A DNA stretch of 64,000 bases from Chiridota heheva. Its lineage: Eukaryota > Echinodermata > Holothuroidea > Apodida > Chiridotidae. The stretch lies in contig JAIGNY010000077.1 of the NCBI GenBank assembly GCA_020152595.1, positions 849,501 to 913,500 of the forward strand. The letters are read 5' to 3'. Positions 1-64,000 of the stretch are shown piece after piece. The stretch's first letter is position 1. Every line of letters begins with the position of its first letter. The position numbers and the translations under genes were made by a program. The notes beneath the pieces were generated by a model, which saw only the letters and a list, made by a program, of their open reading frames with translations, was not told the origin of the DNA and made no database searches.

Positions 1-3
1 CTG

Positions 4-306
4 CTATAGAGCGAGCCCACAGAGATGGTCCAAAGATTCATGGAAAGCCTCGCCATATTTTCTTTTAAATGCTTCGGTACCACGATAAAGTCCATATTTT
101 GAAAAATGCTGGCCAACATCCTCCAAGATGATGACACGTTTATAACGGATGACCTTAGCAAAGCTGATCTCGCAGAGAAGCAGAGTGGAGCGGTGAGGTA
201 CATACGTGAGGCATAACCATGTACTATAGCAAGGGGTACCTCCCTGATTATAGTTTCTAAGCTGGCAAGAGGCGATCAAGAAATGGGGTGGCTGATGAAT
301 CCACAT
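4..306 (-). CDS. Unassigned open stretch, possible terminal exon
   Basis: A 100-codon open stretch reads on the minus strand and ends in TAG at the window edge. An acceptor-like site (pyrimidine-rich run then TTGCCAG) lies inside it near base 273, so a spliced exon from there to the stop could be the real unit. The C-terminal part (KVIRYKRVIILEDVGQHF) looks like ordinary protein in composition, but I do not recognise a family. It could equally be chance or a decayed element. Confidence 0.2.
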   Translation of the reverse strand: MWIHQPPHFLIASCQLRNYNQGGTPCYSTWLCLTYVPHRSTLLLCEISFAKVIRYKRVIILEDVGQHFSKYGLYRGTEAFKRKYGEAFHESLDHLCGLAL

Positions 307-309
307 GGA

Positions 310-1043
310 AATGAATTAATTTATGTTTGTCTGATTTTCCTCGATTTCTCTTATGGTATTACGCGGGCCATATAACTGTTATGATGGTGGTGGCTATCAA
401 AGTTTGGTGGTAGTCGTTTCCGGACCTCATCAGTGATGAAACTTTGTCATATTCATACAAATTGGATGCCGAGGTGAATGTCTGTTCATATTTATGCATA
501 TGTTGGCAATCAATTATTACCAATTTATTTGTGTTCTTCAGAACCACGACAGTTACCAACTATGAATGACTGTTGCAATTGCATTATTACAACCATCAAA
601 ATTGATGTTTATTTATTCATATATAAGTGGCCAATCCGTCAAACTTGATGCCTTATTCTTGCTTAAACATGTAAATGGAAAATGTGTCACGTGTTGAATG
701 TATTTGTACATACATTTCGGGAGAAACTATTAGGGTTTAGATTATATAATATGGTGTTATTCAGGTTTTCTTGAAAACAAATTCTATTTTTGTGCTCTTT
801 ATGTTACCAAACTTCTATGGAGTGCTTTGTTTTAAGTTAAAAAATTAAATACCCTCTTTTTGTTTCTGTCGCTATTTGTACCTTTTGGAATACTATCTGC
901 TTTGTTTTCAACCCGTTTATATGATTGATTCCATGCCTGTAATATAAGATTTACTTGTGTGAACATTACTTGTGTCGCTCATTTAATTGACACAAACATA
1001 GATTCCTGTCAGTGTTAATCGCTATTGCAATGTCCTGGTATTT
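310..1043. other. AT-rich stretch, no feature seen
   Basis: No coding stretch above about 60 codons with recognisable sequence, and no tandem or inverted repeat that I could see. Confidence 0.5.
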
Positions 1044-1288
1044 TCTGTCATGGCCCTCAGATGCGACAGGTCTAGTATTGTAAACTCCATGCTCGAAATC
1101 ATCTTTCAATTGAGAACTATATTCAAAATTGTATTAAATGAAGGGAATATCGACTTCAAATTATCTGTCGTGGCCCTCAAGAGCGACAGGTCTAGTATTG
1201 TAAACTCCATGCTCGAAATCCGCCATCTTTTAATTGAGAACTATATTCTAAATGTTATCAAATGAAGAGAATATGGACTTCAAATTAA
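1044..1288 (+). repeat. Tandem pair of a 120-bp dispersed repeat
   Basis: Two consecutive copies (starts at 1,044 and 1,164) share a core running from TCTGTCRTGGCCCTCA through GCGACAGGTCTAGTATTGTA to GAGAACTATATTC. The start of each copy can fold: CTGTCGTG pairs loosely with the following CGACAG. A third copy of the first 70 bases lies in the opposite orientation at 62,794-62,864, so this is a dispersed family and not only a local duplication. Confidence 0.8.
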
Positions 1289-2604
1289 GTGCTATTTATT
1301 GAAGGTTGTATTTTAAGGGTTACTGCATAGCATACAATCAATTTCAGCAACGCTAATTTTAGAAATTTGTGACATTGTTTTTATTGGCAAAAGTCATGTA
1401 AATTGGCAGCGTTGAGGAATGTAGACGAAAACTTCCGGTGGCAATCCAATATTTTAATAGCCAGGTCTAAAAAGTGATATGAATAACGGTATTATTTAGA
1501 CATTTTTACTGTTTCAGAAACAAAATAGAAAATATTTATTACACCAAAATATTTTTTGAAGTCACAAAGAGATAGTGAAGGAGAATAATATCATTTGAAA
1601 TGAACGAGGCTAGTCTCACTGAATGTAGTGAGATAAACACCTCACTCGGTAGCTTGAGGTACTACATGTTAGGCAATACTTGCAGTACTTGTATAAACAG
1701 CAGCCACGTAGTTGCTTTAGCATATAATAGTCAGAATGTTGACTACACTGGCTGCGGTTCCGAAACTTGAAAGCGGTTAAGAAATTGTTAGCGTTCATCA
1801 CGTACACACTGTAATCTTGCAAGCTGTCAAATTCGGCGTGGGTAGAATTTATTTCAGGAAAACCAAGTTGCAGATCGTCTTTATGAATAAAATAAAATCT
1901 ACCGGTACATAACTTTGTTCTCTTTCTTTGAGGGTCGTGTTTAGCTTTTCGTTTTTGATGGGGCTTAAGCCTCACCCCTCCCCCACCCAAAAAAAACAAA
2001 ACTGAATGCCGTTCTTAGATTAGAGAGAAGAGAGACCTAGGATTTAGGGCCTCCCGGAAAGAGGTCCTATTTCCCGGTTGCATACATACTTTATTTTGAT
2101 GAAAGTGTAAAATCATTAACATACAATTGAAGTAAAATGAGAACAATTGTTGGAAATTTTGTTCGATTTTCGCCAAACTTCCTGAGAATTTCTCGAATGG
2201 ACAGCTTGCTTGACTGGAAAGTGAAGAATTTTCCTGGAAATTGAAAAACATTTCCCGGAAAATGTAGGAGACTTCACTAAAGAGCTTCAATCTCTTTTGA
2301 TTCACGAAAATAAAATAAATTTCCCTAAAAAAGAAGATTTCCCGAAAATTAACCATTTCCTTAAAATTCTTAAAAATTCCGCAGAAGTTGAACAATTTAT
2401 TTTTGAGGGGAGGGGGCAGTGACCCCCCCCCCCTCTTACAACACGTCACCGCTTTCTTTATTATTATCCATACAAACAAAACAAAAAATGCCACGACAAC
2501 CCTATTTTAAAGGGTGTTCTTGTATAAATGCAGGTGAAGCCACCGATTTAAATTTCTTGGTTATTGTATTTCCTCTATATTGTCATCATGATTAAGCTGT
2601 TCAT
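1289..2604. other. Non-coding, unassigned open stretch and degenerate motif run
   Basis: The minus strand has a 127-codon open stretch (1,616-1,999) with a Cys/Tyr-rich end that I cannot assign. From about 2,050 to 2,400 the motif TTCCCGGAAA and variants recur irregularly (2,051, 2,248, 2,337), which opens the minus strand by composition. I do not think either is a gene. Confidence 0.4.
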
Positions 2605-2964
2605 TTAAAGCCCATAGTTTAAGTGGGCACAAGAAGAGAAGTTTTTAATTGGCTTCATCAACGGAACTATTCGTTTTATTCAATTAAATTAAGAGTCGTA
2701 TTATTGCTGAATCACAATGGTCGCACAAGTGGGGTGGAAAAAATATCTTTGCTAATGGTCTTCCAAATTCTGGAGGTACTTGTATTTTGTGTTAAATGTC
2801 TATTGTGTTTAACATTTCTGGATTTTACGCATGTCGTCCACTCTTGCCTTTCTGGCACTCTGATTGTTGTTGTAACTATTGACAGTGAAATTTTCACTAT
2901 TTTTATAATTTATGCTCCAAATGATGATAATCCTGTGCTTTTTGCTGATCATATAATAATGTAA
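2605..2964 (+). pseudogene. LINE endonuclease fragment (L1/Tx1-like), decayed
   Basis: The plus-strand translation contains RREVFNWLHQRNYSFY near the start and IDSEIFTIFIIYAPNDDNP near the end. These resemble the first and middle blocks of the apurinic endonuclease domain of L1/Tx1-type non-LTR retrotransposons (the block that normally leads into an ETH motif, and the YAPN block). The middle is scrambled and the catalytic Glu block cannot be read in frame. No reverse transcriptase follows, so this is a short 5'-domain remnant. Family assignment is from motif memory only. Confidence 0.5.
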
Positions 2965-5115
2965 AACAACTACAAAAATTGACGTTTTGTTTGGCTTCTT
3001 AGAAAATGACTACATATATAATTTTTTGATTTTTCATGGAAAGTATCTAATCTTTCGTTGCAAAATACAAGACCTTAAACCACACATTTCTTAATACTTT
3101 TCAGTTTTCTCTTCGAGTTGAAAAGAATTTACCTTTCAATAGCAATTGTACTTAGACAAATTTATTGATCTTATTGAAAGTATGCCAGCCTATATCAACA
3201 TACTGTACAAACATTTTGTATGTCATAAGCTTGTACAATATCAAGTTCTCTCTTTTTCAATACTATAAAACTAAAATGGCATGGAATCCTCTTCTTACTT
3301 TGTAAATCATTTTTAAAAATGAGTTTGTTGTATTTGTGTATTGGCTGATTGGTAAGTTGTTTTTGTTAAGTTGAAAAAGCAGAAATAAATACCTAAAGAA
3401 CAAAACACATTTAAAAACAAATGCAGGGGGAGGGGGACAAATGCAGGGGGAGGGGACAATTGCAGTAACAAGCTTTTAATTGTTAATCACTCAGGCCAGG
3501 TTCCTAGAGTACCTTTACAATTTCACATACAGTAATACACCATTAAAACATGTTGAGTGTCATGCATGTAAAAGAATCACTAGACCAAAAAGTGAAAGCG
3601 TAGTTTTAAAGGGTCTGCCTTCAAAATTCCCCCCCCCAAAAAAAAAAATGCTCATCTGGTATGAATATGAATATTCAAGTGACTCTTGCCCTAACGTCAT
3701 GTGTGGACTATGAAGGCATGATATTTATCAATATGTTGTGGATAATATATCTGTGAAATTGGCAAAAAACGAGTGCCCACACTTTTCGGTTTAATGCTAA
3801 TTTAAGCTTAAATGAAAGAGGAAGATAAAAGAGACAATTGAGAAAAAGTGTTTAAAAATAACTCATTACGGAAATATTCGTTTTAAGCTGTCTGATTTAA
3901 TGTAGCCGTGACTGAAATCAGACACTTGTGACATGACATTCTCTGCAAGTCTTTGACTAAAATATTCGTAACCAGAATACTAGTCTAGTCCTGAAATCAA
4001 CAGAAAACTAGACATCAATGATGTTATACTTCAACCCATGGCAGTGCAAAAACCAAATTAATTGGAATTCCACACATTTTGGGTTATTTACTTACTATAA
4101 CATTGTCCAAAATTAGATACATTTACTTTGAATAAAACCAATTTAAATAAACTTGTAATATTCCATTAAAATGTTGATATAATACAAAGATTTAAGTACA
4201 TGCAAATAATTGTTAATGAATTAATTTATTATGAATATTTTTAAAATGTTTAAAGTATGAGCATAAAATGCAAATTTTTCAATGAAAAAAATAAAATGTG
4301 ATGAAATAAAAGATATTTGTATTTAATTAAAAGTTAGTTAAGTTTCTCTCCACAATATCATTACTAAACAAATTATACACATAGATCAAGGCAATTCATG
4401 ATGGTACACACACAATAGCAGCGTACTAGCAATGTACAGTAGATCAATAAATACAAACTCTGGCACTTGCATGAAAACATAAATAAATAACAGGCCATAG
4501 GCCAAGGTGGCTGCAAGTGATTGTGATGAAAGTTTAAAGTTAAAAAAACAACAGAGTAGCAGCGTAGGCCTACCCGCAATGGGTTCAGTTCATCAAGAAT
4601 TGTTTAACTCTCCTAAAAAAAGATTGGCCTTAAATAGCTGCACAGTGATTGTTAAATTGTTTCAGTAATGATATTATTTAACAAATCATATGCATAGATC
4701 AAGAAAATTCATGATGGTACTTACAGCGTACCCGCCATGCTCAGTTGATTGAGAGTTGATAACCCCCCACCGCCCCCTCACAACCATCAGATTGTTTTTT
4801 TTTTTCTTACAACAAAATCTTGATCTAGGCCAAGTAAAAGTAAATTTCCTTTCAGCAATATTTAGGAATTTGAATCAAAGATGGTCCGTACACAATAACT
4901 TAACATAAATAGTTATTCATGGTAGGCCTACACTACATACTGCAGTTGAGAATGGCTGCTACAGTACTGCTAGTGCAGTACTACCTGACTTGTGTACACT
5001 ACACTACATTAGTTACGTAATGAAGGTACTGTACAGTACTGCATCATGCATGCTGAAATCCAGGCGGACATCGGCTTAAATTTATGTTTAACATTACGTA
5101 CAATTAAAAAATGCT
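2965..5115. other. AT-rich stretch with no gene
   Basis: No recognisable coding sequence. A short purine-rich repeat (AAATGCAGGGGGAGGGG, twice) sits at about 3,420-3,460. Bases 4,007-4,060 match the start of a dispersed repeat (CTAGACATCAATGATGTTAT) that also occurs in each 1.77-kb unit at 12-18 kb and at 34,903. Confidence 0.5.
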
Positions 5116-5686
5116 TGCAATTTCCTTTTATTTGATATGTAAATAATGGCATGCTACAGTCTATATAGAACTTTTCCTATAAGAATTATTTTACACCTAT
5201 TCAATTTGAACAACCATGGGCTGCAGAGGAAATGTACGCGGCTGGCACACAAGCACTCCAGGTTTAAGTCTTACCGTTATCACTGCTTAACTTTTTTTTT
5301 CTGCTGCAGCTTTCAGGGGTTTTTTTGACATAATATTTTTGGTGTTTTTTCATCTTTCCTTTCTTTCTAAAAATGATAGATTAGCATTATCGGAAAGCAA
5401 ATTTAAAAAAGAATCTAAATATGTAGCACAAATCTGTTTTTAATATTGACGAGAAGTTATACTTCTGCAAAGATTGACCATTTGTTGACCAAATTTAGCC
5501 GAAATTTGCATATTTTTGTCCAATATTACCTAAATTTGCTTTCATTACTCAAAAGATAAATATCTTAGCCCTTATTCCAACTAAACTTGTAAGAATGAAA
5601 ATGAACGGAAAGTTGTCAAAAATGCATATGAAAAAAGTTATGAAAATTGGGCTTGCTTTTTTTCAAAGCCCTGGTAGAGTAAGGGT
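5116..5686 (+). mobile_element. 5'-truncated copy of the 1.06-kb TIR element
   Basis: This stretch follows the sequence at about 40,912-41,495 base for base with moderate divergence, in the same orientation, and ends with the same terminal sequence GGTAGAGTAAGGGT. The left end (ACCCTTACTCTATC in the full copy) is missing; similarity starts abruptly at about 5,116. It retains the tRNA-like internal segment (about 5,206-5,283), more decayed than in the complete copy. No protein is encoded. Confidence 0.7.
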
Positions 5687-5924
5687 TAATGCCAATTCCC
5701 TGACATAACCAAAGTCACGTCCCAAAAAATTTCAGACAGCTTTAAGTCTCCGATAGAGAATTTTTTATCATCCCGTAATTCACTTAAATTTTCATGAAAT
5801 CGCATAATTTTGGTCTTATATGAAAGGTACTACTACACAAATTAATAATTATATATCAGCTTTCAGATAATTTTAATAAAAGTAGTAAATCAAAGGACCT
5901 AGCCATGTACAGTACGCGGAGCAT

Positions 5925-6215
5925 TATGTCTACAGCTAGCTATTTTTAGCACCATTACGTATGAAATCTGATGATACTGTGGTAAAAACTTTCAGGAGCT
6001 TTAATTAAAAAAATACATAGAATATCTCTTAGCAAAATGCAAGCTATATGAAGCATACAAAAATCTCGTTTGCACCAGAATTTCAAGAGCAAAACCTAGG
6101 AGGAGATGCATTTTAGAGCAAACCATTGCAAAGGCACATATGGAACTCGCGTACGATTTGATAAGTTCCACTCATTACACTCTGCGTAATGGGTGGAACT
6201 AAAAATATCACAACA
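5925..6215 (+). repeat. Dispersed repeat block, first copy
   Basis: From GTCTACAGCTAGCTATTTTT to GGGTGGAACTAAAAA this block matches 41,845-42,140. Both copies lie a few hundred bases downstream of a copy of the TIR element and in the same order, although the spacers (about 240 and 350 bp) are unrelated. The last 35 bases form a near-palindrome (CCACTCATTAC with GTAATGGGTGG). Confidence 0.7.
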
Positions 6216-6604
6216 GCTTTTTTTTCTTCCAAATTCTGTTTGTCTACTTGCTCTCTATCAAAAAAGTTAAAATGTGTCTAACTATTAAAATAATTCAACA
6301 ATCATAAGGCTCTGTAAAAAAATATTTAGCTCATCACCCTAACCCATGCGAGAAAAATGTTACTTTTCCAAAAAATTATCTCAAAACTGATGCGGGTGAT
6401 ATGCAAAAACTAAAAAAATCATAATACTAATAATACTCCATAACAAATCAATAACATCAAATCCATGACAAATTGGCAAAGTATAAAAACATTTTCTAAA
6501 ATTACTAACACAGAACATTTTGTCTCCTTAAAACTGACTTAAAGGTATATGGGACAGGGTAGCAACAATCGATTACAAATTGACTATTTTACAGCTTTGT
6601 AGAC

Positions 6605-6860
6605 CTTAGGTTTGGTTTGGTTTGTTGATGTTTAACGGCACCGCGACAGTCAAACGTGCCAAGAGGGTATTAAATAATTAAAGTGCAAAGGTTAGGAAAG
6701 AGATGATTGGAAAAGGAGGAAAGGATAGAGAGAAGTGAACATTTTAGAGAAAATAAGTTGTAGAAGAAAAGGTGGTATAATTGCACAATATTTTGTGCCA
6801 TCAGAATATGACAACTAGAAAATTGCTTTGCTAGCTTGTTTTTCGGTCCTTCCCTCAAAT
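6605..6860 (-). mobile_element. LINE 3' end fragment
   Basis: Read on the minus strand, this ends with GACTGTCGCGGTGCCGTTAA followed by a CAACAAACCAAACC-type tail, a typical 3' terminus of RNase H-bearing non-LTR elements. The same ending, more diverged, closes the LINE fragment at 42,432 and recurs at 35,096. Only untranslated sequence remains here. Confidence 0.55.
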
Positions 6861-7016
6861 ATTTTAAAGGAAGGAAGTTGGCTAGTGAACAAAAAAATTA
6901 TTATTATAAACTTGACCCAGAACAGTGAAAGCAATTTGAGAACCTTTGATATTTGAAATTTGGGAAAGAAATATAAAGAATTGCATTATAGAATTTCAAT
7001 CATATTCCTGTTCATA

Positions 7017-7100
7017 CATCATCACTATTGCATCATCATTATTGCATCACTATTGCATCATCACTATTGCATTATCACTATTGCATCATCACTGTTGCAC
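7017..7100. repeat. Short CATCACTATTG microsatellite
   Basis: Units of 12-15 bp (ATCATCACTATTGC) repeat about six times. A scrap of the same array, preceded by the same GGAGAAAAGGATGGAGAGAA sequence found near 6,714, recurs at 7,360-7,445, so the LINE tail and microsatellite were partly duplicated together. Confidence 0.7.
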
Positions 7101-7189
7101 ATGCTGAAAAAGTTGACAAACTTTTATATGTCATAAGTTCAAAACTGCAAGTGCAATTTAGTTCTAAGCTAAAAAGATAATTAAGCTCA

Positions 7190-7350
7190 TAGAGCTGGTG
7201 CTTCTCCCCGGTTTCAATGGTGCAAGCGGATGAGAGTACATTACCCCCTCTGGACGGGACGCCAGTCCATCGCAGATTAACTCCCCAGCAGTGCTGGTAC
7301 TCATTTTACAGCTGAGTGGACTAAAGCGAGTGAAATATCTTGCTCAAGAA
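7190..7350 (+). repeat. SINE-like dispersed repeat
   Basis: Contains the blocks CTGGACGGGACGCCAGTCCAT, TGGTACTCATTTTACAGCTG and CTTGCTCAAGAACACAA in order. The same blocks in the same order appear at 24,716-25,105. The element is familiar from many marine invertebrate genomes, but I cannot name its family from memory with certainty. Confidence 0.6.
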
Positions 7351-7469
7351 CACAATGCAGCGGAGGAAAAGGAGAAAAGGATGGAGAGAAGTGAAAATTT
7401 TGGAGGAAATAAGTCATCACTATTGCATCATCACTATTGCACATGACTCCTTAACCACTGAGCTGCAGC

Positions 7470-7746
7470 GCCTCTTAAGACTAGTTCTGCTTAGAATTAA
7501 ATACTCTTTCATCTGCAGACAAAAAAAATGGTGGTCAGTAGAGCAGTGGTGAAACCTAAGATTTACATTGTGGTAGAGGGAATGTGCTTAAAACAGGTTA
7601 AGACGTTCAAGTACTTAGGTCAATCGATTACAGAGGATAGAACAACAGACACAGGGATAAGAAAAAGAATCCTAATAGCCAGGCAAAGATTCATCAACAT
7701 GAAAGATATTTTAACTTCTAAATCAGTAAAAATAGTCAACAAGTGA
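7470..7746 (+). pseudogene. LINE reverse-transcriptase C-terminal fragment
   Basis: The plus-strand reading VVSRAVVKPKIYIVVEG, then VKTFKYLGQSITED, then IRKRILIARQRF and MKDILTS matches the end of the reverse transcriptase of non-LTR elements: thumb-adjacent YLG block and the following helical block that precedes a YGCE-type motif. The preceding frame is shifted by a run of A at 7,522-7,529. Nothing upstream supplies the catalytic domain, and the reading frame ends at 7,746, so this is a short dead insertion. Confidence 0.7.
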
Positions 7747-8967
7747 AAGACTTTAAATCAACATATCATAGATGCTTTTGAAATGTTTTGTCAACTTTCA
7801 AAGATATCTTAATATTCTAGTGAAACCTAAACTTTAAATCAACATATCAGGTGTAGAAGATTGATGCTTTTAAAATGTGGCTTCAGTGTGTGAGACAAAA
7901 TTATTAAAGTCCCAAACATCTGGATTAATAAATCTCTGCCTGTCCACATAAAATCAATAATCAAAGATATCTAATTATTAATCATAGTCTTCATAATTTG
8001 AGATAAATGATTGGTTTCAAGAAAAAAAATATTTATACAAACAGTTCTCGATAATCTTCCCTGGAAAATAGAAATTATATCAAGTTGTAAATAAACTTTA
8101 TGTGCTTCCCTCTTTCGCAATTTAATGTACTATTCATAATAATCAATAATAAATTGCCCCTCTTCCCCCTTTTCCCCATGACCAAAATCCTGGTGTGGCC
8201 ACTGCAGAGGTGAGAGGCATATGATGAAGCAGGCTGTGTTCAATTCCTGGCAGAAGCTGGTGCATACTAATTCACCAACTGAATAGAATTAACAGTACAA
8301 TGCTCAATTCTATCAAGTTCAGTTGAATATATACCATGTGCCAGCTTGTGCTTGGAAGAAGCAGCTTGAAAGCGAGTGGAGCAAACCGCCCCTGAGGGGA
8401 TTTCACCTTCATGGTAGCATGTCTTCTTCCCGGTTGGGAAGTAAAAAATTAAAAAAATAAAAAATAAATTATAAAAATAGGTAAAATTGGAGGGAAATTT
8501 GGTCAAATCAATGGAAATGTTGATAAACTTTGGCATTATTTCTCAATAATTGAGAAAAAATTACATTTTAAAATGGCAGAAATTTCCAGATTGGCAGCAA
8601 GACTGGATGAAAACTTAATATACCAGTGTCTCCCTTGGATGTTACCCATCCTGCACTCAGCTTGTGGGTTAACCTAGTTGCAACCGCCACTCAAACTCCC
8701 TGCATCATGGAAAACTGGGACAGAAGTCAAACAACAAACTGACCGCTGTTTGTAAGAATTGGATGATACTCTTGAGGCTATTTCAGCAAACGATTTATAA
8801 AAAAACTCAATTTGCATAAAGTATAATTCTGTTGAATCATGCACCATACATTTTCCTAAAAAATTAATTCAATTTGGTTTTTAATGGATTTGCTAATGCT
8901 GCCACTAAATGTTCCTGAAACTTATTTTGGATGCAAGAGAAATACATTAATACCTTTACTGCTTTTC

Positions 8968-9388
8968 TGTTCGTTCATCTCGAGTCACACTTTGAATGCT
9001 AGTAGACAATTAACAAGTTACAACAATGCGTATATATACTATTATAAGGCATATTCTTTCTAGATTTCAGTAAAATCTTGTCAAAAAATATAGACAAAGA
9101 ATCATGTGCTTGGAAGCAATTTGTGAATCTGAGAAATGGAAAACTCCTCATAAATGTACAATTTTGTTCAGTAAAATTCTAATTCATTTTCCTATAGTTT
9201 ATCAAATATTATGTGGCATTAATTCTAAGTACGGCCATCCTTACAAAATTGTTTGTTTGGAGTAACCATACTCAAATAATTTGCATATATTTCATCCCCC
9301 CTTCGTCCATCTTGAGTCACACACTGAATGCTAATAGACAATTAACAAGTTACAACAATGCGTATATATACTATTATAAGGCATATTC
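8968..9388 (+). repeat. Pair of 90-bp direct repeats
   Basis: Bases 8,968-9,058 and 9,301-9,388 are nearly identical (GAGTCACACTTTGAATGCTA, then GACAATTAACAAGTTACAAC, then GCGTATATATACTATTATAA). They are 330 bp apart. The surrounding 7,747-9,600 stretch otherwise holds no gene. Confidence 0.85.
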
Positions 9389-9618
9389 CCACCCCCCTTA
9401 AAAAAATATATGTTTGCCTTCATACCAATCCACCTTTTCAGAACAAGATGATTACTCCAAAAGGAAGCCTGGCCTAACAAAGATTGACATCTATAAAGCT
9501 AGCTGGCAAAATTGTTTTGGAGAAATTTTAACTGCTCATTTTTCATCTACCTAGCAGTCAGTTCAATCCAAACAAGACTGAATCTTCTTATAGAATCGTT
9601 ACAACATTCATTTTAACA

Positions 9619-9624
9619 TTTATT
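9619..9624 (-). promoter_or_regulatory. Poly(A) signal of the Ig-type gene
   Basis: AATAAA on the minus strand, 34 bases after the stop codon of the hydrophobic terminal exon. It implies a very short 3' UTR if used. Confidence 0.5.
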
Positions 9625-9658
9625 TTTGAACACCCATCTTGCTGTCTTCTTGGACTTC

Positions 9659-9735
9659 TTATGATATGATGATGATGACAACAACAATAGCCAAAATCAT
9701 GAAGATCGGGATAAGCCACAGCAATTCATTTTTCT
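9659..9735 (-). CDS. Terminal exon: hydrophobic anchor of the Ig-type gene
   Basis: An acceptor (TTTGTAATTTTTCTAG) is followed by a phase-1 exon reading (E)KNELLWLIPIFMILAIV, then a run of Val/Ile, one Ser, and TAA. This is a single membrane-length helix of about 20 residues with a charged N-terminal flank and no cytoplasmic tail. Such an ending fits either a GPI-anchor signal (hydrophobic to the C-terminus) or a tailless membrane anchor. The phase matches the donor of the upstream stalk exons (G|GTAATA): the junction codon becomes GAG (Glu). The poly(A) signal follows 34 bases later. The exon is too short to be found by ORF length; I identify it from splice sites, phase and hydropathy. Confidence 0.6.
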
Positions 9736-10064
9736 CTAGAAAAATTACAAAAGAGAGATATACCTCTTTATCATGATCATCCATTCTTACATGGTATTTT
9801 CACAACCTAACAAGAAAGGGAACATAAATTAAATTCTTCTTAGGCGACCTACTCTGCTTTAAAATGTTTGAGAAGTAATTTGTCCTCGTTTATAGGAGAG
9901 ACAATTCATGCAATGATTAAAGGAGCATTCTTCCGAGTCTCGGGAATATTTAAATACACTATACTTACATGTGAGGGTAAAGTAAACCTTTGGTATGAAT
10001 GTTCAAATCAACCGTAATCATTACTAATGAATAACCGGACTTCCAAATGATATAAATCCCCTTC

Positions 10065-10505
10065 TGTCACACCTGCCATCCCGCCGTCTGTTCCACATGC
10101 CATCCCATCCTACATACAGGAAATCCAGATGCCATTCCACCACATGACCCATATGCAATCAAGACGACACACACCCCACCATATGCCTTGCCACCCTGTC
10201 ACAAAGACCATGCCACCCTGTCCCACATGCCATGCCACCCTGTCCCACATGCCATACCACCCTGTTCCTCATTTCATCCCACCCTGTCCCCATGCCATCC
10301 CACCTTGTCCCGCATGCCATGCCACCCTGTCCCACATGTCATCCCACCCTGCCCCACATGTCATCCCACCCTGTCCCCATGCCATCCCACCTTGTCCCGC
10401 ATGCCATTCCTGTCTATCATAAATGCCATGACACCACCTTGTTTCACATACCATGCCACCCTGTCCCACATGCCATCCCACAGTCCTACATGCCATCCCA
10501 CCTTC
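10065..10505. repeat. CATCCCACCCTGTCCCACATG minisatellite
   Basis: About 20 units of 19-24 bp built on CATCCCACCCTGTCCCACATG. It lies in the intron between the stalk-exon array and the anchor exon. Closely related arrays occur at 36.9 and 56.5-57.9 kb. Both strands stay open through the array because of composition; I do not consider those frames coding. Confidence 0.9.
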
Positions 10506-11090
10506 ACCCCAAATTTGGAGATTATCATAAGTCTATTATGTTTCCACTTTATTCAATTAAAAACTTATTGTTTTTTTCCTATGCATTCCCAAGACAATTA
10601 ATTATAAATTCTATTGAGTCACCAGCTTTATTGTTCAACTTTTTTTTCATTTTCATTGGAGAACAAATATTTTAATTGCTATTCAAGTCTGGAATGCATT
10701 TGTCCTAAGTTCTTGCAAGGCAAGAATCTCCTTTATATAATTTTTTTTCATAAGAATAATTAAAATTCCTTTCCGAAGGCAGAATTTTTTTTTCCCCAGT
10801 AGCTGAACATTGCATGAGGTCGGACAGAAAATGGATGTGGACGAATGGTAAAGATGCTACTATAATCACTCTTCACCAACTGTTGGCGAGGGGATAATTA
10901 ATTCCTCTTTCAACAACACGTGCACCAAAATATATTTCAAAATTCCCATGAATTAACAAGCCAGCTTTATTGTTCGAAACAAGTTTCACAATGCTCACAC
11001 AAACGTTTAAGAAAATTTAAAGTAACTATTCTACTTCAAATTTGTTGCTCTTTCACATACACATAAATTGCTACACAGTTGAAGTATTAC

Positions 11091-11162
11091 CTTTCAGCTG
11101 CTCATTCTCATCCGTGACAACGTCCACAGTCGGAAATGGAGTATGTCCCGTTGTTGTAAGTT
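11091..11162 (-). CDS. Stalk exon, copy 1 (diverged)
   Basis: A 72-nt exon bounded by GAATAG acceptor and G|GTAATA donor, phase 1 at both ends. It reads (E)LTTTGHTPFPTVDVVTDENEQLK. The Thr/Pro-rich start suggests an O-glycosylated stalk, and the end is acidic and polar. Because it is symmetric, any number of copies can be joined in frame, each junction giving Glu (G|AA). It is the copy nearest the anchor exon and joins it in frame. It differs from copies 2, 4 and 5 at four of its last ten residues. The acceptor lacks a strong pyrimidine tract, which is the weakest part of the call. Confidence 0.5.
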
Positions 11163-11251
11163 CTATTCAATATTCAAGCAGAAAATTATTAAAGAAGTTT
11201 ATCAAAGTTCACATGATTTACAATATTCGGCTTACTATGTAGTTCATGTTA

Positions 11252-11729
11252 CATAACAGAGACAGTGCATTGGCCAGATTGCATGACAGAGACAGTGCAT
11301 TGGCCAGATTGCATGACATAGACAGTGCATTGGCCAGATTGCATAACAGAGGCAGTGCATTGGCCAGATTGCATGACAGAGAGTGCATTGGCCAGATTGC
11401 ATGACATAGACAGTGCATTGGCCAGATTGCATAACAGATGCAGTGCATTGGCCAGATTGCATAACAGAGGCAGTGCATTGGCCAGATTGCATGACAGAGA
11501 CAGTGCATTGGCCAGATTGCATGACAGAGAGTGCATTGGCCAGATTGCATGACATAGACAGTGCATTGGCTAGATTGCATGACAGAGAGTGCATTGGACA
11601 GATTGCATGACAGAGACAGTGCATTGGCCAGATAGCATGACAGAGACAGTGCATTGGCCAGATAGCATGACAGAGACAGTGCATTGGCCAGATTGCATGA
11701 CAGAGACAGTGCATTGGCCAGATTGCATA
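11252..11729. repeat. 30/28-bp minisatellite, unit 1
   Basis: About 16 units built on GTGCATTGGCCAGATTGCAT; long units are 30 bp, short units lack CA and are 28 bp. On the minus strand the 30-bp unit has no stop in any frame. Variants GGCTAGATTGC and GGACAGATTGC mark positions shared with the other arrays. The minus-strand edges are splice-like: TACCTTCTACAG on one side and ACATA|GTAAGC on the other. Confidence 0.95.
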
Positions 11730-12621
11730 TTTTTGCAGACTGTAGAAGGTAGGATATAATTTGAATTAAAGGTTAAATGTAAACTAGACCAGAAAGTGAG
11801 GGCATACTTTTCCAGAGACTTAAAGTATTCAGCAAAGCTCTTGACCCTCGTGGAGTGCTGCAAAACTTCTCAATCACCAATTTTTATACCAAGTAGGTAT
11901 CTGAGATTCATAAACATTAATATTTGATCCCTTTAGGAAATAAAACAGGTCTATGAATATTTAACTAGACATCAATGATGTTATAGCTCAACCCATAACA
12001 ATGCAAGAAGAATTCATTGCTTTTATTGATTTTATTTTTGTCATATGTATTTTTATGTTTTTAAAGTTTTATTTGAAGTCTATTCCATTTTTGGTAAAAA
12101 TGTTCCTATTCATTCCCAAGACAATTAATTATAAATTCTATTGAGTGGCCAGCTTTATTCTTAAACTTTTTTTTCATTTTCATGGGAGAACAAATATTTT
12201 AATTGCTATTCAAGTCTGGAATGCATTTGTCCTAAGTTCTTGCAAGGCAAGAATCTCCTTCATATAAATTTCTTTTCATAAAAATAGTTAAAATTCCTTT
12301 CCGAGGGCAGAAATCTTTTTTTCCCAGTTAGTTGAGCAATGCATGAGGTTGGACAGAAAATGGATGTGGACGAATGGTAAAGATGCCACTATAATCCCTC
12401 TTCACCAACTTTGTTGGCGAGGGGATAATTAATTCCTCTTACAACAACACGTGCACCAAAATATATTTCAAAATTCCCATAAATTAACAAGCCTGCTTTA
12501 TTGTTTGAAACAAGTTTAACAATGCTCACACAAACGTTTCAGAAAATTTAAAGACACTATTCTACTTCAAATTTGTTGCTCTTTCACATACACATAAATT
12601 GCTACACAGTTGAAGTATTAC

Positions 12622-12693
12622 CGTTCAGCTGTTCATTCTCATTCTTGATAACGTCCACAGTCGGAAATGGAGTATGTCCCGTTGTTGTAAGTT
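12622..12693 (-). CDS. Stalk exon, copy 2
   Basis: Same 72-nt phase 1-1 exon as copy 1, reading LTTTGHTPFPTVDV then IKNENEQLN, with intact GAATAG acceptor and G|GTAATA donor. Confidence 0.5.
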
Positions 12694-12779
12694 CTATTCA
12701 ATATTCAAGCAGTTAATTATTAAAGAAGTTTATCAAAGTTCACATGATTTACAATATTAAACTTACTATGTAGTTCATG

Positions 12780-13525
12780 TTACATAACAGAGACATTGCA
12801 TTGGCCAGATTGCATGACAGAGACAGTGCATTGGCCAGATTGCATGACATAGACAGTGCATTGGCCAGATTGCATGACAGAGACAGTGCATTGGCTGACA
12901 GAGAGTGCATGCCAGAGAGTGCATTGGCCAGATTGCATGACAGAGAGTGCATTGGCCAGATTGCATGACAGAGAGTGCATTGGCCAGATTGCATGACAGA
13001 GAGTGCATTGGCCAGATTGCATGACATAGACAGTGCATTGGCCAGATTGCATAACAGAGGCAGTGCATTGGCCAGATTGCATGACAGAGAGTGCATTGGC
13101 CAGATTGCATGACAGAAACAGTGCATTGACCAGATTGCATGACATAGACAGTGCATTGGCCAGATTGCATGACAGAGACAGTGCATTGGCTAGATTGCAT
13201 GACAGAGAGTGCATTGGACAGATTGCATGACAGAGAGTGCATTGGCCAGATTGCATGACATAGACAGTGCATTGGCCAGATTGCATAACAGAGGCAGTGC
13301 ATTGGCCAGATTGCATGACAGAGAGTGCATTGGCCAGATTGCATGACATAGACAGTGCATTGGCTAGATTGCATGACAGAGAGTGCATTGGACAGATTGC
13401 ATGACAGAGACAGTGCATTGGCCAGATAGCATGACAGAGACAGTGCATTGGCCAGATAGCATGACAGAGACAGTGCATTGGCCAGATTGCATGACAGAGA
13501 CAGTGCATTGGCCAGATTGCATATT
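12780..13525. repeat. 30/28-bp minisatellite, unit 2
   Basis: Same repeat as in unit 1, expanded to about 25 units, with a disturbed patch near 12,890-12,920 (GTGCATGCCAGAGAGTGCAT). On the minus strand the downstream edge reads ACATA|GTAAGT, a consensus donor. Confidence 0.95.
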
Positions 13526-14414
13526 TTTGCAGACTGTAGAAGGTAGGATATAATTTGAATTAAAGGTTAAATGTAAACTAGACCAAAAGTGAGGGCATAC
13601 TTTTCCAGAGACTTAAAGTATTCAGCAAAGCTCTTGACCCTCGTGGAGTGCTGCAAAACTTCTCAATCACCAATTTTTATACCAAGTAGGTATCTGAGAT
13701 TCATAAACATTAATATTTGATCCCTTTAGGAAATAAAACAGGTCTATGAATATTTAACTAGACATCAATGATGTTATAGCTCAACCCATAACAATGCAAG
13801 AAGAATTCATTGCTTTTATTGATTTTATTTTTGTCATATGTATTTTTATGTTTTTAAAGTTTTATTTGAAGTCTATTCCATTTTTGGTAAAAATGTTCCT
13901 ATTCATTCCCAAAACAATTAATTATAAATTCTATTGAGTGGCCAGCTTTATTCTTCAACTTTTTTTTCATTTTCATGGGAGAACAAATATTTTAATTGCT
14001 ATTCAAGTCTGGAATGCATTTGTCCTAAGTTCTTGCAAGGCAAGAATCTCCTTCATATAAATTTCTTTTCATAAAAATAGTTAAAATTCCTTTCCGAGGG
14101 CAGAAATCTTTTTTTCCCAGTTAGTTGAACAATGCATGAGGTTGGACAGAAAATGGATGTGGACGAATGGTAAAGATGCCACTATAATTCCTCTTCACCA
14201 ACTTTGTTGGCGAGGGGATAATTAATTCCTCTTACAACAACACGTGCACCAAAATATATTTCAAAATTCCCATAAATTAACAAGCCAGCTTTATTGTTTG
14301 AAACAAGTTTAACAATGCTCACACAAACGTTTCAGAAAATTTAAAGACACTATTCTACTTCAAATTTGTTGCTCTTTCACATACACATAAATTGCTACAC
14401 AGTTGAAGTATTAC

Positions 14415-14485
14415 CGTTCAGCTGTTCATTCTCATTCTTGATAACGTCCACAGTCGAAATGGAGTATGTCCCGTTGTTGTAAGTT
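14415..14485 (-). CDS. Stalk exon, copy 3 (1-nt deletion)
   Basis: Identical to copy 2 except that one G is missing in CAGTCGAAATGG (copies 2, 4 and 5 have CAGTCGGAAATGG at the same place). The exon is therefore 71 nt and would shift the frame if included. Splice sites are intact, so this copy is either skipped, toxic to the transcript, or a sequencing error in the assembly. Confidence 0.45.
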
Positions 14486-14572
14486 CTATTCAATATTCAA
14501 GCAGTTAATTATTAAAGAAGTTTATCAAAGTTCACATGATTTACAATATTCGGCTTACTATGTAGTTCATGT

Positions 14573-15298
14573 TACATAACAGAGACATTGCATTGGCCAG
14601 ATTGCATGACAGAGACAGTGCATTGGCCAGATTGCATGACATAGACAGTGCATTGGCCAGATTGCATGACAGAGACAGTGCATTGGCTAGATTGCATGAC
14701 AGAGAGTGCATTGGCCAGATTGCATGACAGAGAGTGCATGACAGAGAGTGCATTGGCCAGATTGCATGACAGAGAGTGCATTGGCCAGATTGCATGACAT
14801 AGACAGTGCATTGGCCAGATTGCATAACAGAGGCAGTGCATTGGCCAGATTGCATGACAGAGAGTGCATTGGCCAGATTGCATGACAGAAACAGTGCATT
14901 GACCAGATTGCATGACATAGACAGTGCATTGGCCAGATTGCATGACAGAGACAGTGCATTGGCTAGATTGCATGACAGAGAGTGCATTGGACAGATTGCA
15001 TGACAGAGAGTGCATTGGCCAGATTGCATGACATAGACAGTGCATTGGCCAGATTGCATAACAGAGGCAGTGCATTGGCCAGATTGCATGACAGAGAGTG
15101 CATTGGCCAGATTGCATGACATAGACAGTGCATTGGCTAGATTGCATGACAGAGAGTGCATTGGACAGATTGCATGACAGAGACAGTGCATTGGCCAGAT
15201 AGCATGACAGAGACAGTGCATTGGCCAGATAGCATGACAGAGACAGTGCATTGGCCAGATTGCATGACAGAGACAGTGCATTGGCCAGATTGCATATT
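14573..15298. repeat. 30/28-bp minisatellite, unit 3
   Basis: About 25 units. The order of variant units matches unit 2 almost exactly, including the GACAGAAACAGTGCATTGAC variant, except for the patch near the start. Confidence 0.95.
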
Positions 15299-16189
15299 TT
15301 TGCAGACTGTAGAAGGTAGGATATAATTTGAATTAAAGGTTAAATGTAAACTAGACCAAAAGTGAGGGCATACTTTTCCAGAGACTTAAAGTATTCAGCA
15401 AAGCTCTTGACCCTCGTGGAGTGCTGCAAAACTTCTCAATCACCAATTTTTATACCAAGTAGGTATCTGAGATTCATAAACATTAATATTTGATCCCTTT
15501 AGGAAATAAAACAGGTCTATGAATATTTAACTAGACATCAATGATGTTATAGCTCAACCCATAACAATGCAAGAAGAATTCATTGCTTTTATTGATTTTA
15601 TTTTTGTCATATGTATTTTTATGTTTTTAAAGTTTTATTTGAAGTCTATTCCATTTTTGGTAAAAATGTTCCTATTCATTCCCAAGACAATTAATTATAA
15701 ATTCTATTGAGTGGCCAGCTTTATTCTTCAACTTTTTTTTTCATTTTCATGGGAGAACAAATATTTTTAATTGCTATTCAAGTCTGGAATGCATTTGTCC
15801 TAAGTTCTTGCAAGGCAAGAATCTCCTTCATATAAATTTCTTTTCATAAAAATAGTTAAAATTCCTTTCCGAGGGCAGAAATCTTTTTTTCCCAGTTAGT
15901 TGAACAATGCATGAGGTTGGACAGAAAATGGATGTGGACGAATGGTAAAGATGCCACTATAATCCCTCTTCACCAACTTTGTTGGCGAGGGGATAATTAA
16001 TTCCTCTTACAACAACACGTGCACCAAAATATATTTCAAAATTCCCATAAATTAACAAGCCAGCTTTATTGTTTGAAACAAGTTTAACAATGCTCACACA
16101 AGCGTTTCAGAAAATTTAAAGACACTATTCTACTTCAAATTTGTTGCTCTTTCACATACACATAAATTGCTACACAGTTGAAGTATTAC

Positions 16190-16261
16190 CGTTCAGCTGT
16201 TCATTCTCATTCTTGATAACGTCCACAGTCGGAAATGGAGTATGTCCCGTTGTTGTAAGTT
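16190..16261 (-). CDS. Stalk exon, copy 4
   Basis: Identical in reading to copy 2, 72 nt, phase 1-1, both splice sites intact. Confidence 0.5.
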
Positions 16262-16342
16262 CTATTCAATATTCAAGCAGTTAATTATTAAAGAAGTTTA
16301 TCAAAGTTCACATGATTTACAATATTAAACACTAAGTTCATG

Positions 16343-17069
16343 TTACATAACAGAGACATTGCATTGGCCAGATTGCATGACAGAGACAGTGCATTGGCCA
16401 GATTGCATGACATAGACAGTGCATTGGCCAGATTGCATGACAGAGACAGTGCATTGGCTAGATTGCATGCCAGTGCATTGGCCAGATTGCATGACAGAGT
16501 GCATTGGCCAGATTGCATGACAGAGAGTGGCCAGATTGCATGACAGAGAGTGCATTGGCCAGATTGCATGACATAGACAGTGCATTGGCCAGATTTAACA
16601 GAGGCAGTGCATTGGCCAGATTGCATGACAGAGAGTGCATTGGCCAGATTGCATGACAGAAACAGTGCATTGACCAGATTGCATGACATAGACAGTGCAT
16701 TGGCCAGATTGCATGACAGAGACAGTGCATTGGCTAGATTGCATGACAGAGAGTGCATTGGACAGATTGCATGACAGAGAGTGCATTGGCCAGATTGCAT
16801 GACGTAGACAGTGCATTGGCCAGATTGCATAACAGAGGCAGTGCATTGGCCAGATTGCATGACAGAGAGTGCATTGGCCAGATTGCATGATATAGACAGT
16901 GCATTGGCTAGATTGCATGACAGAGAGTGCATTGGACAGATTGCATGACAGAGACAGTGCATTGGCCAGATAGCATGACAGAGACAGTACATTGGCCAGA
17001 TAGCATGACAGAGACAGTGCATTGGCCAGATTGCATGACAGAGACAGTGCATTGGCCAGATTGCATATT
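16343..17069. repeat. 30/28-bp minisatellite, unit 4
   Basis: About 25 units with several small deletions near 16,470-16,600. The splice-like edge on the minus strand is damaged here (the GTAAG seen in the other units is lost by a short deletion at about 16,330). Confidence 0.95.
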
Positions 17070-17960
17070 TTTGCAGACTGTAGAAGGTAGGATATAATTT
17101 GAATTAAAGGTTAAATGTAAACTAGACCAGAAAGTGAGGGCATACTTTTCCAGAGACTTAAAGTATTCAGCAAAGCTCTTGACCCTCGTGGAGTGCTGCA
17201 AAACTTCTCAATCACCAATTTTTATACCAAGTAGGTATCTGAGATTCATAAACATTAATATTTGATCCCTTTAGGAAATAAAACAGGTCTATGAATATTT
17301 AACTAGACATCAATGATGTTATAGCTCAACCCATAACAATGCAAGAAGAATTCATTGCTTTTATTGATTTTATTTTTGTCATATGTATTTTTATGTTTTT
17401 AAAGTTTTATTTGAAGTCTATTCCATTTTTGGTAAAAATGTTCCTATTCATTCCCAAGACAATTAATTATAAATTCTATTGAGTGGCCAGCTTTATTCTT
17501 AAACTTTTTTTTCATTTTCATGGGAGAACAAATATTTTTAATTGCTATTCAAGTCTGGAATGCATTTGTCCTAAGTTCTTGCAAGGCAAGAATCTCCTTC
17601 ATATAAATTTCTTTTCATAAAAATAGTTAAAATTCCTTTCCGAGGGCAGAATTTTTTTTTTCCCAGTTAGTTGAACAATGCATGAGGTCGGACAGAAAAT
17701 GGATGTGGACGAATGGTAAAGATGCCACTATAATCCCTCTTCACCAACTTTGTTGGCGAGGGGATAATTAATTCCTCTTACAACAACACGTGCACCAAAA
17801 TATATTTCAAAATTCCCATAAATTAACAAGCCAGCTTTATTGTTTGAAACAAGTTTAACAATGCTCACACAAACGTTTCAGAAAATTTAAAGACACTATT
17901 CTACTTCAAATTTGTTGCTCTTTCACATACACATAAATTGCTACACAGTTGAAGTATTAC

Positions 17961-18032
17961 CGTTCAGCTGTTCATTCTCATTCTTGATAACGTCCACAGT
18001 CGGAAATGGAGTATGTCCCGTTGTTGTAAGTT
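17961..18032 (-). CDS. Stalk exon, copy 5
   Basis: Identical in reading to copy 2, 72 nt, phase 1-1, both splice sites intact. It is the copy closest to the Ig exon and would be the first stalk exon in the transcript. Confidence 0.5.
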
Positions 18033-18118
18033 CTATTCAATATTCAAGCAGTTAATTATTAAAGAAGTTTATCAAAGTTCACATGATTTACAATATTCGG
18101 CTTACTATGTAGTTCATG

Positions 18119-18957
18119 TTACATAACAGAGACAGTGCATTGGCCAGATTGCATGACAGAGACAGTGCATTGGCCAGATTGCATGACATAGACAGTGCAT
18201 TGGCCAGATTGCATGACAGAGACAGTGCATTGGCTAGATTGCATGACAGAGAGTGCATTGGCCAGATTGCATGACAGAGAGTGCATTGGCCAGATTGCAT
18301 GACAGAGAGTGCATTGGCCAGATTGCATGACAGAGAGTGCATTGGCCAGATTGCATGACATAGACAGTGCATTGGCCAGATTGCATAACAGAGGCAGTGC
18401 ATTGGCCAGATTGCATGACAGATTGGCCAGATTGTGCATTGGCCAGATTGCATGACAGAAACAGTGCATTGCCCAGATTGCATGACATAGACAGTGCATT
18501 GGCCAGATTGCATGACAGAGACAGTGCATTGGCTGATTGCATGACAGAGAGTGCATTGCATGACAGAGAGTGCATTGCCAGATTGCATGACAGACAGTGC
18601 ATTGGCCAGATTGCATAACAGTGCATTAGCCAGATTGTGACATAGACAGTGCATTGGCCAGATTGCATAACAGAGGTAGTGCATTGGCCAGATTGCATGA
18701 CAGAGAGTGCATTGGCCAGATTGCATGACAGAAACAGTGCATTGACCAGATTGCATGACAGAGACAGTGCATTGACCAGATTGCATGACAGAGACAGTGC
18801 ATTGGCCAGATTGCATGAGAGTGCATTGGACAGTGCATAGACAGTGCATTGGCCAGATTGCATAACAGAGGCATGCATTGGCCATGAGTGCATTGGATTG
18901 CATGACAGAAACAGTGCATTGACCAGATTGCATGACAGAGACAGTGCATTGGCCAGA
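18119..18957. repeat. 30/28-bp minisatellite, unit 5, irregular
   Basis: The longest and most disordered array, about 28 units, with many partial units between 18,420 and 18,900. It ends abruptly at GGCCAGATAC, 30 bp before a LINE fragment, so the array edge is probably a rearrangement or insertion point. Confidence 0.95.
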
Positions 18958-18989
18958 TACAGAGGATGAGGTGAGATGTGGGTCATCCC

Positions 18990-19545
18990 AATTTAGGCTG
19001 AGTAATTAAGTAAGGACAGCCTTGGAGTCGGAGAAGATGGCAAAGTGGCTGAGCGGAGAGTACTCGATAAAGCTGAGGGCAAGGAGGATGGCCTCGGCCG
19101 AGAAGATGGACGAGTAGTTGGGAAGCCTGCTACTGAGGGTGATGTCTTGCTTGGATGATGGCAGCTGTCTTGTCGCCTTCCTTGGAGTCAATCAGCATAG
19201 ATGGAGATAAAGAGGTTAGGGTGGGTTTGGGTTTTGTGATGAATGGAGAGGTCCAGGTGGGCAGAAGGAAGGGGGTGGCCCAGGGAGGGAAAGTGGGCCA
19301 GGAGAAAAAGTTGAGAGTGGTGGGACTGATGCCGAGATGTAGGTCTAATTTGATGCGTAAGCTGAAGGGAGGAGAGGTATAAGCCCTATCAAAGAAGGTG
19401 GAGAAATTGGGGTACCTAATGAGGTTGTAAACAGAGTTCTGGGTGTTGGTGAGGGCTCTAAAAGCATAGGAGAGGCTAAGCTTTCTACACCTTAGTGTGA
19501 TAAAACCGGCAGTGGTGAAACCGACAAGAACTTCAGCAATCAGAT
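18990..19545 (-). pseudogene. LINE fragment: RT tail and start of RNase H
   Basis: On the minus strand it reads EVLVGFTTAGFITLRCRKLS, then NTQNSVYNLIRYPNFSTFF, then SPPFSLRIKLDLGI. After a frameshift near 19,190 comes SIFSAEAILLALSF and FAIFSDSKAVL. The last two blocks are the second and third conserved blocks of the RNase H domain (E in SAEA, D in FSDSKA) used by several non-LTR clades. The rest of RNase H is cut off next to the minisatellite. The fragment lies in the intron between the Ig exon and the stalk exons, in the same orientation as the gene. Confidence 0.75.
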
Positions 19546-19560
19546 TGATACCAAAATTAA

Positions 19561-19690
19561 TTTCAGGGTAATGTGATATATTTTGTAATTTCAGACTATT
19601 TGCTTACCTTCCACAAATACATCGATGGTTTCCATATTTCTTTTCATTATGAAATTTCTTCCCTTTTACAAAGATATAATTTTGAAGTTC
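19561..19690 (-). repeat. Partial tandem copy of the Ig exon
   Basis: Two blocks of the neighbouring Ig exon recur here in order: its 3' edge (AGGGTAATGTGATATATTTT at 19,564, compare 19,705) and its middle (CATTATGAAATTTCTTCCCT at about 19,645, compare 19,831). The segment between differs and ends, on the minus strand, in GGAAG|GTAAGC, a near-perfect donor. It may be a decayed second exon or a source of an alternative one. Confidence 0.6.
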
Positions 19691-19703
19691 AGCAATCATT
19701 TAC

Positions 19704-19966
19704 CCAGGGTAATGTGATATATTTTGTAATTTCAGACACTTCACACATCGTGGAAGTGGACTCTTGTTCTTTGGTTATGTTCTCAATCCCGAGAACACAA
19801 CCAGCCAGGTCAAAGTTTCCGTATTTCTTTTCATTATGAAATTTCTTCCCTTTTACGAAGATAAAATTTTGTGTATCACTCCATACACATAAAATTCCAA
19901 TATACTGTCCACACCACAGATCTACATGATCGCCAGGTTTGACCATCATAACCTCACCATTGACAG
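19704..19966 (-). CDS. Immunoglobulin-like domain exon
   Basis: Acceptor TTTTCTTCTACATGTAG, then 263 nt opening in phase 1 (T|CT, Ser) and ending before GTAAAT. The reading VKPGDHVDLWC, CVW, LGIENIT and MCEVSEITKYITL matches an Ig fold. The B-strand Cys lies at residue 19, the C-strand Trp near 29, the E-strand L-x-I-x-N near 60 and the F-strand Cys near 75, followed by a G strand. The usual Tyr two before the last Cys is replaced. There is one N-glycosylation sequon (NIT). The domain follows the signal-peptide exon in phase. The donor is phase 0, whereas the stalk exons begin in phase 1, so an exon may be missing between them. Confidence 0.65.
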
Positions 19967-20120
19967 CTACATGTAGAAGAAAATATATTTTGAAAATGTG
20001 TGGACAAAATACACATTTGTTTTTGCATTATTGAGATGAGATATAGTAAGTCACTTTTCAACACACTCTTGAAATCTTTCAAGTGAAATAACTCCCAAAT
20101 GGGATACAATATAGAAACAG

Positions 20121-20356
20121 CTTCTATTTTCAAAATGGATTTCTATTGTCAAAATGGACTGAAATAAAGCCTTCACATTACCATTATACTCCTTTTTTTG
20201 TTACTTTATAAACTATGTACCAGAATAGCAAACAAGACTTCCATTAGCTATTCTGGTACAGAGTTTTTTTAAGTACCGAAAAAGGAGAATTATGGTAATT
20301 TGAAGGCTTTATTTCAGTCCATTTTGACAATAGAAATCCATTTTAAAAATAAGAGC
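20121..20356. mobile_element. Palindromic MITE, copy 1
   Basis: Two inverted arms of about 100 bp (AAAATGGATTTCTATTGTCA through ATTACCATTATACTCC, and its complement) flank a short centre containing a second small inversion (TACCAGAATAGC with GCTATTCTGGTA). A second copy lies at 63,060-63,291. It sits in the intron between the signal-peptide and Ig exons. Confidence 0.9.
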
Positions 20357-20477
20357 TATTATGACATGGTTGTACACCATATGTGTTTCTCTAATCGTCC
20401 TCTTATCATATATATAAAAATTAAAATTCCTATAATGGATAAGCCAAGTAGCGAGACATGTCTATGTTGTATAAGGA

Positions 20478-22525
20478 AAGTGGTATATTGCCCAACATAC
20501 AGGGAGACTAAGTAGCCTAAACCTAACCTGTTAGGATGAGAATAGATCTGCTCCAAAACTGTCAAAATTCTCCTGTATGATGGGCAATAAATCACTTTCC
20601 ATCATAATCACATGCAAGGAGTAATATATTGCCCAACACCCAGGGAGGTTATGAAGCCTAAACCTAACCTGTTAGGATGAGAATAAATCTGCTCCAAAAC
20701 CTCCCTGTATGATGGACAATAAATCACTTTCCATCATAATCTACAAGGAGTGATATATTGCCCAGCACACAGGGAGGTTATGAAGCCTCAATCTTACCTG
20801 TTAGGATGAGAATAGATCTGCTCCAAAACCTCCCTGTATGATGGACAATAAATCACTTTCCATCATAATCATCATGCAAGGAGTGATATATTGCCCAACA
20901 TACAGGGAAGTTATGAAGCCTAAACCTAACCTGTTAGGATAAGAATAGATCTGCTCCAAAACCTTCCTGTATGATGGACAATAAATCACTTTCCATCATA
21001 ATCATCATGCAAGGAGTGATATATTGCCCAGCACACAGGGAGGTTATGAAGCCTTAACCTAACCTGTTAGGATGAAAATAGATCTGCTCCAAAACTGTCA
21101 AAACCTCCCTGTATGATGGGCAATACATCACTTTCCATCATAATCATCATACATGGAGAGTGATATATTGCCCAACATACAGGGAAGTTATGAAACCTAA
21201 ACCTAACCTGTTAGGATGAGAATAGTTTTGCTTACAAAGCTGTCAAAACCTTCCTGTATGATGGGCAATAAATCACTTTCCATCATAATCATCATGCAAG
21301 GAAAGATATATTGCCCAGCACACAGGGAGGTTATAAAGCCAAACCTAACCTGTTAGAATGAGAATAAATCTGCTCCAAAACTGTCAAAACCTCCCTGTAT
21401 GATGGGCAATACATCACTTTCCATCATACATAGAGAGTGATTTATTGCCCAAAATACAGGGAAGTTATGAAACCTAAACCTAACCTGTTAGGATGAGAAT
21501 AGTTTTGCTTACAAAGCTGTCAAAACCTTTCTGTATGGTGGGCAATAAATCACTTTCCATCATAATCATCATGCAAGGAGTGATATATTGCCCAACATAC
21601 AGGGAGGTTATGAAGCCTAAACCTAACCTATTAGGATGAGAATAAATCTGCTCCAAAACCTCCCTGTATGATGGACAATAAATCACTTTCCATCATAATC
21701 ATCTACAAGAAAAGATATATTGCCCAACACACAGGGAGGTTATGAAGCCTAAATCTTACCTGTTAGGATGAGAATGGATCTGCTCCAAAACCTCCCTGTA
21801 TGATGGACAATAAATCACTTTCCATCATAATCATCATGCAAGGAGTGATATATTGCCCAACATACAGGGAAGTTATGAAGCCTAAACCTAACCTGTTAGG
21901 ATGAGAATAGATCTGCTCCAAAACCTCCCTGTATGATGGGCAATATATCACTTTCCATCATAATCATCATACATGGAGAGTGATATATTGCCCAACATAC
22001 AGGGAAGTTATGAAACCTAAACCTAACCTGTTAGGATGAGAATAGTTTTGCTTACAAAGCTGTCAAAACCTTCCTGTATGATGGGCAATAAATCACTTTC
22101 CATCATAATCATCATGCAAGGAGTGATATATTGCCCAACACACAGGGAGGTTATAAAGCCTAAACCTAACCTGTTAGGATGAGAATAGATCTGCTCCAAA
22201 ACTGTCAAAACCTCCCTGTATGATGGGCAATACATCACTTTCCATCATAATCATCATACATAGAGAGTGATTTATTGCCCAAAATACAGGGAAGTTATGA
22301 AACCTAAACCTAACCTGTTAGGATGAGAATAGTTTTGCTTACAAAGCTGTCAAAACCTTTCTGTATGGTGGGCAATAAATCACTTTCCATCATAATCATC
22401 ATGCAAGGAGTGATATATTGCCCAACATACAGGGAGGTTATGAAGCCTAAACCTAACCTGTTAGGGTGAGAATAGTTCTGCTCCAAGGCTTTTAAAACCT
22501 CCCTGTTTGTGGGGCAATATATACT
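20478..22525. repeat. 138-bp satellite, about 15 units, with internal dyads
   Basis: The core AACCTGTTAGGATGAGAATA recurs 15 times between 20,524 and 22,454, a mean spacing of 138 bp. Each unit contains AGTGATATATTGCCCAACAT with ACAGGGA and, further on, TCCCTGTATGATGGGCAATA with TATCACT. These are inverted copies of one another, so each unit could form a cruciform. A longer variant with TTTTGCTTACAAAGCTGTCA recurs at 21,226, 21,500, 22,046 and 22,333, showing a two-type arrangement. Confidence 0.95.
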
Positions 22526-23048
22526 TTTCCGTTGTATGACACAGATCTGAACAAACTACTGTTATACTTTGTTCCGTTTCTAAAATCTACGGATTACAAT
22601 TTGAGCTTTAATAATTGCATGAAAATATGCTATAAACCATGAAAACATAAAAAAAAAAAAACCTTGAACTTAAGGCACTATATTAAATTATGCAAATCTT
22701 TATGTTAATTTCTGATGTCATCAGAAACGAAAACCACTGAAATTTCTTATGCTAACTTATTGTGCTTCAATCCTTCACAAACGTTATTTGAATAGTAGCA
22801 GTTGCATGTGGCCAATATTTTGAATCTCCATCATACTCTTTATAAAATTTTAGCAGGAAAAAACAGTCTAATGATTTCCAGCTACTGAAATATCTTGAGT
22901 TTCTTTTGTTCTAGTACATGGTACCATTAGTGGTCAGCAACCTTTGTATAAGAAAAGTTGTTATCTCAAAGTTATAAAATTGAGTCCGAATCGTAAAACC
23001 CTTCACACGGAATTGACCATCTACAGACATAAAGCCATCACTACTTAC

Positions 23049-23108
23049 AAAGAATCGGAAACACGAGAAGTACACCAAACAGTTTCATCCAAAATGCTGC
23101 TGATGTAT
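23049..23108 (-). CDS. Signal-peptide exon of the Ig-type gene
   Basis: A 60-nt exon between a good acceptor (TTTGTTTCTTGTTATAG) and a consensus donor (GTAAGT). ATG at 23,088 starts MKLFGVLLVFPIL, a textbook signal-peptide shape (one Lys, then an 11-residue hydrophobic core), ending in phase 1. Spliced to the Ig exon it gives ...FPIL-S-VNGEV, with a plausible cleavage region at SVNG. The frame is also open through the 20 nt before ATG, so if the upstream exon were coding the helix could instead be internal. I prefer the signal peptide because the next exon is an extracellular domain. Confidence 0.6.
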
Positions 23109-23399
23109 CTATAACAAGAAACAAATAAGATAATAAAGCTGTGTAATTTTCAATAAAACATACAATTTAAATTTCTTGCACAAATAAGACAACAATTACT
23201 ATTATTCTTGCTTTCTGTCCTAAAATGATGAAAACAACCAAATAAAGCAACCGGGTTGAGTTTCATTTAATATTTTTAAATAAAGAAGCTGACAAAGTGT
23301 TTTTGTGTAATACTACCCTTTTATGCCCCCTGTAATGAGATAATATGTAATTTCATTATCAATTTAGAAGTTCATTTTCAAAGTGAAAATTTGAAGCAT

Positions 23400-23660
23400 C
23401 CTATATCTACAATATCCTACTTGTTTAAATTTCTTTTCAAGCCAGGTTTGACTGTTTCAACTGCTATTCAGACCAGGAATCAGTTCCTTTAAGGCAAACT
23501 TTCTGTTCTTAAAATTGTATTTCAAACGAGATATAAACTGCTAGACCCTGACTTATGTTTTCAGTTTTATTCCAGACAAAAATTAGTGAACGAGATATAA
23601 ATTGCAGTTGAGACCAACTTTTCAAGTTGTCAAAGGTTTGTCAAATGTAATTGTCACCAA
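23400..23660. repeat. Intronic dispersed repeat
   Basis: Contains AAGCCAGGTTTGACTGTTTC, CTGCTATTCAGACCAGGAAT and GAGATATAAACTGC blocks that recur, diverged, at 27,918-28,140 and, more distantly, in each 1.77-kb unit (TTGCTATTCAAGTCTGGAAT). It links the Ig-like region at 27-28 kb with the main gene. Confidence 0.5.
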
Positions 23661-23834
23661 TCCCCCCTCCCCCACCCCCGAGCGTTGTTTACAATATTAA
23701 TTCATGCTGAATGCTGAAAAATGTACTAAAACTGATTTAAAATATTGATTGGATGATTACAGTATAGGTGCTTAGAACATTGAAGATGATAAAGCAAATC
23801 TATAAGGGGGAATACGAATTGTTCAATAACTTAC

Positions 23835-23953
23835 AGTCATATTGTTGGAACACAGGAGACTTGCCACATTTCTGCTGGTGCTTAAACTTGGCATAAGAGT
23901 CATGTTTATTATTTTTCTTTTTGGGAGCACAGGTTTTGTCTACATGTATGGAG
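23835..23953 (-). CDS. Upstream exon, leader or coding
   Basis: A 119-nt segment with strong splice sites on both sides (TTTCTTTGCAG and GACT|GTAAGT) on the minus strand. One frame is open: HVDKTCAPKKKNN ... FKHQQKCGKSPVFQQYD. It joins the next exon in phase. With two Cys and many Lys it resembles no family I know, and 39 open codons can arise by chance, so it may be a 5' untranslated exon. Confidence 0.4.
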
Positions 23954-24715
23954 CTGCAAAGAAATTATTATATATAAATATAAAGAAGAGATACACTTCA
24001 TGAACCAGGTAACAAAATGCATGTGTATGCATGCATCATAAATGCTTTAAGTATAAAAGATGTTTTCCTGATCTTACATGTCATTTATAATAGATAAGCC
24101 CTTTGTCTTCTCATAATGTGACACATATAAAAGCAGTCTGACATTAAAAGATATATTACAACATAGTTTATGTAATGTTTGAGCAGTCACATATCAAAAG
24201 ATGTATCATTATTATTATTTTCATGATGATATTAATATTAGTATTATTATAATATTTGTATTATTATGACATATTTTTTGTAAGGTTTTGAGCAGTTAGA
24301 CATTGAAAGATTACAAACTTTAAATATGAAACCCTCAATTTCATCTTCATAATTTACAGCAGCTCATAATCTAAATACATGTGTTTTGAAGTCAATTATT
24401 ATCATGAGGTGTACCTCTGCTTTCCGTTTAGTATGCACTGCAACCGCCGATTTTGGCCAAAATCGACGTTTGCACATCACACGCCTCGCCAGAGCAAGGG
24501 CAACCTAATATGATATCATTATTTGCTTGGCCTGGCACAGCTACGATCTAATTACATTGCCAACACGTGCGAGTGTAATATGATGCCTCTATCTGATGCA
24601 CGTTGGGCATATTAATAATGCCCTTATGATAGCATACTGAAAGGAAAGAGCTTGCACACTTAATGATATTTCGACATGGTTGAATCCATCTAGGCCATTA
24701 GGCCCATAGGGTCGG

Positions 24716-25105
24716 TGCTAATCCCAGTTTCCTTGGCATAAGCAGATAAGACCACATGACTCCCCTGGACGGGACGCTAGTCCATCACATGTTAACTTCC
24801 CTGTTCATTGCTAGTACTCATTTTACAGCAGAGTGTACTGGAGCAAGTCAAGTAAACTAGTACTCATTTTACAGCAGAGTGTACTGGAGCAAGTCAAGTA
24901 AACTAGTACTCATTTTACAGCAGTGTACTGGAGCAAGTCAAGTAAACTAGTACTCATTTTACAGCAGAGTGTACTGGAGCAAGTCAAGTAAATTAGTACT
25001 CATTTTACAGCAGAGTGTACTGGAGCAAGTCAAGTAAAGTGTCTTGGTTCAAGGACACAAGGCAGCATTCACGGCAGGAATCGAAACTGGTACATTTCGC
25101 ATAGG
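24716..25105 (+). repeat. SINE-like repeat with internal 47-bp expansion
   Basis: Same block order as at 7,190-7,350. Here the block CTAGTACTCATTTTACAGCA through GGAGCAAGTCAAGTAAA (46-48 bp) is repeated five times in tandem (24,812-25,040). A minisatellite has therefore grown out of the middle of a dispersed element. Confidence 0.8.
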
Positions 25106-25114
25106 AGCAAGACT

Positions 25115-26277
25115 CCTTGAGTACTTCACCTCTATTTGGACATACCTCACGAATAAAACTGTAAATTAAGCTTTAATGACTGACCCCTTAACTACTTCCC
25201 CTCTATTTGGACATACCTCACGAATAATAAAACTGTAAATTAAGCTTTAATGACTGACTCTTTAATTACTTCCCCTCTATTTGGACATACCTCACGAGAA
25301 ATAAAACTGTAAATTAAGCTTTAATGACTGACTCCTTAACTACCTCCCCTCTATTTGGACATACCTCACGAATAATAAAACTGTAAATTAAGCTTTAATG
25401 ACTCCTTAACTACTTCCCCTCTATTTGGGCATACCTCACGAATAATAAAACTGTAAATTAAGCTTTAATGACTGACTCCTTAACTACTTCCCCTCTATTT
25501 GGACATACCTCACGAATAATAAAACTGTAAATTAAGCTTTAATGACCTGACTCCTTAACTACTTCCCCTCTATTTGGACATACTTCACGAATAATAAAAC
25601 TGTAAATTAAGCTTTAATGACTGACTCTTTAACTACTTCCCCTCTATTTGGACATACCTCACTAGAAATAAAAGAGTAAATTAAGCTTTAATGACTGACT
25701 CCTTAACTACTTCCCCTTTATTTGGACATACCTCACGAGAAATAAAACTGTAAATAAAGCTTTAATGACTGACTCCTTAACTACTTCCCCTTTATTTGGA
25801 CATACCTCACGAATAATAAAACTGTAAATTAAGCTTTAATGACTGACTCCTCAACTACTTCCCCTCTATTTGGACTTACCTCACGAATAATAAAACTGTA
25901 AATTAAGCTTTAATGACCTGACTCCTTAACTACTTCCCCTCTATTTGGACATACTTCAAGAATAATAAAACTGTAGATTAAGCTTTAATGACTGACTCTT
26001 TAACTACTTCCCCTCTATTTGGACATACCTAACGAGAAATAAAAGAGTAAATTAAGCTTTAATGACTGACTCCTTAACTACTTCCCCTCTATTTGGACAT
26101 ACCTCACGAGAAATAAAACTGTAAATAAAGCTTTAATGACTGACTCCTTAACTACTTCCCCTCTATTTGGACATACCTCACGAATAATAAAACTGTAAAT
26201 TAAGCTTTAATGACTCCTTAACTACTTCATCTCTATTTGGACATACCTCACGAATAATAAAACTGTAAATTAAGCTT
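25115..26277. repeat. 73-bp tandem array, 16 units
   Basis: CTATTTGGACATACCTCACG recurs 16 times from 25,132 to 26,233 at about 73-bp spacing, with AAACTGTAAATTAAGCTTTA in each unit. Unit variants (GAGAAATAAAAGAG, ATAATAAAACTG) recur in a partly regular order, for example 25,560-25,760 against 25,935-26,130, suggesting block duplication of several units. Confidence 0.95.
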
Positions 26278-26365
26278 GAATTTAGCTACACTTGGGATAC
26301 AAATTACACAGAGATAAATTGGGTGTCATCAAATCACAAATTTTGCGTTATTTTTTAAAACTGGA

Positions 26366-26515
26366 TGCGACATATAATGTACTGTGTACTGTAGATGCAA
26401 CATTTAATGTACTGTGTACTGTAGATGCAACATATAATGTACTGTGTACTGTAGATGCACATATAATGTACTGTAGATGCAACATATAATGTACTGTAGA
26501 TGCAACATATAATGC
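26366..26515. repeat. 30/22-bp GTACTGTAGATGCAACATAT array
   Basis: Five to six units of ATAATGTACTGTGTACTGTAG type, losing the internal TGTGTAC in the later units. Confidence 0.9.
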
Positions 26516-26939
26516 TTTAAAATCTATTAAAATGTACTGTACTGTAAAGTACTGTATAAATCAACTTGTTTCTATATTTATACCAAAATCATTCAAACAT
26601 TGACCATTTTATAACTTTTTGCAATTTTAAATAGCAATATTCACATTTCTATACTAAGTTATGATGAAGGCAGCCATTCTTATGCAGATTTGTCTTTCAA
26701 GTCTTAATCAGAAACCTTTGTAGGTGTGCAGAAACTTCTGACCAAAAATGTTTCATGAATAGACGGGAAAGAATATTCCCAGCATAACCAGTGACTGGCA
26801 TTAAAGAAAGATATTTACAGAATTAAAGCTATTGTGCTGTCCTTCCAGTCATAAAACATTAAATAGATTATATCATGTATGACAATTTCCTTAAATTTTG
26901 ACCAGCAAATGAATTTATTTCAAAATATTAAATCACCTT

Positions 26940-27115
26940 CAGACCCTAGTTTGATTTAAAAAGGGGCAGGGTGCTAGACTTGTTAAGGGGCACATTAATG
27001 TCTTTTCGGCATCAAGTCCAGGGGCCCCTTAAGGCTCAATCCCATGGTGAAGAAGCTCTGGGATTTTAGCTATAATCATACCTAAGAAAGAAACTTTTCT
27101 GACTGATATTGAATA
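26940..27115. repeat. Dispersed repeat, inverted relative to 56.9 kb
   Basis: Blocks GGGTGCTAGACTTGTTAAGG, CCTTAAGGCTCAATCCCATG and TTTAGCTATAATCATACCT match the reverse complement of 56,865-57,030. Minisatellites lie close by in both places. Confidence 0.8.
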
Positions 27116-27244
27116 AGGACCATTTATAAGCCAAACAGGACAATTGCTTACTATGCTATCATTCTGTGTTCTGTATCCATGTAAGGTATTTCATTTATGA
27201 GGCTAATTAAGATTATCAAGTTAAAAAAATAAAAATTATCATGA

Positions 27245-27455
27245 GGGACAGGGCGGACCCTAGGGGAAACAGGGCAGACCCCAGGGGCAGGGCGGACCCC
27301 AGGGGGCAGGGCGGATCCCAGGAGGCAGGGCGGACTCCATGGGGGCAGGGTGAACCCCAGGGGGCAGGGCGGACCCCAGGGGCAGGGGCGGACCCCAGGG
27401 GGGGAGGGGGCAGGGCAGACCCAGTCAGGGGGCAGCAGGTCGGGCAGACCCCATG
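27245..27455. repeat. G-rich 20-bp minisatellite
   Basis: About 11 units of GGGCAGGGCGGACCCCAGG. It abuts the downstream end of an Ig-like exon on the minus strand and appears to have replaced its normal boundary. Confidence 0.95.
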
Positions 27456-27461
27456 GGAGAA

Positions 27462-27744
27462 AGGGTGATTTCCCTTATCACACAGATTTCGTCCTGGGGG
27501 TAGGCGGGTATCAAATTAGCAATAGATAAAGTCGTCTCATTATTTGCTACTGTAAAACAGCAAATGCTGGGGTCTGACCTTTTGGCACCTGAATCAACCT
27601 TGCGATGTTTGGCAGTGTTTCCATCAATGTCATAATCTACAGGGTGTCTCTGCCCAATCTGTGAATAAAGTTCATGTAGTGTTAATGAATCTTTGCACTG
27701 GAACATGTAATAATACCACAGTATATGATCAAGAAAATCTAGAG
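27462..27744 (-). CDS. Ig-like exon, probably decayed
   Basis: Acceptor AAACATACTGTAG, then a phase-1 open reading of about 95 codons: ILWYYYMFQCKDSLTLHELY, then FTVANNETTLSIANLIPAY and EICVIREITL. The E-to-F strand part (L-S-I-A-N ... C-V-I-R-E-I-T) aligns with L-G-I-E-N ... C-E-V-S-E-I-T of the exon at 19.8 kb. The first Cys of a normal Ig domain is not present, and no donor is visible before the G-rich minisatellite, so the exon is probably non-functional or only half of a split domain. Confidence 0.35.
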
Positions 27745-27904
27745 CTACAGTATGTTTACAAAAGCTGAACAACTAAATGTTATCTTGTCAGATCTAAATG
27801 ATACTTAACCTTGAAATGTGTCAGTTGGAAAGTCTTGCCTAATTAAATTTGAAGTATTGGCACACTATTCTATTCTTGGAGGTCTTCCCACTGTTCATTA
27901 TATC

Positions 27905-28140
27905 CTAATTGTTTATTTTATTTTTAAGCCAGGTTTGATTGTTTCAACTGCAATTCAGATCAGGAATCATTTCTTTTCAGGCAAACTTACCATTGTCATG
28001 ATTTTTCTTGTAAGTGAGATGTAAATTGCTATTGAGATCTAGAATTCTTGATTACAGTTCTTTTCAGGCCAGATTTGCCTTTTGTGAGTGGTTTAGTGAG
28101 ATAGAAATTGCTATCGAGACCAAGGCTTATTGTTCCCACT
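27905..28140. repeat. Intronic dispersed repeat, second copy
   Basis: Diverged copy of the sequence at 23,400-23,660 (AAGCCAGGTTTGATTGTTTC, CAGATCAGGAATCATTTCTT), followed by two further weak internal repeats of the same type. Confidence 0.5.
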
Positions 28141-28369
28141 TCTTTTAAGGCAAGAAACTTCAAAATACCAGCAATATTCCACGACATTAAACTTATTGTG
28201 GATGCCGACGACAATGATCGTTATGTCTCCTTCTGCTTCGCAGGCAAGACAATAAAACGACAATCCTTTGTCCAATTCAATACCTACTGTAGGACAGTGA
28301 TATTCACATTAGAAATGGCTCTGCATAAAACAGGAACATCTTAACCAGCTCTCAAATGGGGCAAAGCCA

Positions 28370-28567
28370 GTCAAAATAAAAGTTATATATTTCTTTGTTT
28401 CCCAAACCACACAACTGTACACAGTTTCACCTCTCCAAGGCTCCTTCAAGATAACAACTACTCCCACTGGTGTTAGTGATAATTTTAGTGACACACATCT
28501 GAATATAATGGCAATTCTTTGTTCTATAAGTAGTAACTGTAATCAATGCTGGCATTGTTTGTCTTTG
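28370..28567 (-). pseudogene. Ig-like exon remnant
   Basis: A strong acceptor (CACCTTTTCCCTGCAG) opens a segment whose second half reads VGVVVILKEPWRGETVYSC, then VVWETKKYITFIL. The Y-x-C of the F strand and the following C-x-V-x-E-x-x-K-Y-I-T match the end of the Ig exon at 19.8 kb (C-E-V-S-E-I-T-K-Y-I-T). The first half has a TGA in frame and no donor follows the domain. It is on the same strand as the complete gene and is best explained as a dead paralogous exon. Confidence 0.5.
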
Positions 28568-28699
28568 CTGCAGGGAAAAGGTGAAATGAACTATGAGCAT
28601 AGAACTATTTATACCTCAATGTTATGATGCAAAGTTAATCTTGTTGAATGATGTGGTTAATTTGTTGCTTCAAAATTGCAGGCCAGATTTTTAAGCAGT

Positions 28700-29577
28700 G
28701 CCTTTACTAATGCAGATACAGCTGCACTGTAGAATGCAGTAGCTGCATCACAATTACAGTACACAAGCACTTTGCAATTAATCACTCCTACTATAAGAAA
28801 GGGCCACACTAAAAATATTGCTTATTTCTGGTCTCTTACCTTCTTCTAGATATTTTCTACATAATTTGTATGCTATAGTAGTAGTTCATGGATTTACTTT
28901 TTGTTTTAACTGTTTGTGTTCTATTTTCTTATTTTGTATGTATCTGATGTAGTTTGCCTACACAAGAGTTGTTTCCTATTGCTACCTCGGAACTACAGTA
29001 TAATGAATGTTTTCTTACATGTAAATCTGTTTTAACATCAAGAATCTTCCTCAGAATTTCACAACATGAAAAAATAAGAGTTGTTTTCATTCAATACCAA
29101 AGTATAACTTCATACAGTACATTATCTGATTCACTGAGACCCTGATTATTTCCTTTCTGATGCTAATTAACCATTTAACATGCATGAATGTTCCCAAAAA
29201 TGCATTCACTCAAAAAACCTCTATGACTTCTACCCATGTATAAAGTCTCATGATACTTACATTGTTTAAAACTTTTGTCTACAAAATTGTAAATGTGACA
29301 AGATCCAATGGCACGAAGCACCCAATAAATGAACTGAATTTACAAGTTATGGACACAAAAATTAAACTTCCTAATTTTGAACCAACTCCAATACAGACAC
29401 CAACGCCAGGGAATAAAAAAGGTCTCACTATTCTCCAAATAGGCAAGCTAAATTTATCTCTTTTGTTTACCAACTAAGAGTACATTCATACTCACATGAG
29501 ACTATGACAATGCAACACTGTAAGACTAATGTATTTGACAGAAAAGCGTAACAATAACCCTTTGAATATTAACTCAC
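28700..29577. other. No clear gene
   Basis: Nothing recognisable. The plus strand has an open stretch of 75 codons at 29,250-29,477 (PNFEPTPIQTPTPGNKKG near its end) that I cannot place and for which I see no splice sites. Confidence 0.4.
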
Positions 29578-29692
29578 CTTTAAGGTATCCCAGACACTCC
29601 TACAACCTTGTTTTAACTTCAATTACCCACTCTGGCTGTGCCTGGGTAAGAACAGATGTTCCCCCTTCATCATTTAAATTGGACAGGAAAGT
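29578..29692 (-). other. Exon-like segment with strong splice sites
   Basis: TTTAATATTTTCATTCCAG precedes and AAAG|GTGAGTT follows a 115-nt segment on the minus strand. All three frames contain a stop (the best reads 29 codons to TAG), so it would be a 5' untranslated exon, a poison exon or a relic of the Ig-like cluster. Confidence 0.35.
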
Positions 29693-30439
29693 CTGGAATG
29701 AAAATATTAAAAAATGACAAAATCTTCCACTCACAATTCTTAAGTCTTTGCAAACAAATGTTCCTTACTACATTTTAAATTTAAGGTTAACACAGAAATG
29801 GTGTTTCGTTAGCACAAACTTTAGGCCTCACAATTTTAATTCTAGCGCTCTGTACATTTTACCCAATTTACATTTACTTTGGGGACAGATTTGAGCATTA
29901 AAGTACAAAATCCAAGAACTTCAGAAAGTCAATCTTGGACAAAAAAGGAGTCTCAGTAACTTAAAGGAAAGGTATCGTCCCATCAATAAATTCAGAAGTG
30001 AACACCAATGTCACTTCCGATTTCAATTTTCCTTATTGATTGTAAGAAATCTGGAAGGTTATGGATAACATATATGTAGGTCCTTATGTTCGGTCCAGCA
30101 AATGTCTGATAATTAACATCGCAGATTTCTTGCGATCGATAGGCAGCATTGACAACCGGAAGTAAGGTTTCCTTTCCTTTATTTTGTAAGAAAAACATGG
30201 AAAACCATGACGTTAATGACAGGTGCTCAGCACATTGGTAAAACAATCTGACCATTTTCCCAATCTTAAGTTTAATCAGAGTTACATTTTCATTTTATGT
30301 TTAAAGCTTTATTTGAACTGTAGAACTTGTATCTTCAACCAGAACGAAAAGGTTTTGTGGTTCCGATGCTTTTTTCATATCATGATTGATTTGCAAATTT
30401 TGTATTAACTGTCATTGCATATCATGAAATATTTGTTCC
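29693..30439. other. No feature seen
   Basis: AT-rich, no recognisable coding sequence or repeat. Confidence 0.5.
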
Positions 30440-31215
30440 ATGATATTCATTCATAAGCCACATCCACCATGCAGATCAATAAAAAGGTTGACAACATTAG
30501 CATCTGCACAATAACTTACAATATCATGGCAAGTATGATGCAAACATGGTTGCTCATTTATTCTATTTCAAGAATTTTTCATCAAGATCCGCCTACTCAT
30601 TAATGTTCATGACATCACTACCACATTAGAACGTATGTACACACCATAACCCATCTGTGTACCACGTATGGCATAAATCCGATATACCATTCATGAGATA
30701 TGGTGTTTATATCATTAAGCACTTTCACATGACTAAGCCACGCCCACCATGCATATTAATGATATCTGTTGACAATAACCAACAATATTTGTATGCCCAG
30801 TATGATACAAAACAGACATACAACTGCTCACTTATCACTTTTTCAAAACTTTCACTTTTAGCCCCGCCCACTTATTAATATAAATGGCATCACCACCAAA
30901 AACAATCAATACATCTATAGACCATGGGCTATCTGTGTACCACACATGACGTGAATCCAGTTCATACAGTAGTTCTTGAGATACCGTGTTTATAAGCTTT
31001 TTGTTTACAAAATCATATAAGGCCCTGCCCACTATGCATATTAATCAAAATCAACGTTTTGATACCATGTACATGTACACACGAGTTAACATCATTATTA
31101 GACCAAATATGAAACAAAACAGATATGTGATTGTTAAATGACATTTCCAAATTTTTACATTAAGCCGCCTACTCATTAATATGCATGACATCACCACCAA
31201 AAACAATAGGGCACA
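30440..31215. repeat. 285-bp tandem repeat, about 2.7 units
   Basis: TAAGCCACGCCCACCATGCA followed by TATTAAT occurs at about 30,452, 30,735 and 31,021. A related half-unit, GCCCCGCCCACTTATTAATA then CATCACCACCAAAAACAAT, occurs at 30,586, 30,860 and 31,163. Each unit thus has two GC-box plus ATTAAT motifs about 140 bp apart. Confidence 0.8.
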
Positions 31216-31675
31216 TCTACGCTGATATTCAGCAGTTTTCTTTAGTTTCGTTCAAAATGCTTACAAGAATGTATAATTTGTGAGCTCTTGATTTTATATT
31301 CCCCTTTTTTAACAAAATTTGCACAAAAAGGTATAAAGAACAGTAAAATTGCTGAAAGGTAAGAAATTGTTCACAATGATTAATACGTATAATTTTCTTG
31401 AATTTTTTTTCTCCAAATTTTATCGAATTGAAATTAAGACCCATTTCTTGCCCCAAAATTCCTAAATTATTGACTAAAATTGATGTTTTAGGATTTTTCT
31501 ATGTTTCCTTTATAAATCCTGAAAGAATTATTCACCTATAAGTATCATAAATTTTGAGGTTGGTATGTTAGGTAATGTCCACAGGTTAGATGGATATTTA
31601 GGCCTCGGAATCTGGTGACATATATCCCCTACCCACCACAAATTACATTCAAAACTATTCAAGTGTTTTTGCACT

Positions 31676-31830
31676 CTCAAATATACTATACAATGACATA
31701 CTAAAAGCCATGGAAAATCAAAGTGAAAAATGTTTGTTTTTCAAGATGGCCACCAAAACCTATAATTTTAGATTCAGCCCTATATCAGCAAATAATAGTG
31801 CTAAAAAATATATGTGAGACACTTAGGTAT
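31676..31830 (+). repeat. Left arm of an inverted repeat (right arm 32,570-32,710)
   Basis: GGAAAATCAAAGTG, ATGGCCACCAAAACCTATAA, TTCAGCCCTATATCAGCAAA and TAATAGTGCTAAAAAATATA recur on the opposite strand at 32,570-32,710 with moderate divergence. The arms enclose 740 bp that include a cysteine-cluster pseudogene. A partial extra copy (AAAATGGCCACCAGACCTGT) lies at 31,893-31,980. Confidence 0.8.
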
Positions 31831-32269
31831 ATGTTATTGGACATAATAAACCCATTTCTGACATTTATAAACTGGTTACATACTTCAAATTCAAAATGGC
31901 CACCAGACCTGTCTTTCAAAACTCAATTCAGATATAGTCAACTATTAGCAAATATTTGTGATATATAAATAATATGCCTATTGTTCTTTATGTATGTATT
32001 TTGCAGTATTCTGAACTATTATTTCTTTTTTGCTCACATTGTTTTGCATTAATTGTTGTGTCGCTGCGCCATGAGCATCACTTTTGATGGATACTGGCGC
32101 ATAACAAGTATTCATTATTATCATTATTGTGGCCATCAAAAAACTCTTTTCAAGTATTTTTACGGTCTCACGCAAAATTAAGATGGCTACCAAAATGGGT
32201 GTCCAATAGCCTTTTATCGATCATGTTTTGATGATTTGTGACTGCCTCTAAAAATTTTGAGATATATGT

Positions 32270-32620
32270 TCACATCAGTTCTTGAAATTTACATGTGTAT
32301 AGTTGAATAGCACTACTTTGTCCACATGCTCGAGAACACTGTAAATCATACTTTACACAGCCCCATCTCTTTCCTGTACACCCAGTCTTGCAGGACCAGT
32401 TGATCGCTTCTAGAAGATACTCAGGTGCTGTCTTGAAGTTAGTGGGAACAGGAAACATCTTCCCATCGCTGATCTACCATTCCTAATCCTCAGCACACAT
32501 ATCAACTCCAATCCATTGCTGGACCTGATGATAAATGCACTGCATGGCTATGGTACTGAGCTGCTGATGAAGTTTTTCACATATATTTTTAGCACTATTA
32601 CTTGCTGAAATAGGGCTGAA
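32270..32620 (-). pseudogene. Cysteine-cluster protein of a mobile element, decayed
   Basis: Minus-strand reading YHQVQQWIGVDM, a stop-containing patch, then PVPTNFKTAPEYLLEAI and WSCKTGCTGKRWGCVKYDLQ, CSRACGQ. The spacing of Cys (C-K-T-x-C, then x-C-V-K-x-x-L-x-C-x-x-x-C) is that of a CXC-like cluster found at the end of large proteins that occur in many copies in invertebrate genomes and are thought to belong to mobile elements. Several Cys are replaced (W, S) and stops occur, so the copy is dead. I do not know the host element's name. Confidence 0.45.
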
Positions 32621-33329
32621 TATGAAATTATAGGTTTTGGCAGCCATTTTGAAAAATAACCATGTTTCACTACTTTGATTTTCCAAGATTTTTATCATGT
32701 CATTCTATAGTAAATTTGGAGTGAAAAAAACACAATTTGTGGGTATATTCTAGACTGTAAAGTTTGCAAAGTGCACAGGGGATTTTAAAACTGCCCTACA
32801 GTGCTGGAACTGTGCAAATGCAAAGAAGTTTAGATTTTTGAACGGTTGATAAATTCCCAGCACACCACAAATTTTCCAAACTGAGGTACATGTGTTTCAC
32901 TTAATTCCTTGGCATAATTGTGGAATTTGTTAGCTGTGTGAGTGTCCTAGTCGCTTCACTAGTGGATACGAAAAGGTTTAACTTTCATTACAGAGTCTTT
33001 TCTTCCACGCCCAAAATTTTTCACCATAATTTTCAAAAACCTAGCTATTTCATGCCACTTTTGTTCATATCAATAAAAGTTAAATGTATTTCTTTATAAA
33101 TTTGAGAGAAAAGTATGCCAAATACTGTGAAAATGGCTAAGCTCTATGCCGAAGAACTTCAGCTAAACACTAACACAGGCTTACAGTAGGAATATATTTT
33201 CCAGACTTAAGACTGTGAAGTCACTGCAGTGCAAGTCTACATGTAGCACGCTTTCGTGCAAAACATATACCTCAGCGAACGTAGGCCTAACATAACATAA
33301 CAAGATGACGGGCTACAAAGGGTCAGTCC

Positions 33330-33603
33330 ACAGGCGTTCCTAGCGTTATGGCAACCTATATACTGATCTATATATATATATATAACAAGGTGGGTGTGTT
33401 CCTAGCATTATGGCAACCTATATACTAATCTATATATATAACAAGGTGGGTAGCAACCTATATACTAATCTATATATATAACAAGGTGGGTGCGTTCCTA
33501 GCGTTACGACAACCTATATAATAATCTATATATATAACAAGGTGGGTGCGTTCCTAGCGTTATGGCAACCAATATACTAAATTATATATATACCAAGGTG
33601 GGT
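33330..33603. repeat. 60-bp array ending in GTTATGGCAACC
   Basis: Four to five units of CTATATATATAACAAGGTGG, then GTTCCTAGCGTTATGGCAAC. The first unit is preceded by CAGTCCACAGGCGTTCCTAG. The reverse complement of CCACAGGTGTTCCTAACGTT plus ATGGCAACC occurs singly at 60,033-60,062, so the unit derives from a dispersed element. Confidence 0.9.
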
Positions 33604-36600
33604 CACCATCCTACTTCGACTTTCAAACCGTATATGAAAATTCCTCTTTTTGACCACCCGCGAATCTTAATTACGTTTTTTTTACTCAAACGTATCTCTT
33701 TGAAAGAGTATATAGTAAGCAGGGTGAGCACAAGTGTCCAAACTAAAGTAATTCATGTATGCTATGGAGAATGCTTCCCTCAACTTGATATATTCTTCAT
33801 TTGCAAAGAGACAAAGGAGTGAATATATGTAAATGTAAACTCTGTCTACATTTTAAACTTTTGATTTGTAATATTTTCAATGTCCATATGCAATGAAAGA
33901 ATAGAACTAGTACAAAGAGTATCAGAAATATTATAAGATGACTGTACTACTAGTGTACATTACAAAGAGTTACTAAAGGAATGTTTTTAATTTCTTTGTT
34001 TTGAACATATTTAAACTGTAGATAATATTACTATATGCATGAGATATATAACAACCATGGTAAAATGGGTATTCAAAAGTTTTGAAATTTTAGTTTTAGA
34101 TGGTGATTATCTTTATGTCAACTGCCACAGTGTAATGTGAATTACAGTACAAAGAAGAACTACTTAAAGAAATGTGTATTTCTTTATATTTTGAAGAGAC
34201 TATTTTACCTTGATGACATCACTATTGAAATTACAGAGAAGAGTTACTTAAAGGATATATTTATATCTTTGAAGAGACTATCTTAACTAGATGACATTGT
34301 CTTGAGATGTAGTACCATGATACATGCTATTTAAAAGTTGCCTACAAAGTTTAGTTTAAGGTGTTGATTATCTGTCAACAGGCACAGTATACAATGGACT
34401 AGAGAAGAGTTACTTAATGATATATTCATTTCTTTATATTTTGAAGAGACTATTTTAGCTGGATGATACTGGCTTCAGATGTAGTAACATGGGTATCTTA
34501 TTTAAAAGATTACAAAGTGTATAGTTTAAGATGTTGATTATCTATGTCAACTGCCACAGTGTTAAGTGAATTACATAGAAGTTTTACTGAAGAAAATATT
34601 TGTTCTTGATTTGTTAAACAAACTAATTTTACTTTAAAAAAAAAAAAAGCATTCGATGTTGTAACATTTCAATGGTTCATGAGATGGTAGGCCTATATTG
34701 TATACCAACAACTTAGAGGTACAGGCATGTGATTCAAGTATGAGCCTCTTAGCAGTATCTTCATATCATTTTAAGCTATGATTTACACAGAATAATTTGA
34801 AAAATATTATCTCCTGTGAGAAAATAAATTATTTGAAACATCGTTTTTGCACTGTCTTGTTTTTGCAAACATTTACGCAAGATACATCACAATTTAAATT
34901 TAACTAGACATCAATGATGTTATAGCTTAACCTATAACAATGCAAGAAGAATTGATTGTTTTTATTGATTTTATTTTTGTCAGATGTATTTTTATGTTTT
35001 TAAAGTTTTATTTGAGGTCCACTCCATTTTTGGGCAATCATTCATCATGTTAAAAATCCAAGAGTTTTAACTTTCCTGTATGAGTTGTATTCAGTTTGTT
35101 TGTTTGGGTTTAATGGACCTTAACAGTCAGGTCATATGTGCCAAATGAGGTTAGTTGTGAATGACTGCCAGATTGGTTCTCAGTGATGACTTGGTTTTGT
35201 GGTGGGTGCAATGAGGTTCATGTTATAGCGATGTCTGAAAAATTATGCTTCTAACAAAAGCTATGTGACATTCAATGCATGGTGCCATCATGTCTCGCTC
35301 CATTACTGATGTTGGCGAGGTCAAAGGTCAATTCCACCACAACGTATGGTTAGAAAATATATTTTGTAAACATAATTTTTTTTTTTTTTTACACATTAAT
35401 CTTCATAAATGTTAAATTAATTTCATATGGCCTATACTGAAAAAAGATTACTGACCAAACATGTTTCAAAACGAACAAATTTGTCATATTTAGACGGTAA
35501 TCGGCCAAACTAGCAGCTAAGGTTGTGACAGTTAGCATTTTTTGTGTGCAACAAGTGCAACTGTCACGGTCGTGTGAAGAATGAATTTTATCTATACAAC
35601 AGGAGACAAAGAAAATTGTTACATAGGGTGGAGAGGGGGAATACCCCCATTATATAAGTATTTTCTCATAATGGGGGAAGAAACACGGAGGGTAGGCCTA
35701 TAAATGTTGTATTTATATATCGTTTTGTAGTAGTTACTGCTGTAGGATATTGTGTAACTTCTTACTGGGACGTACAACATAAACTTCAAAATTATCATGC
35801 TACGTCGGAGTTCTTACTCACAAAGTGGGGACAGGCTTAACACACCACACCCTAACACACATCTGAGGGTAAGCATGCTTTTGAAACACATTTTTATATG
35901 AAAATTGGGTACATAATGGTGCGAAGCCCGGGGGAGGGGGAGACTTCCCAATAATTACGGCCATGAGTGTTTGATAATGGTAATCCCAGGGTCATACAAG
36001 CAAGAATAAACCTCCTTTGATTTGGGTAAACAATTTGAAGAGAAGAAATATCTTTTTGATTCCTATGCCAGACATGACAGTATATGAAATGCGAGGAACA
36101 AGAATTAAGAAAATCGTGCAGAACAAAAATAGAAGCTCATTATAAAAGTAAATATAAAGCAAATGAAAATTAAGAAACTACTGTTGCATGCTTAACAGTA
36201 AAGAAATCAAATAGATAATACAAGGATAAAGTATGCTTATCTCACTAAAAAGAAAGAAACGAGAGAGGAAATACATTAGATTTTCATGGAATAAAAGAAG
36301 GACATATCCAAACTTTTTCACGCAGTACTTTTTAATACTTCTTTTTTTTTTTAAACGGGAGATTGGGGGTGGAATTGAGGGGTGGCCTGGCCCTCGGTAT
36401 CCACGAACTAGGGGCCGGGTATATGCAGCATACTACCTCTTTTATTTAAGAATAGTGACAGTTGAAAAAATTTACTTCTGACAAAAGTTGTAAGCCGTTT
36501 TGTATTAATTTTAATGTAGGAGTTAATGGATGTTATGGGAGAGCAAAGGTCAGTCTGAGTGCAGCATATTCTGGAACAATACATTTAAAAAACAAAATTA

Positions 36601-36815
36601 CAAACATTAACGATCACCTATATATTCAAAATAAAAATTGTTAGGCTATGACGTTTTCATGTTTAATTTTTTTCTGCATAAGAGTTCCAATTTGTTTAGT
36701 TTTAGTTTCGCTACGGAAAAAGAGTAGTGCTGTAATTCCCAGGATACATGTTCCGCTACCTTTTGAACTATAGGCTTATAGAATAACTTTAAACTAGAAC
36801 GGTAAATACTGTCAT
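33604..36815. other. Non-coding, scattered repeat fragments
   Basis: From 33,900 to 34,620 short blocks such as AAGAGTTACTTAA and TTTGAAGAGACTATTTTA recur three to four times, a weak 110-250 bp periodicity. Bases 34,903-35,035 are a copy of the dispersed repeat present in each 1.77-kb unit at 11-18 kb. Bases 35,096-35,160 are a diverged LINE 3' tail (minus strand). A small perfect hairpin, CCCCCATTAT with ATAATGGGGG, lies at 35,644-35,685. Confidence 0.55.
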
Positions 36816-37428
36816 GGTTCGCATGCCCATGCAAATTGACACCCATATTATATGACGCGGCCAATTATAAAAATGGCATCTCACACTAAGTCCCACATGG
36901 CATCCCATGTACCACATGGCATCTCACCCGATGTCCCACACGGCATCCCACCCCATGTCCCACATGGCATCCCACACCACGTCCCACATGACATCCCATC
37001 CCATGTCCCACATGGCATTCCACCATATCTTCCACATGGCATCCCACCCCATGTCCCACATAGCATTCAATCATATGTCCCACAGGGCATCCCATCCTAT
37101 GACCCACATGGCATTCCACCCTATGTCCCACATGGATCACATCCCATGTCCCAAATGACATTCCACCTCATGTCCCAATTGACATCCCATGCCTTGTCCC
37201 ACATGGCATTCCACCATTTTAAAGGAAAATCTAAGCTTCCCTAAGAATATCTGAAGAAACTTTAACTTTTTCTGAGGAACTCTGAAGAAACTTTTAACAT
37301 TTTTTGAGGAAATCTCAAAAAACTTTAACATTTCTGAGGAAATTTCAGAACAAATCTGTGGACGGCCAGACAGACGGACGGCTGTAATCGCCATTACATA
37401 GGTTCGCATAATGCTTCGCATGCGAACC
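36816..37428. mobile_element. TIR element carrying a 24-bp minisatellite
   Basis: Begins GGTTCGCATGC and ends GCATGCGAACC, an 11-bp perfect terminal inverted repeat over 613 bp. Inside are about 14 units of TGTCCCACATGGCATCCCAC type (36,885-37,215) and then a segment with repeated GAAGAAACTTTAACATTT and TGAGGAAATCT. The same tail, ending in the same TTCGCATGCGAACC, closes the related composite at 58.0-58.4 kb. No protein is encoded and no target duplication is obvious. Confidence 0.65.
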
Positions 37429-37633
37429 AAAAATGAGTACACAATTAGGGGGAGGGGGGATTTGTTGAAGTGTCAATTCGCATCTTATGCCCCCAAGTTT
37501 GGATAAGCCAAGCATGCTCCTTCACGTTGAAGATGTTAATTTAGGGCCCTGAAGGGTCCAAGATTCATTGTATGAAAATGTGTTTCTGCATCTCGTCCAC
37601 CCCGAGCCATTTCATAGTTCAATTGTCTGATCA

Positions 37634-37797
37634 GGGGCGGCGGAGAGTTCAAAATATTGGGGGATTTAATGAAATAAAGTGACATGTGATAACAATATTG
37701 CGGGGGGGAGGGGGGATTAGATCAAGTAACGTGACACGTTCACCTAAAATTATTGGGCTGAAGCCTGCACATCCACCTTCCCAGCTCCGCCGCCTCT
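37634..37797. mobile_element. Small MITE with CAGGGGCGGCGGAG ends
   Basis: CAGGGGCGGCGGAG at the left and CTCCGCCGCCTCTG at the right are inverted copies (13 of 14). The interior is G-rich. Ends of the form CAGNGGCGGC are common in hAT-like MITEs, but I see no 8-bp target duplication. Confidence 0.5.
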
Positions 37798-37799
37798 GC

Positions 37800-40430
37800 T
37801 CATAGCAAGTCATCATTGATGATAAGACCTAAATAAAATGATAAAACCCTTGATATGAACGCACAATGTATGTTTCGCGTAACTAGCATGACCACCTTAA
37901 TACGAAATTCCAAATTAGTTCTTCCCGTTTTTCTGTTTGTTCAAACTTAAGGAAACACTGAAGTATTATATTTAACATTCATCATATTCATGTAACGATA
38001 ATCATCCTCTGGTTTAACCCGATTATTCATTCACATATTGAAAACAAAACAACTGTAACTTGATACCAGGCTTGATACAAGGATAGAAGGCGGGATTACG
38101 TAATTTCCCCTTCAATGTTGCTACTGCTACGAGAAAAATCTGGGTCACTGCCAAACTGCGTTAGAGCAGTGATACGGTCTAATTTGCTGCACCGTATAAT
38201 TTAGTGCACTTGAAATAGCTTTCTGAATGACTTAGCCATTTTATTTTCACCCGAATCAGCATTAATGGGGCTGTTATGTCGCAATAAATATTCAAGTGTT
38301 AGAAGTTTTTAAACCAAAAACCAAGAAAGAATGTTTTTCCGTAACTACTTATGTTGAGAAACGCTATAGCGGCCACGTGTGAATTCCGCAACTGGGGATG
38401 ACAGATCACACGGCGTGAGAATATTACCAACTTTTGTGCACAAGCAGGCTGTTACCCCATTAATTTATGTCAACAAGTGCTGATTTTGTGACCGTAATCC
38501 AGTCGTAAAAACAATTATAGGCAAACATTTAATCCGTCCGTAAATACAATTATTAGTTTTGAAATAATTGTTACTCTTTGAAGTAAATGTTAAAGACATG
38601 GATTATCTGTAAATTTATCACAATAGGTGTAAAACAAGAATTTCTTCAATGTTTTCATTGCACATTAGAACTCATAAAAGCTGGAATAATTTTAACGATA
38701 CGCCAAAGGTCATCGATGCGTATGAATTTTCTTGATTTTTTGCATCGCTACCCTGGTTTGATTCATGACGTGTCTGTTTCTAACCTTTAACGCAAATTCT
38801 TCTGGGCCAACTTTAGGAATAGGTAGATTGGAAAAAAAAAAATCAGGGCCGAGAAGATTATAAAATCTTTGATATGGAGAGGAGAAGAAAAGACACACTG
38901 TAACACATTTATATGGAATTTATGGAATCAATTTAATTTATATTTTCGGGATGGCAAGGTAGGATAAACAAAATTTTTTTTTCAGTTTGTCCCTACCCTT
39001 ACATGTATCCAAAAATCTAATTGAACCATTTTTCAATATGGGAAAACTTTGTCAAAACTTTCAAGGGAATAAACAAAACTGAAGATTGCTATTTTTTCTC
39101 AAATTCATTTTGACGATTGTTATACCGTGGCGGTCGCATCCGCTTGAGATATCCAGGGGTGTCTAAGACATGTGCAGTTCGGATTTAACGTGGGATTCTC
39201 TTCGAATATTGCATGGCCCACTCCATGATGGATGTGAAAAAGTTAGTACGGTATCCCGATGACCTTATTAGGAGTTACAGCATGGCTGTGATCGAAAGAT
39301 TTGCATGTGGGCCGGTGTGATTTTTCCCCCCGGAAATTTGGGCCCCCAGTCCTTATTTCCTAAGGAATGTCTAGTGAATTTGGTCCCCTCTGGATTGATT
39401 TTACTAGGTAATTTACTGGTGTGTATGTACGATTCTTTCAATTAATTTTGTGTACTGAAGTGATTAAGCTAAAAAGTGATAACGATTCTTTCAATTAATT
39501 TTGTGTACTGAAGTGATTAAGCTAAAAAGTGATAAGAAGTGATAAGCTAATACACTAAAGAAAAAAAGTGTGCCTTACGCAAAACGGCAGTGAGAGTTAG
39601 TGTGAAGGGAGAAGAAGAGCTTTTTCTTGCAAAAGGGGGACAAGTTGTTGTCTCCAAAGTTCATAGGAAAGAATGGCCGGGGCTCAAATTTCCTAGCGGA
39701 CCGTTTTAAGTATGAGGGGGGACCAAATTTACTGGATGGCTACGGCTTAATTGTCTAGGAGGCCCAAATTTCCTAGGAAATAAGGGCCGGGGCCAAAATT
39801 TACTTAGGGGCCAAAATTTAGGGGGGGCAAAATTTACTTTTACAATGGTCAGTGGTTGGGAGATATGTACTGTGATTCAATAATGAATGGATATGGGCGG
39901 AAATTTCTTGTGTGTACTTGACGGGTTATGTTAATGAGTGCTAGCCTGGGCCTAGCGCCTTCCCTATGAGCACAAGCTAGCTACATTCCATGCATCCGAT
40001 CCCAGATACCGAGGAAATGTTTAGTGTTATGCATATGGCCCCCGGGTGAAAAATGTGAAGGCAATGACTTAGTGGGTAAAGATTCACACGAGAAGGTTGC
40101 TTAGATGGTTTCGTGAACTTATGCAAACTTGAAAAAACAAACATAAAACTTGAATCAACATTTGTTTACATGGAGCATAATTTCCTAAATGTTTTAAACG
40201 TCACAACCTTACTAGCAGCCCTGGGATGCCCCATTGAATACTACCGTAACCAGCGATGATTATTCCACGTGTCCACGAAAACTTATAGGTTTGGAAACAA
40301 ACTTTTAGTTATGGCAATCTGCTGCCCATATGGCACATCCCGGCTTACACAATGCCGCTGCGTTCACCAACCCAACAAAACTTTATCCTTAACGTTAGTG
40401 CTAGTAACCCCTGTGATAAATAGTGGATTT
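37800..40430. other. No gene; one short direct duplication
   Basis: A 53-bp block (GATTCTTTCAATTAATTTTG through AAAAAGTGATAA) occurs twice in a row at 39,430-39,536. A degenerate motif GGCCNNAATTTNCTAGG recurs between 39,340 and 39,835. No recognisable coding sequence. Confidence 0.5.
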
Positions 40431-40431
40431 A

Positions 40432-41495
40432 ACCCTTACTCTATCACGCGGCGATAGTATCACCGTTTTCAAACCACCTTTTTCTGAAAATAAAATCGGG
40501 ACTTTACCACAAGCCTATAGGAGTAATCTTGGTATCATTTTAAAGTACTCAGAAATTTCTTTCACAAAATGAAACTTTTTCATAGGGGTCATATTACATA
40601 ATTTTTAGAAAAAGGACATCGAAAAAGGGTAAAATTCAAAAATTGCTAAAAAATTTACAATTTTTTTTTTTTTAAATCTTATGTTAACTTCAAGATCACA
40701 TTTTTGCTTCACAATCAAACACGCAAGTCCTAAGACATGATAGTATTGGTTTCTGGTATAATTTTTATAATCCCTACCTGCAATCTTTTGTTCTGGAGAA
40801 ATTTCTTCAAAATTTCATGAATTTCTGCCATTTTTGACACGTTTTTTTCAAAAAATCGTGTAACCCAAATTGTACAGCACACATGCTTCGTTGAACCGTC
40901 GTTCGAAAGCGCTTGAAATTTCCTTTCATTTGATATATAAATAAAGGTATACCCCCCTCTATTTAGAACCTATCCTATAAGAAATAAATTACACATCTTC
41001 AATTTGAACGACTACGTGGTGCAGAGGAAATGTACGCGACTAGCGTGCTAGCGCTCCGGGTTCGAGTCTCACCGTGACCACTGCGCAATTATTTTTCTGC
41101 TGCAGCTTTCAGGGGTCGTTTGACTTTTATCATTTTGATGTGTTTTCATCTTTCCTTTCTTTATAAAAATTATAGATTAGTATCATTGAAAAGGAAATTT
41201 CAAAAAGAATCTAAATATGTAACACACATCTCTGTTATCAATACTGACAAGAAGTTATACTTCTGCAAAGATTGATCATTTGTTGACCAAATTTAGCCAA
41301 AAATTGCTTAATTTGCATAATTTTTTCCAATATTTCCTAAATTGGTTTTAATTACTCAAAAGATAAATATCTTAGCATCTATTCCAGGCAAACTTGTAAC
41401 GAAAGAAAATGAAAGTAAAGTTGTCAAAAATGCATATGAAAAAAAAGTTACGAAAATTGGGGTCGCTTTTTTCAAAGCCCTGGTAGAGTAGGGGT
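40432..41495. mobile_element. 1.06-kb TIR element with 7-bp target duplication
   Basis: Left end ACCCTTACTCTATC and right end GGTAGAGTAGGGGT are inverted (12 of 14). GGATTTA lies immediately outside both ends, an exact 7-bp direct repeat consistent with a target-site duplication. No transposase is encoded. A 5'-truncated copy lies at 5,116-5,686. The interior includes a tRNA-like segment at 41,010-41,085. Superfamily unknown. Confidence 0.75.
41010..41085 (+). other. tRNA-like segment with A and B boxes
   Basis: TGGTGCAGAGG at 41,017 fits the A-box consensus fully, and GGTTCGAGTCT at 41,059 fits the B box at 10 of 11. The 42-bp spacing suits a tRNA without a long variable arm. Acceptor and T stems pair poorly, so it is not a functional tRNA gene. 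It is more likely a SINE head or a captured pol III promoter inside the TIR element. Confidence 0.5.
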
Positions 41496-41844
41496 GGATT
41501 TAAGTATAACGCTCTAACCCCGCGATGCAATGCAGCACAAGACTTACTGACACTTGAGACCTACTGTACGACAAGCGAAAATGATCAAACAACAACTTCA
41601 CATGTTATCTTTTAGGCTATGTCATGACCTATTATAGAACTCGGTACTCCAATCCGATACGATACAGCGTGACCTAAATAAGATTACGAGAATTTGCATA
41701 TTCATAAAAGAATGTCCGAATTCTGATTGTAAAATACTGCAATATGATTAAACATACATGTCCATACATGTAACTAATAGACATGCCATACCAACTGACC
41801 AAAATCATAGCCCGGAGCGGTACCGGTATACGAAACGCGAATAG

Positions 41845-42140
41845 GATTACTGTCTACAGCTAAAAGAGCTATTTTTAGCGAAATTACGTATGAAATCTGA
41901 TACTTTGTTAAAACCTTTCGAGAGCTTTAATTAAAAAAATACTTTTAATATCTCTTAACAAAATACAAAATTTATGAACCATACAAAAATCTCGCGTGAG
42001 CCAGAATCTCAAGAGCAAAACTGTAAAAACCTAGGAGGAGATGCATTGTTAATCAAAACTTAGTACAGGCACATATGAGAAGTCATGTACGATTTGATTA
42101 TCTCCACTCATACTCTGTGTATGGGTGGAGCTAAAAAAAC
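41845..42140 (+). repeat. Dispersed repeat block, second copy
   Basis: Matches 5,925-6,215 from GTCTACAGCTAAAAGAGCTA to GGGTGGAGCTAAAAAA. Confidence 0.7.
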
Positions 42141-42431
42141 AAGTATTGTTCTTATTTAAAAATAGAATGGGTCAAGAAAATGTTTACGTCAAGAAACTGG
42201 CCGGTATCCCGAAAGTGGCAAAGGATCTCCTAAACCAGACTTAGCTTCCCAATTGTTGGGCTTGTCATCTGGCAATGAATTTTGCTGTAATTGAACTTCT
42301 GTAGCAAGTCCCAAATTATTTTAACATTGATGAAATAGATACAATCCGATTCTGAAATTTGATGAACTTTGTCACTGCACACTATTTGATGTGCATTTTA
42401 TACAAGGCCCCAACAGCATGGGAGTGGTATA

Positions 42432-43190
42432 TGTTTGTTTGATGAGGGCTTAACGGCACCACGACAACAAGGGTCAAATTGTGCCTGAGAGGTTAGAACT
42501 TTCCAGAGGCAGGAAGAAGAGAAAACAGGGGAAGATTGAGAAACACATGAGAACTAAAAGCCAGAAAGCCGGGATCGAGAGAGGTGCATGGGTGAAAAAT
42601 AAAGCAGAGAGAGAGGGGGTGGGAGAGGACTAAATATGGTTGTAGAGGGAAACATGATAAAGGAAGGAGATCATTTTATCCTGAGGTTTATTTTGGAAGA
42701 GCACGGCAGTTGAGTTGTGGGGGGTGAGGGAAGCTCTGAGAAGGTTGTACAGGGGGCAAGCAAGGAGAACGTGATGGACTGAGGGTGCAATGGCAATTGT
42801 TGCAGAGGGGTTGGGGGAGCCAATAAGGAGGTGGGAGAAAGTGAGGTGGGTGTGACCTGTTCTAAGGCAGGTAATGTGGACGTTGTCGACACAGGAGAGG
42901 TTGTGAATGGTGGGTTTGATCGGAATGGTGGGTTTGATCGGAATGGTGGGTTTGATCGGAATGGTGGGTTTGATCGGAATGGTGGGTTTGATCGGAATGG
43001 TGGGCTGAATGACGTGGAGTTTGTTATCAATTTTGGAGTCCCATGAGGTTTGCCAGCGGCCACGAACAAGGAAAGTGATAAGGGAGGCGAGCCAACTTTC
43101 GATAGATGGCATGCCGCCAAATCCCACAAAACTGCGGGATTTTTTTATATTCATGACGGATTAAAAGCACCCATGAAACATGGTTCAGTG
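42432..43190 (-). pseudogene. LINE C-terminus (after RNase H) with internal expansion
   Basis: Minus strand reads LASLITFLVRGRWQTSWDSK, then NKLHVIQ, then six copies of the hexapeptide TIPIKP. It continues CLRTGHTHLTFSHLL and APSVHHVLLACPLY, and ends in a short 3' UTR closing with GTGCCGTTAAG-type sequence at 42,432. The W-x-x-x-W and R-x-G-H-x-x-x-T ... H-x-L-x-x-C-P blocks are the region behind RNase H in several non-LTR clades. Two of the usual Cys of the final cluster are missing. Upstream RNase H is absent, so the copy is 5'-truncated. Confidence 0.75.
42906..43008. repeat. 18-bp in-frame repeat inside the LINE fragment
   Basis: About 5.5 units of TTTGATCGGAATGGTGGG. Being a multiple of three it keeps the LINE frame open and adds the TIPIKP repeats. 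Confidence 0.95.
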
Positions 43191-43199
43191 AAGCCATTG

Positions 43200-44381
43200 A
43201 ACCAACACATATTCCTGCATAACAATAGGAACAATACCTCGCGATATTGCGCAGGATATCGCTGGTAATCTTGTTGGAAAGTACCTCCAACCATGAAGCT
43301 AATAATAGCTCCATGCTCCAACTAAACAAAAAATGATACACCGTTACATTAATCTTGTTTTGGCAATGGGATGGGATTGTGAAGGTCAAGTACTCAGAAT
43401 ATAAAAAAAAAGAACCTGTTATTGCTCGTAATGTGTTCTGCGAAAAATAACATGTTCAAAACAAGAATACAAATAATATCGCGATTCAACTGACCAACTC
43501 CTGCTACAGTACTGTCTCAGTTAATAGTTGCGTCGAGCCAAAATGTATCAGTTTTTACACGGGAAAATAGAAATTAAATGAGTCCTTATTTGTGTCTCTC
43601 GGCTTTGATTTTGTGGTGATAATGATATTGATCTTTCATCAAAAAAAAAAAAAAAAAAAAACAATTTTAAAATATCTTCTAACAAGTTCAATTTTAAGTC
43701 TTTCCCTTTTTTAGTTTTCACAACGAGGACATTTCAAGAATCAAGAAATCATGACCAAATAATGTTTTCCATTTTCATTTTTGTGTATGTTGTTCTCATG
43801 TAAGGCCTACGTGTACGTCTTCAATCTTTTCATGAATTGATGACTGTTCAATGTTCAAATTTAATCCAATATACATGTACTTAAATCGAATGTTCCTTCA
43901 AAATAATGATAAATATCAGTAATATCGATCGTGAAATCGCTCACGGACAATGGTTCAAACCTAACAAAATTCCTACTGTCCCGGCATGTAAATAAAATAC
44001 CCTACACTAGTAAAAAAGATCCTTGTGAAAAAAGCTCTTCCAAAGTCTTTTGTTTCATTTGGTAACAAAATTTGTTGGTAAAAAAAAATGAAGATTTTGA
44101 AGTAATACGGCAAACTGGTATGCACCATAGAAAGATTGAATGGAAATAAACTCAGATCGGCAACTTTCTCAATTCACTAGCATTCCTGCAAACTTTGCAC
44201 CAACATCTTTCTGTTATCTCGGAACGTAAAATGAATTTTTTAAAACAAAACCCAGTTTCCTTGGGAACTGGGCCCATTACCCCACATAATCATTGTTCAA
44301 TGGCACTTGTTCAAAGATATCATATTTCATTGACACATCGACGTAAACATTATAAAACCTAATTCTGACTGGGTGATTTAT
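43200..44381. other. No gene seen
   Basis: AT-rich, with a run of about 20 A near 43,640. No recognisable coding sequence or repeat. Confidence 0.5.
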
Positions 44382-44576
44382 GACCAACAATCCGCGTCAA
44401 AATACTTGACACTTTGTCCTCTCCCCCGTTTCAATGTTGTTTGTTTCTCGGCATGCCAAAAAAGAGACACAAAGGAGAGCTGAAATTTAATTTCAACATT
44501 GAAAAGGAAAAGAGGGGAAAGGAAAAGAAGGGGAATGAAAAAAGGTGTGAAGTACTTTTGTCGTGGATTGTCTGAG
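44382..44576. mobile_element. MITE with CTCAGACAATC ends, copy A
   Basis: The right end GTGAAGTACTTTTGTCGTGG then ATTGTCTGAG is the inverse of the left-end consensus CTCAGACAATCCGCGTCAAA then ATACTTGACAC, about 29 bp with few mismatches (left end decayed here, intact in copy B at 50,558-50,737). Internal sequence is shared by both copies, including CTCGGCATGCCAAAAA. Confidence 0.75.
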
Positions 44577-44848
44577 TTTTTAGAAAATCTTAATAGCCTT
44601 TTGTTTTAATTTCTTTCTTTCCATTTCTTCATTACTCTTCTACTTAAAACGTCTAATTTACCACTGAATGTTTACATATTGGTATAAACTTTAGTATGAG
44701 AGGTTTCATTAGGCTTAAATAATATGGTAAGGATGAAAACAATAGACTTAAAGAATGTACATGTTAATCCTCTAATGTGAGAAAAATTAAGGTGTTACAT
44801 TTCCGGCGTCTTTTCCGATAGCGTGATTTGCACCTTCTCAACAAACTA

Positions 44849-45533
44849 TTTGCACGGAAAATCAAAACTCAATATAACGCAAGTATTTGAAAGAAAGGAA
44901 TCGCATTTTATTTGTACGGCACGTCGTTTGTTCACAAAATGAATCCTCTGGACCAGGCTCGTGCCCCTAAAACAAAGATTTGGAGAAAATAATAGGAAGG
45001 TTACCACAAGGCTGTCTCGCAAAAGGACAAAAGGTTGGGAATGGCGGGCGTACTGTAAAGATGATTGTAGCTATATCGCATAAAAGTAATGTTGTTTGCA
45101 GCAAGCCTTACAAAGAAATGAATGGTGCATTTTTTGCAAAATTGATCAACGACCATTTTGAAGATATTTACCGAAAAGCACAAAAGCCCAATACGCATTT
45201 ATTCGCGCAAGATAGTGACCCCTCACAAAACAGCGGCAAGGCTCGAGAAGCTTTACGAAGTGTAAACGCACAAGTGCTCAAGATCCCCTCCCCTCCCAGA
45301 AGTCCCGACATCAACCCTATTGAGAATATTTTTAAATATGTTGGCGAAAAATTGTGGCGTGACGTGACGCTCTGGAAAAGGAAATATCTCGTGAAAATTT
45401 TCAACAATTTGAACGGCGAGTTATACAAACCATAACATCTGTTCCATGTGATTATATTGACAGAGTCATTAAAAGCATGTCCAAAAGGATGAATGACATT
45501 ATTAGAAGAAAAGGACAACGCCTCAAATATTAG
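44849..45533 (+). pseudogene. Tc1/mariner-type transposase, inactivated
   Basis: Cut-and-paste transposase with DDE catalysis. Readable blocks are FARKIKTQYN, KKGIAFYL, FVHKMNPLDQARAPKTKIW, then after a frameshift near 45,000 GCLAKGQKVGNGG, LFAQDSDPSQNS and SPPRSPDINPIENIF, and after a second shift near 45,420 YIDRVIKSMSKRM to a stop at 45,531. The second Asp (AQD) and the Glu (PIEN) are separated by 36 residues, giving DD36E by my count. The first catalytic Asp position reads Tyr (TAC, 44,915-44,917). There is also a TGA at 44,888 and two stops at 45,000-45,005. The N-terminal DNA-binding part and the terminal inverted repeats are not recognisable. Confidence 0.85.
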
Positions 45534-46202
45534 TCTTTGTTTATATATTTATATTTGGTGATTCCTGTATATATTTGAGTAAATAGCAGTTTGACCGGAG
45601 ACCATTATCTGAGAATTCATTTGACTTTAGCATTATTACCCCTTTAAGGTACATCAGCTATACCATTCCTTCAAATGGCGCAGCTAACAGTACACACTTT
45701 AAAAAAAAGGAAAATACTTGTTGTTTCTCTTCATAATTTGTTTCGAATTTTGGATGTTCACTTAGTCTACCCTTAAAAGATATATAAATAAACATTTTTG
45801 TAATTCGCCCTTGAGGGGGGCGCCCAGAACAGCTCCATTTCTCTTAAAATTGAAACGGTACACAGCTAACTTAAATAAGGATCTTGACTGTTTTTCTTAT
45901 ATTTGCTGGTGTGTACCGTTGAAAGGTACAGAGACATTTCTTAATTGCGCCCCCTTATGTGCACCCAAAAACAATTAAATCACATTGGACATGTTGAATA
46001 TTGTCATTCCCTGCATGACAGGTGTGACGTATATAATATATTAAAATATTAGTACACAATATTGCTTTCCATTTTAATTTTCAGAAGAAAACATGTACGA
46101 TTTTTCAGCGACAGCGTCAGCATCAGTCATATCCGATAAATAATATGTATCATATGTATTAGCGACACCATGAACGTGATGATTACTACCCCATCGTGGG
46201 TA
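45534..46202. other. Spacer between dead elements
   Basis: No gene seen. Possibly contains the right end of the Tc1/mariner element and the left flank of the HUH gene, but no inverted repeat could be assigned. Confidence 0.4.
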
Positions 46203-46897
46203 CTAAAGCTCACTAAGTCTTACATTCAACGTATCGCTGACCCATTTGGAACCACGGTTTACAATGAATTCCGCTAAATCGTTCTTCCCCTGAAGCCTTT
46301 GTTCCTCGGCCAGTGCTAGGAGTTCCGTCTCATGCTTTATGTTTTTCGCTCTGATGATCTGCGAAACATCAAAAGCCAAGTCTCCTCTTTTTTGTTTTAT
46401 TGTTAGTTGGTGTAGCCTTGGGCCCCTTCTTTTCGCTTACGGCTCGCCTCCATTGTCCGTGGAATTGAATAGGTCAAGTCAGACTGGAGAAAGGCGTCGT
46501 CGCTTTTCGTTACATACCGCCATGCTGAATAGTAATTAACGTGGACATCGGAAAAGTGTACAGTCACTGCATGCCGATCATGCAAATACTGTTTCACCTG
46601 AAGCCACCGATGCCGTGCCTGCAACTTGAGGGCAAGGTGGTAGTGCATGCCACCACTGGCATGTTCTTCCCGACAACACACCCAGTGCTTTACTTCGCCG
46701 CTGACAGACTCAAACGCACTTCCAATTATTCGGGCAAAAGCATTCCTGTCCTTCACTTTCCCAACATCCGCTTGGCTGTAGATTATCAGATATGCGCTTT
46801 TGAGTGTAAGGCTTTTGAGTGTAAGGCTGCATCTAAAGTTCCCTCTGTAATCATTGAAAAATATCTTGATTTTCTGCGTGTTTTCTAGCTTTGATTT
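46203..46897 (-). pseudogene. HUH-endonuclease Rep-like gene, truncated
   Basis: On the minus strand a 164-codon open frame without ATG contains three motifs of HUH rolling-circle endonucleases: motif I AYLIIYSQAD (residues about 38-47), motif II GGMHYHLAL (His-Tyr-His metal ligands) and motif III WRYVTKSD (catalytic Tyr, Y-x-x-K). One Tyr only, as in CRESS-type Rep, parvoviral Rep and Replitron proteins. After a frameshift near 46,400 the same protein continues FDVSQIIRAKNIKHETELLA and GKNDLAEFIVNRGSK to a stop at 46,203. The superfamily-3 helicase that normally follows is absent. A 15-bp direct duplication (LTLKS twice) lies just before motif I. It stands head to head with the L2 LINE at 46.9 kb. 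Confidence 0.75.
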
Positions 46898-46899
46898 TT

Positions 46900-49800
46900 A
46901 ACATAGTTACAATGATTATCTGGAGATTCAAATGGACTGCATTTTATACCTGTATTTTGCTTATTTTTTGCTGCTTTGGAAGGATTTCTTATGCAGTTTC
47001 AGTTTTCAGCCAAAAAACACACAGCGTTCACAGTTCAATGACCATGATGTACAAGTATACACCTAATACGCTACGTTTTCTGCGACCAAATTGGCCAATT
47101 AACGGATTAAGCAGTCAAGAACTTCAGTGCATCAAAGAACTTGGTATTGATCGCAAATTCCATCCCGTATGTACAATACATGAGTGTGAAAGCCATGCAA
47201 TAGGTACTATTCAACGCAAATATCGGGGGTAAACGAGGAAAAAATTCTAGGATGAATTATTCTGCAAAACGAAGAAACAAATATTTTTCTAACTTTGACA
47301 TTATTACAGGACCAAATCATGGTAATCTTCGCTCCCTGAATAAATGTGTGGATATTATGTCAAAACCACGCAACCTTAGTTTTGCAACTGTTAACGTCCA
47401 GTCTCTCGCCAAAAAGTTTAATCCACTGCTTGAACATACCTGTAAGTTCGGATACGATGTTATGACACTAACAGAGACTTGGATTAAGGTTATTGACGAC
47501 CATACCAAAGCACAATTCGATGCGGTTGGTTTAAACATTCAAATTTCACCACGGCAGGAGAGACAAGGTGGTGGCGTTGGCCTTATATGCAAATCACATT
47601 TTTTCTGTGAAATTATTCCGGAGTTAACAAGATCATGTGAAACATTTGAAGTCGCTACATGGCTAGTAAAGGGCAAACAGTGGTCTCTTGTCCTACCAGT
47701 CATCTACAGACCACCTTACTCTCTATATCACAAGTACACAATATCCCAATTTTGTGATGAATTTGCTGACTTCATGTGTAGTCTAAATTTACATAATTAT
47801 GACTTCATTGTTAGTGGCGATATTAACATTCACTATAATGACAAGGAAGACTCAGACAATCAAACTTACATGGAACTTCTCTCGCATTTCAATCTAACAC
47901 AACATGTCGTCTGCCCAACCCATAAGCTAGGAAATACACTGGACCATATTATTTCGTCAAACTCTTCAATTGCTCCATTGGAATTCACTGTTCCTTGTGA
48001 TGACTTGGTTTTTTCTGACCATTCAGTCATAAGTACTCGTGTGTCTTTCATTGTAGACGATGTAGAGCGAAAATTGATTAAGTTCAGACCAATGAAAAAG
48101 GTGAACCCACATGATGTAACCAATGGAATCAATGATATCGTTTGTGATATCATGGTCAGCTCCAGTCATAGTGTGGATTCAATCACCAGTGAGTTGAATG
48201 ATGGTCTTACCTCACTATTGGAGAACCTTGCACCTCTCAAAAGTAAACGTATTTCTACGCACACGCAACATTTGTGGTTTAGCAATGAGTTGTCAGAACT
48301 AAAGCGAAAGAAGCGTCTTGAGAAACAATGGCGCTTGTCCAAGAGACTTGATCACTGGAACGAATACAAGGAATGTAGAGCGAAATATAACCAATCACTT
48401 CATACAGCTAAAGTACAATGCTATTCACAGGCCATATCTGACTGTGGTAATGACTCAAAGCGTTTGTTCAATACTGTATCAGGTCTGTTAGGTAAGACAT
48501 CCGCAACCAGTTTCCAGAAGACTGTGATTCGAACTTACTCGCAAATAATTTCGCGGACTTTTTCATTCGAAAATTGTAAAAATCCGACAGGAATTAAAGG
48601 AATTTCCATCATATTCAGCTCCGTTTCGCACTTGTCCTCGTTTTTGTGCATTTTTACCTGTGTCGGAAACCACCGCATTTAAATGTTATGAGATCTTCCA
48701 AACCAACCACGGCTGAGATTGACCCGTGTCCTTCGTCTTGGATTAAAGACAACTTGATACGTTTGTGCCTCTCATGACTCGTATAGTCAATCTTTCATTT
48801 ACTTCTGGCATGTTCGAGCATCTTGGAAAAAGGCAGTTGTCCTCCCTCTTCTTAAAAAGCAAGGTCTGGATCTTATCCCGCTAATTATCGACCCATATCC
48901 AATCTCACATATGTGTCAAAGGTAGTGGAAAATGCGCACTTCTACAGTTCAATGATCATCTCTCAAATGGTGACCTTCTACCGTCATATCAAAGTGCTTA
49001 CCGCAGCAATTATAGTACAGAGACGGCACTTATAAAAATACATTGTGACATATTGGCAGCCATGGAAAATCAAAAAGTTATAGCACTTGTTGGTCTCGAT
49101 ATGTCCGCGGCATTTGACACCGTCGACCACGCCATTCTCTTAAAGACTTTAAGCAACATGTATGGAGTACAGGATGACGCACTGGCGTGGTTCCAAAGCT
49201 ATCTGTCCAACAGATCATTTTATGTTTCAGTTCAGGATGCTTCTTCTGATTACAAGAACACAAACTTCTCTGTACCCCAAGGCTCAATACTTGGGCCAGT
49301 GTTGTATTCCACTTATGCCAGCCCGTTAGGTGGTGTAATTTATCCATTGACATCAATGTCATGGGATGTGCAGACAACCATGCTCTCTATAAAGCATTTA
49401 CACCCAGAGGAGAACTTGAAAGAGATGCCATTTTAAACCTGGAAAGTTGCCTATCTGAAGTTCACTCTTGAATGAATACAAACAAATCAAAACCCAACAT
49501 CGTAAAACAGATTTTATTTTGTTTGGTAGCAAATACCAACTGCAAAAGTGCAACTCCCATTCCATGGTTATGAGTGGTATCGAAGTAAACAAATCAACCT
49601 CGATCAAATATTTTGAAGTTTACTGGAATGAATCACTGCTATTTCGCCAAGAGATTAAGGCTAAATGTAAAACTGCACTCTTCAACCTCAGTAGGGTCAG
49701 GAGCATAAGGGAGTACTTGAATATTTATATTAGCCAAACGCTTGCCTCATCTCTGGTTTAACTTCACCTATTCAAACACCTTGTACTATGATCTTCTTGA

Positions 49801-50345
49801 CTGTGATATAAAACAGTTGCAATGGGTCCAGAACATGACTGCCAAGATGGTTCTAGGTAGAGGAAAGTTTGATAGTGCTACTGACTCTCTTCGCTCCCTT
49901 CACTGGTTACCAATAAAATCCCGAATAACATATAGAATTGCAACATATGTCTACAAATGTCTTCATGATCTGGCTCCTTCATATCTTAAAGAACTCATCA
50001 TTATACGTACAGGTCGAACAGGTTTACGCTCTTCTTCTAACACCATGGGCATTCTCCTCGACATTCCTCTCACAAAACGCAGAACATTTAAAGACAGGTC
50101 GTTTGCTGTAGCTGCCCCTGTCACATGGAATAGTTTGCCATCTTCTCTTCGTTGCATCAATAACTACGATAATTTCAAACGGGAACTAAAAACTGTTTTG
50201 TTCACCCAGGCTTTTTTTATAATTGTTTGTGTTTATCTTTATCCTATGAACTTTATTAACTTTATGAACAGTTTTATTTATTTTCTGTACAGCGCCGCTG
50301 AATGTGCATTGTATAGATATTGAGCGCTATATAAATATATAAACA
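46900..50345 (+). pseudogene. L2-like LINE, nearly full-length ORF2, dead
   Basis: Domains in order: an N-terminal region (46,900-47,232, LRFLRPNWPINGLSSQELQ), endonuclease (47,252-48,170, see separate entry), and a linker to 48,682. The reverse transcriptase follows in shifted frames: GLDMSAAFDTVDH, FSVPQGSILGPVLYSTYASP, then CADN where YADD is expected (49,367-49,378). The thumb and C-terminus are at 49,760-50,323 (SLHWLPIKSRITYRIA, VAAPVTWNSLPSSLR). The 3' end is TTGAGCGCTATATAAAT plus an AAACAT microsatellite tail, typical of the L2 clade. At least four frameshifts (about 47,240, 48,690, 49,330, 49,760) and the Y-to-C and D-to-N changes make it inactive. Confidence 0.85.
47252..48682 (+). 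CDS. Endonuclease part of the L2-like LINE
   Basis: A 476-codon open frame. The endonuclease would nick target DNA to prime reverse transcription. It keeps LSFATVNVQSLAKK (first block), LTETWI (catalytic Glu), YRPPYS, GDINIHYND (Asp/Asn), NTLDHIISSN and FSDHSVI (final Asp-His), spread over residues 45-270. The remainder is the linker with a basic patch (ELKRKKRLEKQWRLSKR) that precedes the reverse transcriptase. The last 45 residues are out of register with the family, so the true frame leaves near 48,530. Confidence 0.8.
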   Translation: MNYSAKRRNKYFSNFDIITGPNHGNLRSLNKCVDIMSKPRNLSFATVNVQSLAKKFNPLLEHTCKFGYDVMTLTETWIKVIDDHTKAQFDAVGLNIQISPRQERQGGGVGLICKSHFFCEIIPELTRSCETFEVATWLVKGKQWSLVLPVIYRPPYSLYHKYTISQFCDEFADFMCSLNLHNYDFIVSGDINIHYNDKEDSDNQTYMELLSHFNLTQHVVCPTHKLGNTLDHIISSNSSIAPLEFTVPCDDLVFSDHSVISTRVSFIVDDVERKLIKFRPMKKVNPHDVTNGINDIVCDIMVSSSHSVDSITSELNDGLTSLLENLAPLKSKRISTHTQHLWFSNELSELKRKKRLEKQWRLSKRLDHWNEYKECRAKYNQSLHTAKVQCYSQAISDCGNDSKRLFNTVSGLLGKTSATSFQKTVIRTYSQIISRTFSFENCKNPTGIKGISIIFSSVSHLSSFLCIFTCVGNHRI

Positions 50346-50557
50346 TAAACATAAACATATACCATTCTGGCGTTTCTCGGTCCCAGTTCCTAATCTAAAG
50401 GATTAAGTCCCTCGGCGTCATCAACATTTGGAAGAAATTCAGCCATGTTTTCCGTGCATGTGTCAATTCGTTTGAAGACTAACATTGGTAGTTGTACTTT
50501 AAGCGCCTAAACTGTCTCGTGCCCCAAAACACTTAATATGCCCCGTTTTCCTTACAA

Positions 50558-50737
50558 CTCAGACAATCCGCGTCAAAATACTTGACACTTTTTCCCCTCC
50601 CCGTTTCAATGTTGTTCATTTCTCGGCATGCCAAAAAGGAGACACAAAGGAGAGCTGATATTTAATTTCAACATTAATAAGGGGTAGAAGGGGAATGAAA
50701 AAAGGTGTGAAGTACTTTTCTTGCAGATTGTAGCCCA
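50558..50737. mobile_element. MITE with CTCAGACAATC ends, copy B
   Basis: Left end CTCAGACAATCCGCGTCAAA intact, right end decayed. Same orientation as copy A at 44,382-44,576. Confidence 0.75.
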
Positions 50738-50944
50738 GGTGGTGGCCTACTTATTATCAGGGGCGCTCGGTTTGTTGAAAGATTATGTAAAGATTTAATT
50801 ACGGACAACCAAAACAAAAGACACATTCCAATAAGGGAGGGGACGGAGACACCTAGCTATACATTTTGTGAAATGTATAAATGATGAAGAGGTTAACAGG
50901 TGCAGGCCTTTTCAGGGATTCGAACAAATTTATCGGAATTCTCC

Positions 50945-51412
50945 CGCCCCATCCCTTCATCCGCCCCATCCCTTCATCCGCCCCATCCCTTCATCCGCCC
51001 CATCCCTTCATCCCTTCATCCGCCCCATCCCTTCATCCGCCCCATCCCTTCATCCGCCCCATCCCTTCATCCGCCCATCCCTTCATCCGCCCCATCCCTT
51101 CATCCGCCCCATCCCTTCATCCGCCCCATCCCTTCTCCGCCCCATCCCTTCTCCCGCCCCATCCCTTCTCCCGCCCCATCCCTTCTCCCGCCCCATCCCT
51201 TCTCCCGCCCCATCCCTTCTCCCCGCCCCATCCCCGCCCCATCCCTTCTCCCGCCCCATCCCTTCTCCCGCCCCATCCCTTCTCCCGCCCCATCCCTTCT
51301 CCGCCCCATCCCTTCTCCGGCCCCATCCCTTCTCCGCCCCATCCCTTCTCCCGCCGGCCCCATCCCTTCTCCCGCCCCATCCCTTCTCCCGCCCCATCCC
51401 TTCTCCCGCCCC
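50945..51412. repeat. 17-bp minisatellite with two variant blocks
   Basis: About 11 units of CCCATCCCTTCATCCGC (50,945-51,131), then abruptly about 16 units of CCCATCCCTTCTCCCGC (51,132-51,412). The plus strand stays open in three frames and the minus strand likewise because the unit lacks stops; no protein is implied. Confidence 0.95.
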
Positions 51413-51415
51413 ACC

Positions 51416-51795
51416 CATCAACCAAATTATACATATATAAAGGAGTATTCCCCACCCCAATTTCAATAATCTGTTATTCTAAAATGTCTTTTGAGGCATA
51501 CAAACATGCAAAAGAGAAAATCTCAAATGAGAAATATCCCCTCCTCCCTCCTTCCCCTCCTCCCTTCCTTCCCCTCCTCCCTCCCTTCCCTCCTCCCTAC
51601 CCTCCCCTCCTCCCTCCCTCCTCCCTCCCTCCCACAACTCACCTCCCTCCCTCCCACAACTCATTGCCGTCGTTTTTGTAGAGAAATAAAAAATAAAAAA
51701 ACATTAGGGGAAATAATCAACCAAATTATGCGTATATAAAAGGGTATGCCCCCACCACAATTTCAATAATCTGATATTCTAAAATATCCTTTAAG
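51416..51795. repeat. 299-bp direct duplication with CCTCC-rich interior
   Basis: AACCAAATTAT then TATATAAAGGAGTAT and TTTCAATAATCTGTTATTCT at 51,418 recurs at 51,718. Between them a CTCCCTCC run (51,538-51,662). A weaker third copy (GTACCCCCACCCCAGATTTA) lies near 53,630. Confidence 0.8.
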
Positions 51796-52015
51796 CTGAA
51801 CGTCATAAAACCTCCCCCTCCTTCCCTCCTTCTTATTGTCAACATTACATTTTGTGGATAAATTTGAGAAACGGGAGAGGAAAGACCATCTACCAATTAT
51901 GCCATTATATCCCTTTAAATGGTATACACATTCGTTCAACAGTCCCTCGATCTCCAGGCACTTCCTGCACAGAGCTCCATGTGTTCAGTCAGAAAGGATG
52001 GGGATGGGCATTCCC

Positions 52016-53333
52016 TAGGGATGTACCGGATATCCGGTCCGGCCGGATTATCCGGCCGGATTTGGGAAAAAAATCCGGTTCCGGCCGGATTTTTTTCCAA
52101 ACCGGCCGAACCGGATTTTTGGCAATTTTAACAATTGAAGATTTACTTTTTCCTCAATATTTGATTGTTTAGCTTGTTTATATGTTGCAGGATGTTTTGA
52201 TTGGAGATGCTTGTGTAAAGGTGAAGTACTAAACTTCTTTGGCAGGGATCCTGGTTTTCCTCTCCTAATTCCTTTTTGCACAAAATACATTCAGCAATTT
52301 CATCAGCTTGATCTTGGACAGTAAAATGTTTCCAAATGAATGAGGATGCCTTGTTCTTTTATGATGCCTATATTCAGTCTTTCCTCTGTATCACTGTAAC
52401 TCTAATATGCATAAAACAACACCTCAAACCTCATATATACATGTAGAAAGGAATAGCATGAAATGCATTCACATATTGCCTTAAAAAGAACAATAGACCC
52501 TTTGTCTTGCAGACTTCCTGTCTGGTCTATGAGTCATCAGCATCACATTGAGATTGGGATCACTGTTTTTCTTAAGTATCTTACTTGGCTACAATGAAAC
52601 TTGAACTTCTGAATGGTAAAATTTAGGTAGTAGGACCAATCCAGATGTCATTAAAATATTAAATGATGGCTGAAAGTTTTTAAACATTATCAAATGTTTT
52701 GAGATGCAATTATAGTAAAGAGCCTAGGCTACAGCCTGTAGAAGCATGTATAACTTATTATACTTTTATTGGATGGGGAATTTAATCCCTCACCCCACCC
52801 CTCCTCTCCCCCAAAAAGTATTAAGTATGGCTTGAATTTTAACAGTCCATTTATGATGATAAATGAAGAGGATAGACAGTTCTCTTTAGGTGCACAGTAA
52901 TTTTTGCCACAATTTTTAGACATTGCCCGTTGTTTTCATACTTTAATATCTTGATAAGGCTGAGACAATCACGCAAAATCACACTTTTCTTAAAACAGTA
53001 CCCAGAATCTTTCCTCTTATTAATATCTTCAAATTTTGCCTGAATTTCCAAATTTGGTACATGTTAGGATTAATCCAGAACTTTCACTAATTTTGATTTG
53101 ATTTCATCACAATATGCCCAATAATTGTTATTTTCCAAAAATTTGGGTTGCTAGCCATTAGTAGCCAACTTGACAATACCCTGCCCCACCCCTTTCCCTT
53201 TGGTTCTTAAGATTATGAGAATTGTTGTAAGCAATGAAAAATCCGGTTCGGCGGATTTTATCCGCCGGATTTCAACCTGGATCCGCAAAATCTGGTTCGG
53301 CCGGATCCAAAAATTTGGATCCGTACATCCCTA
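52016..53333. mobile_element. hAT-like element with exact 8-bp target duplication
   Basis: TAGGGATGTAC at the left and GTACATCCCTA at the right are perfect 11-bp inverted repeats over 1,318 bp. GCATTCCC is present directly outside both ends, the 8-bp target duplication expected of hAT transposition. Sub-terminal regions are rich in CCGGCCGGATT-type short inverted motifs. The interior has no intact transposase, only a BED-finger remnant on the minus strand. Confidence 0.9.
52165..52350 (-). pseudogene. BED zinc-finger remnant in the hAT element
   Basis: Minus strand reads SFIWKHFTVQDQADEIAECI with LCKKELG, then a one-base shift, then PKKFSTSPLHKHLQSKHPAT. This is C-x-x-C followed by S-T-S-x-L-x-x-H-L-x-x-x-H, the BED-finger pattern at the N-terminus of many hAT transposases. 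The catalytic domain is gone. Confidence 0.75.
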
Positions 53334-53339
53334 GCATTC

Positions 53340-55276
53340 CCATACAAAAGTTACCAATTTGTTGTTTGATAACCAGATCCCACGAATCCCCGTAAATATG
53401 TCATCGCATATTTGGAACACAATGAAAAATCAAAGCCACATGCAGAATATTATTCTTAAATCTTTAATCTAACTTAAATGTGTGAAAATTGCAACTAAAT
53501 TGTTTCTTCTGTTTTTTGCTCCAGTCTCACAGAATTGTTTTCAAAACAAATAAAAAATTCGGGAAAACAAATCAAGAAAATGGGAGAGGGACAAGTTCAT
53601 TTACCAACTGATGTTTTCATTAATGAGAGTACCCCCACCCCAGATTTAATTATCTAGCAATCCCATTTTGTCCCATCAAACTTGCTCAAGGGGTTCGTAA
53701 CGAAAAACCGACCCCCCCACTCACCTATTGCCATTTACTCCCCCACCTATAGCCATTTACTCCCCATAATAAAAAAAAAAATCCTCCCACCCACCTGTAG
53801 CCGTTTATTCCCCACCGTTACCACTTAAGTTGATGCGCTTAGACTTAAAATATCTGGAACACAAATATATCTAAATGCATGGAAAAGGGAAGAGAGCAGA
53901 CCATTAAATTTTGTTAGTATTTCCCTTTAAATGTGTCAGGCAATCTTAATTTTGAACTGGATCATGCTTAATTTTGTAAACAAAACTGTTCAGGGTGCCT
54001 GGGAAGAGGCCGAGGCATTATTTATGATTACTTAGAAGTTTGCCGTTTTGTTTTTGCGGTATGTGCGTGGAGCATTATTTTAGTGATTCGATTCGGCACC
54101 TTCAAAGAAGCCTTGTAAAGGATATTTTCACACGATCATAGAGAAATGATAAGAAATTCCTGGTCTAAAATTTGGGATGCACATTTGCTCGACTCACTTG
54201 CGTCTGCAATGCATCGTTTTGTTACAGTTCTGTAGTTCAAGCAATAGAATTTCATGAATAGTTGGATTTTATGCATACTTTACAACAATGAAAGTCACAT
54301 GTATTTTTAAAATACGGAGCAAAGATTTTTTCGCCCGAATTTCATTTGTTGTTATTTTATTATTTTTGGGCGGTTTCTGTGTTTCCCTTTATTTGTTTAT
54401 GGAATAAAACCACAAATTATGTTTTCGTTTCTTATTACGTTATTAACTTTCTTAATATTTGGAAGAGAGATTTGAGGACTTCATTTTACCTGAGTTTTTG
54501 GAATAGATATATATTTCGGAATAAAACATGAAGTCTGTGTAAGTTGATCTTATTTATACTTTTATTTCGCTGATCCTTTGCTTTTATTTCGTATTTATTC
54601 CGTTTGTTTTTTGTTTCGGGCTGCACCCGTGACGACAGCAGGGGCCATGCTTTCCCATTTTTCAAGTAGTAATTTTTTATGTTGGAAGTTCAGTTTAATT
54701 TAAATAATGAACGCAAATCTCTGTGATAGGCTTCTAAATGGAGGATATTTCCCCACCCTGGGAATTTTCCATGATGCTAAACGATGGTGTGCGACATACT
54801 TGAAAAGAAACAACAACCAGCTTAATGACGTCAACATATCAAGAAACATTACAACAACAGGACTAGAATAAACTAAAACATGTTCCGTAAATTGGATACA
54901 ATTTTACAAAATTTTTGTGACTGTAATCAGGGATATGTCACTTTTATTTCTAAAATAACTGTGTCTGTTATAATCATCGAAGTAACGGCCTTCATCACTT
55001 GCTTTGTTCAGTTGACCAGAAATTCTACTAGTCTCAAATGTAAATGAACGATATTTGGGGAAGAATTTCCGGAGTATTTGAACCAACGTTTCATTGAATT
55101 CTAATAACAATCGTGCCCAGTTTTTAATCCCCGTTACAGGTTACAGTTTTACCCAAAAATATTGTACATGATAAGAACATTGTTAAACTTCAAATTCACT
55201 CATTTACATGTAACATTATTCTCCACGATCTCGCAGTAATTAGGGGCTATTGTATTCAGCACACAATGGATGCAAC
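53340..55276. other. No gene; short pyrimidine-rich repeat
   Basis: At 53,708-53,820 three units of CACCTATAGCCATTTACTCC type recur. The rest is AT-rich without recognisable coding sequence. Confidence 0.5.
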
Positions 55277-55790
55277 TTAATGAGCTCTCTGCCTGAGTGC
55301 ATTTGGGTGTTTTAATCTGTACGTGACTCCGCAGAAAAGCGATTTCTTTTGTTCACGTAGCCTGGCGCGGCGGTTTAAAAAAGAACGCAGAATCCCGCAT
55401 ATATCGAGTTGGCTTTGCTCCCTAAGCGGTTTGATGTCAGAAAGGGTTTGGGGAAAAGGGTTTGGGGAAAAGGGTTTGGGGAAAAGGGTTTGGGGAAAAG
55501 GGTTTGGGGAAAAGGGTTTGGGGAAAAGGGTTTGGGAAAAGGGTTTGGGGAAAAGGGTTTGGGGAAAAGGGTTTGGGGAAAAGGGTTTGGGGAAAAGGGT
55601 TTGGGGAAAAGGGTTTGGGGAAAAGGGTTTGGGGAAAAGGGGTTGGGGAAAAGGGGTTGGGGGAAGGTTGAGAGCAAGCTTAGCGGCTGCATCAGCCCTG
55701 TCATTGCCAGGGATGCCAACATGGCTTGGTATCCAGAAGAAAAAAATATGTTTAAATGTCAACAAATTTGTCCAAATACAGGAAAATCCT
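55277..55790 (-). pseudogene. LINE RNase H end with minisatellite inside
   Basis: Minus strand reads HIFFFWIPSHVGIPGNDRAD and AAAKLALNLP, the last conserved block of LINE RNase H (catalytic Asp in NDRAD). A 14-bp repeat follows, then SDIKPLREQSQLDICGIL to a stop at 55,277. The repeat sits exactly at the domain boundary and reads FPQTLFPKPFSPNP-like sequence in every frame. The earlier RNase H blocks and reverse transcriptase are missing. Confidence 0.75.
55440..55660. repeat. 14-bp GGGTTTGGGGAAAA array
   Basis: About 15 units, almost perfect. The plus strand has regularly spaced GGG and GGGG runs that could form G-quadruplexes. Confidence 0.98.
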
Positions 55791-55935
55791 TAAGAGAAAT
55801 ACAACTTCAACTGTTTCCAAGGAAATACAGGAAAATCCTTAAGAGAAATACAACTTCAACTGTTTCCAAGGAAATACAGGGGTGATCCTTAAGAGAAATA
55901 CAACTTCAACTGTTTCCAAGGAAATACAGGGGTGG
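55777..55935. repeat. Three units of a 54-bp repeat
   Basis: AATCCTTAAGAGAAATACAA then CTTCAACTGTTTCCAAGGAA, three copies; the last two carry GGGGTG insertions. Confidence 0.9.
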
Positions 55936-56469
55936 GGTGGGGGTAGTTCTAGCTTATTTATATTTCTACTTTTTTCTTTACAGTATAGTAACTTGACTTG
56001 CAGATTGTGATCACTTCACAGATATACAATCAACACAATACAGGAGGAAAGTAGAATCCATGCTAATAATATCATTGACAATTGACAGCCTGCATTCAAA
56101 ACAACATCAAAATGTTCACATACACTGCTGTACAGTGTATGTACATCAAGCATAGGGCCTATGTAATAGCCTACGTGTTTATGTACAGTACTAAGGGCAT
56201 GTTGAATCATTCGGCCGTTAGTCTCGTAGTTGTGTTATTTTTCTTTTATTTATGAATAGGCCCAATTCAAAATCATTTTAGTGTGCAAATAAAACTTTGA
56301 ATTGCATGAGAGAAGTAAGATGTTCATGATTTTCATTTTTGTTAATGAAAAACTGAGGTAAAATTTCACATGCTACTGTATATCTAATTCTTACAATGCA
56401 GGTACAAACTGTGTCGTAAGAAATTTCAGCCATGGCGTATCATACGACAAATTTGTCATTAACGCAATC

Positions 56470-57905
56470 TTTGATCCCACCCCATGTCCTAAGTCCCACA
56501 TGACATCCCATTCCATGTCCTCAGTCCCACATGGCATCCCATGTCCCACATGGCATCTGATGTCCCACGTAGCATCCGATGTCCCACGTGGCATCCAACC
56601 ACATGCCCACATGACATCCCATCCCATGTCTCATATGGCATTCCATTATATCTCCCACATGGTATCCCACCCCATGTCCCACATGACATCCTATCCCATC
56701 CCTTGTCCCACATGGCATTCCATCATATGTCCCACAGGGCATCCCATCCTATGACCCACATGGCATTCCACCCTATGTCCCACATCCCATGTCCCAAATG
56801 ACATCCCACCTCATGTCCCACATGGCATTCCAACATGTCCCACATGGCATCATTCAGAATAGTTTCATTCTGAGGTATGATTATAGCTAAAGTCCCAGAG
56901 CTTCTTTACCATGCGATTGAGCCTTAAGGGGACCCCAGAACTCCATGCCAAAAAGATGCAGCGTTTCGCGCGCACATTAATGTGCCCCTTAACAATCTAG
57001 CACCCTGTCCCTTTTTAAATCAAGCTAGGAATCTGCATCCCACCTTATGTTCCACATGGTATCCTTCCCAATGACATCCTTCTTTATGTCCCACATGGCA
57101 TCACATCCCATGTCCCCTTGGCCTCCTACCCTATGTCCCACATAGCCTCCTACCCTGTCACACATGGCATCCTACCTTTTGTCACACATGGCATCCCAAC
57201 CTATGTCACACTCTGTGTTACACGTGGCATCCCACCATGTCCCACATGGCATTCTACCCTGTTCCACATGGCATCCCACCCCATGTCCCACATGACATCC
57301 CATAGGCTCCATAAGAAATCTCATCCGAGCTATCACAGTCCCTGATTGAGCATACCATGTATGAAAGTGTCAGTTCATATAATAACTTATATGCAAATGA
57401 CTTGTTGAAATGGGGTGGGATGCCATGTCCCACATGATATCTCATGTCCTTACATGACATTCCATCCCATGGCACTCCACCCTATGTCCTGCATGGCACT
57501 CCACCCTATGTCCTGCATGGCATTCCACCATATATCCTACATGGCATTCCACCACATGTCCTACATGGCATTCCACCCTGTTCCATATGGCATCCCACCC
57601 CATGTCCCACATGGCATCCCACCCCATGTACCACATGACATCCCACCCCATGTACCACATGACATCCCATAAGATCCATAAGAAGTCTCATCCTAGCTAT
57701 CAGTCCCTAATTGAGCATACTATGTATGAAAGTGTCACTTCAAGTTGGTGCCCAACTTATATGCCAATAAGTTGTTAGATAAGGAAAAAATGAAGTCAAA
57801 TAATTATGCCTGATATAGCCCTTGGTGTATACAACATAGTAAATATTATATCATATGTCCCTCATGGCCCCCATCCATGTCCCACATGGCATCCCTCCCT
57901 ATGTC
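56470..57905. repeat. 24-bp TGTCCCACATGGCATCCCAC composite array
   Basis: Minisatellite blocks at 56,470-56,855, 57,030-57,310, 57,420-57,672 and 57,855-57,905. After the second, third and fourth blocks comes a related 110-130-bp spacer (TCTCATCCGAGCTATCACAG, then GAGCATACCATGTATGAAAG), so the last three form a higher-order repeat. The first two are separated by a dispersed repeat (56,865-57,030) found inverted at 26,940-27,115. Confidence 0.9.
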
Positions 57906-58049
57906 CATATACAATCACATCCTGTCAGTGTCACACTCCCTGACTAAGCATACTAAATAAAAATGTCTGGTCAGGTCATATACTGTAGCAACTTTATGTA
58001 AATGACCACAATAATAAAGGTGGAATTTAATAATCATGCCTGATACAAC

Positions 58050-58397
58050 TGTTGGTGCCCAAATATTTTGAAGAATTTTAAGGATTTTAAATCTCAATCT
58101 GAGGAACACTGAAGAAACTTTAACATTTTCTGAGGAATTTTCAAAAAACTTTAACATTTCTGAGAAAATCTTCGCATAAATCTTCGCACAATGCTTCGCA
58201 CAAATCTTCGCACAATGCTTCGCACAATGCTTCGCACAATGCTTCGCACAATGCTTCGCACAATGCTTCGCACAATGCTTCGCTGACAATGCCGCACAAT
58301 GCCGCACAATGCCGCGACAATGCTTCCGCACAATGCCGCACAATGCTTCGCGACAATGCGCCGCACAATGCTTCGCACAATGCTTCGCATGCGAACC
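58050..58397. repeat. Element tail with 12-bp TTCGCACAATGC array
   Basis: GAAGAAACTTTAACATTTTC and TGAGGAATTTTCAAAAAAC match the tail of the TIR element at 37.2-37.4 kb. Where that copy has a single CATAATGCTTCGCATGCGAA, this one has about 17 units of CTTCGCACAATG (58,170-58,388) before the terminal GCATGCGAACC. Confidence 0.85.
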
Positions 58398-58749
58398 AAA
58401 AAGGTACGTCACTTTCTAACGCGACTTTCGAACTATATATGAAAATTCCTTTTTTTTTACTACTGACGAATCTTATATTACATTTTTTTACTTAACTCAT
58501 ATTTGCTGGAGACTCCCTTCTTCGTTTATTAATATAAGCCACAGTATTTGTTCTTCTTTTTTTCTGGTGAAATGTACAAACCATGGATTTTCTACTGACA
58601 TTACATTCATGACAGTGTAAAAGCCCAACAATTTGCTGCAAACCAAAGAAACGTTGCGATGACGTCGTGAAGAAGCAGCACTTCAATTAGCCTAGGCTTA
58701 GCCTAAGCTTAAAAATTTAGGTATCAAAAATTTAGGTATCAAAAAGGTA

Positions 58750-59570
58750 TCATGTTTGAACCTTGTATGAATATGAATTCCCAGATCTCTTCAATATGTC
58801 GTACTGTTAATTTTCATTTGCGTAATATTTCTAGAATCAGATGGTACATTGATCAAAATACTTGTGCTCATGCAGTGCAATCTCTCGTCCTTTCTCGGCT
58901 GGATTATGGCAACTCCCTGCTTGGTGGCATATCACGTGAAAACCTTCAACGCTTGCAAAGACTTCAAAATCGTGCAGCGCGCATAATTTTTTTGTGTTGA
59001 TAGACGTACAAGCGCTTCCCCCCTCTTGCGTGTTCTTCATTGGTTGCCCATCCAGCAGAGAATCGATTTCAAGATCGTACTGCATGTGTACAACTGCATT
59101 AAAAGAATGCGCCTTCATACCTCCAAGAATTGCTGCATATTTATAAGCCTGGACGCGTTGGTCTAAGATCCGCCAACAAGGATGTCACTCGCCTTGTGGT
59201 GCCAAGAACTAATCGTGTCAGTGGGGACTGCGCCTTTTCTGTCCTGGGACCACGTTTGTGGAATAATCTACCCATTGCAATCCGTCAGGCTCAAACTGTT
59301 TATACTTTTAAGAAGGCCCTTAAGACTCATCTTTTTCTTATTGATTAAGTTTTATGCTGTCTATAATATTTAATTTCTTGTTTTATTTATCTAGTTTTTT
59401 GTTTGTTTATATTTTATTTTTCATTAATTCTTTTATGCTTTTATATTGTCCTGCAAATGTTTTAAATTTGTTTTGATATTGTATATTAAGAGTTTGTCTA
59501 TGTATTATCAATTTTATTGTAAAGCGCTTGATCCACGGAGAGGCGCTATATAAATGTGGTTCAATAATAA
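58750..59570 (+). pseudogene. L2-like LINE 3' fragment
   Basis: Reads FHLRNISRIRWYIDQNTCAH, SLVLSRLDYGNSLLGGI, LQRLQNRAARIIF, then in shifted frames HIYKPGRVGLRSANKD and FSVLGPRLWNNLPIAIRQA with FKKALKTHLF and a stop at 59,346. The 3' UTR ends AGGCGCTATATAAATGTGGT plus an AATAAT tail, the usual L2 ending. It is related to, but clearly distinct from, the L2 at 46.9-50.3 kb. Confidence 0.85.
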
Positions 59571-61289
59571 TAATGCGTCTACAGAGTCTTTGAGGCCCGG
59601 TTCAAACACATATTCAAGAAAATACTATTACACAGCAAATTGGGATCAAAGGCCGTGGTACAATATATTTTGAGCTACATGATTGACTGATCTGAGATTC
59701 CTCCCTCTCTGAATCTCAATCCAATTCTGCTCTATTGCAGCTAGTTCTATATATTTATTTATCATCAATGCACAATATAATGATACAAAGAATAACATGA
59801 TTAATGGGACAAATTAGTACTATTATCATGTCCAACCACGAAACCCAGACCAGGTGGGAGACAGGCAGAATACTGTCTATTCCTAATTACTCTTTGTGGT
59901 CATGCATGTTGTCCACAATCGTAAAGATATTCTAAGTTCAAGGGGACAAGGTTATTCCAAGTCATTAATTATCTATAAGGTCTAATTTTAGTCTAATGTG
60001 AGTAATGCAACCACATTACAATAATAATAATAGGTTGCCATAACGTTAGGAACACCTGTGGGTCCAGGGTGCTATCGTCACTCACAGCAAATAGAAATTC
60101 ATAACGTTAGCCTAACTAAAAATGTTTTACTCCGGTGGATGTTTAAATACAAAAACTCTCTAAAATTCCTGAATGAATTACCATTTTCTTTGGAACTTGG
60201 AGTATTTCTGCACTCTCACTGAAAACTAACAGCTCAAAAATTTGAAAAACAACTTCTCGATGTAGGACTGCCCGATCTGGTTTTTCTGTCTGTCTTTGTT
60301 CGCGCAATATCAGTTAAATACAAGCCATGCTGATTATATGATGTCATATCCGGTATATCCTGCTGTCCTGGCATGTCTGCGCAGCTGCATGTGTAATTTA
60401 GCTGCAATCATAAGATGACGCCTTTGAACTATTGAAAGGTATCAACAACCCTTCTATCAATCTGTATTGGAAGAAAATATGTTAAAGAGTAGCAAAAAGT
60501 TTAATATAACTTCGGGGGAAATTGACCATTTTTCAGCATTTTGAATATTAAGATAATGATGTAGTAAATTTTGCAAATTTATTGTAGATTTTGTGGCATC
60601 ACAACAAAAAAACAATCTGCCATCGGCTATTTGGCGAAGTTGAATATGCCGAAGAAGTTTTGAATCTCAAATCATTAGTTCTGTACCCGTAATCAGGGAG
60701 AAAAACGAAACGAAAAACAAACCCGTGATCACAACCAGGGGACCAGGTATCGAAGAAATCGTGGCCAGGGTGGGGGTAGAAAATCATTTGAGGGCACTTT
60801 TTGACAGTAATTGAGAGGCACTTTTACTTTCCATTTCCAAAAAGGCACTTTTGTCAATTTCGAAAAAAGTGTGTGGGGGGAGGGGTGGGGGAGGGGGGGG
60901 GGAGATACTTCTGGCTCCCAGCTCCTACAATATGGAGCCTATAAGCATAGGCGGGATTTGAAGAGCAAGGTGCCACTTTTTTTCAAATATACTTGTTACG
61001 TTGTAGGTGGTTCTCTAAATCAAATAAAGTCCCCACAACGTGAAAGTAAAACACGAACGCAGATAGATGATTTAACAATATCCACCCGAATATATTTCAC
61101 CAGTATTTTAACTTCTCTCTCAGACTTCTCGCCGTCAAGCGGAGGTCACAATAACATTTATACAAATTAATTATCAATCAGATAAAACATTAACAGTCAG
61201 AGAACAATCAGTCTTGGCAGAAGAAAGATCATGCTGAAACTGAATATAATAGCCAAATTAGATATTTTGGGTAGTTCCGATATTATTGT
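59571..61289. other. No gene seen
   Basis: Contains the single copy of the GGTTGCCATAACGTTAGGAA element end at 60,033 and a G-rich run at about 60,875-60,903. Nothing coding is recognisable. Confidence 0.5.
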
Positions 61290-62255
61290 CCACCCCCACT
61301 CTTACACCAATCAAAAGTTACTTTCTCTAATCTTCATAAACTAAACTTACCTACGCCAATCATCATCTTACAACTTCTATCCCATTACCGCATGAGTAAA
61401 GATGGCCACTTGCCTTTTTTGTCTGCAGGTATCTTTTCCACTTACTCATTACTACATTAGAATATTTCTCTGAAATAGTGCATATTCATGATGTGAGAAT
61501 GTCCAGTTGATATATACCATTTAGCAAAAGATAGAATTTCTATACAATAACAAGCTCATCTGATAATGAATAGCCTAAAACAATATGGAGTGTGTCATGA
61601 AGAGACTATTTAAGTTATGATATATAGGCACAATACATTACATGCCCCCTTTAAACAAAGACTGTGTCAGTCTTATAAAATTGTCACGAATTAATAATCA
61701 TGATGAACTGCATATGTTAGCAATAAACATATTTGTAGAAACCATCATCATCGGGCCAGGGGTACCCGTCCACCAATTTTGCTTCATGTTTGTATTACAA
61801 TTTGGGAGTTATAAGCGGCACAAAACTAATTGTTGCATAACCCACACACGAACGCGCACATACACACAAACACACGCAAAAATCCAAATTTTGTCCTGTT
61901 TTCAAAAACTTATGACCCGTAACCCTTAATATGAGGACATCATATGAGACCCCCTGGTAAGCCCCACCATCCCCCTATTATCAAGGGGTGGTCATGTAGT
62001 GACATCATTGCACACCCCCACTCTTACACCAATCAAAAGTTACTTTCTCTCATCTCTATAAACCACAACTTACCAACACCAATCATTATCTTACACTCTC
62101 CCATCAGCACATAAGTAAAGATGGCCAATTCCCTTCTTTGTCTGCAGGTATCTTTTTCCACGTACTCAGTCCCACCTTTGAATATTTTTGAAATAGTGCA
62201 TATTCATGATGTGACTAATATCCACATCCATGATGTACCATTTAGTATAAGGTAA
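61290..62255 (+). repeat. Two 245-bp direct repeats, 740 bp apart
   Basis: CACCCCCACTCTTACACCAA through GTAAAGATGGCCA to ATAGTGCATATTCATGATGT occurs at 61,290-61,540 and 62,010-62,255. A second marker, ACAATATGGAGTGTGTCATR with AAGAGACTATTTAA, follows at 61,578-61,640 and again at 62,866-62,930, so two segments were duplicated in the same order. Confidence 0.85.
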
Positions 62256-62793
62256 CTAACTTCAATGGATTTTTTGTATATTTGTATCTATTTTACTACC
62301 TCTCGATTCCTACTTTGTAAAATTAATCACGTAGAATTAAGTTTTATATTTTTCAAATTACATCAAAATCATTAGTTTGATTTGTGAACGTTTGTAATTA
62401 TTCTACGAATTTAGGTACATGAAGCAATATCTTTCCTTAGGAGAAATAGTCCGTCAATCATTCACAGTTAATGTACACATCACCTCAGGCATAGCTATTT
62501 TATCTCCAGTTTGAAAACATATTTCTCCCACTAAGACTCTTAACACGGATGAGTGATTACAATCACAAAAGTGCCCTGATTACTCAGCACAGGCTTTCTG
62601 TAATCTTATACACACAAATAACCTTGGGCTACTTGACTGCGGTGTGCATGGGAATTGCAGATAAAGAATCATTGTTTGGAGTGGAAACAATACACTGAAC
62701 AGGAAGTCGGGTTGGTAATTGCCACACCTGAGTTTTCAGGATTAACTCAGGTGTCAGGTGCGGGTAGGCTTAAAGAGAAACTTTACGGCATGT

Positions 62794-62864
62794 ACCAAAG
62801 ATGGCGGATTTTGGGCATGTAGATTACAATACTAGACCTGTCGTGTCCTGAGGGCCACGACAGA
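62794..62864 (-). repeat. Inverted copy of the 1.0-1.3-kb repeat
   Basis: Reverse complement of the repeat at 1,044 and 1,164: CTGTCGTGGCCCTCAGGACA then CGACAGGTCTAGTATTGTA and CCGCCATCTTTGG. In this copy the hairpin CTGTCGTG/CACGACAG is perfect. Confidence 0.8.
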
Positions 62865-63059
62865 AAACAATATGGAGTGTGTCATAAAGAGACTATATAA
62901 ATTATGATATAGAGGCACAATACATCACAATACTTTGGACCAATGTTGGTAATTCAGTGCTCATCGGGCGAATAGGTAAAAGGTCTTTTTTGAATTACTG
63001 ATGAGGGTATTATTGGGGCAATTCCACCACCACGGCCCTCAGTGTCGAGGCCTTTACAG

Positions 63060-63291
63060 CTTCTATTTTCAAAATGGATTTCTATTGTCAAAATGGACTG
63101 GAATAAAGCCTTCACATTACCATTATACTCCTTTTTTGGTACTTAATAAACTATGTACCAAAATAGCAAACAAAATTGTTGTTAGCTATTCTGGTATTGA
63201 GTTTTTTAAGTACCAAAAAGGGGTATAATGGTAATTTTAAGGCTTTATTCCAGTCCATTTTGACAATAGAAATCCATTTTGAAAATAGAAG
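63060..63291. mobile_element. Palindromic MITE, copy 2
   Basis: Second copy of the element at 20,121-20,356, with longer perfect arms (CTTCTATTTTCAAAATGGAT at the left, its complement at the right). CAG lies next to both ends. Confidence 0.9.
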
Positions 63292-63635
63292 CAGTCTAAA
63301 TGTATTTTACAACTTCTATGTACTATGTAGGGATTTGTGAGCGAGTAAGTTGTTTTCAAGCTTCAAGAATAACCTAAAGAAATTCAAATAACTTTCAAAA
63401 GGGCACCTCCTACCCCGGTCCGCTCTCAACTTTCAAAATGTCACTTCCTTCCCCGTCCGCCCCTAACTTTCGAAAGGGCACCTCCTGCCCCTTCGCCTTC
63501 AAGGGAGGTCACAACTGATCAGAACTTCTCCATACATTAAACAGTATTCAAACTTCGAGTAAAGCCATAACATCACAGTAATTTGAAGGCGGATTATTCT
63601 GTTCAGAATTTTAAGTTCTTTCTCAGACTATGATC

Positions 63636-63829
63636 AGTGACGGCGCTACAGGGGGGGAGGTGGGTGGGGGTACGGGACAAGTTTTCCTCGTGAGATCGCC
63701 TTTCCCCCACTTGGCCCACATACAATTTTGTAAAGTGACATATTTTGTCCGATTTATAGGCTTTTTCCCCATGAGACAAAACTGCCCCTTTCTTGCCCCC
63801 AGAATCAAAATCATGGCGCTGCCACTGTT
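63636..63829. mobile_element. MITE-like segment with CAGTGRCRGCGC ends
   Basis: CAGTGACGGCGCTA at the left and CATGGCGCTGCCACTG at the right are imperfect inverted copies. The G-rich run after the left end and CTTGCCCCC before the right end are typical of this kind of element. A diverged right end occurs at 8,160-8,207. Confidence 0.5.
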
Positions 63830-64000
63830 GTATTGATACTGTTTTGTTACGCTTTATATACCGTAAAGTCATTACTTTCGCCATCCTCTTTGGTCATCAT
63901 TTTTATTATCATTGTCTTTATTCTTATGTTTCAATCAGTCCTTTTACCAGCCTACAGCTTCTTAGAGTACTTCCTAATGTACCTTTGTAAATTTTTCTTA

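Follow-up and report, generated by a model that had tools for sequence, protein, structure and literature searches.

In the antibody heavy-chain gene IGHG3, the number of hinge exons differs from person to person, between 2 and 5 (PMC8674132), and this variation, which involves a hinge repeat of ca. 200 bp, has been established by genotyping (PMC8674132, PMC7218058). The sea urchin Sp185/333 genes form a clustered multigene family of immune type in repeat-rich DNA, where short tandem repeats and segmental duplications are discussed as sources of instability (PMC5103432). A search of the literature for stalk exons that have been duplicated brought up nothing relevant in the 15 papers listed of 163. 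Here we describe a locus in a window of 64,000 nucleotides (the whole stretch analysed) from a contig of the holothurian Chiridota heheva. Its candidate pieces all lie on the minus strand and in order, i.e., signal peptide (SP), immunoglobulin (Ig)-like, stalk and transmembrane (TM) exons, and their ends are all in phase 1 save the 3' end of the Ig-like exon. Our tentative reading, with a probability of about 0.4, is that this is, or until recently was, a real gene. Present in a single copy, it would encode a small type I membrane protein whose one Ig-like domain is divergent, its Ig exon having been rearranged and its stalk copies spread via minisatellite recombination.

Results

Genome searches covered the 1.1-Gb assembly, while local searches and controls covered 194 kb of the window's contig. 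An earlier note on this DNA had listed exon-like pieces with their splice dinucleotides and phases, and these were found again on re-reading the sequence, with the exception of the stalk copy at 14415-14485. The SP-like exon (MKLFGVLLVFPIL; 23049..23108, minus) has a good acceptor and a phase-1 donor, T/GTAAGT. The terminal TM exon (EKNELLWLIPIFMILAIVVVIIIIS and stop; 9659..9735, minus) has a phase-1 acceptor, a hydrophobic anchor and a stop codon, and an AATAAA begins at 9624, 35 nt beyond that codon. With splice-site matrices that are approximate frequencies not trained on the host, the SP acceptor score is matched by 53 of the 6841 AG sites and that of the TM acceptor by 90, and the SP donor reaches 4.2 bits. 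Codon use was compared with that of random open segments taken from anywhere in the 194 kb, including tandem repeats and the exons themselves. It is not distinctive for the SP, TM and Ig-like exons (68, 48 and 20% of the segments as good, respectively); in the stalk it is similar to that of host Ig genes, with 1.2% and 0.6% of the segments equally good.

Three further candidates were rejected. The exon-like stretch at 23835-23952 (minus, IHVDKTCAPKKKN...) was excluded because it lacks an in-frame Met and its codon use is undistinctive, 53% of random segments doing as well. At 9791-9806, a micro-exon-like stretch of 16 nt has good sites by the approximate matrices, but hand translation ran into a stop in the frames tried. 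As for a gene on the plus strand at the Ig exon, the plus-strand acceptors in the region are no better than moderate by these matrices.

Repeat and divergence analysis placed a tandem array, with no strand assigned, at 10576..18958, with five spacers and unit 1 truncated. The units are 1.5-1.8 kb long and spaced by 1771, 1775, 1793 and 1531 nt. Each of them carries a putative stalk exon on the minus strand, located at 17961..18032 (unit 5), 16190..16261 (unit 4), 14415..14485 (unit 3), 12622..12693 (unit 2) and 11091..11162 (unit 1, the oldest). Four of these copies are 72 nt long with phase 1 at both ends; that of unit 3 has 71 nt and is frameshifted. The unit-1 stalk has five changes versus the others, four of which alter the residue, and constraint is not evident. 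The stalk acceptor is poor, its score being matched by 2823 of the 6841 window AG sites for four copies and by 2163 for the unit-1 copy (approximate matrix). A genome search with stalk plus flank, which skips very common words, recovered the five array sites only. The spacers of units 2-5 diverge mutually by 0.57-1.05% and from unit 1 by 4.4-5.8%, and the low divergence among the former makes a variable copy number plausible. A block of 30-bp minisatellite (477-837 bp) is found at the higher-coordinate side of every spacer, separating all adjacent units, which suggests that the array arose by unequal exchange between these blocks. The earlier note had described a 72-nt phase-1/1 segment in a 1.77-kb unit present about five times, allowing one to five stalk modules. 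Five copies do exist and four fit, but one has 71 nt and unit 1 is truncated, and at most four modules are readable because the 14415-14485 copy is short and frameshifted. The proposed junction 16,190/12,693 silently bypasses this very copy.

The Ig-like exon, copy A (19704..19966, minus), has a phase-1 acceptor at 19966 and an open frame of 112 aa that runs through TMCEV, with cysteines in WCGQ, CVW, GCVLGI and MCEV. The order of B-strand Cys, C-strand Trp and F-strand Cys is present (WCGQ...CVW...MCEV), although the pattern was drawn up with knowledge of the exon. Its only donors, after 19740 or 19704, are in phase 0. Just downstream we found a partial duplicate, copy B (19564..19684, minus), in which a different middle (19608..19629, minus) is flanked by two segments that match copy A, one of 57 nt (94.7% identity) and one of 33 nt (100%). 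This middle is read in the frame TIDVFVEG and has a phase-1 donor, AAG/GTAAGC, after 19608 that scores 11.1 bits, a value reached by 7 of 6684 GT sites, itself included (approximate matrix). In other words, a usable phase-1 donor is absent from copy A and the sole strong one is in copy B. A genome search with the Ig exon matched itself and the partial copy only (three candidates scored). The weakness of the joint from Ig exon to stalk, singled out before, is real; the duplicate had been overlooked. The flaw seems to be a true lesion that has left the bulk of the Ig frame in one partial copy and the strong phase-1 donor in the other.

For comparison, 30 host loci were taken from the 58 matches listed, chosen as V-set matches, and 15 single-Ig loci were analysed. 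The best acceptor is in phase 1 in 13 of the 15 and the best donor in 12 (approximate matrices), and the two loci tested directly (L023 and L049) exceed the Pfam V-set cut-off. Set against a host type of single-Ig exon with a phase-1 intron on both sides, copy A starts in phase 1 but ends in phase 0.

The "Ig-like domain" of the earlier note was established by no profile test. Pfam returned no Ig family for the Ig exon at E<=10, and none at E<=1 for any of the three minus-strand frames across 9500-24496, and the exon fails the curated cut-off of V-set PF07686. With the host V-set profile it ranks 2nd of 2047 frames, at 6.7 bits and a non-significant E of 0.81. By hhalign it reaches 15 bits, a score matched by 3 of 197 control frames, versus 48-144 bits for left-out host V-sets. 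Appending the copy-B piece as last strand gave no gain over random tails, of which 320 in 1000 did equally well. The seven matches of a PDB sequence search were weak and none was Ig. AlphaFold from the single sequence gave a pLDDT of 51, with no Foldseek match at E<=0.001. Homologue searches found no relatives, and tblastn of all exons against the 194 kb of contig gave no further convincing copies, the other matches being weak or isoleucine-rich repeats. The Ig fold of this exon is a putative one.

As controls we used Markov sequence (194 kb, both strands), with the approximate splice-site matrices and with patterns and thresholds set after the exons had been seen, so that the counts flatter the finding. 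SP-like first exons numbered 13 in the real sequence versus 5, 9, 7, 8 and 7, and stalk-like segments 26 (four of them the array copies) versus 13, 14, 16, 26 and 12. For phase-1 TM terminal exons there were four matches at three places versus 1, 0, 0 and 0, and for Ig-pattern frames two (one of them minisatellite) versus a total of 13 over 20 Markov runs of that length. The chain of exons is more orderly than expected from chance, but with post hoc patterns and thresholds.

Discussion

From the sequences, phases, copy number, divergence, duplicate and relative splice-site strengths directly observed, we would reconstruct a gene with the following history. Its design would be a signal peptide, an Ig exon, a short Thr/Pro stalk exon and an anchor, joined by phase-1 introns. 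A small tandem duplication would have hit the Ig exon with complementary losses, copy A keeping most of the domain frame but not the 3' end, and copy B keeping a 3' end with a strong phase-1 donor but not the middle, so that in this haplotype the long protein would not be spliceable in frame via the strong sites seen. In a separate process, unequal exchange between the 30-bp minisatellite blocks would have raised the number of stalk-bearing spacers to five. Since the stalk exon is symmetric (1/1), intact copies may be gained, lost or skipped without a shift of frame. An immune or coelomocyte context for the locus is a guess.

A close rival, and a quite possible one, is that all this is chance, i.e., open stretches in repeat-rich non-coding DNA, the array being ordinary tandem amplification of non-coding sequence and the linkage only apparent because AT-rich DNA abounds in hydrophobic frames and AG and GT dinucleotides. 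Speaking for chance or against a gene are the similar density of SP-like and stalk-like segments and of Ig-pattern frames in Markov sequence, the negative Pfam, PDB and homologue searches, the non-significant profile scores, the poor stalk acceptor, the Ig exon without an in-phase donor, the undistinctive codon use of every exon but the stalk and the changes of the unit-1 stalk, which show no sign of constraint. On the side of a gene are the concordant order, strand and phase over four kinds of exon, the good SP and TM acceptors and the rarity of TM terminal exons in Markov sequence. To these can be added the codon signal of the stalk, the rank with the host V-set profile, the minisatellite between units and the top-ranking donor inside the duplicate, which supplies the missing phase 1, as the best donor does in 12 of the 15 host loci.

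The view of the earlier note, a working gene with stalk length variable by splicing or copy number and an Ig-stalk splice that goes unrecognised here, seems to us unlikely. In its favour, four of the five stalk copies remain intact and symmetric, open frames are seen in the SP, Ig and TM exons, units 2-5 are ca. 99% identical, and the design has a precedent in IGHG3, with its 2 to 5 hinge exons between people (PMC8674132). However, copy A has no usable phase-1 donor, and by hand reading the stalk runs into a stop in phase 0 or 2, while going from the 19704 donor to copy B in the right frame would require an intron of ca. 41 nt whose acceptor is poor. Moreover, one stalk copy is frameshifted and the stalk acceptor is weak. 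With Pfam negative, weak host-profile scores, no in-phase splice from Ig to stalk and an uninformative structure prediction, it is doubtful that the pieces form one working Ig gene. What holds of that account is the pieces, their sites and phases, the unit copy number and the tandem amplification of a symmetric phase-1 segment; the fifth readable module does not, and the Ig-domain identity and the single functional gene are doubtful. More doubtful still is that the minisatellite-bounded array might be a length adjuster of an invertebrate Ig surface receptor, in which unequal exchange at the 30-bp repeats would add or remove phase-1 exons and individuals would differ in reach, in parallel with IGHG3 hinge variation, the split Ig exon being one allele among intact ones.

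If the rearranged gene is real, it would be another case, distant from vertebrate antibodies, of tandem exon number setting the distance between Ig domain and membrane, with a visible recombination substrate that makes variation between individuals directly measurable. If it is not, repeat-rich DNA can closely mimic a phase-consistent gene.

Like the single-V-set exons of the host, the Ig-like exon has a phase-1 acceptor and, by eye, a tryptophan and two cysteines ordered as in an Ig domain; unlike them, it is below the Pfam cut-off and its best donor is not in phase 1. With Sp185/333 the locus shares repeat-rich DNA, short tandem repeats and duplication, but it is a single locus amplified at the level of the exon and not a multigene cluster. 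To our knowledge the Sp185/333 protein is unrelated to the candidate here. The likeness to IGHG3 lies in a short hinge or stalk exon tandemly repeated beside Ig-domain exons (here a putative exon of equal phase in five copies, four in phase 1/1 and one frameshifted), such that whole exons can come or go and the reach of the product would differ. Unlike IGHG3, the unit here is of 1.5-1.8 kb and includes a minisatellite, and the protein, seen in one assembly, is putative and would be anchored in the membrane.

Results

The exon coordinates proposed earlier for an Ig-type surface-protein gene were found to be correct when we re-read the minus strand of the window (G000:C69:849501-913500, that is, contig C69 of the host assembly G000, of 1.10 Gb and 3744 contigs). 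All on this strand are a signal-peptide-like exon at 23108-23049 (MKLFGVLLVFPIL, donor T|GTAAGT), an Ig-like exon, five stalk-like segments and a terminal exon. The Ig-like exon has a phase-1 acceptor at 19966, and its open frame contains a CVW motif and four cysteines. The terminal exon, at 9735-9659, encodes a hydrophobic anchor and a stop, beyond which an AATAAA begins after 35 nt. The earlier note had allowed for one to five stalk modules; this assembly does not allow a protein with five modules to be read, because the stalk copy at 14415-14485 (minus) is one base short and frameshifted. A micro-exon-like stretch of 16 nt (9791-9806, minus, 55 nt ahead of the terminal exon) has a strong acceptor (10.2) and a good donor (7.3), and was rejected as part of the gene, its frame being incompatible when read by hand. 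About 130 bp upstream of the signal-peptide exon (23412-23543) are repeated 4.5 kb away, at 27900-28031, with 80% identity.

The amplification of the stalk unit is real. Each unit consists of a spacer, ca. 1.05 kb long except in unit 1 (the one at the lowest coordinates), where it has 676 bp, followed by a block of 30-bp minisatellite (477-837 bp). The minisatellite is found between every pair of adjacent units and also closes the array at the right; there is none at the left end, where unit 1 is truncated. We infer that the array arose through unequal exchange between these minisatellite blocks. Pairwise differences among spacers 2-5 are 0.57-1.05%, against 4.4-5.8% between these and unit 1. 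A genome search found stalk units at these five sites only. Besides unit 1, three stalk copies are intact, and these do not differ from one another; unit 1 has five changes against them, four of which alter a residue (read by hand), so that the stalk shows no sign of constraint, judging from very small numbers.

Splice-site quality is uneven across the pieces, as scored with approximate matrices and ranked by how many of the 6841 AG or 6684 GT sites in the window score at least as high. The signal-peptide (53) and terminal (90) acceptors are good, that of the Ig exon is fair (223), and those of the stalk are poor (2163 in unit 1 and 2823 in each of the other four copies), while stalk donors are middling (589; 295 in unit 1). 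The two candidate donors of the Ig exon, after 19740 (1814) and after 19704 (524), are both in phase 0.

Chance expectation was counted over 194 kb, both strands, against Markov sequence, with patterns that had been written with the exons in view. Signal-peptide-like first exons numbered 13, against 5, 9, 7, 8, and 7 in Markov sequence, and the count for stalk-like segments was 26, including four of the copies described here, against 13, 14, 16, 26, and 12. Phase-1 transmembrane terminal exons gave four matches at three places (Markov 1, 0, 0, 0), and Ig-pattern frames two, one of them a minisatellite, against 13 in 20 Markov runs. The joint order of the pieces is suggestive, short of proof. 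With host Ig genes as the training set, codon use is undistinctive for the Ig, signal-peptide and terminal exons (20, 68, and 48% of random open segments as good) and distinctive for the stalk (1.2 and 0.6%).

The supposed first intron holds a satellite (20479-22527) with 15 units that carry CTAACAG|GTTAG or close to it on the sense strand (14 exactly CTAACAGGT[AT]AG, one CTAATAG), a motif that places acceptor and donor at one point, resembles recursive splice sites and was found nowhere else in the 194 kb. Two units carry CAG|GTAAGA (11.4 bits). A FAM176 match within it (22104-22199, minus; E 8.6e-06, 26.1 bits, below the cut-off of 31.5) is probably spurious. Elsewhere in the window there are a Tc1/mariner-type DDE_3 transposase frame and LINE endonuclease and reverse transcriptase frames (44971-45435, 47204-48682, and 48885-49436), and a palindromic MITE-like element of ca. 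245 bp (20116-20360) with copies at 63056-63295. The LINE relatives come from corals, fish and a sea urchin; together with the size of the genome and its V-set matches (58 listed), they suggest that the host is probably an animal. A COX1 search gave no match.

Discussion

Is the Ig-like exon an Ig domain? Pfam gave no Ig family for the exon at E<=10, nor, at E<=1, for any minus frame across 9500-24496 (three frames); a longer frame of the exon had one non-Ig match (E 0.097). None of seven weak matches in a PDB sequence search was Ig. Two homologue searches, with 58 and 7 candidates, gave nothing at E<=10; their exact-word seeding is insensitive to distant relatives. With a V-set profile built from 30 of the 58 matches listed for the same genome, the exon frame ranked second (6.7 bits, E 0.81) when 2047 frames with a minimum length of 40 aa were searched in the 194 kb around the window. 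By hhalign it scored 15.4, equalled or exceeded by three of 197 control frames; the 30 host domains, left out one at a time, scored 48-144, a biased gap since they had been picked through the V-set search. AlphaFold from the single sequence reached pLDDT 51, and Foldseek gave no match at E<=0.001.

Some host V-set matches lie within frames that stay open over several hundred residues, the longest having 912 apart from one of 2203. Of three such loci read through, L048 (C2824) and L033 (C134) have what looks like a single-exon layout in which a signal peptide and three Ig domains precede an anchor and a tail, and L034 (C898) has several Ig domains. Further long-frame matches are on C3134 and C1297; possibly these loci belong to one family of Ig receptors, intronless and arranged in clusters.

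Of the 30 loci fetched, 15 served for a single-Ig comparison, the remaining 15 having longer frames. The best acceptor was in phase 1 in 13 (three of them within the matched domain), in phase 0 in one, and absent above threshold in one; the best donor was in phase 1 in 12. The window exon fits this rule at its start and breaks it at its end, with both donors in phase 0, which bears out the weak joint that the earlier note had seen between Ig exon and stalk. Directly downstream of the exon (copy A, 19704..19966, minus) lies a partial duplicate (copy B, 19564..19684, minus), in which one stretch of 57 nt (94.7% identity) and another of 33 nt (100%) enclose a differing middle. This middle contains an AAG|GTAAGC donor, among the best seven of the 6684 GT sites, which is in phase 1 when read in the frame TIDVFVEG|. 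Most simply, the Ig exon would have been duplicated in tandem, with the 3' end and donor then lost from one copy and the centre from the other. The middle of copy B could also be an unrelated insertion: appended to the Ig frame, this piece raised the V-set score no more than random tails did (320 of 1000 equalled or exceeded it), which counts against the duplicated exon and leaves unproven that the piece is the last strand of the Ig domain. The Ig-type gene as a whole is plausible and unproven and, if real, is probably damaged at the Ig exon in this haplotype.

Among known designs, IGHG3 comes closest to the array of putative stalk exons: people differ in its number of hinge exons, with a range of 2 to 5 (PMC8674132), and hinge length has an effect on ADCC (PMC7218058).
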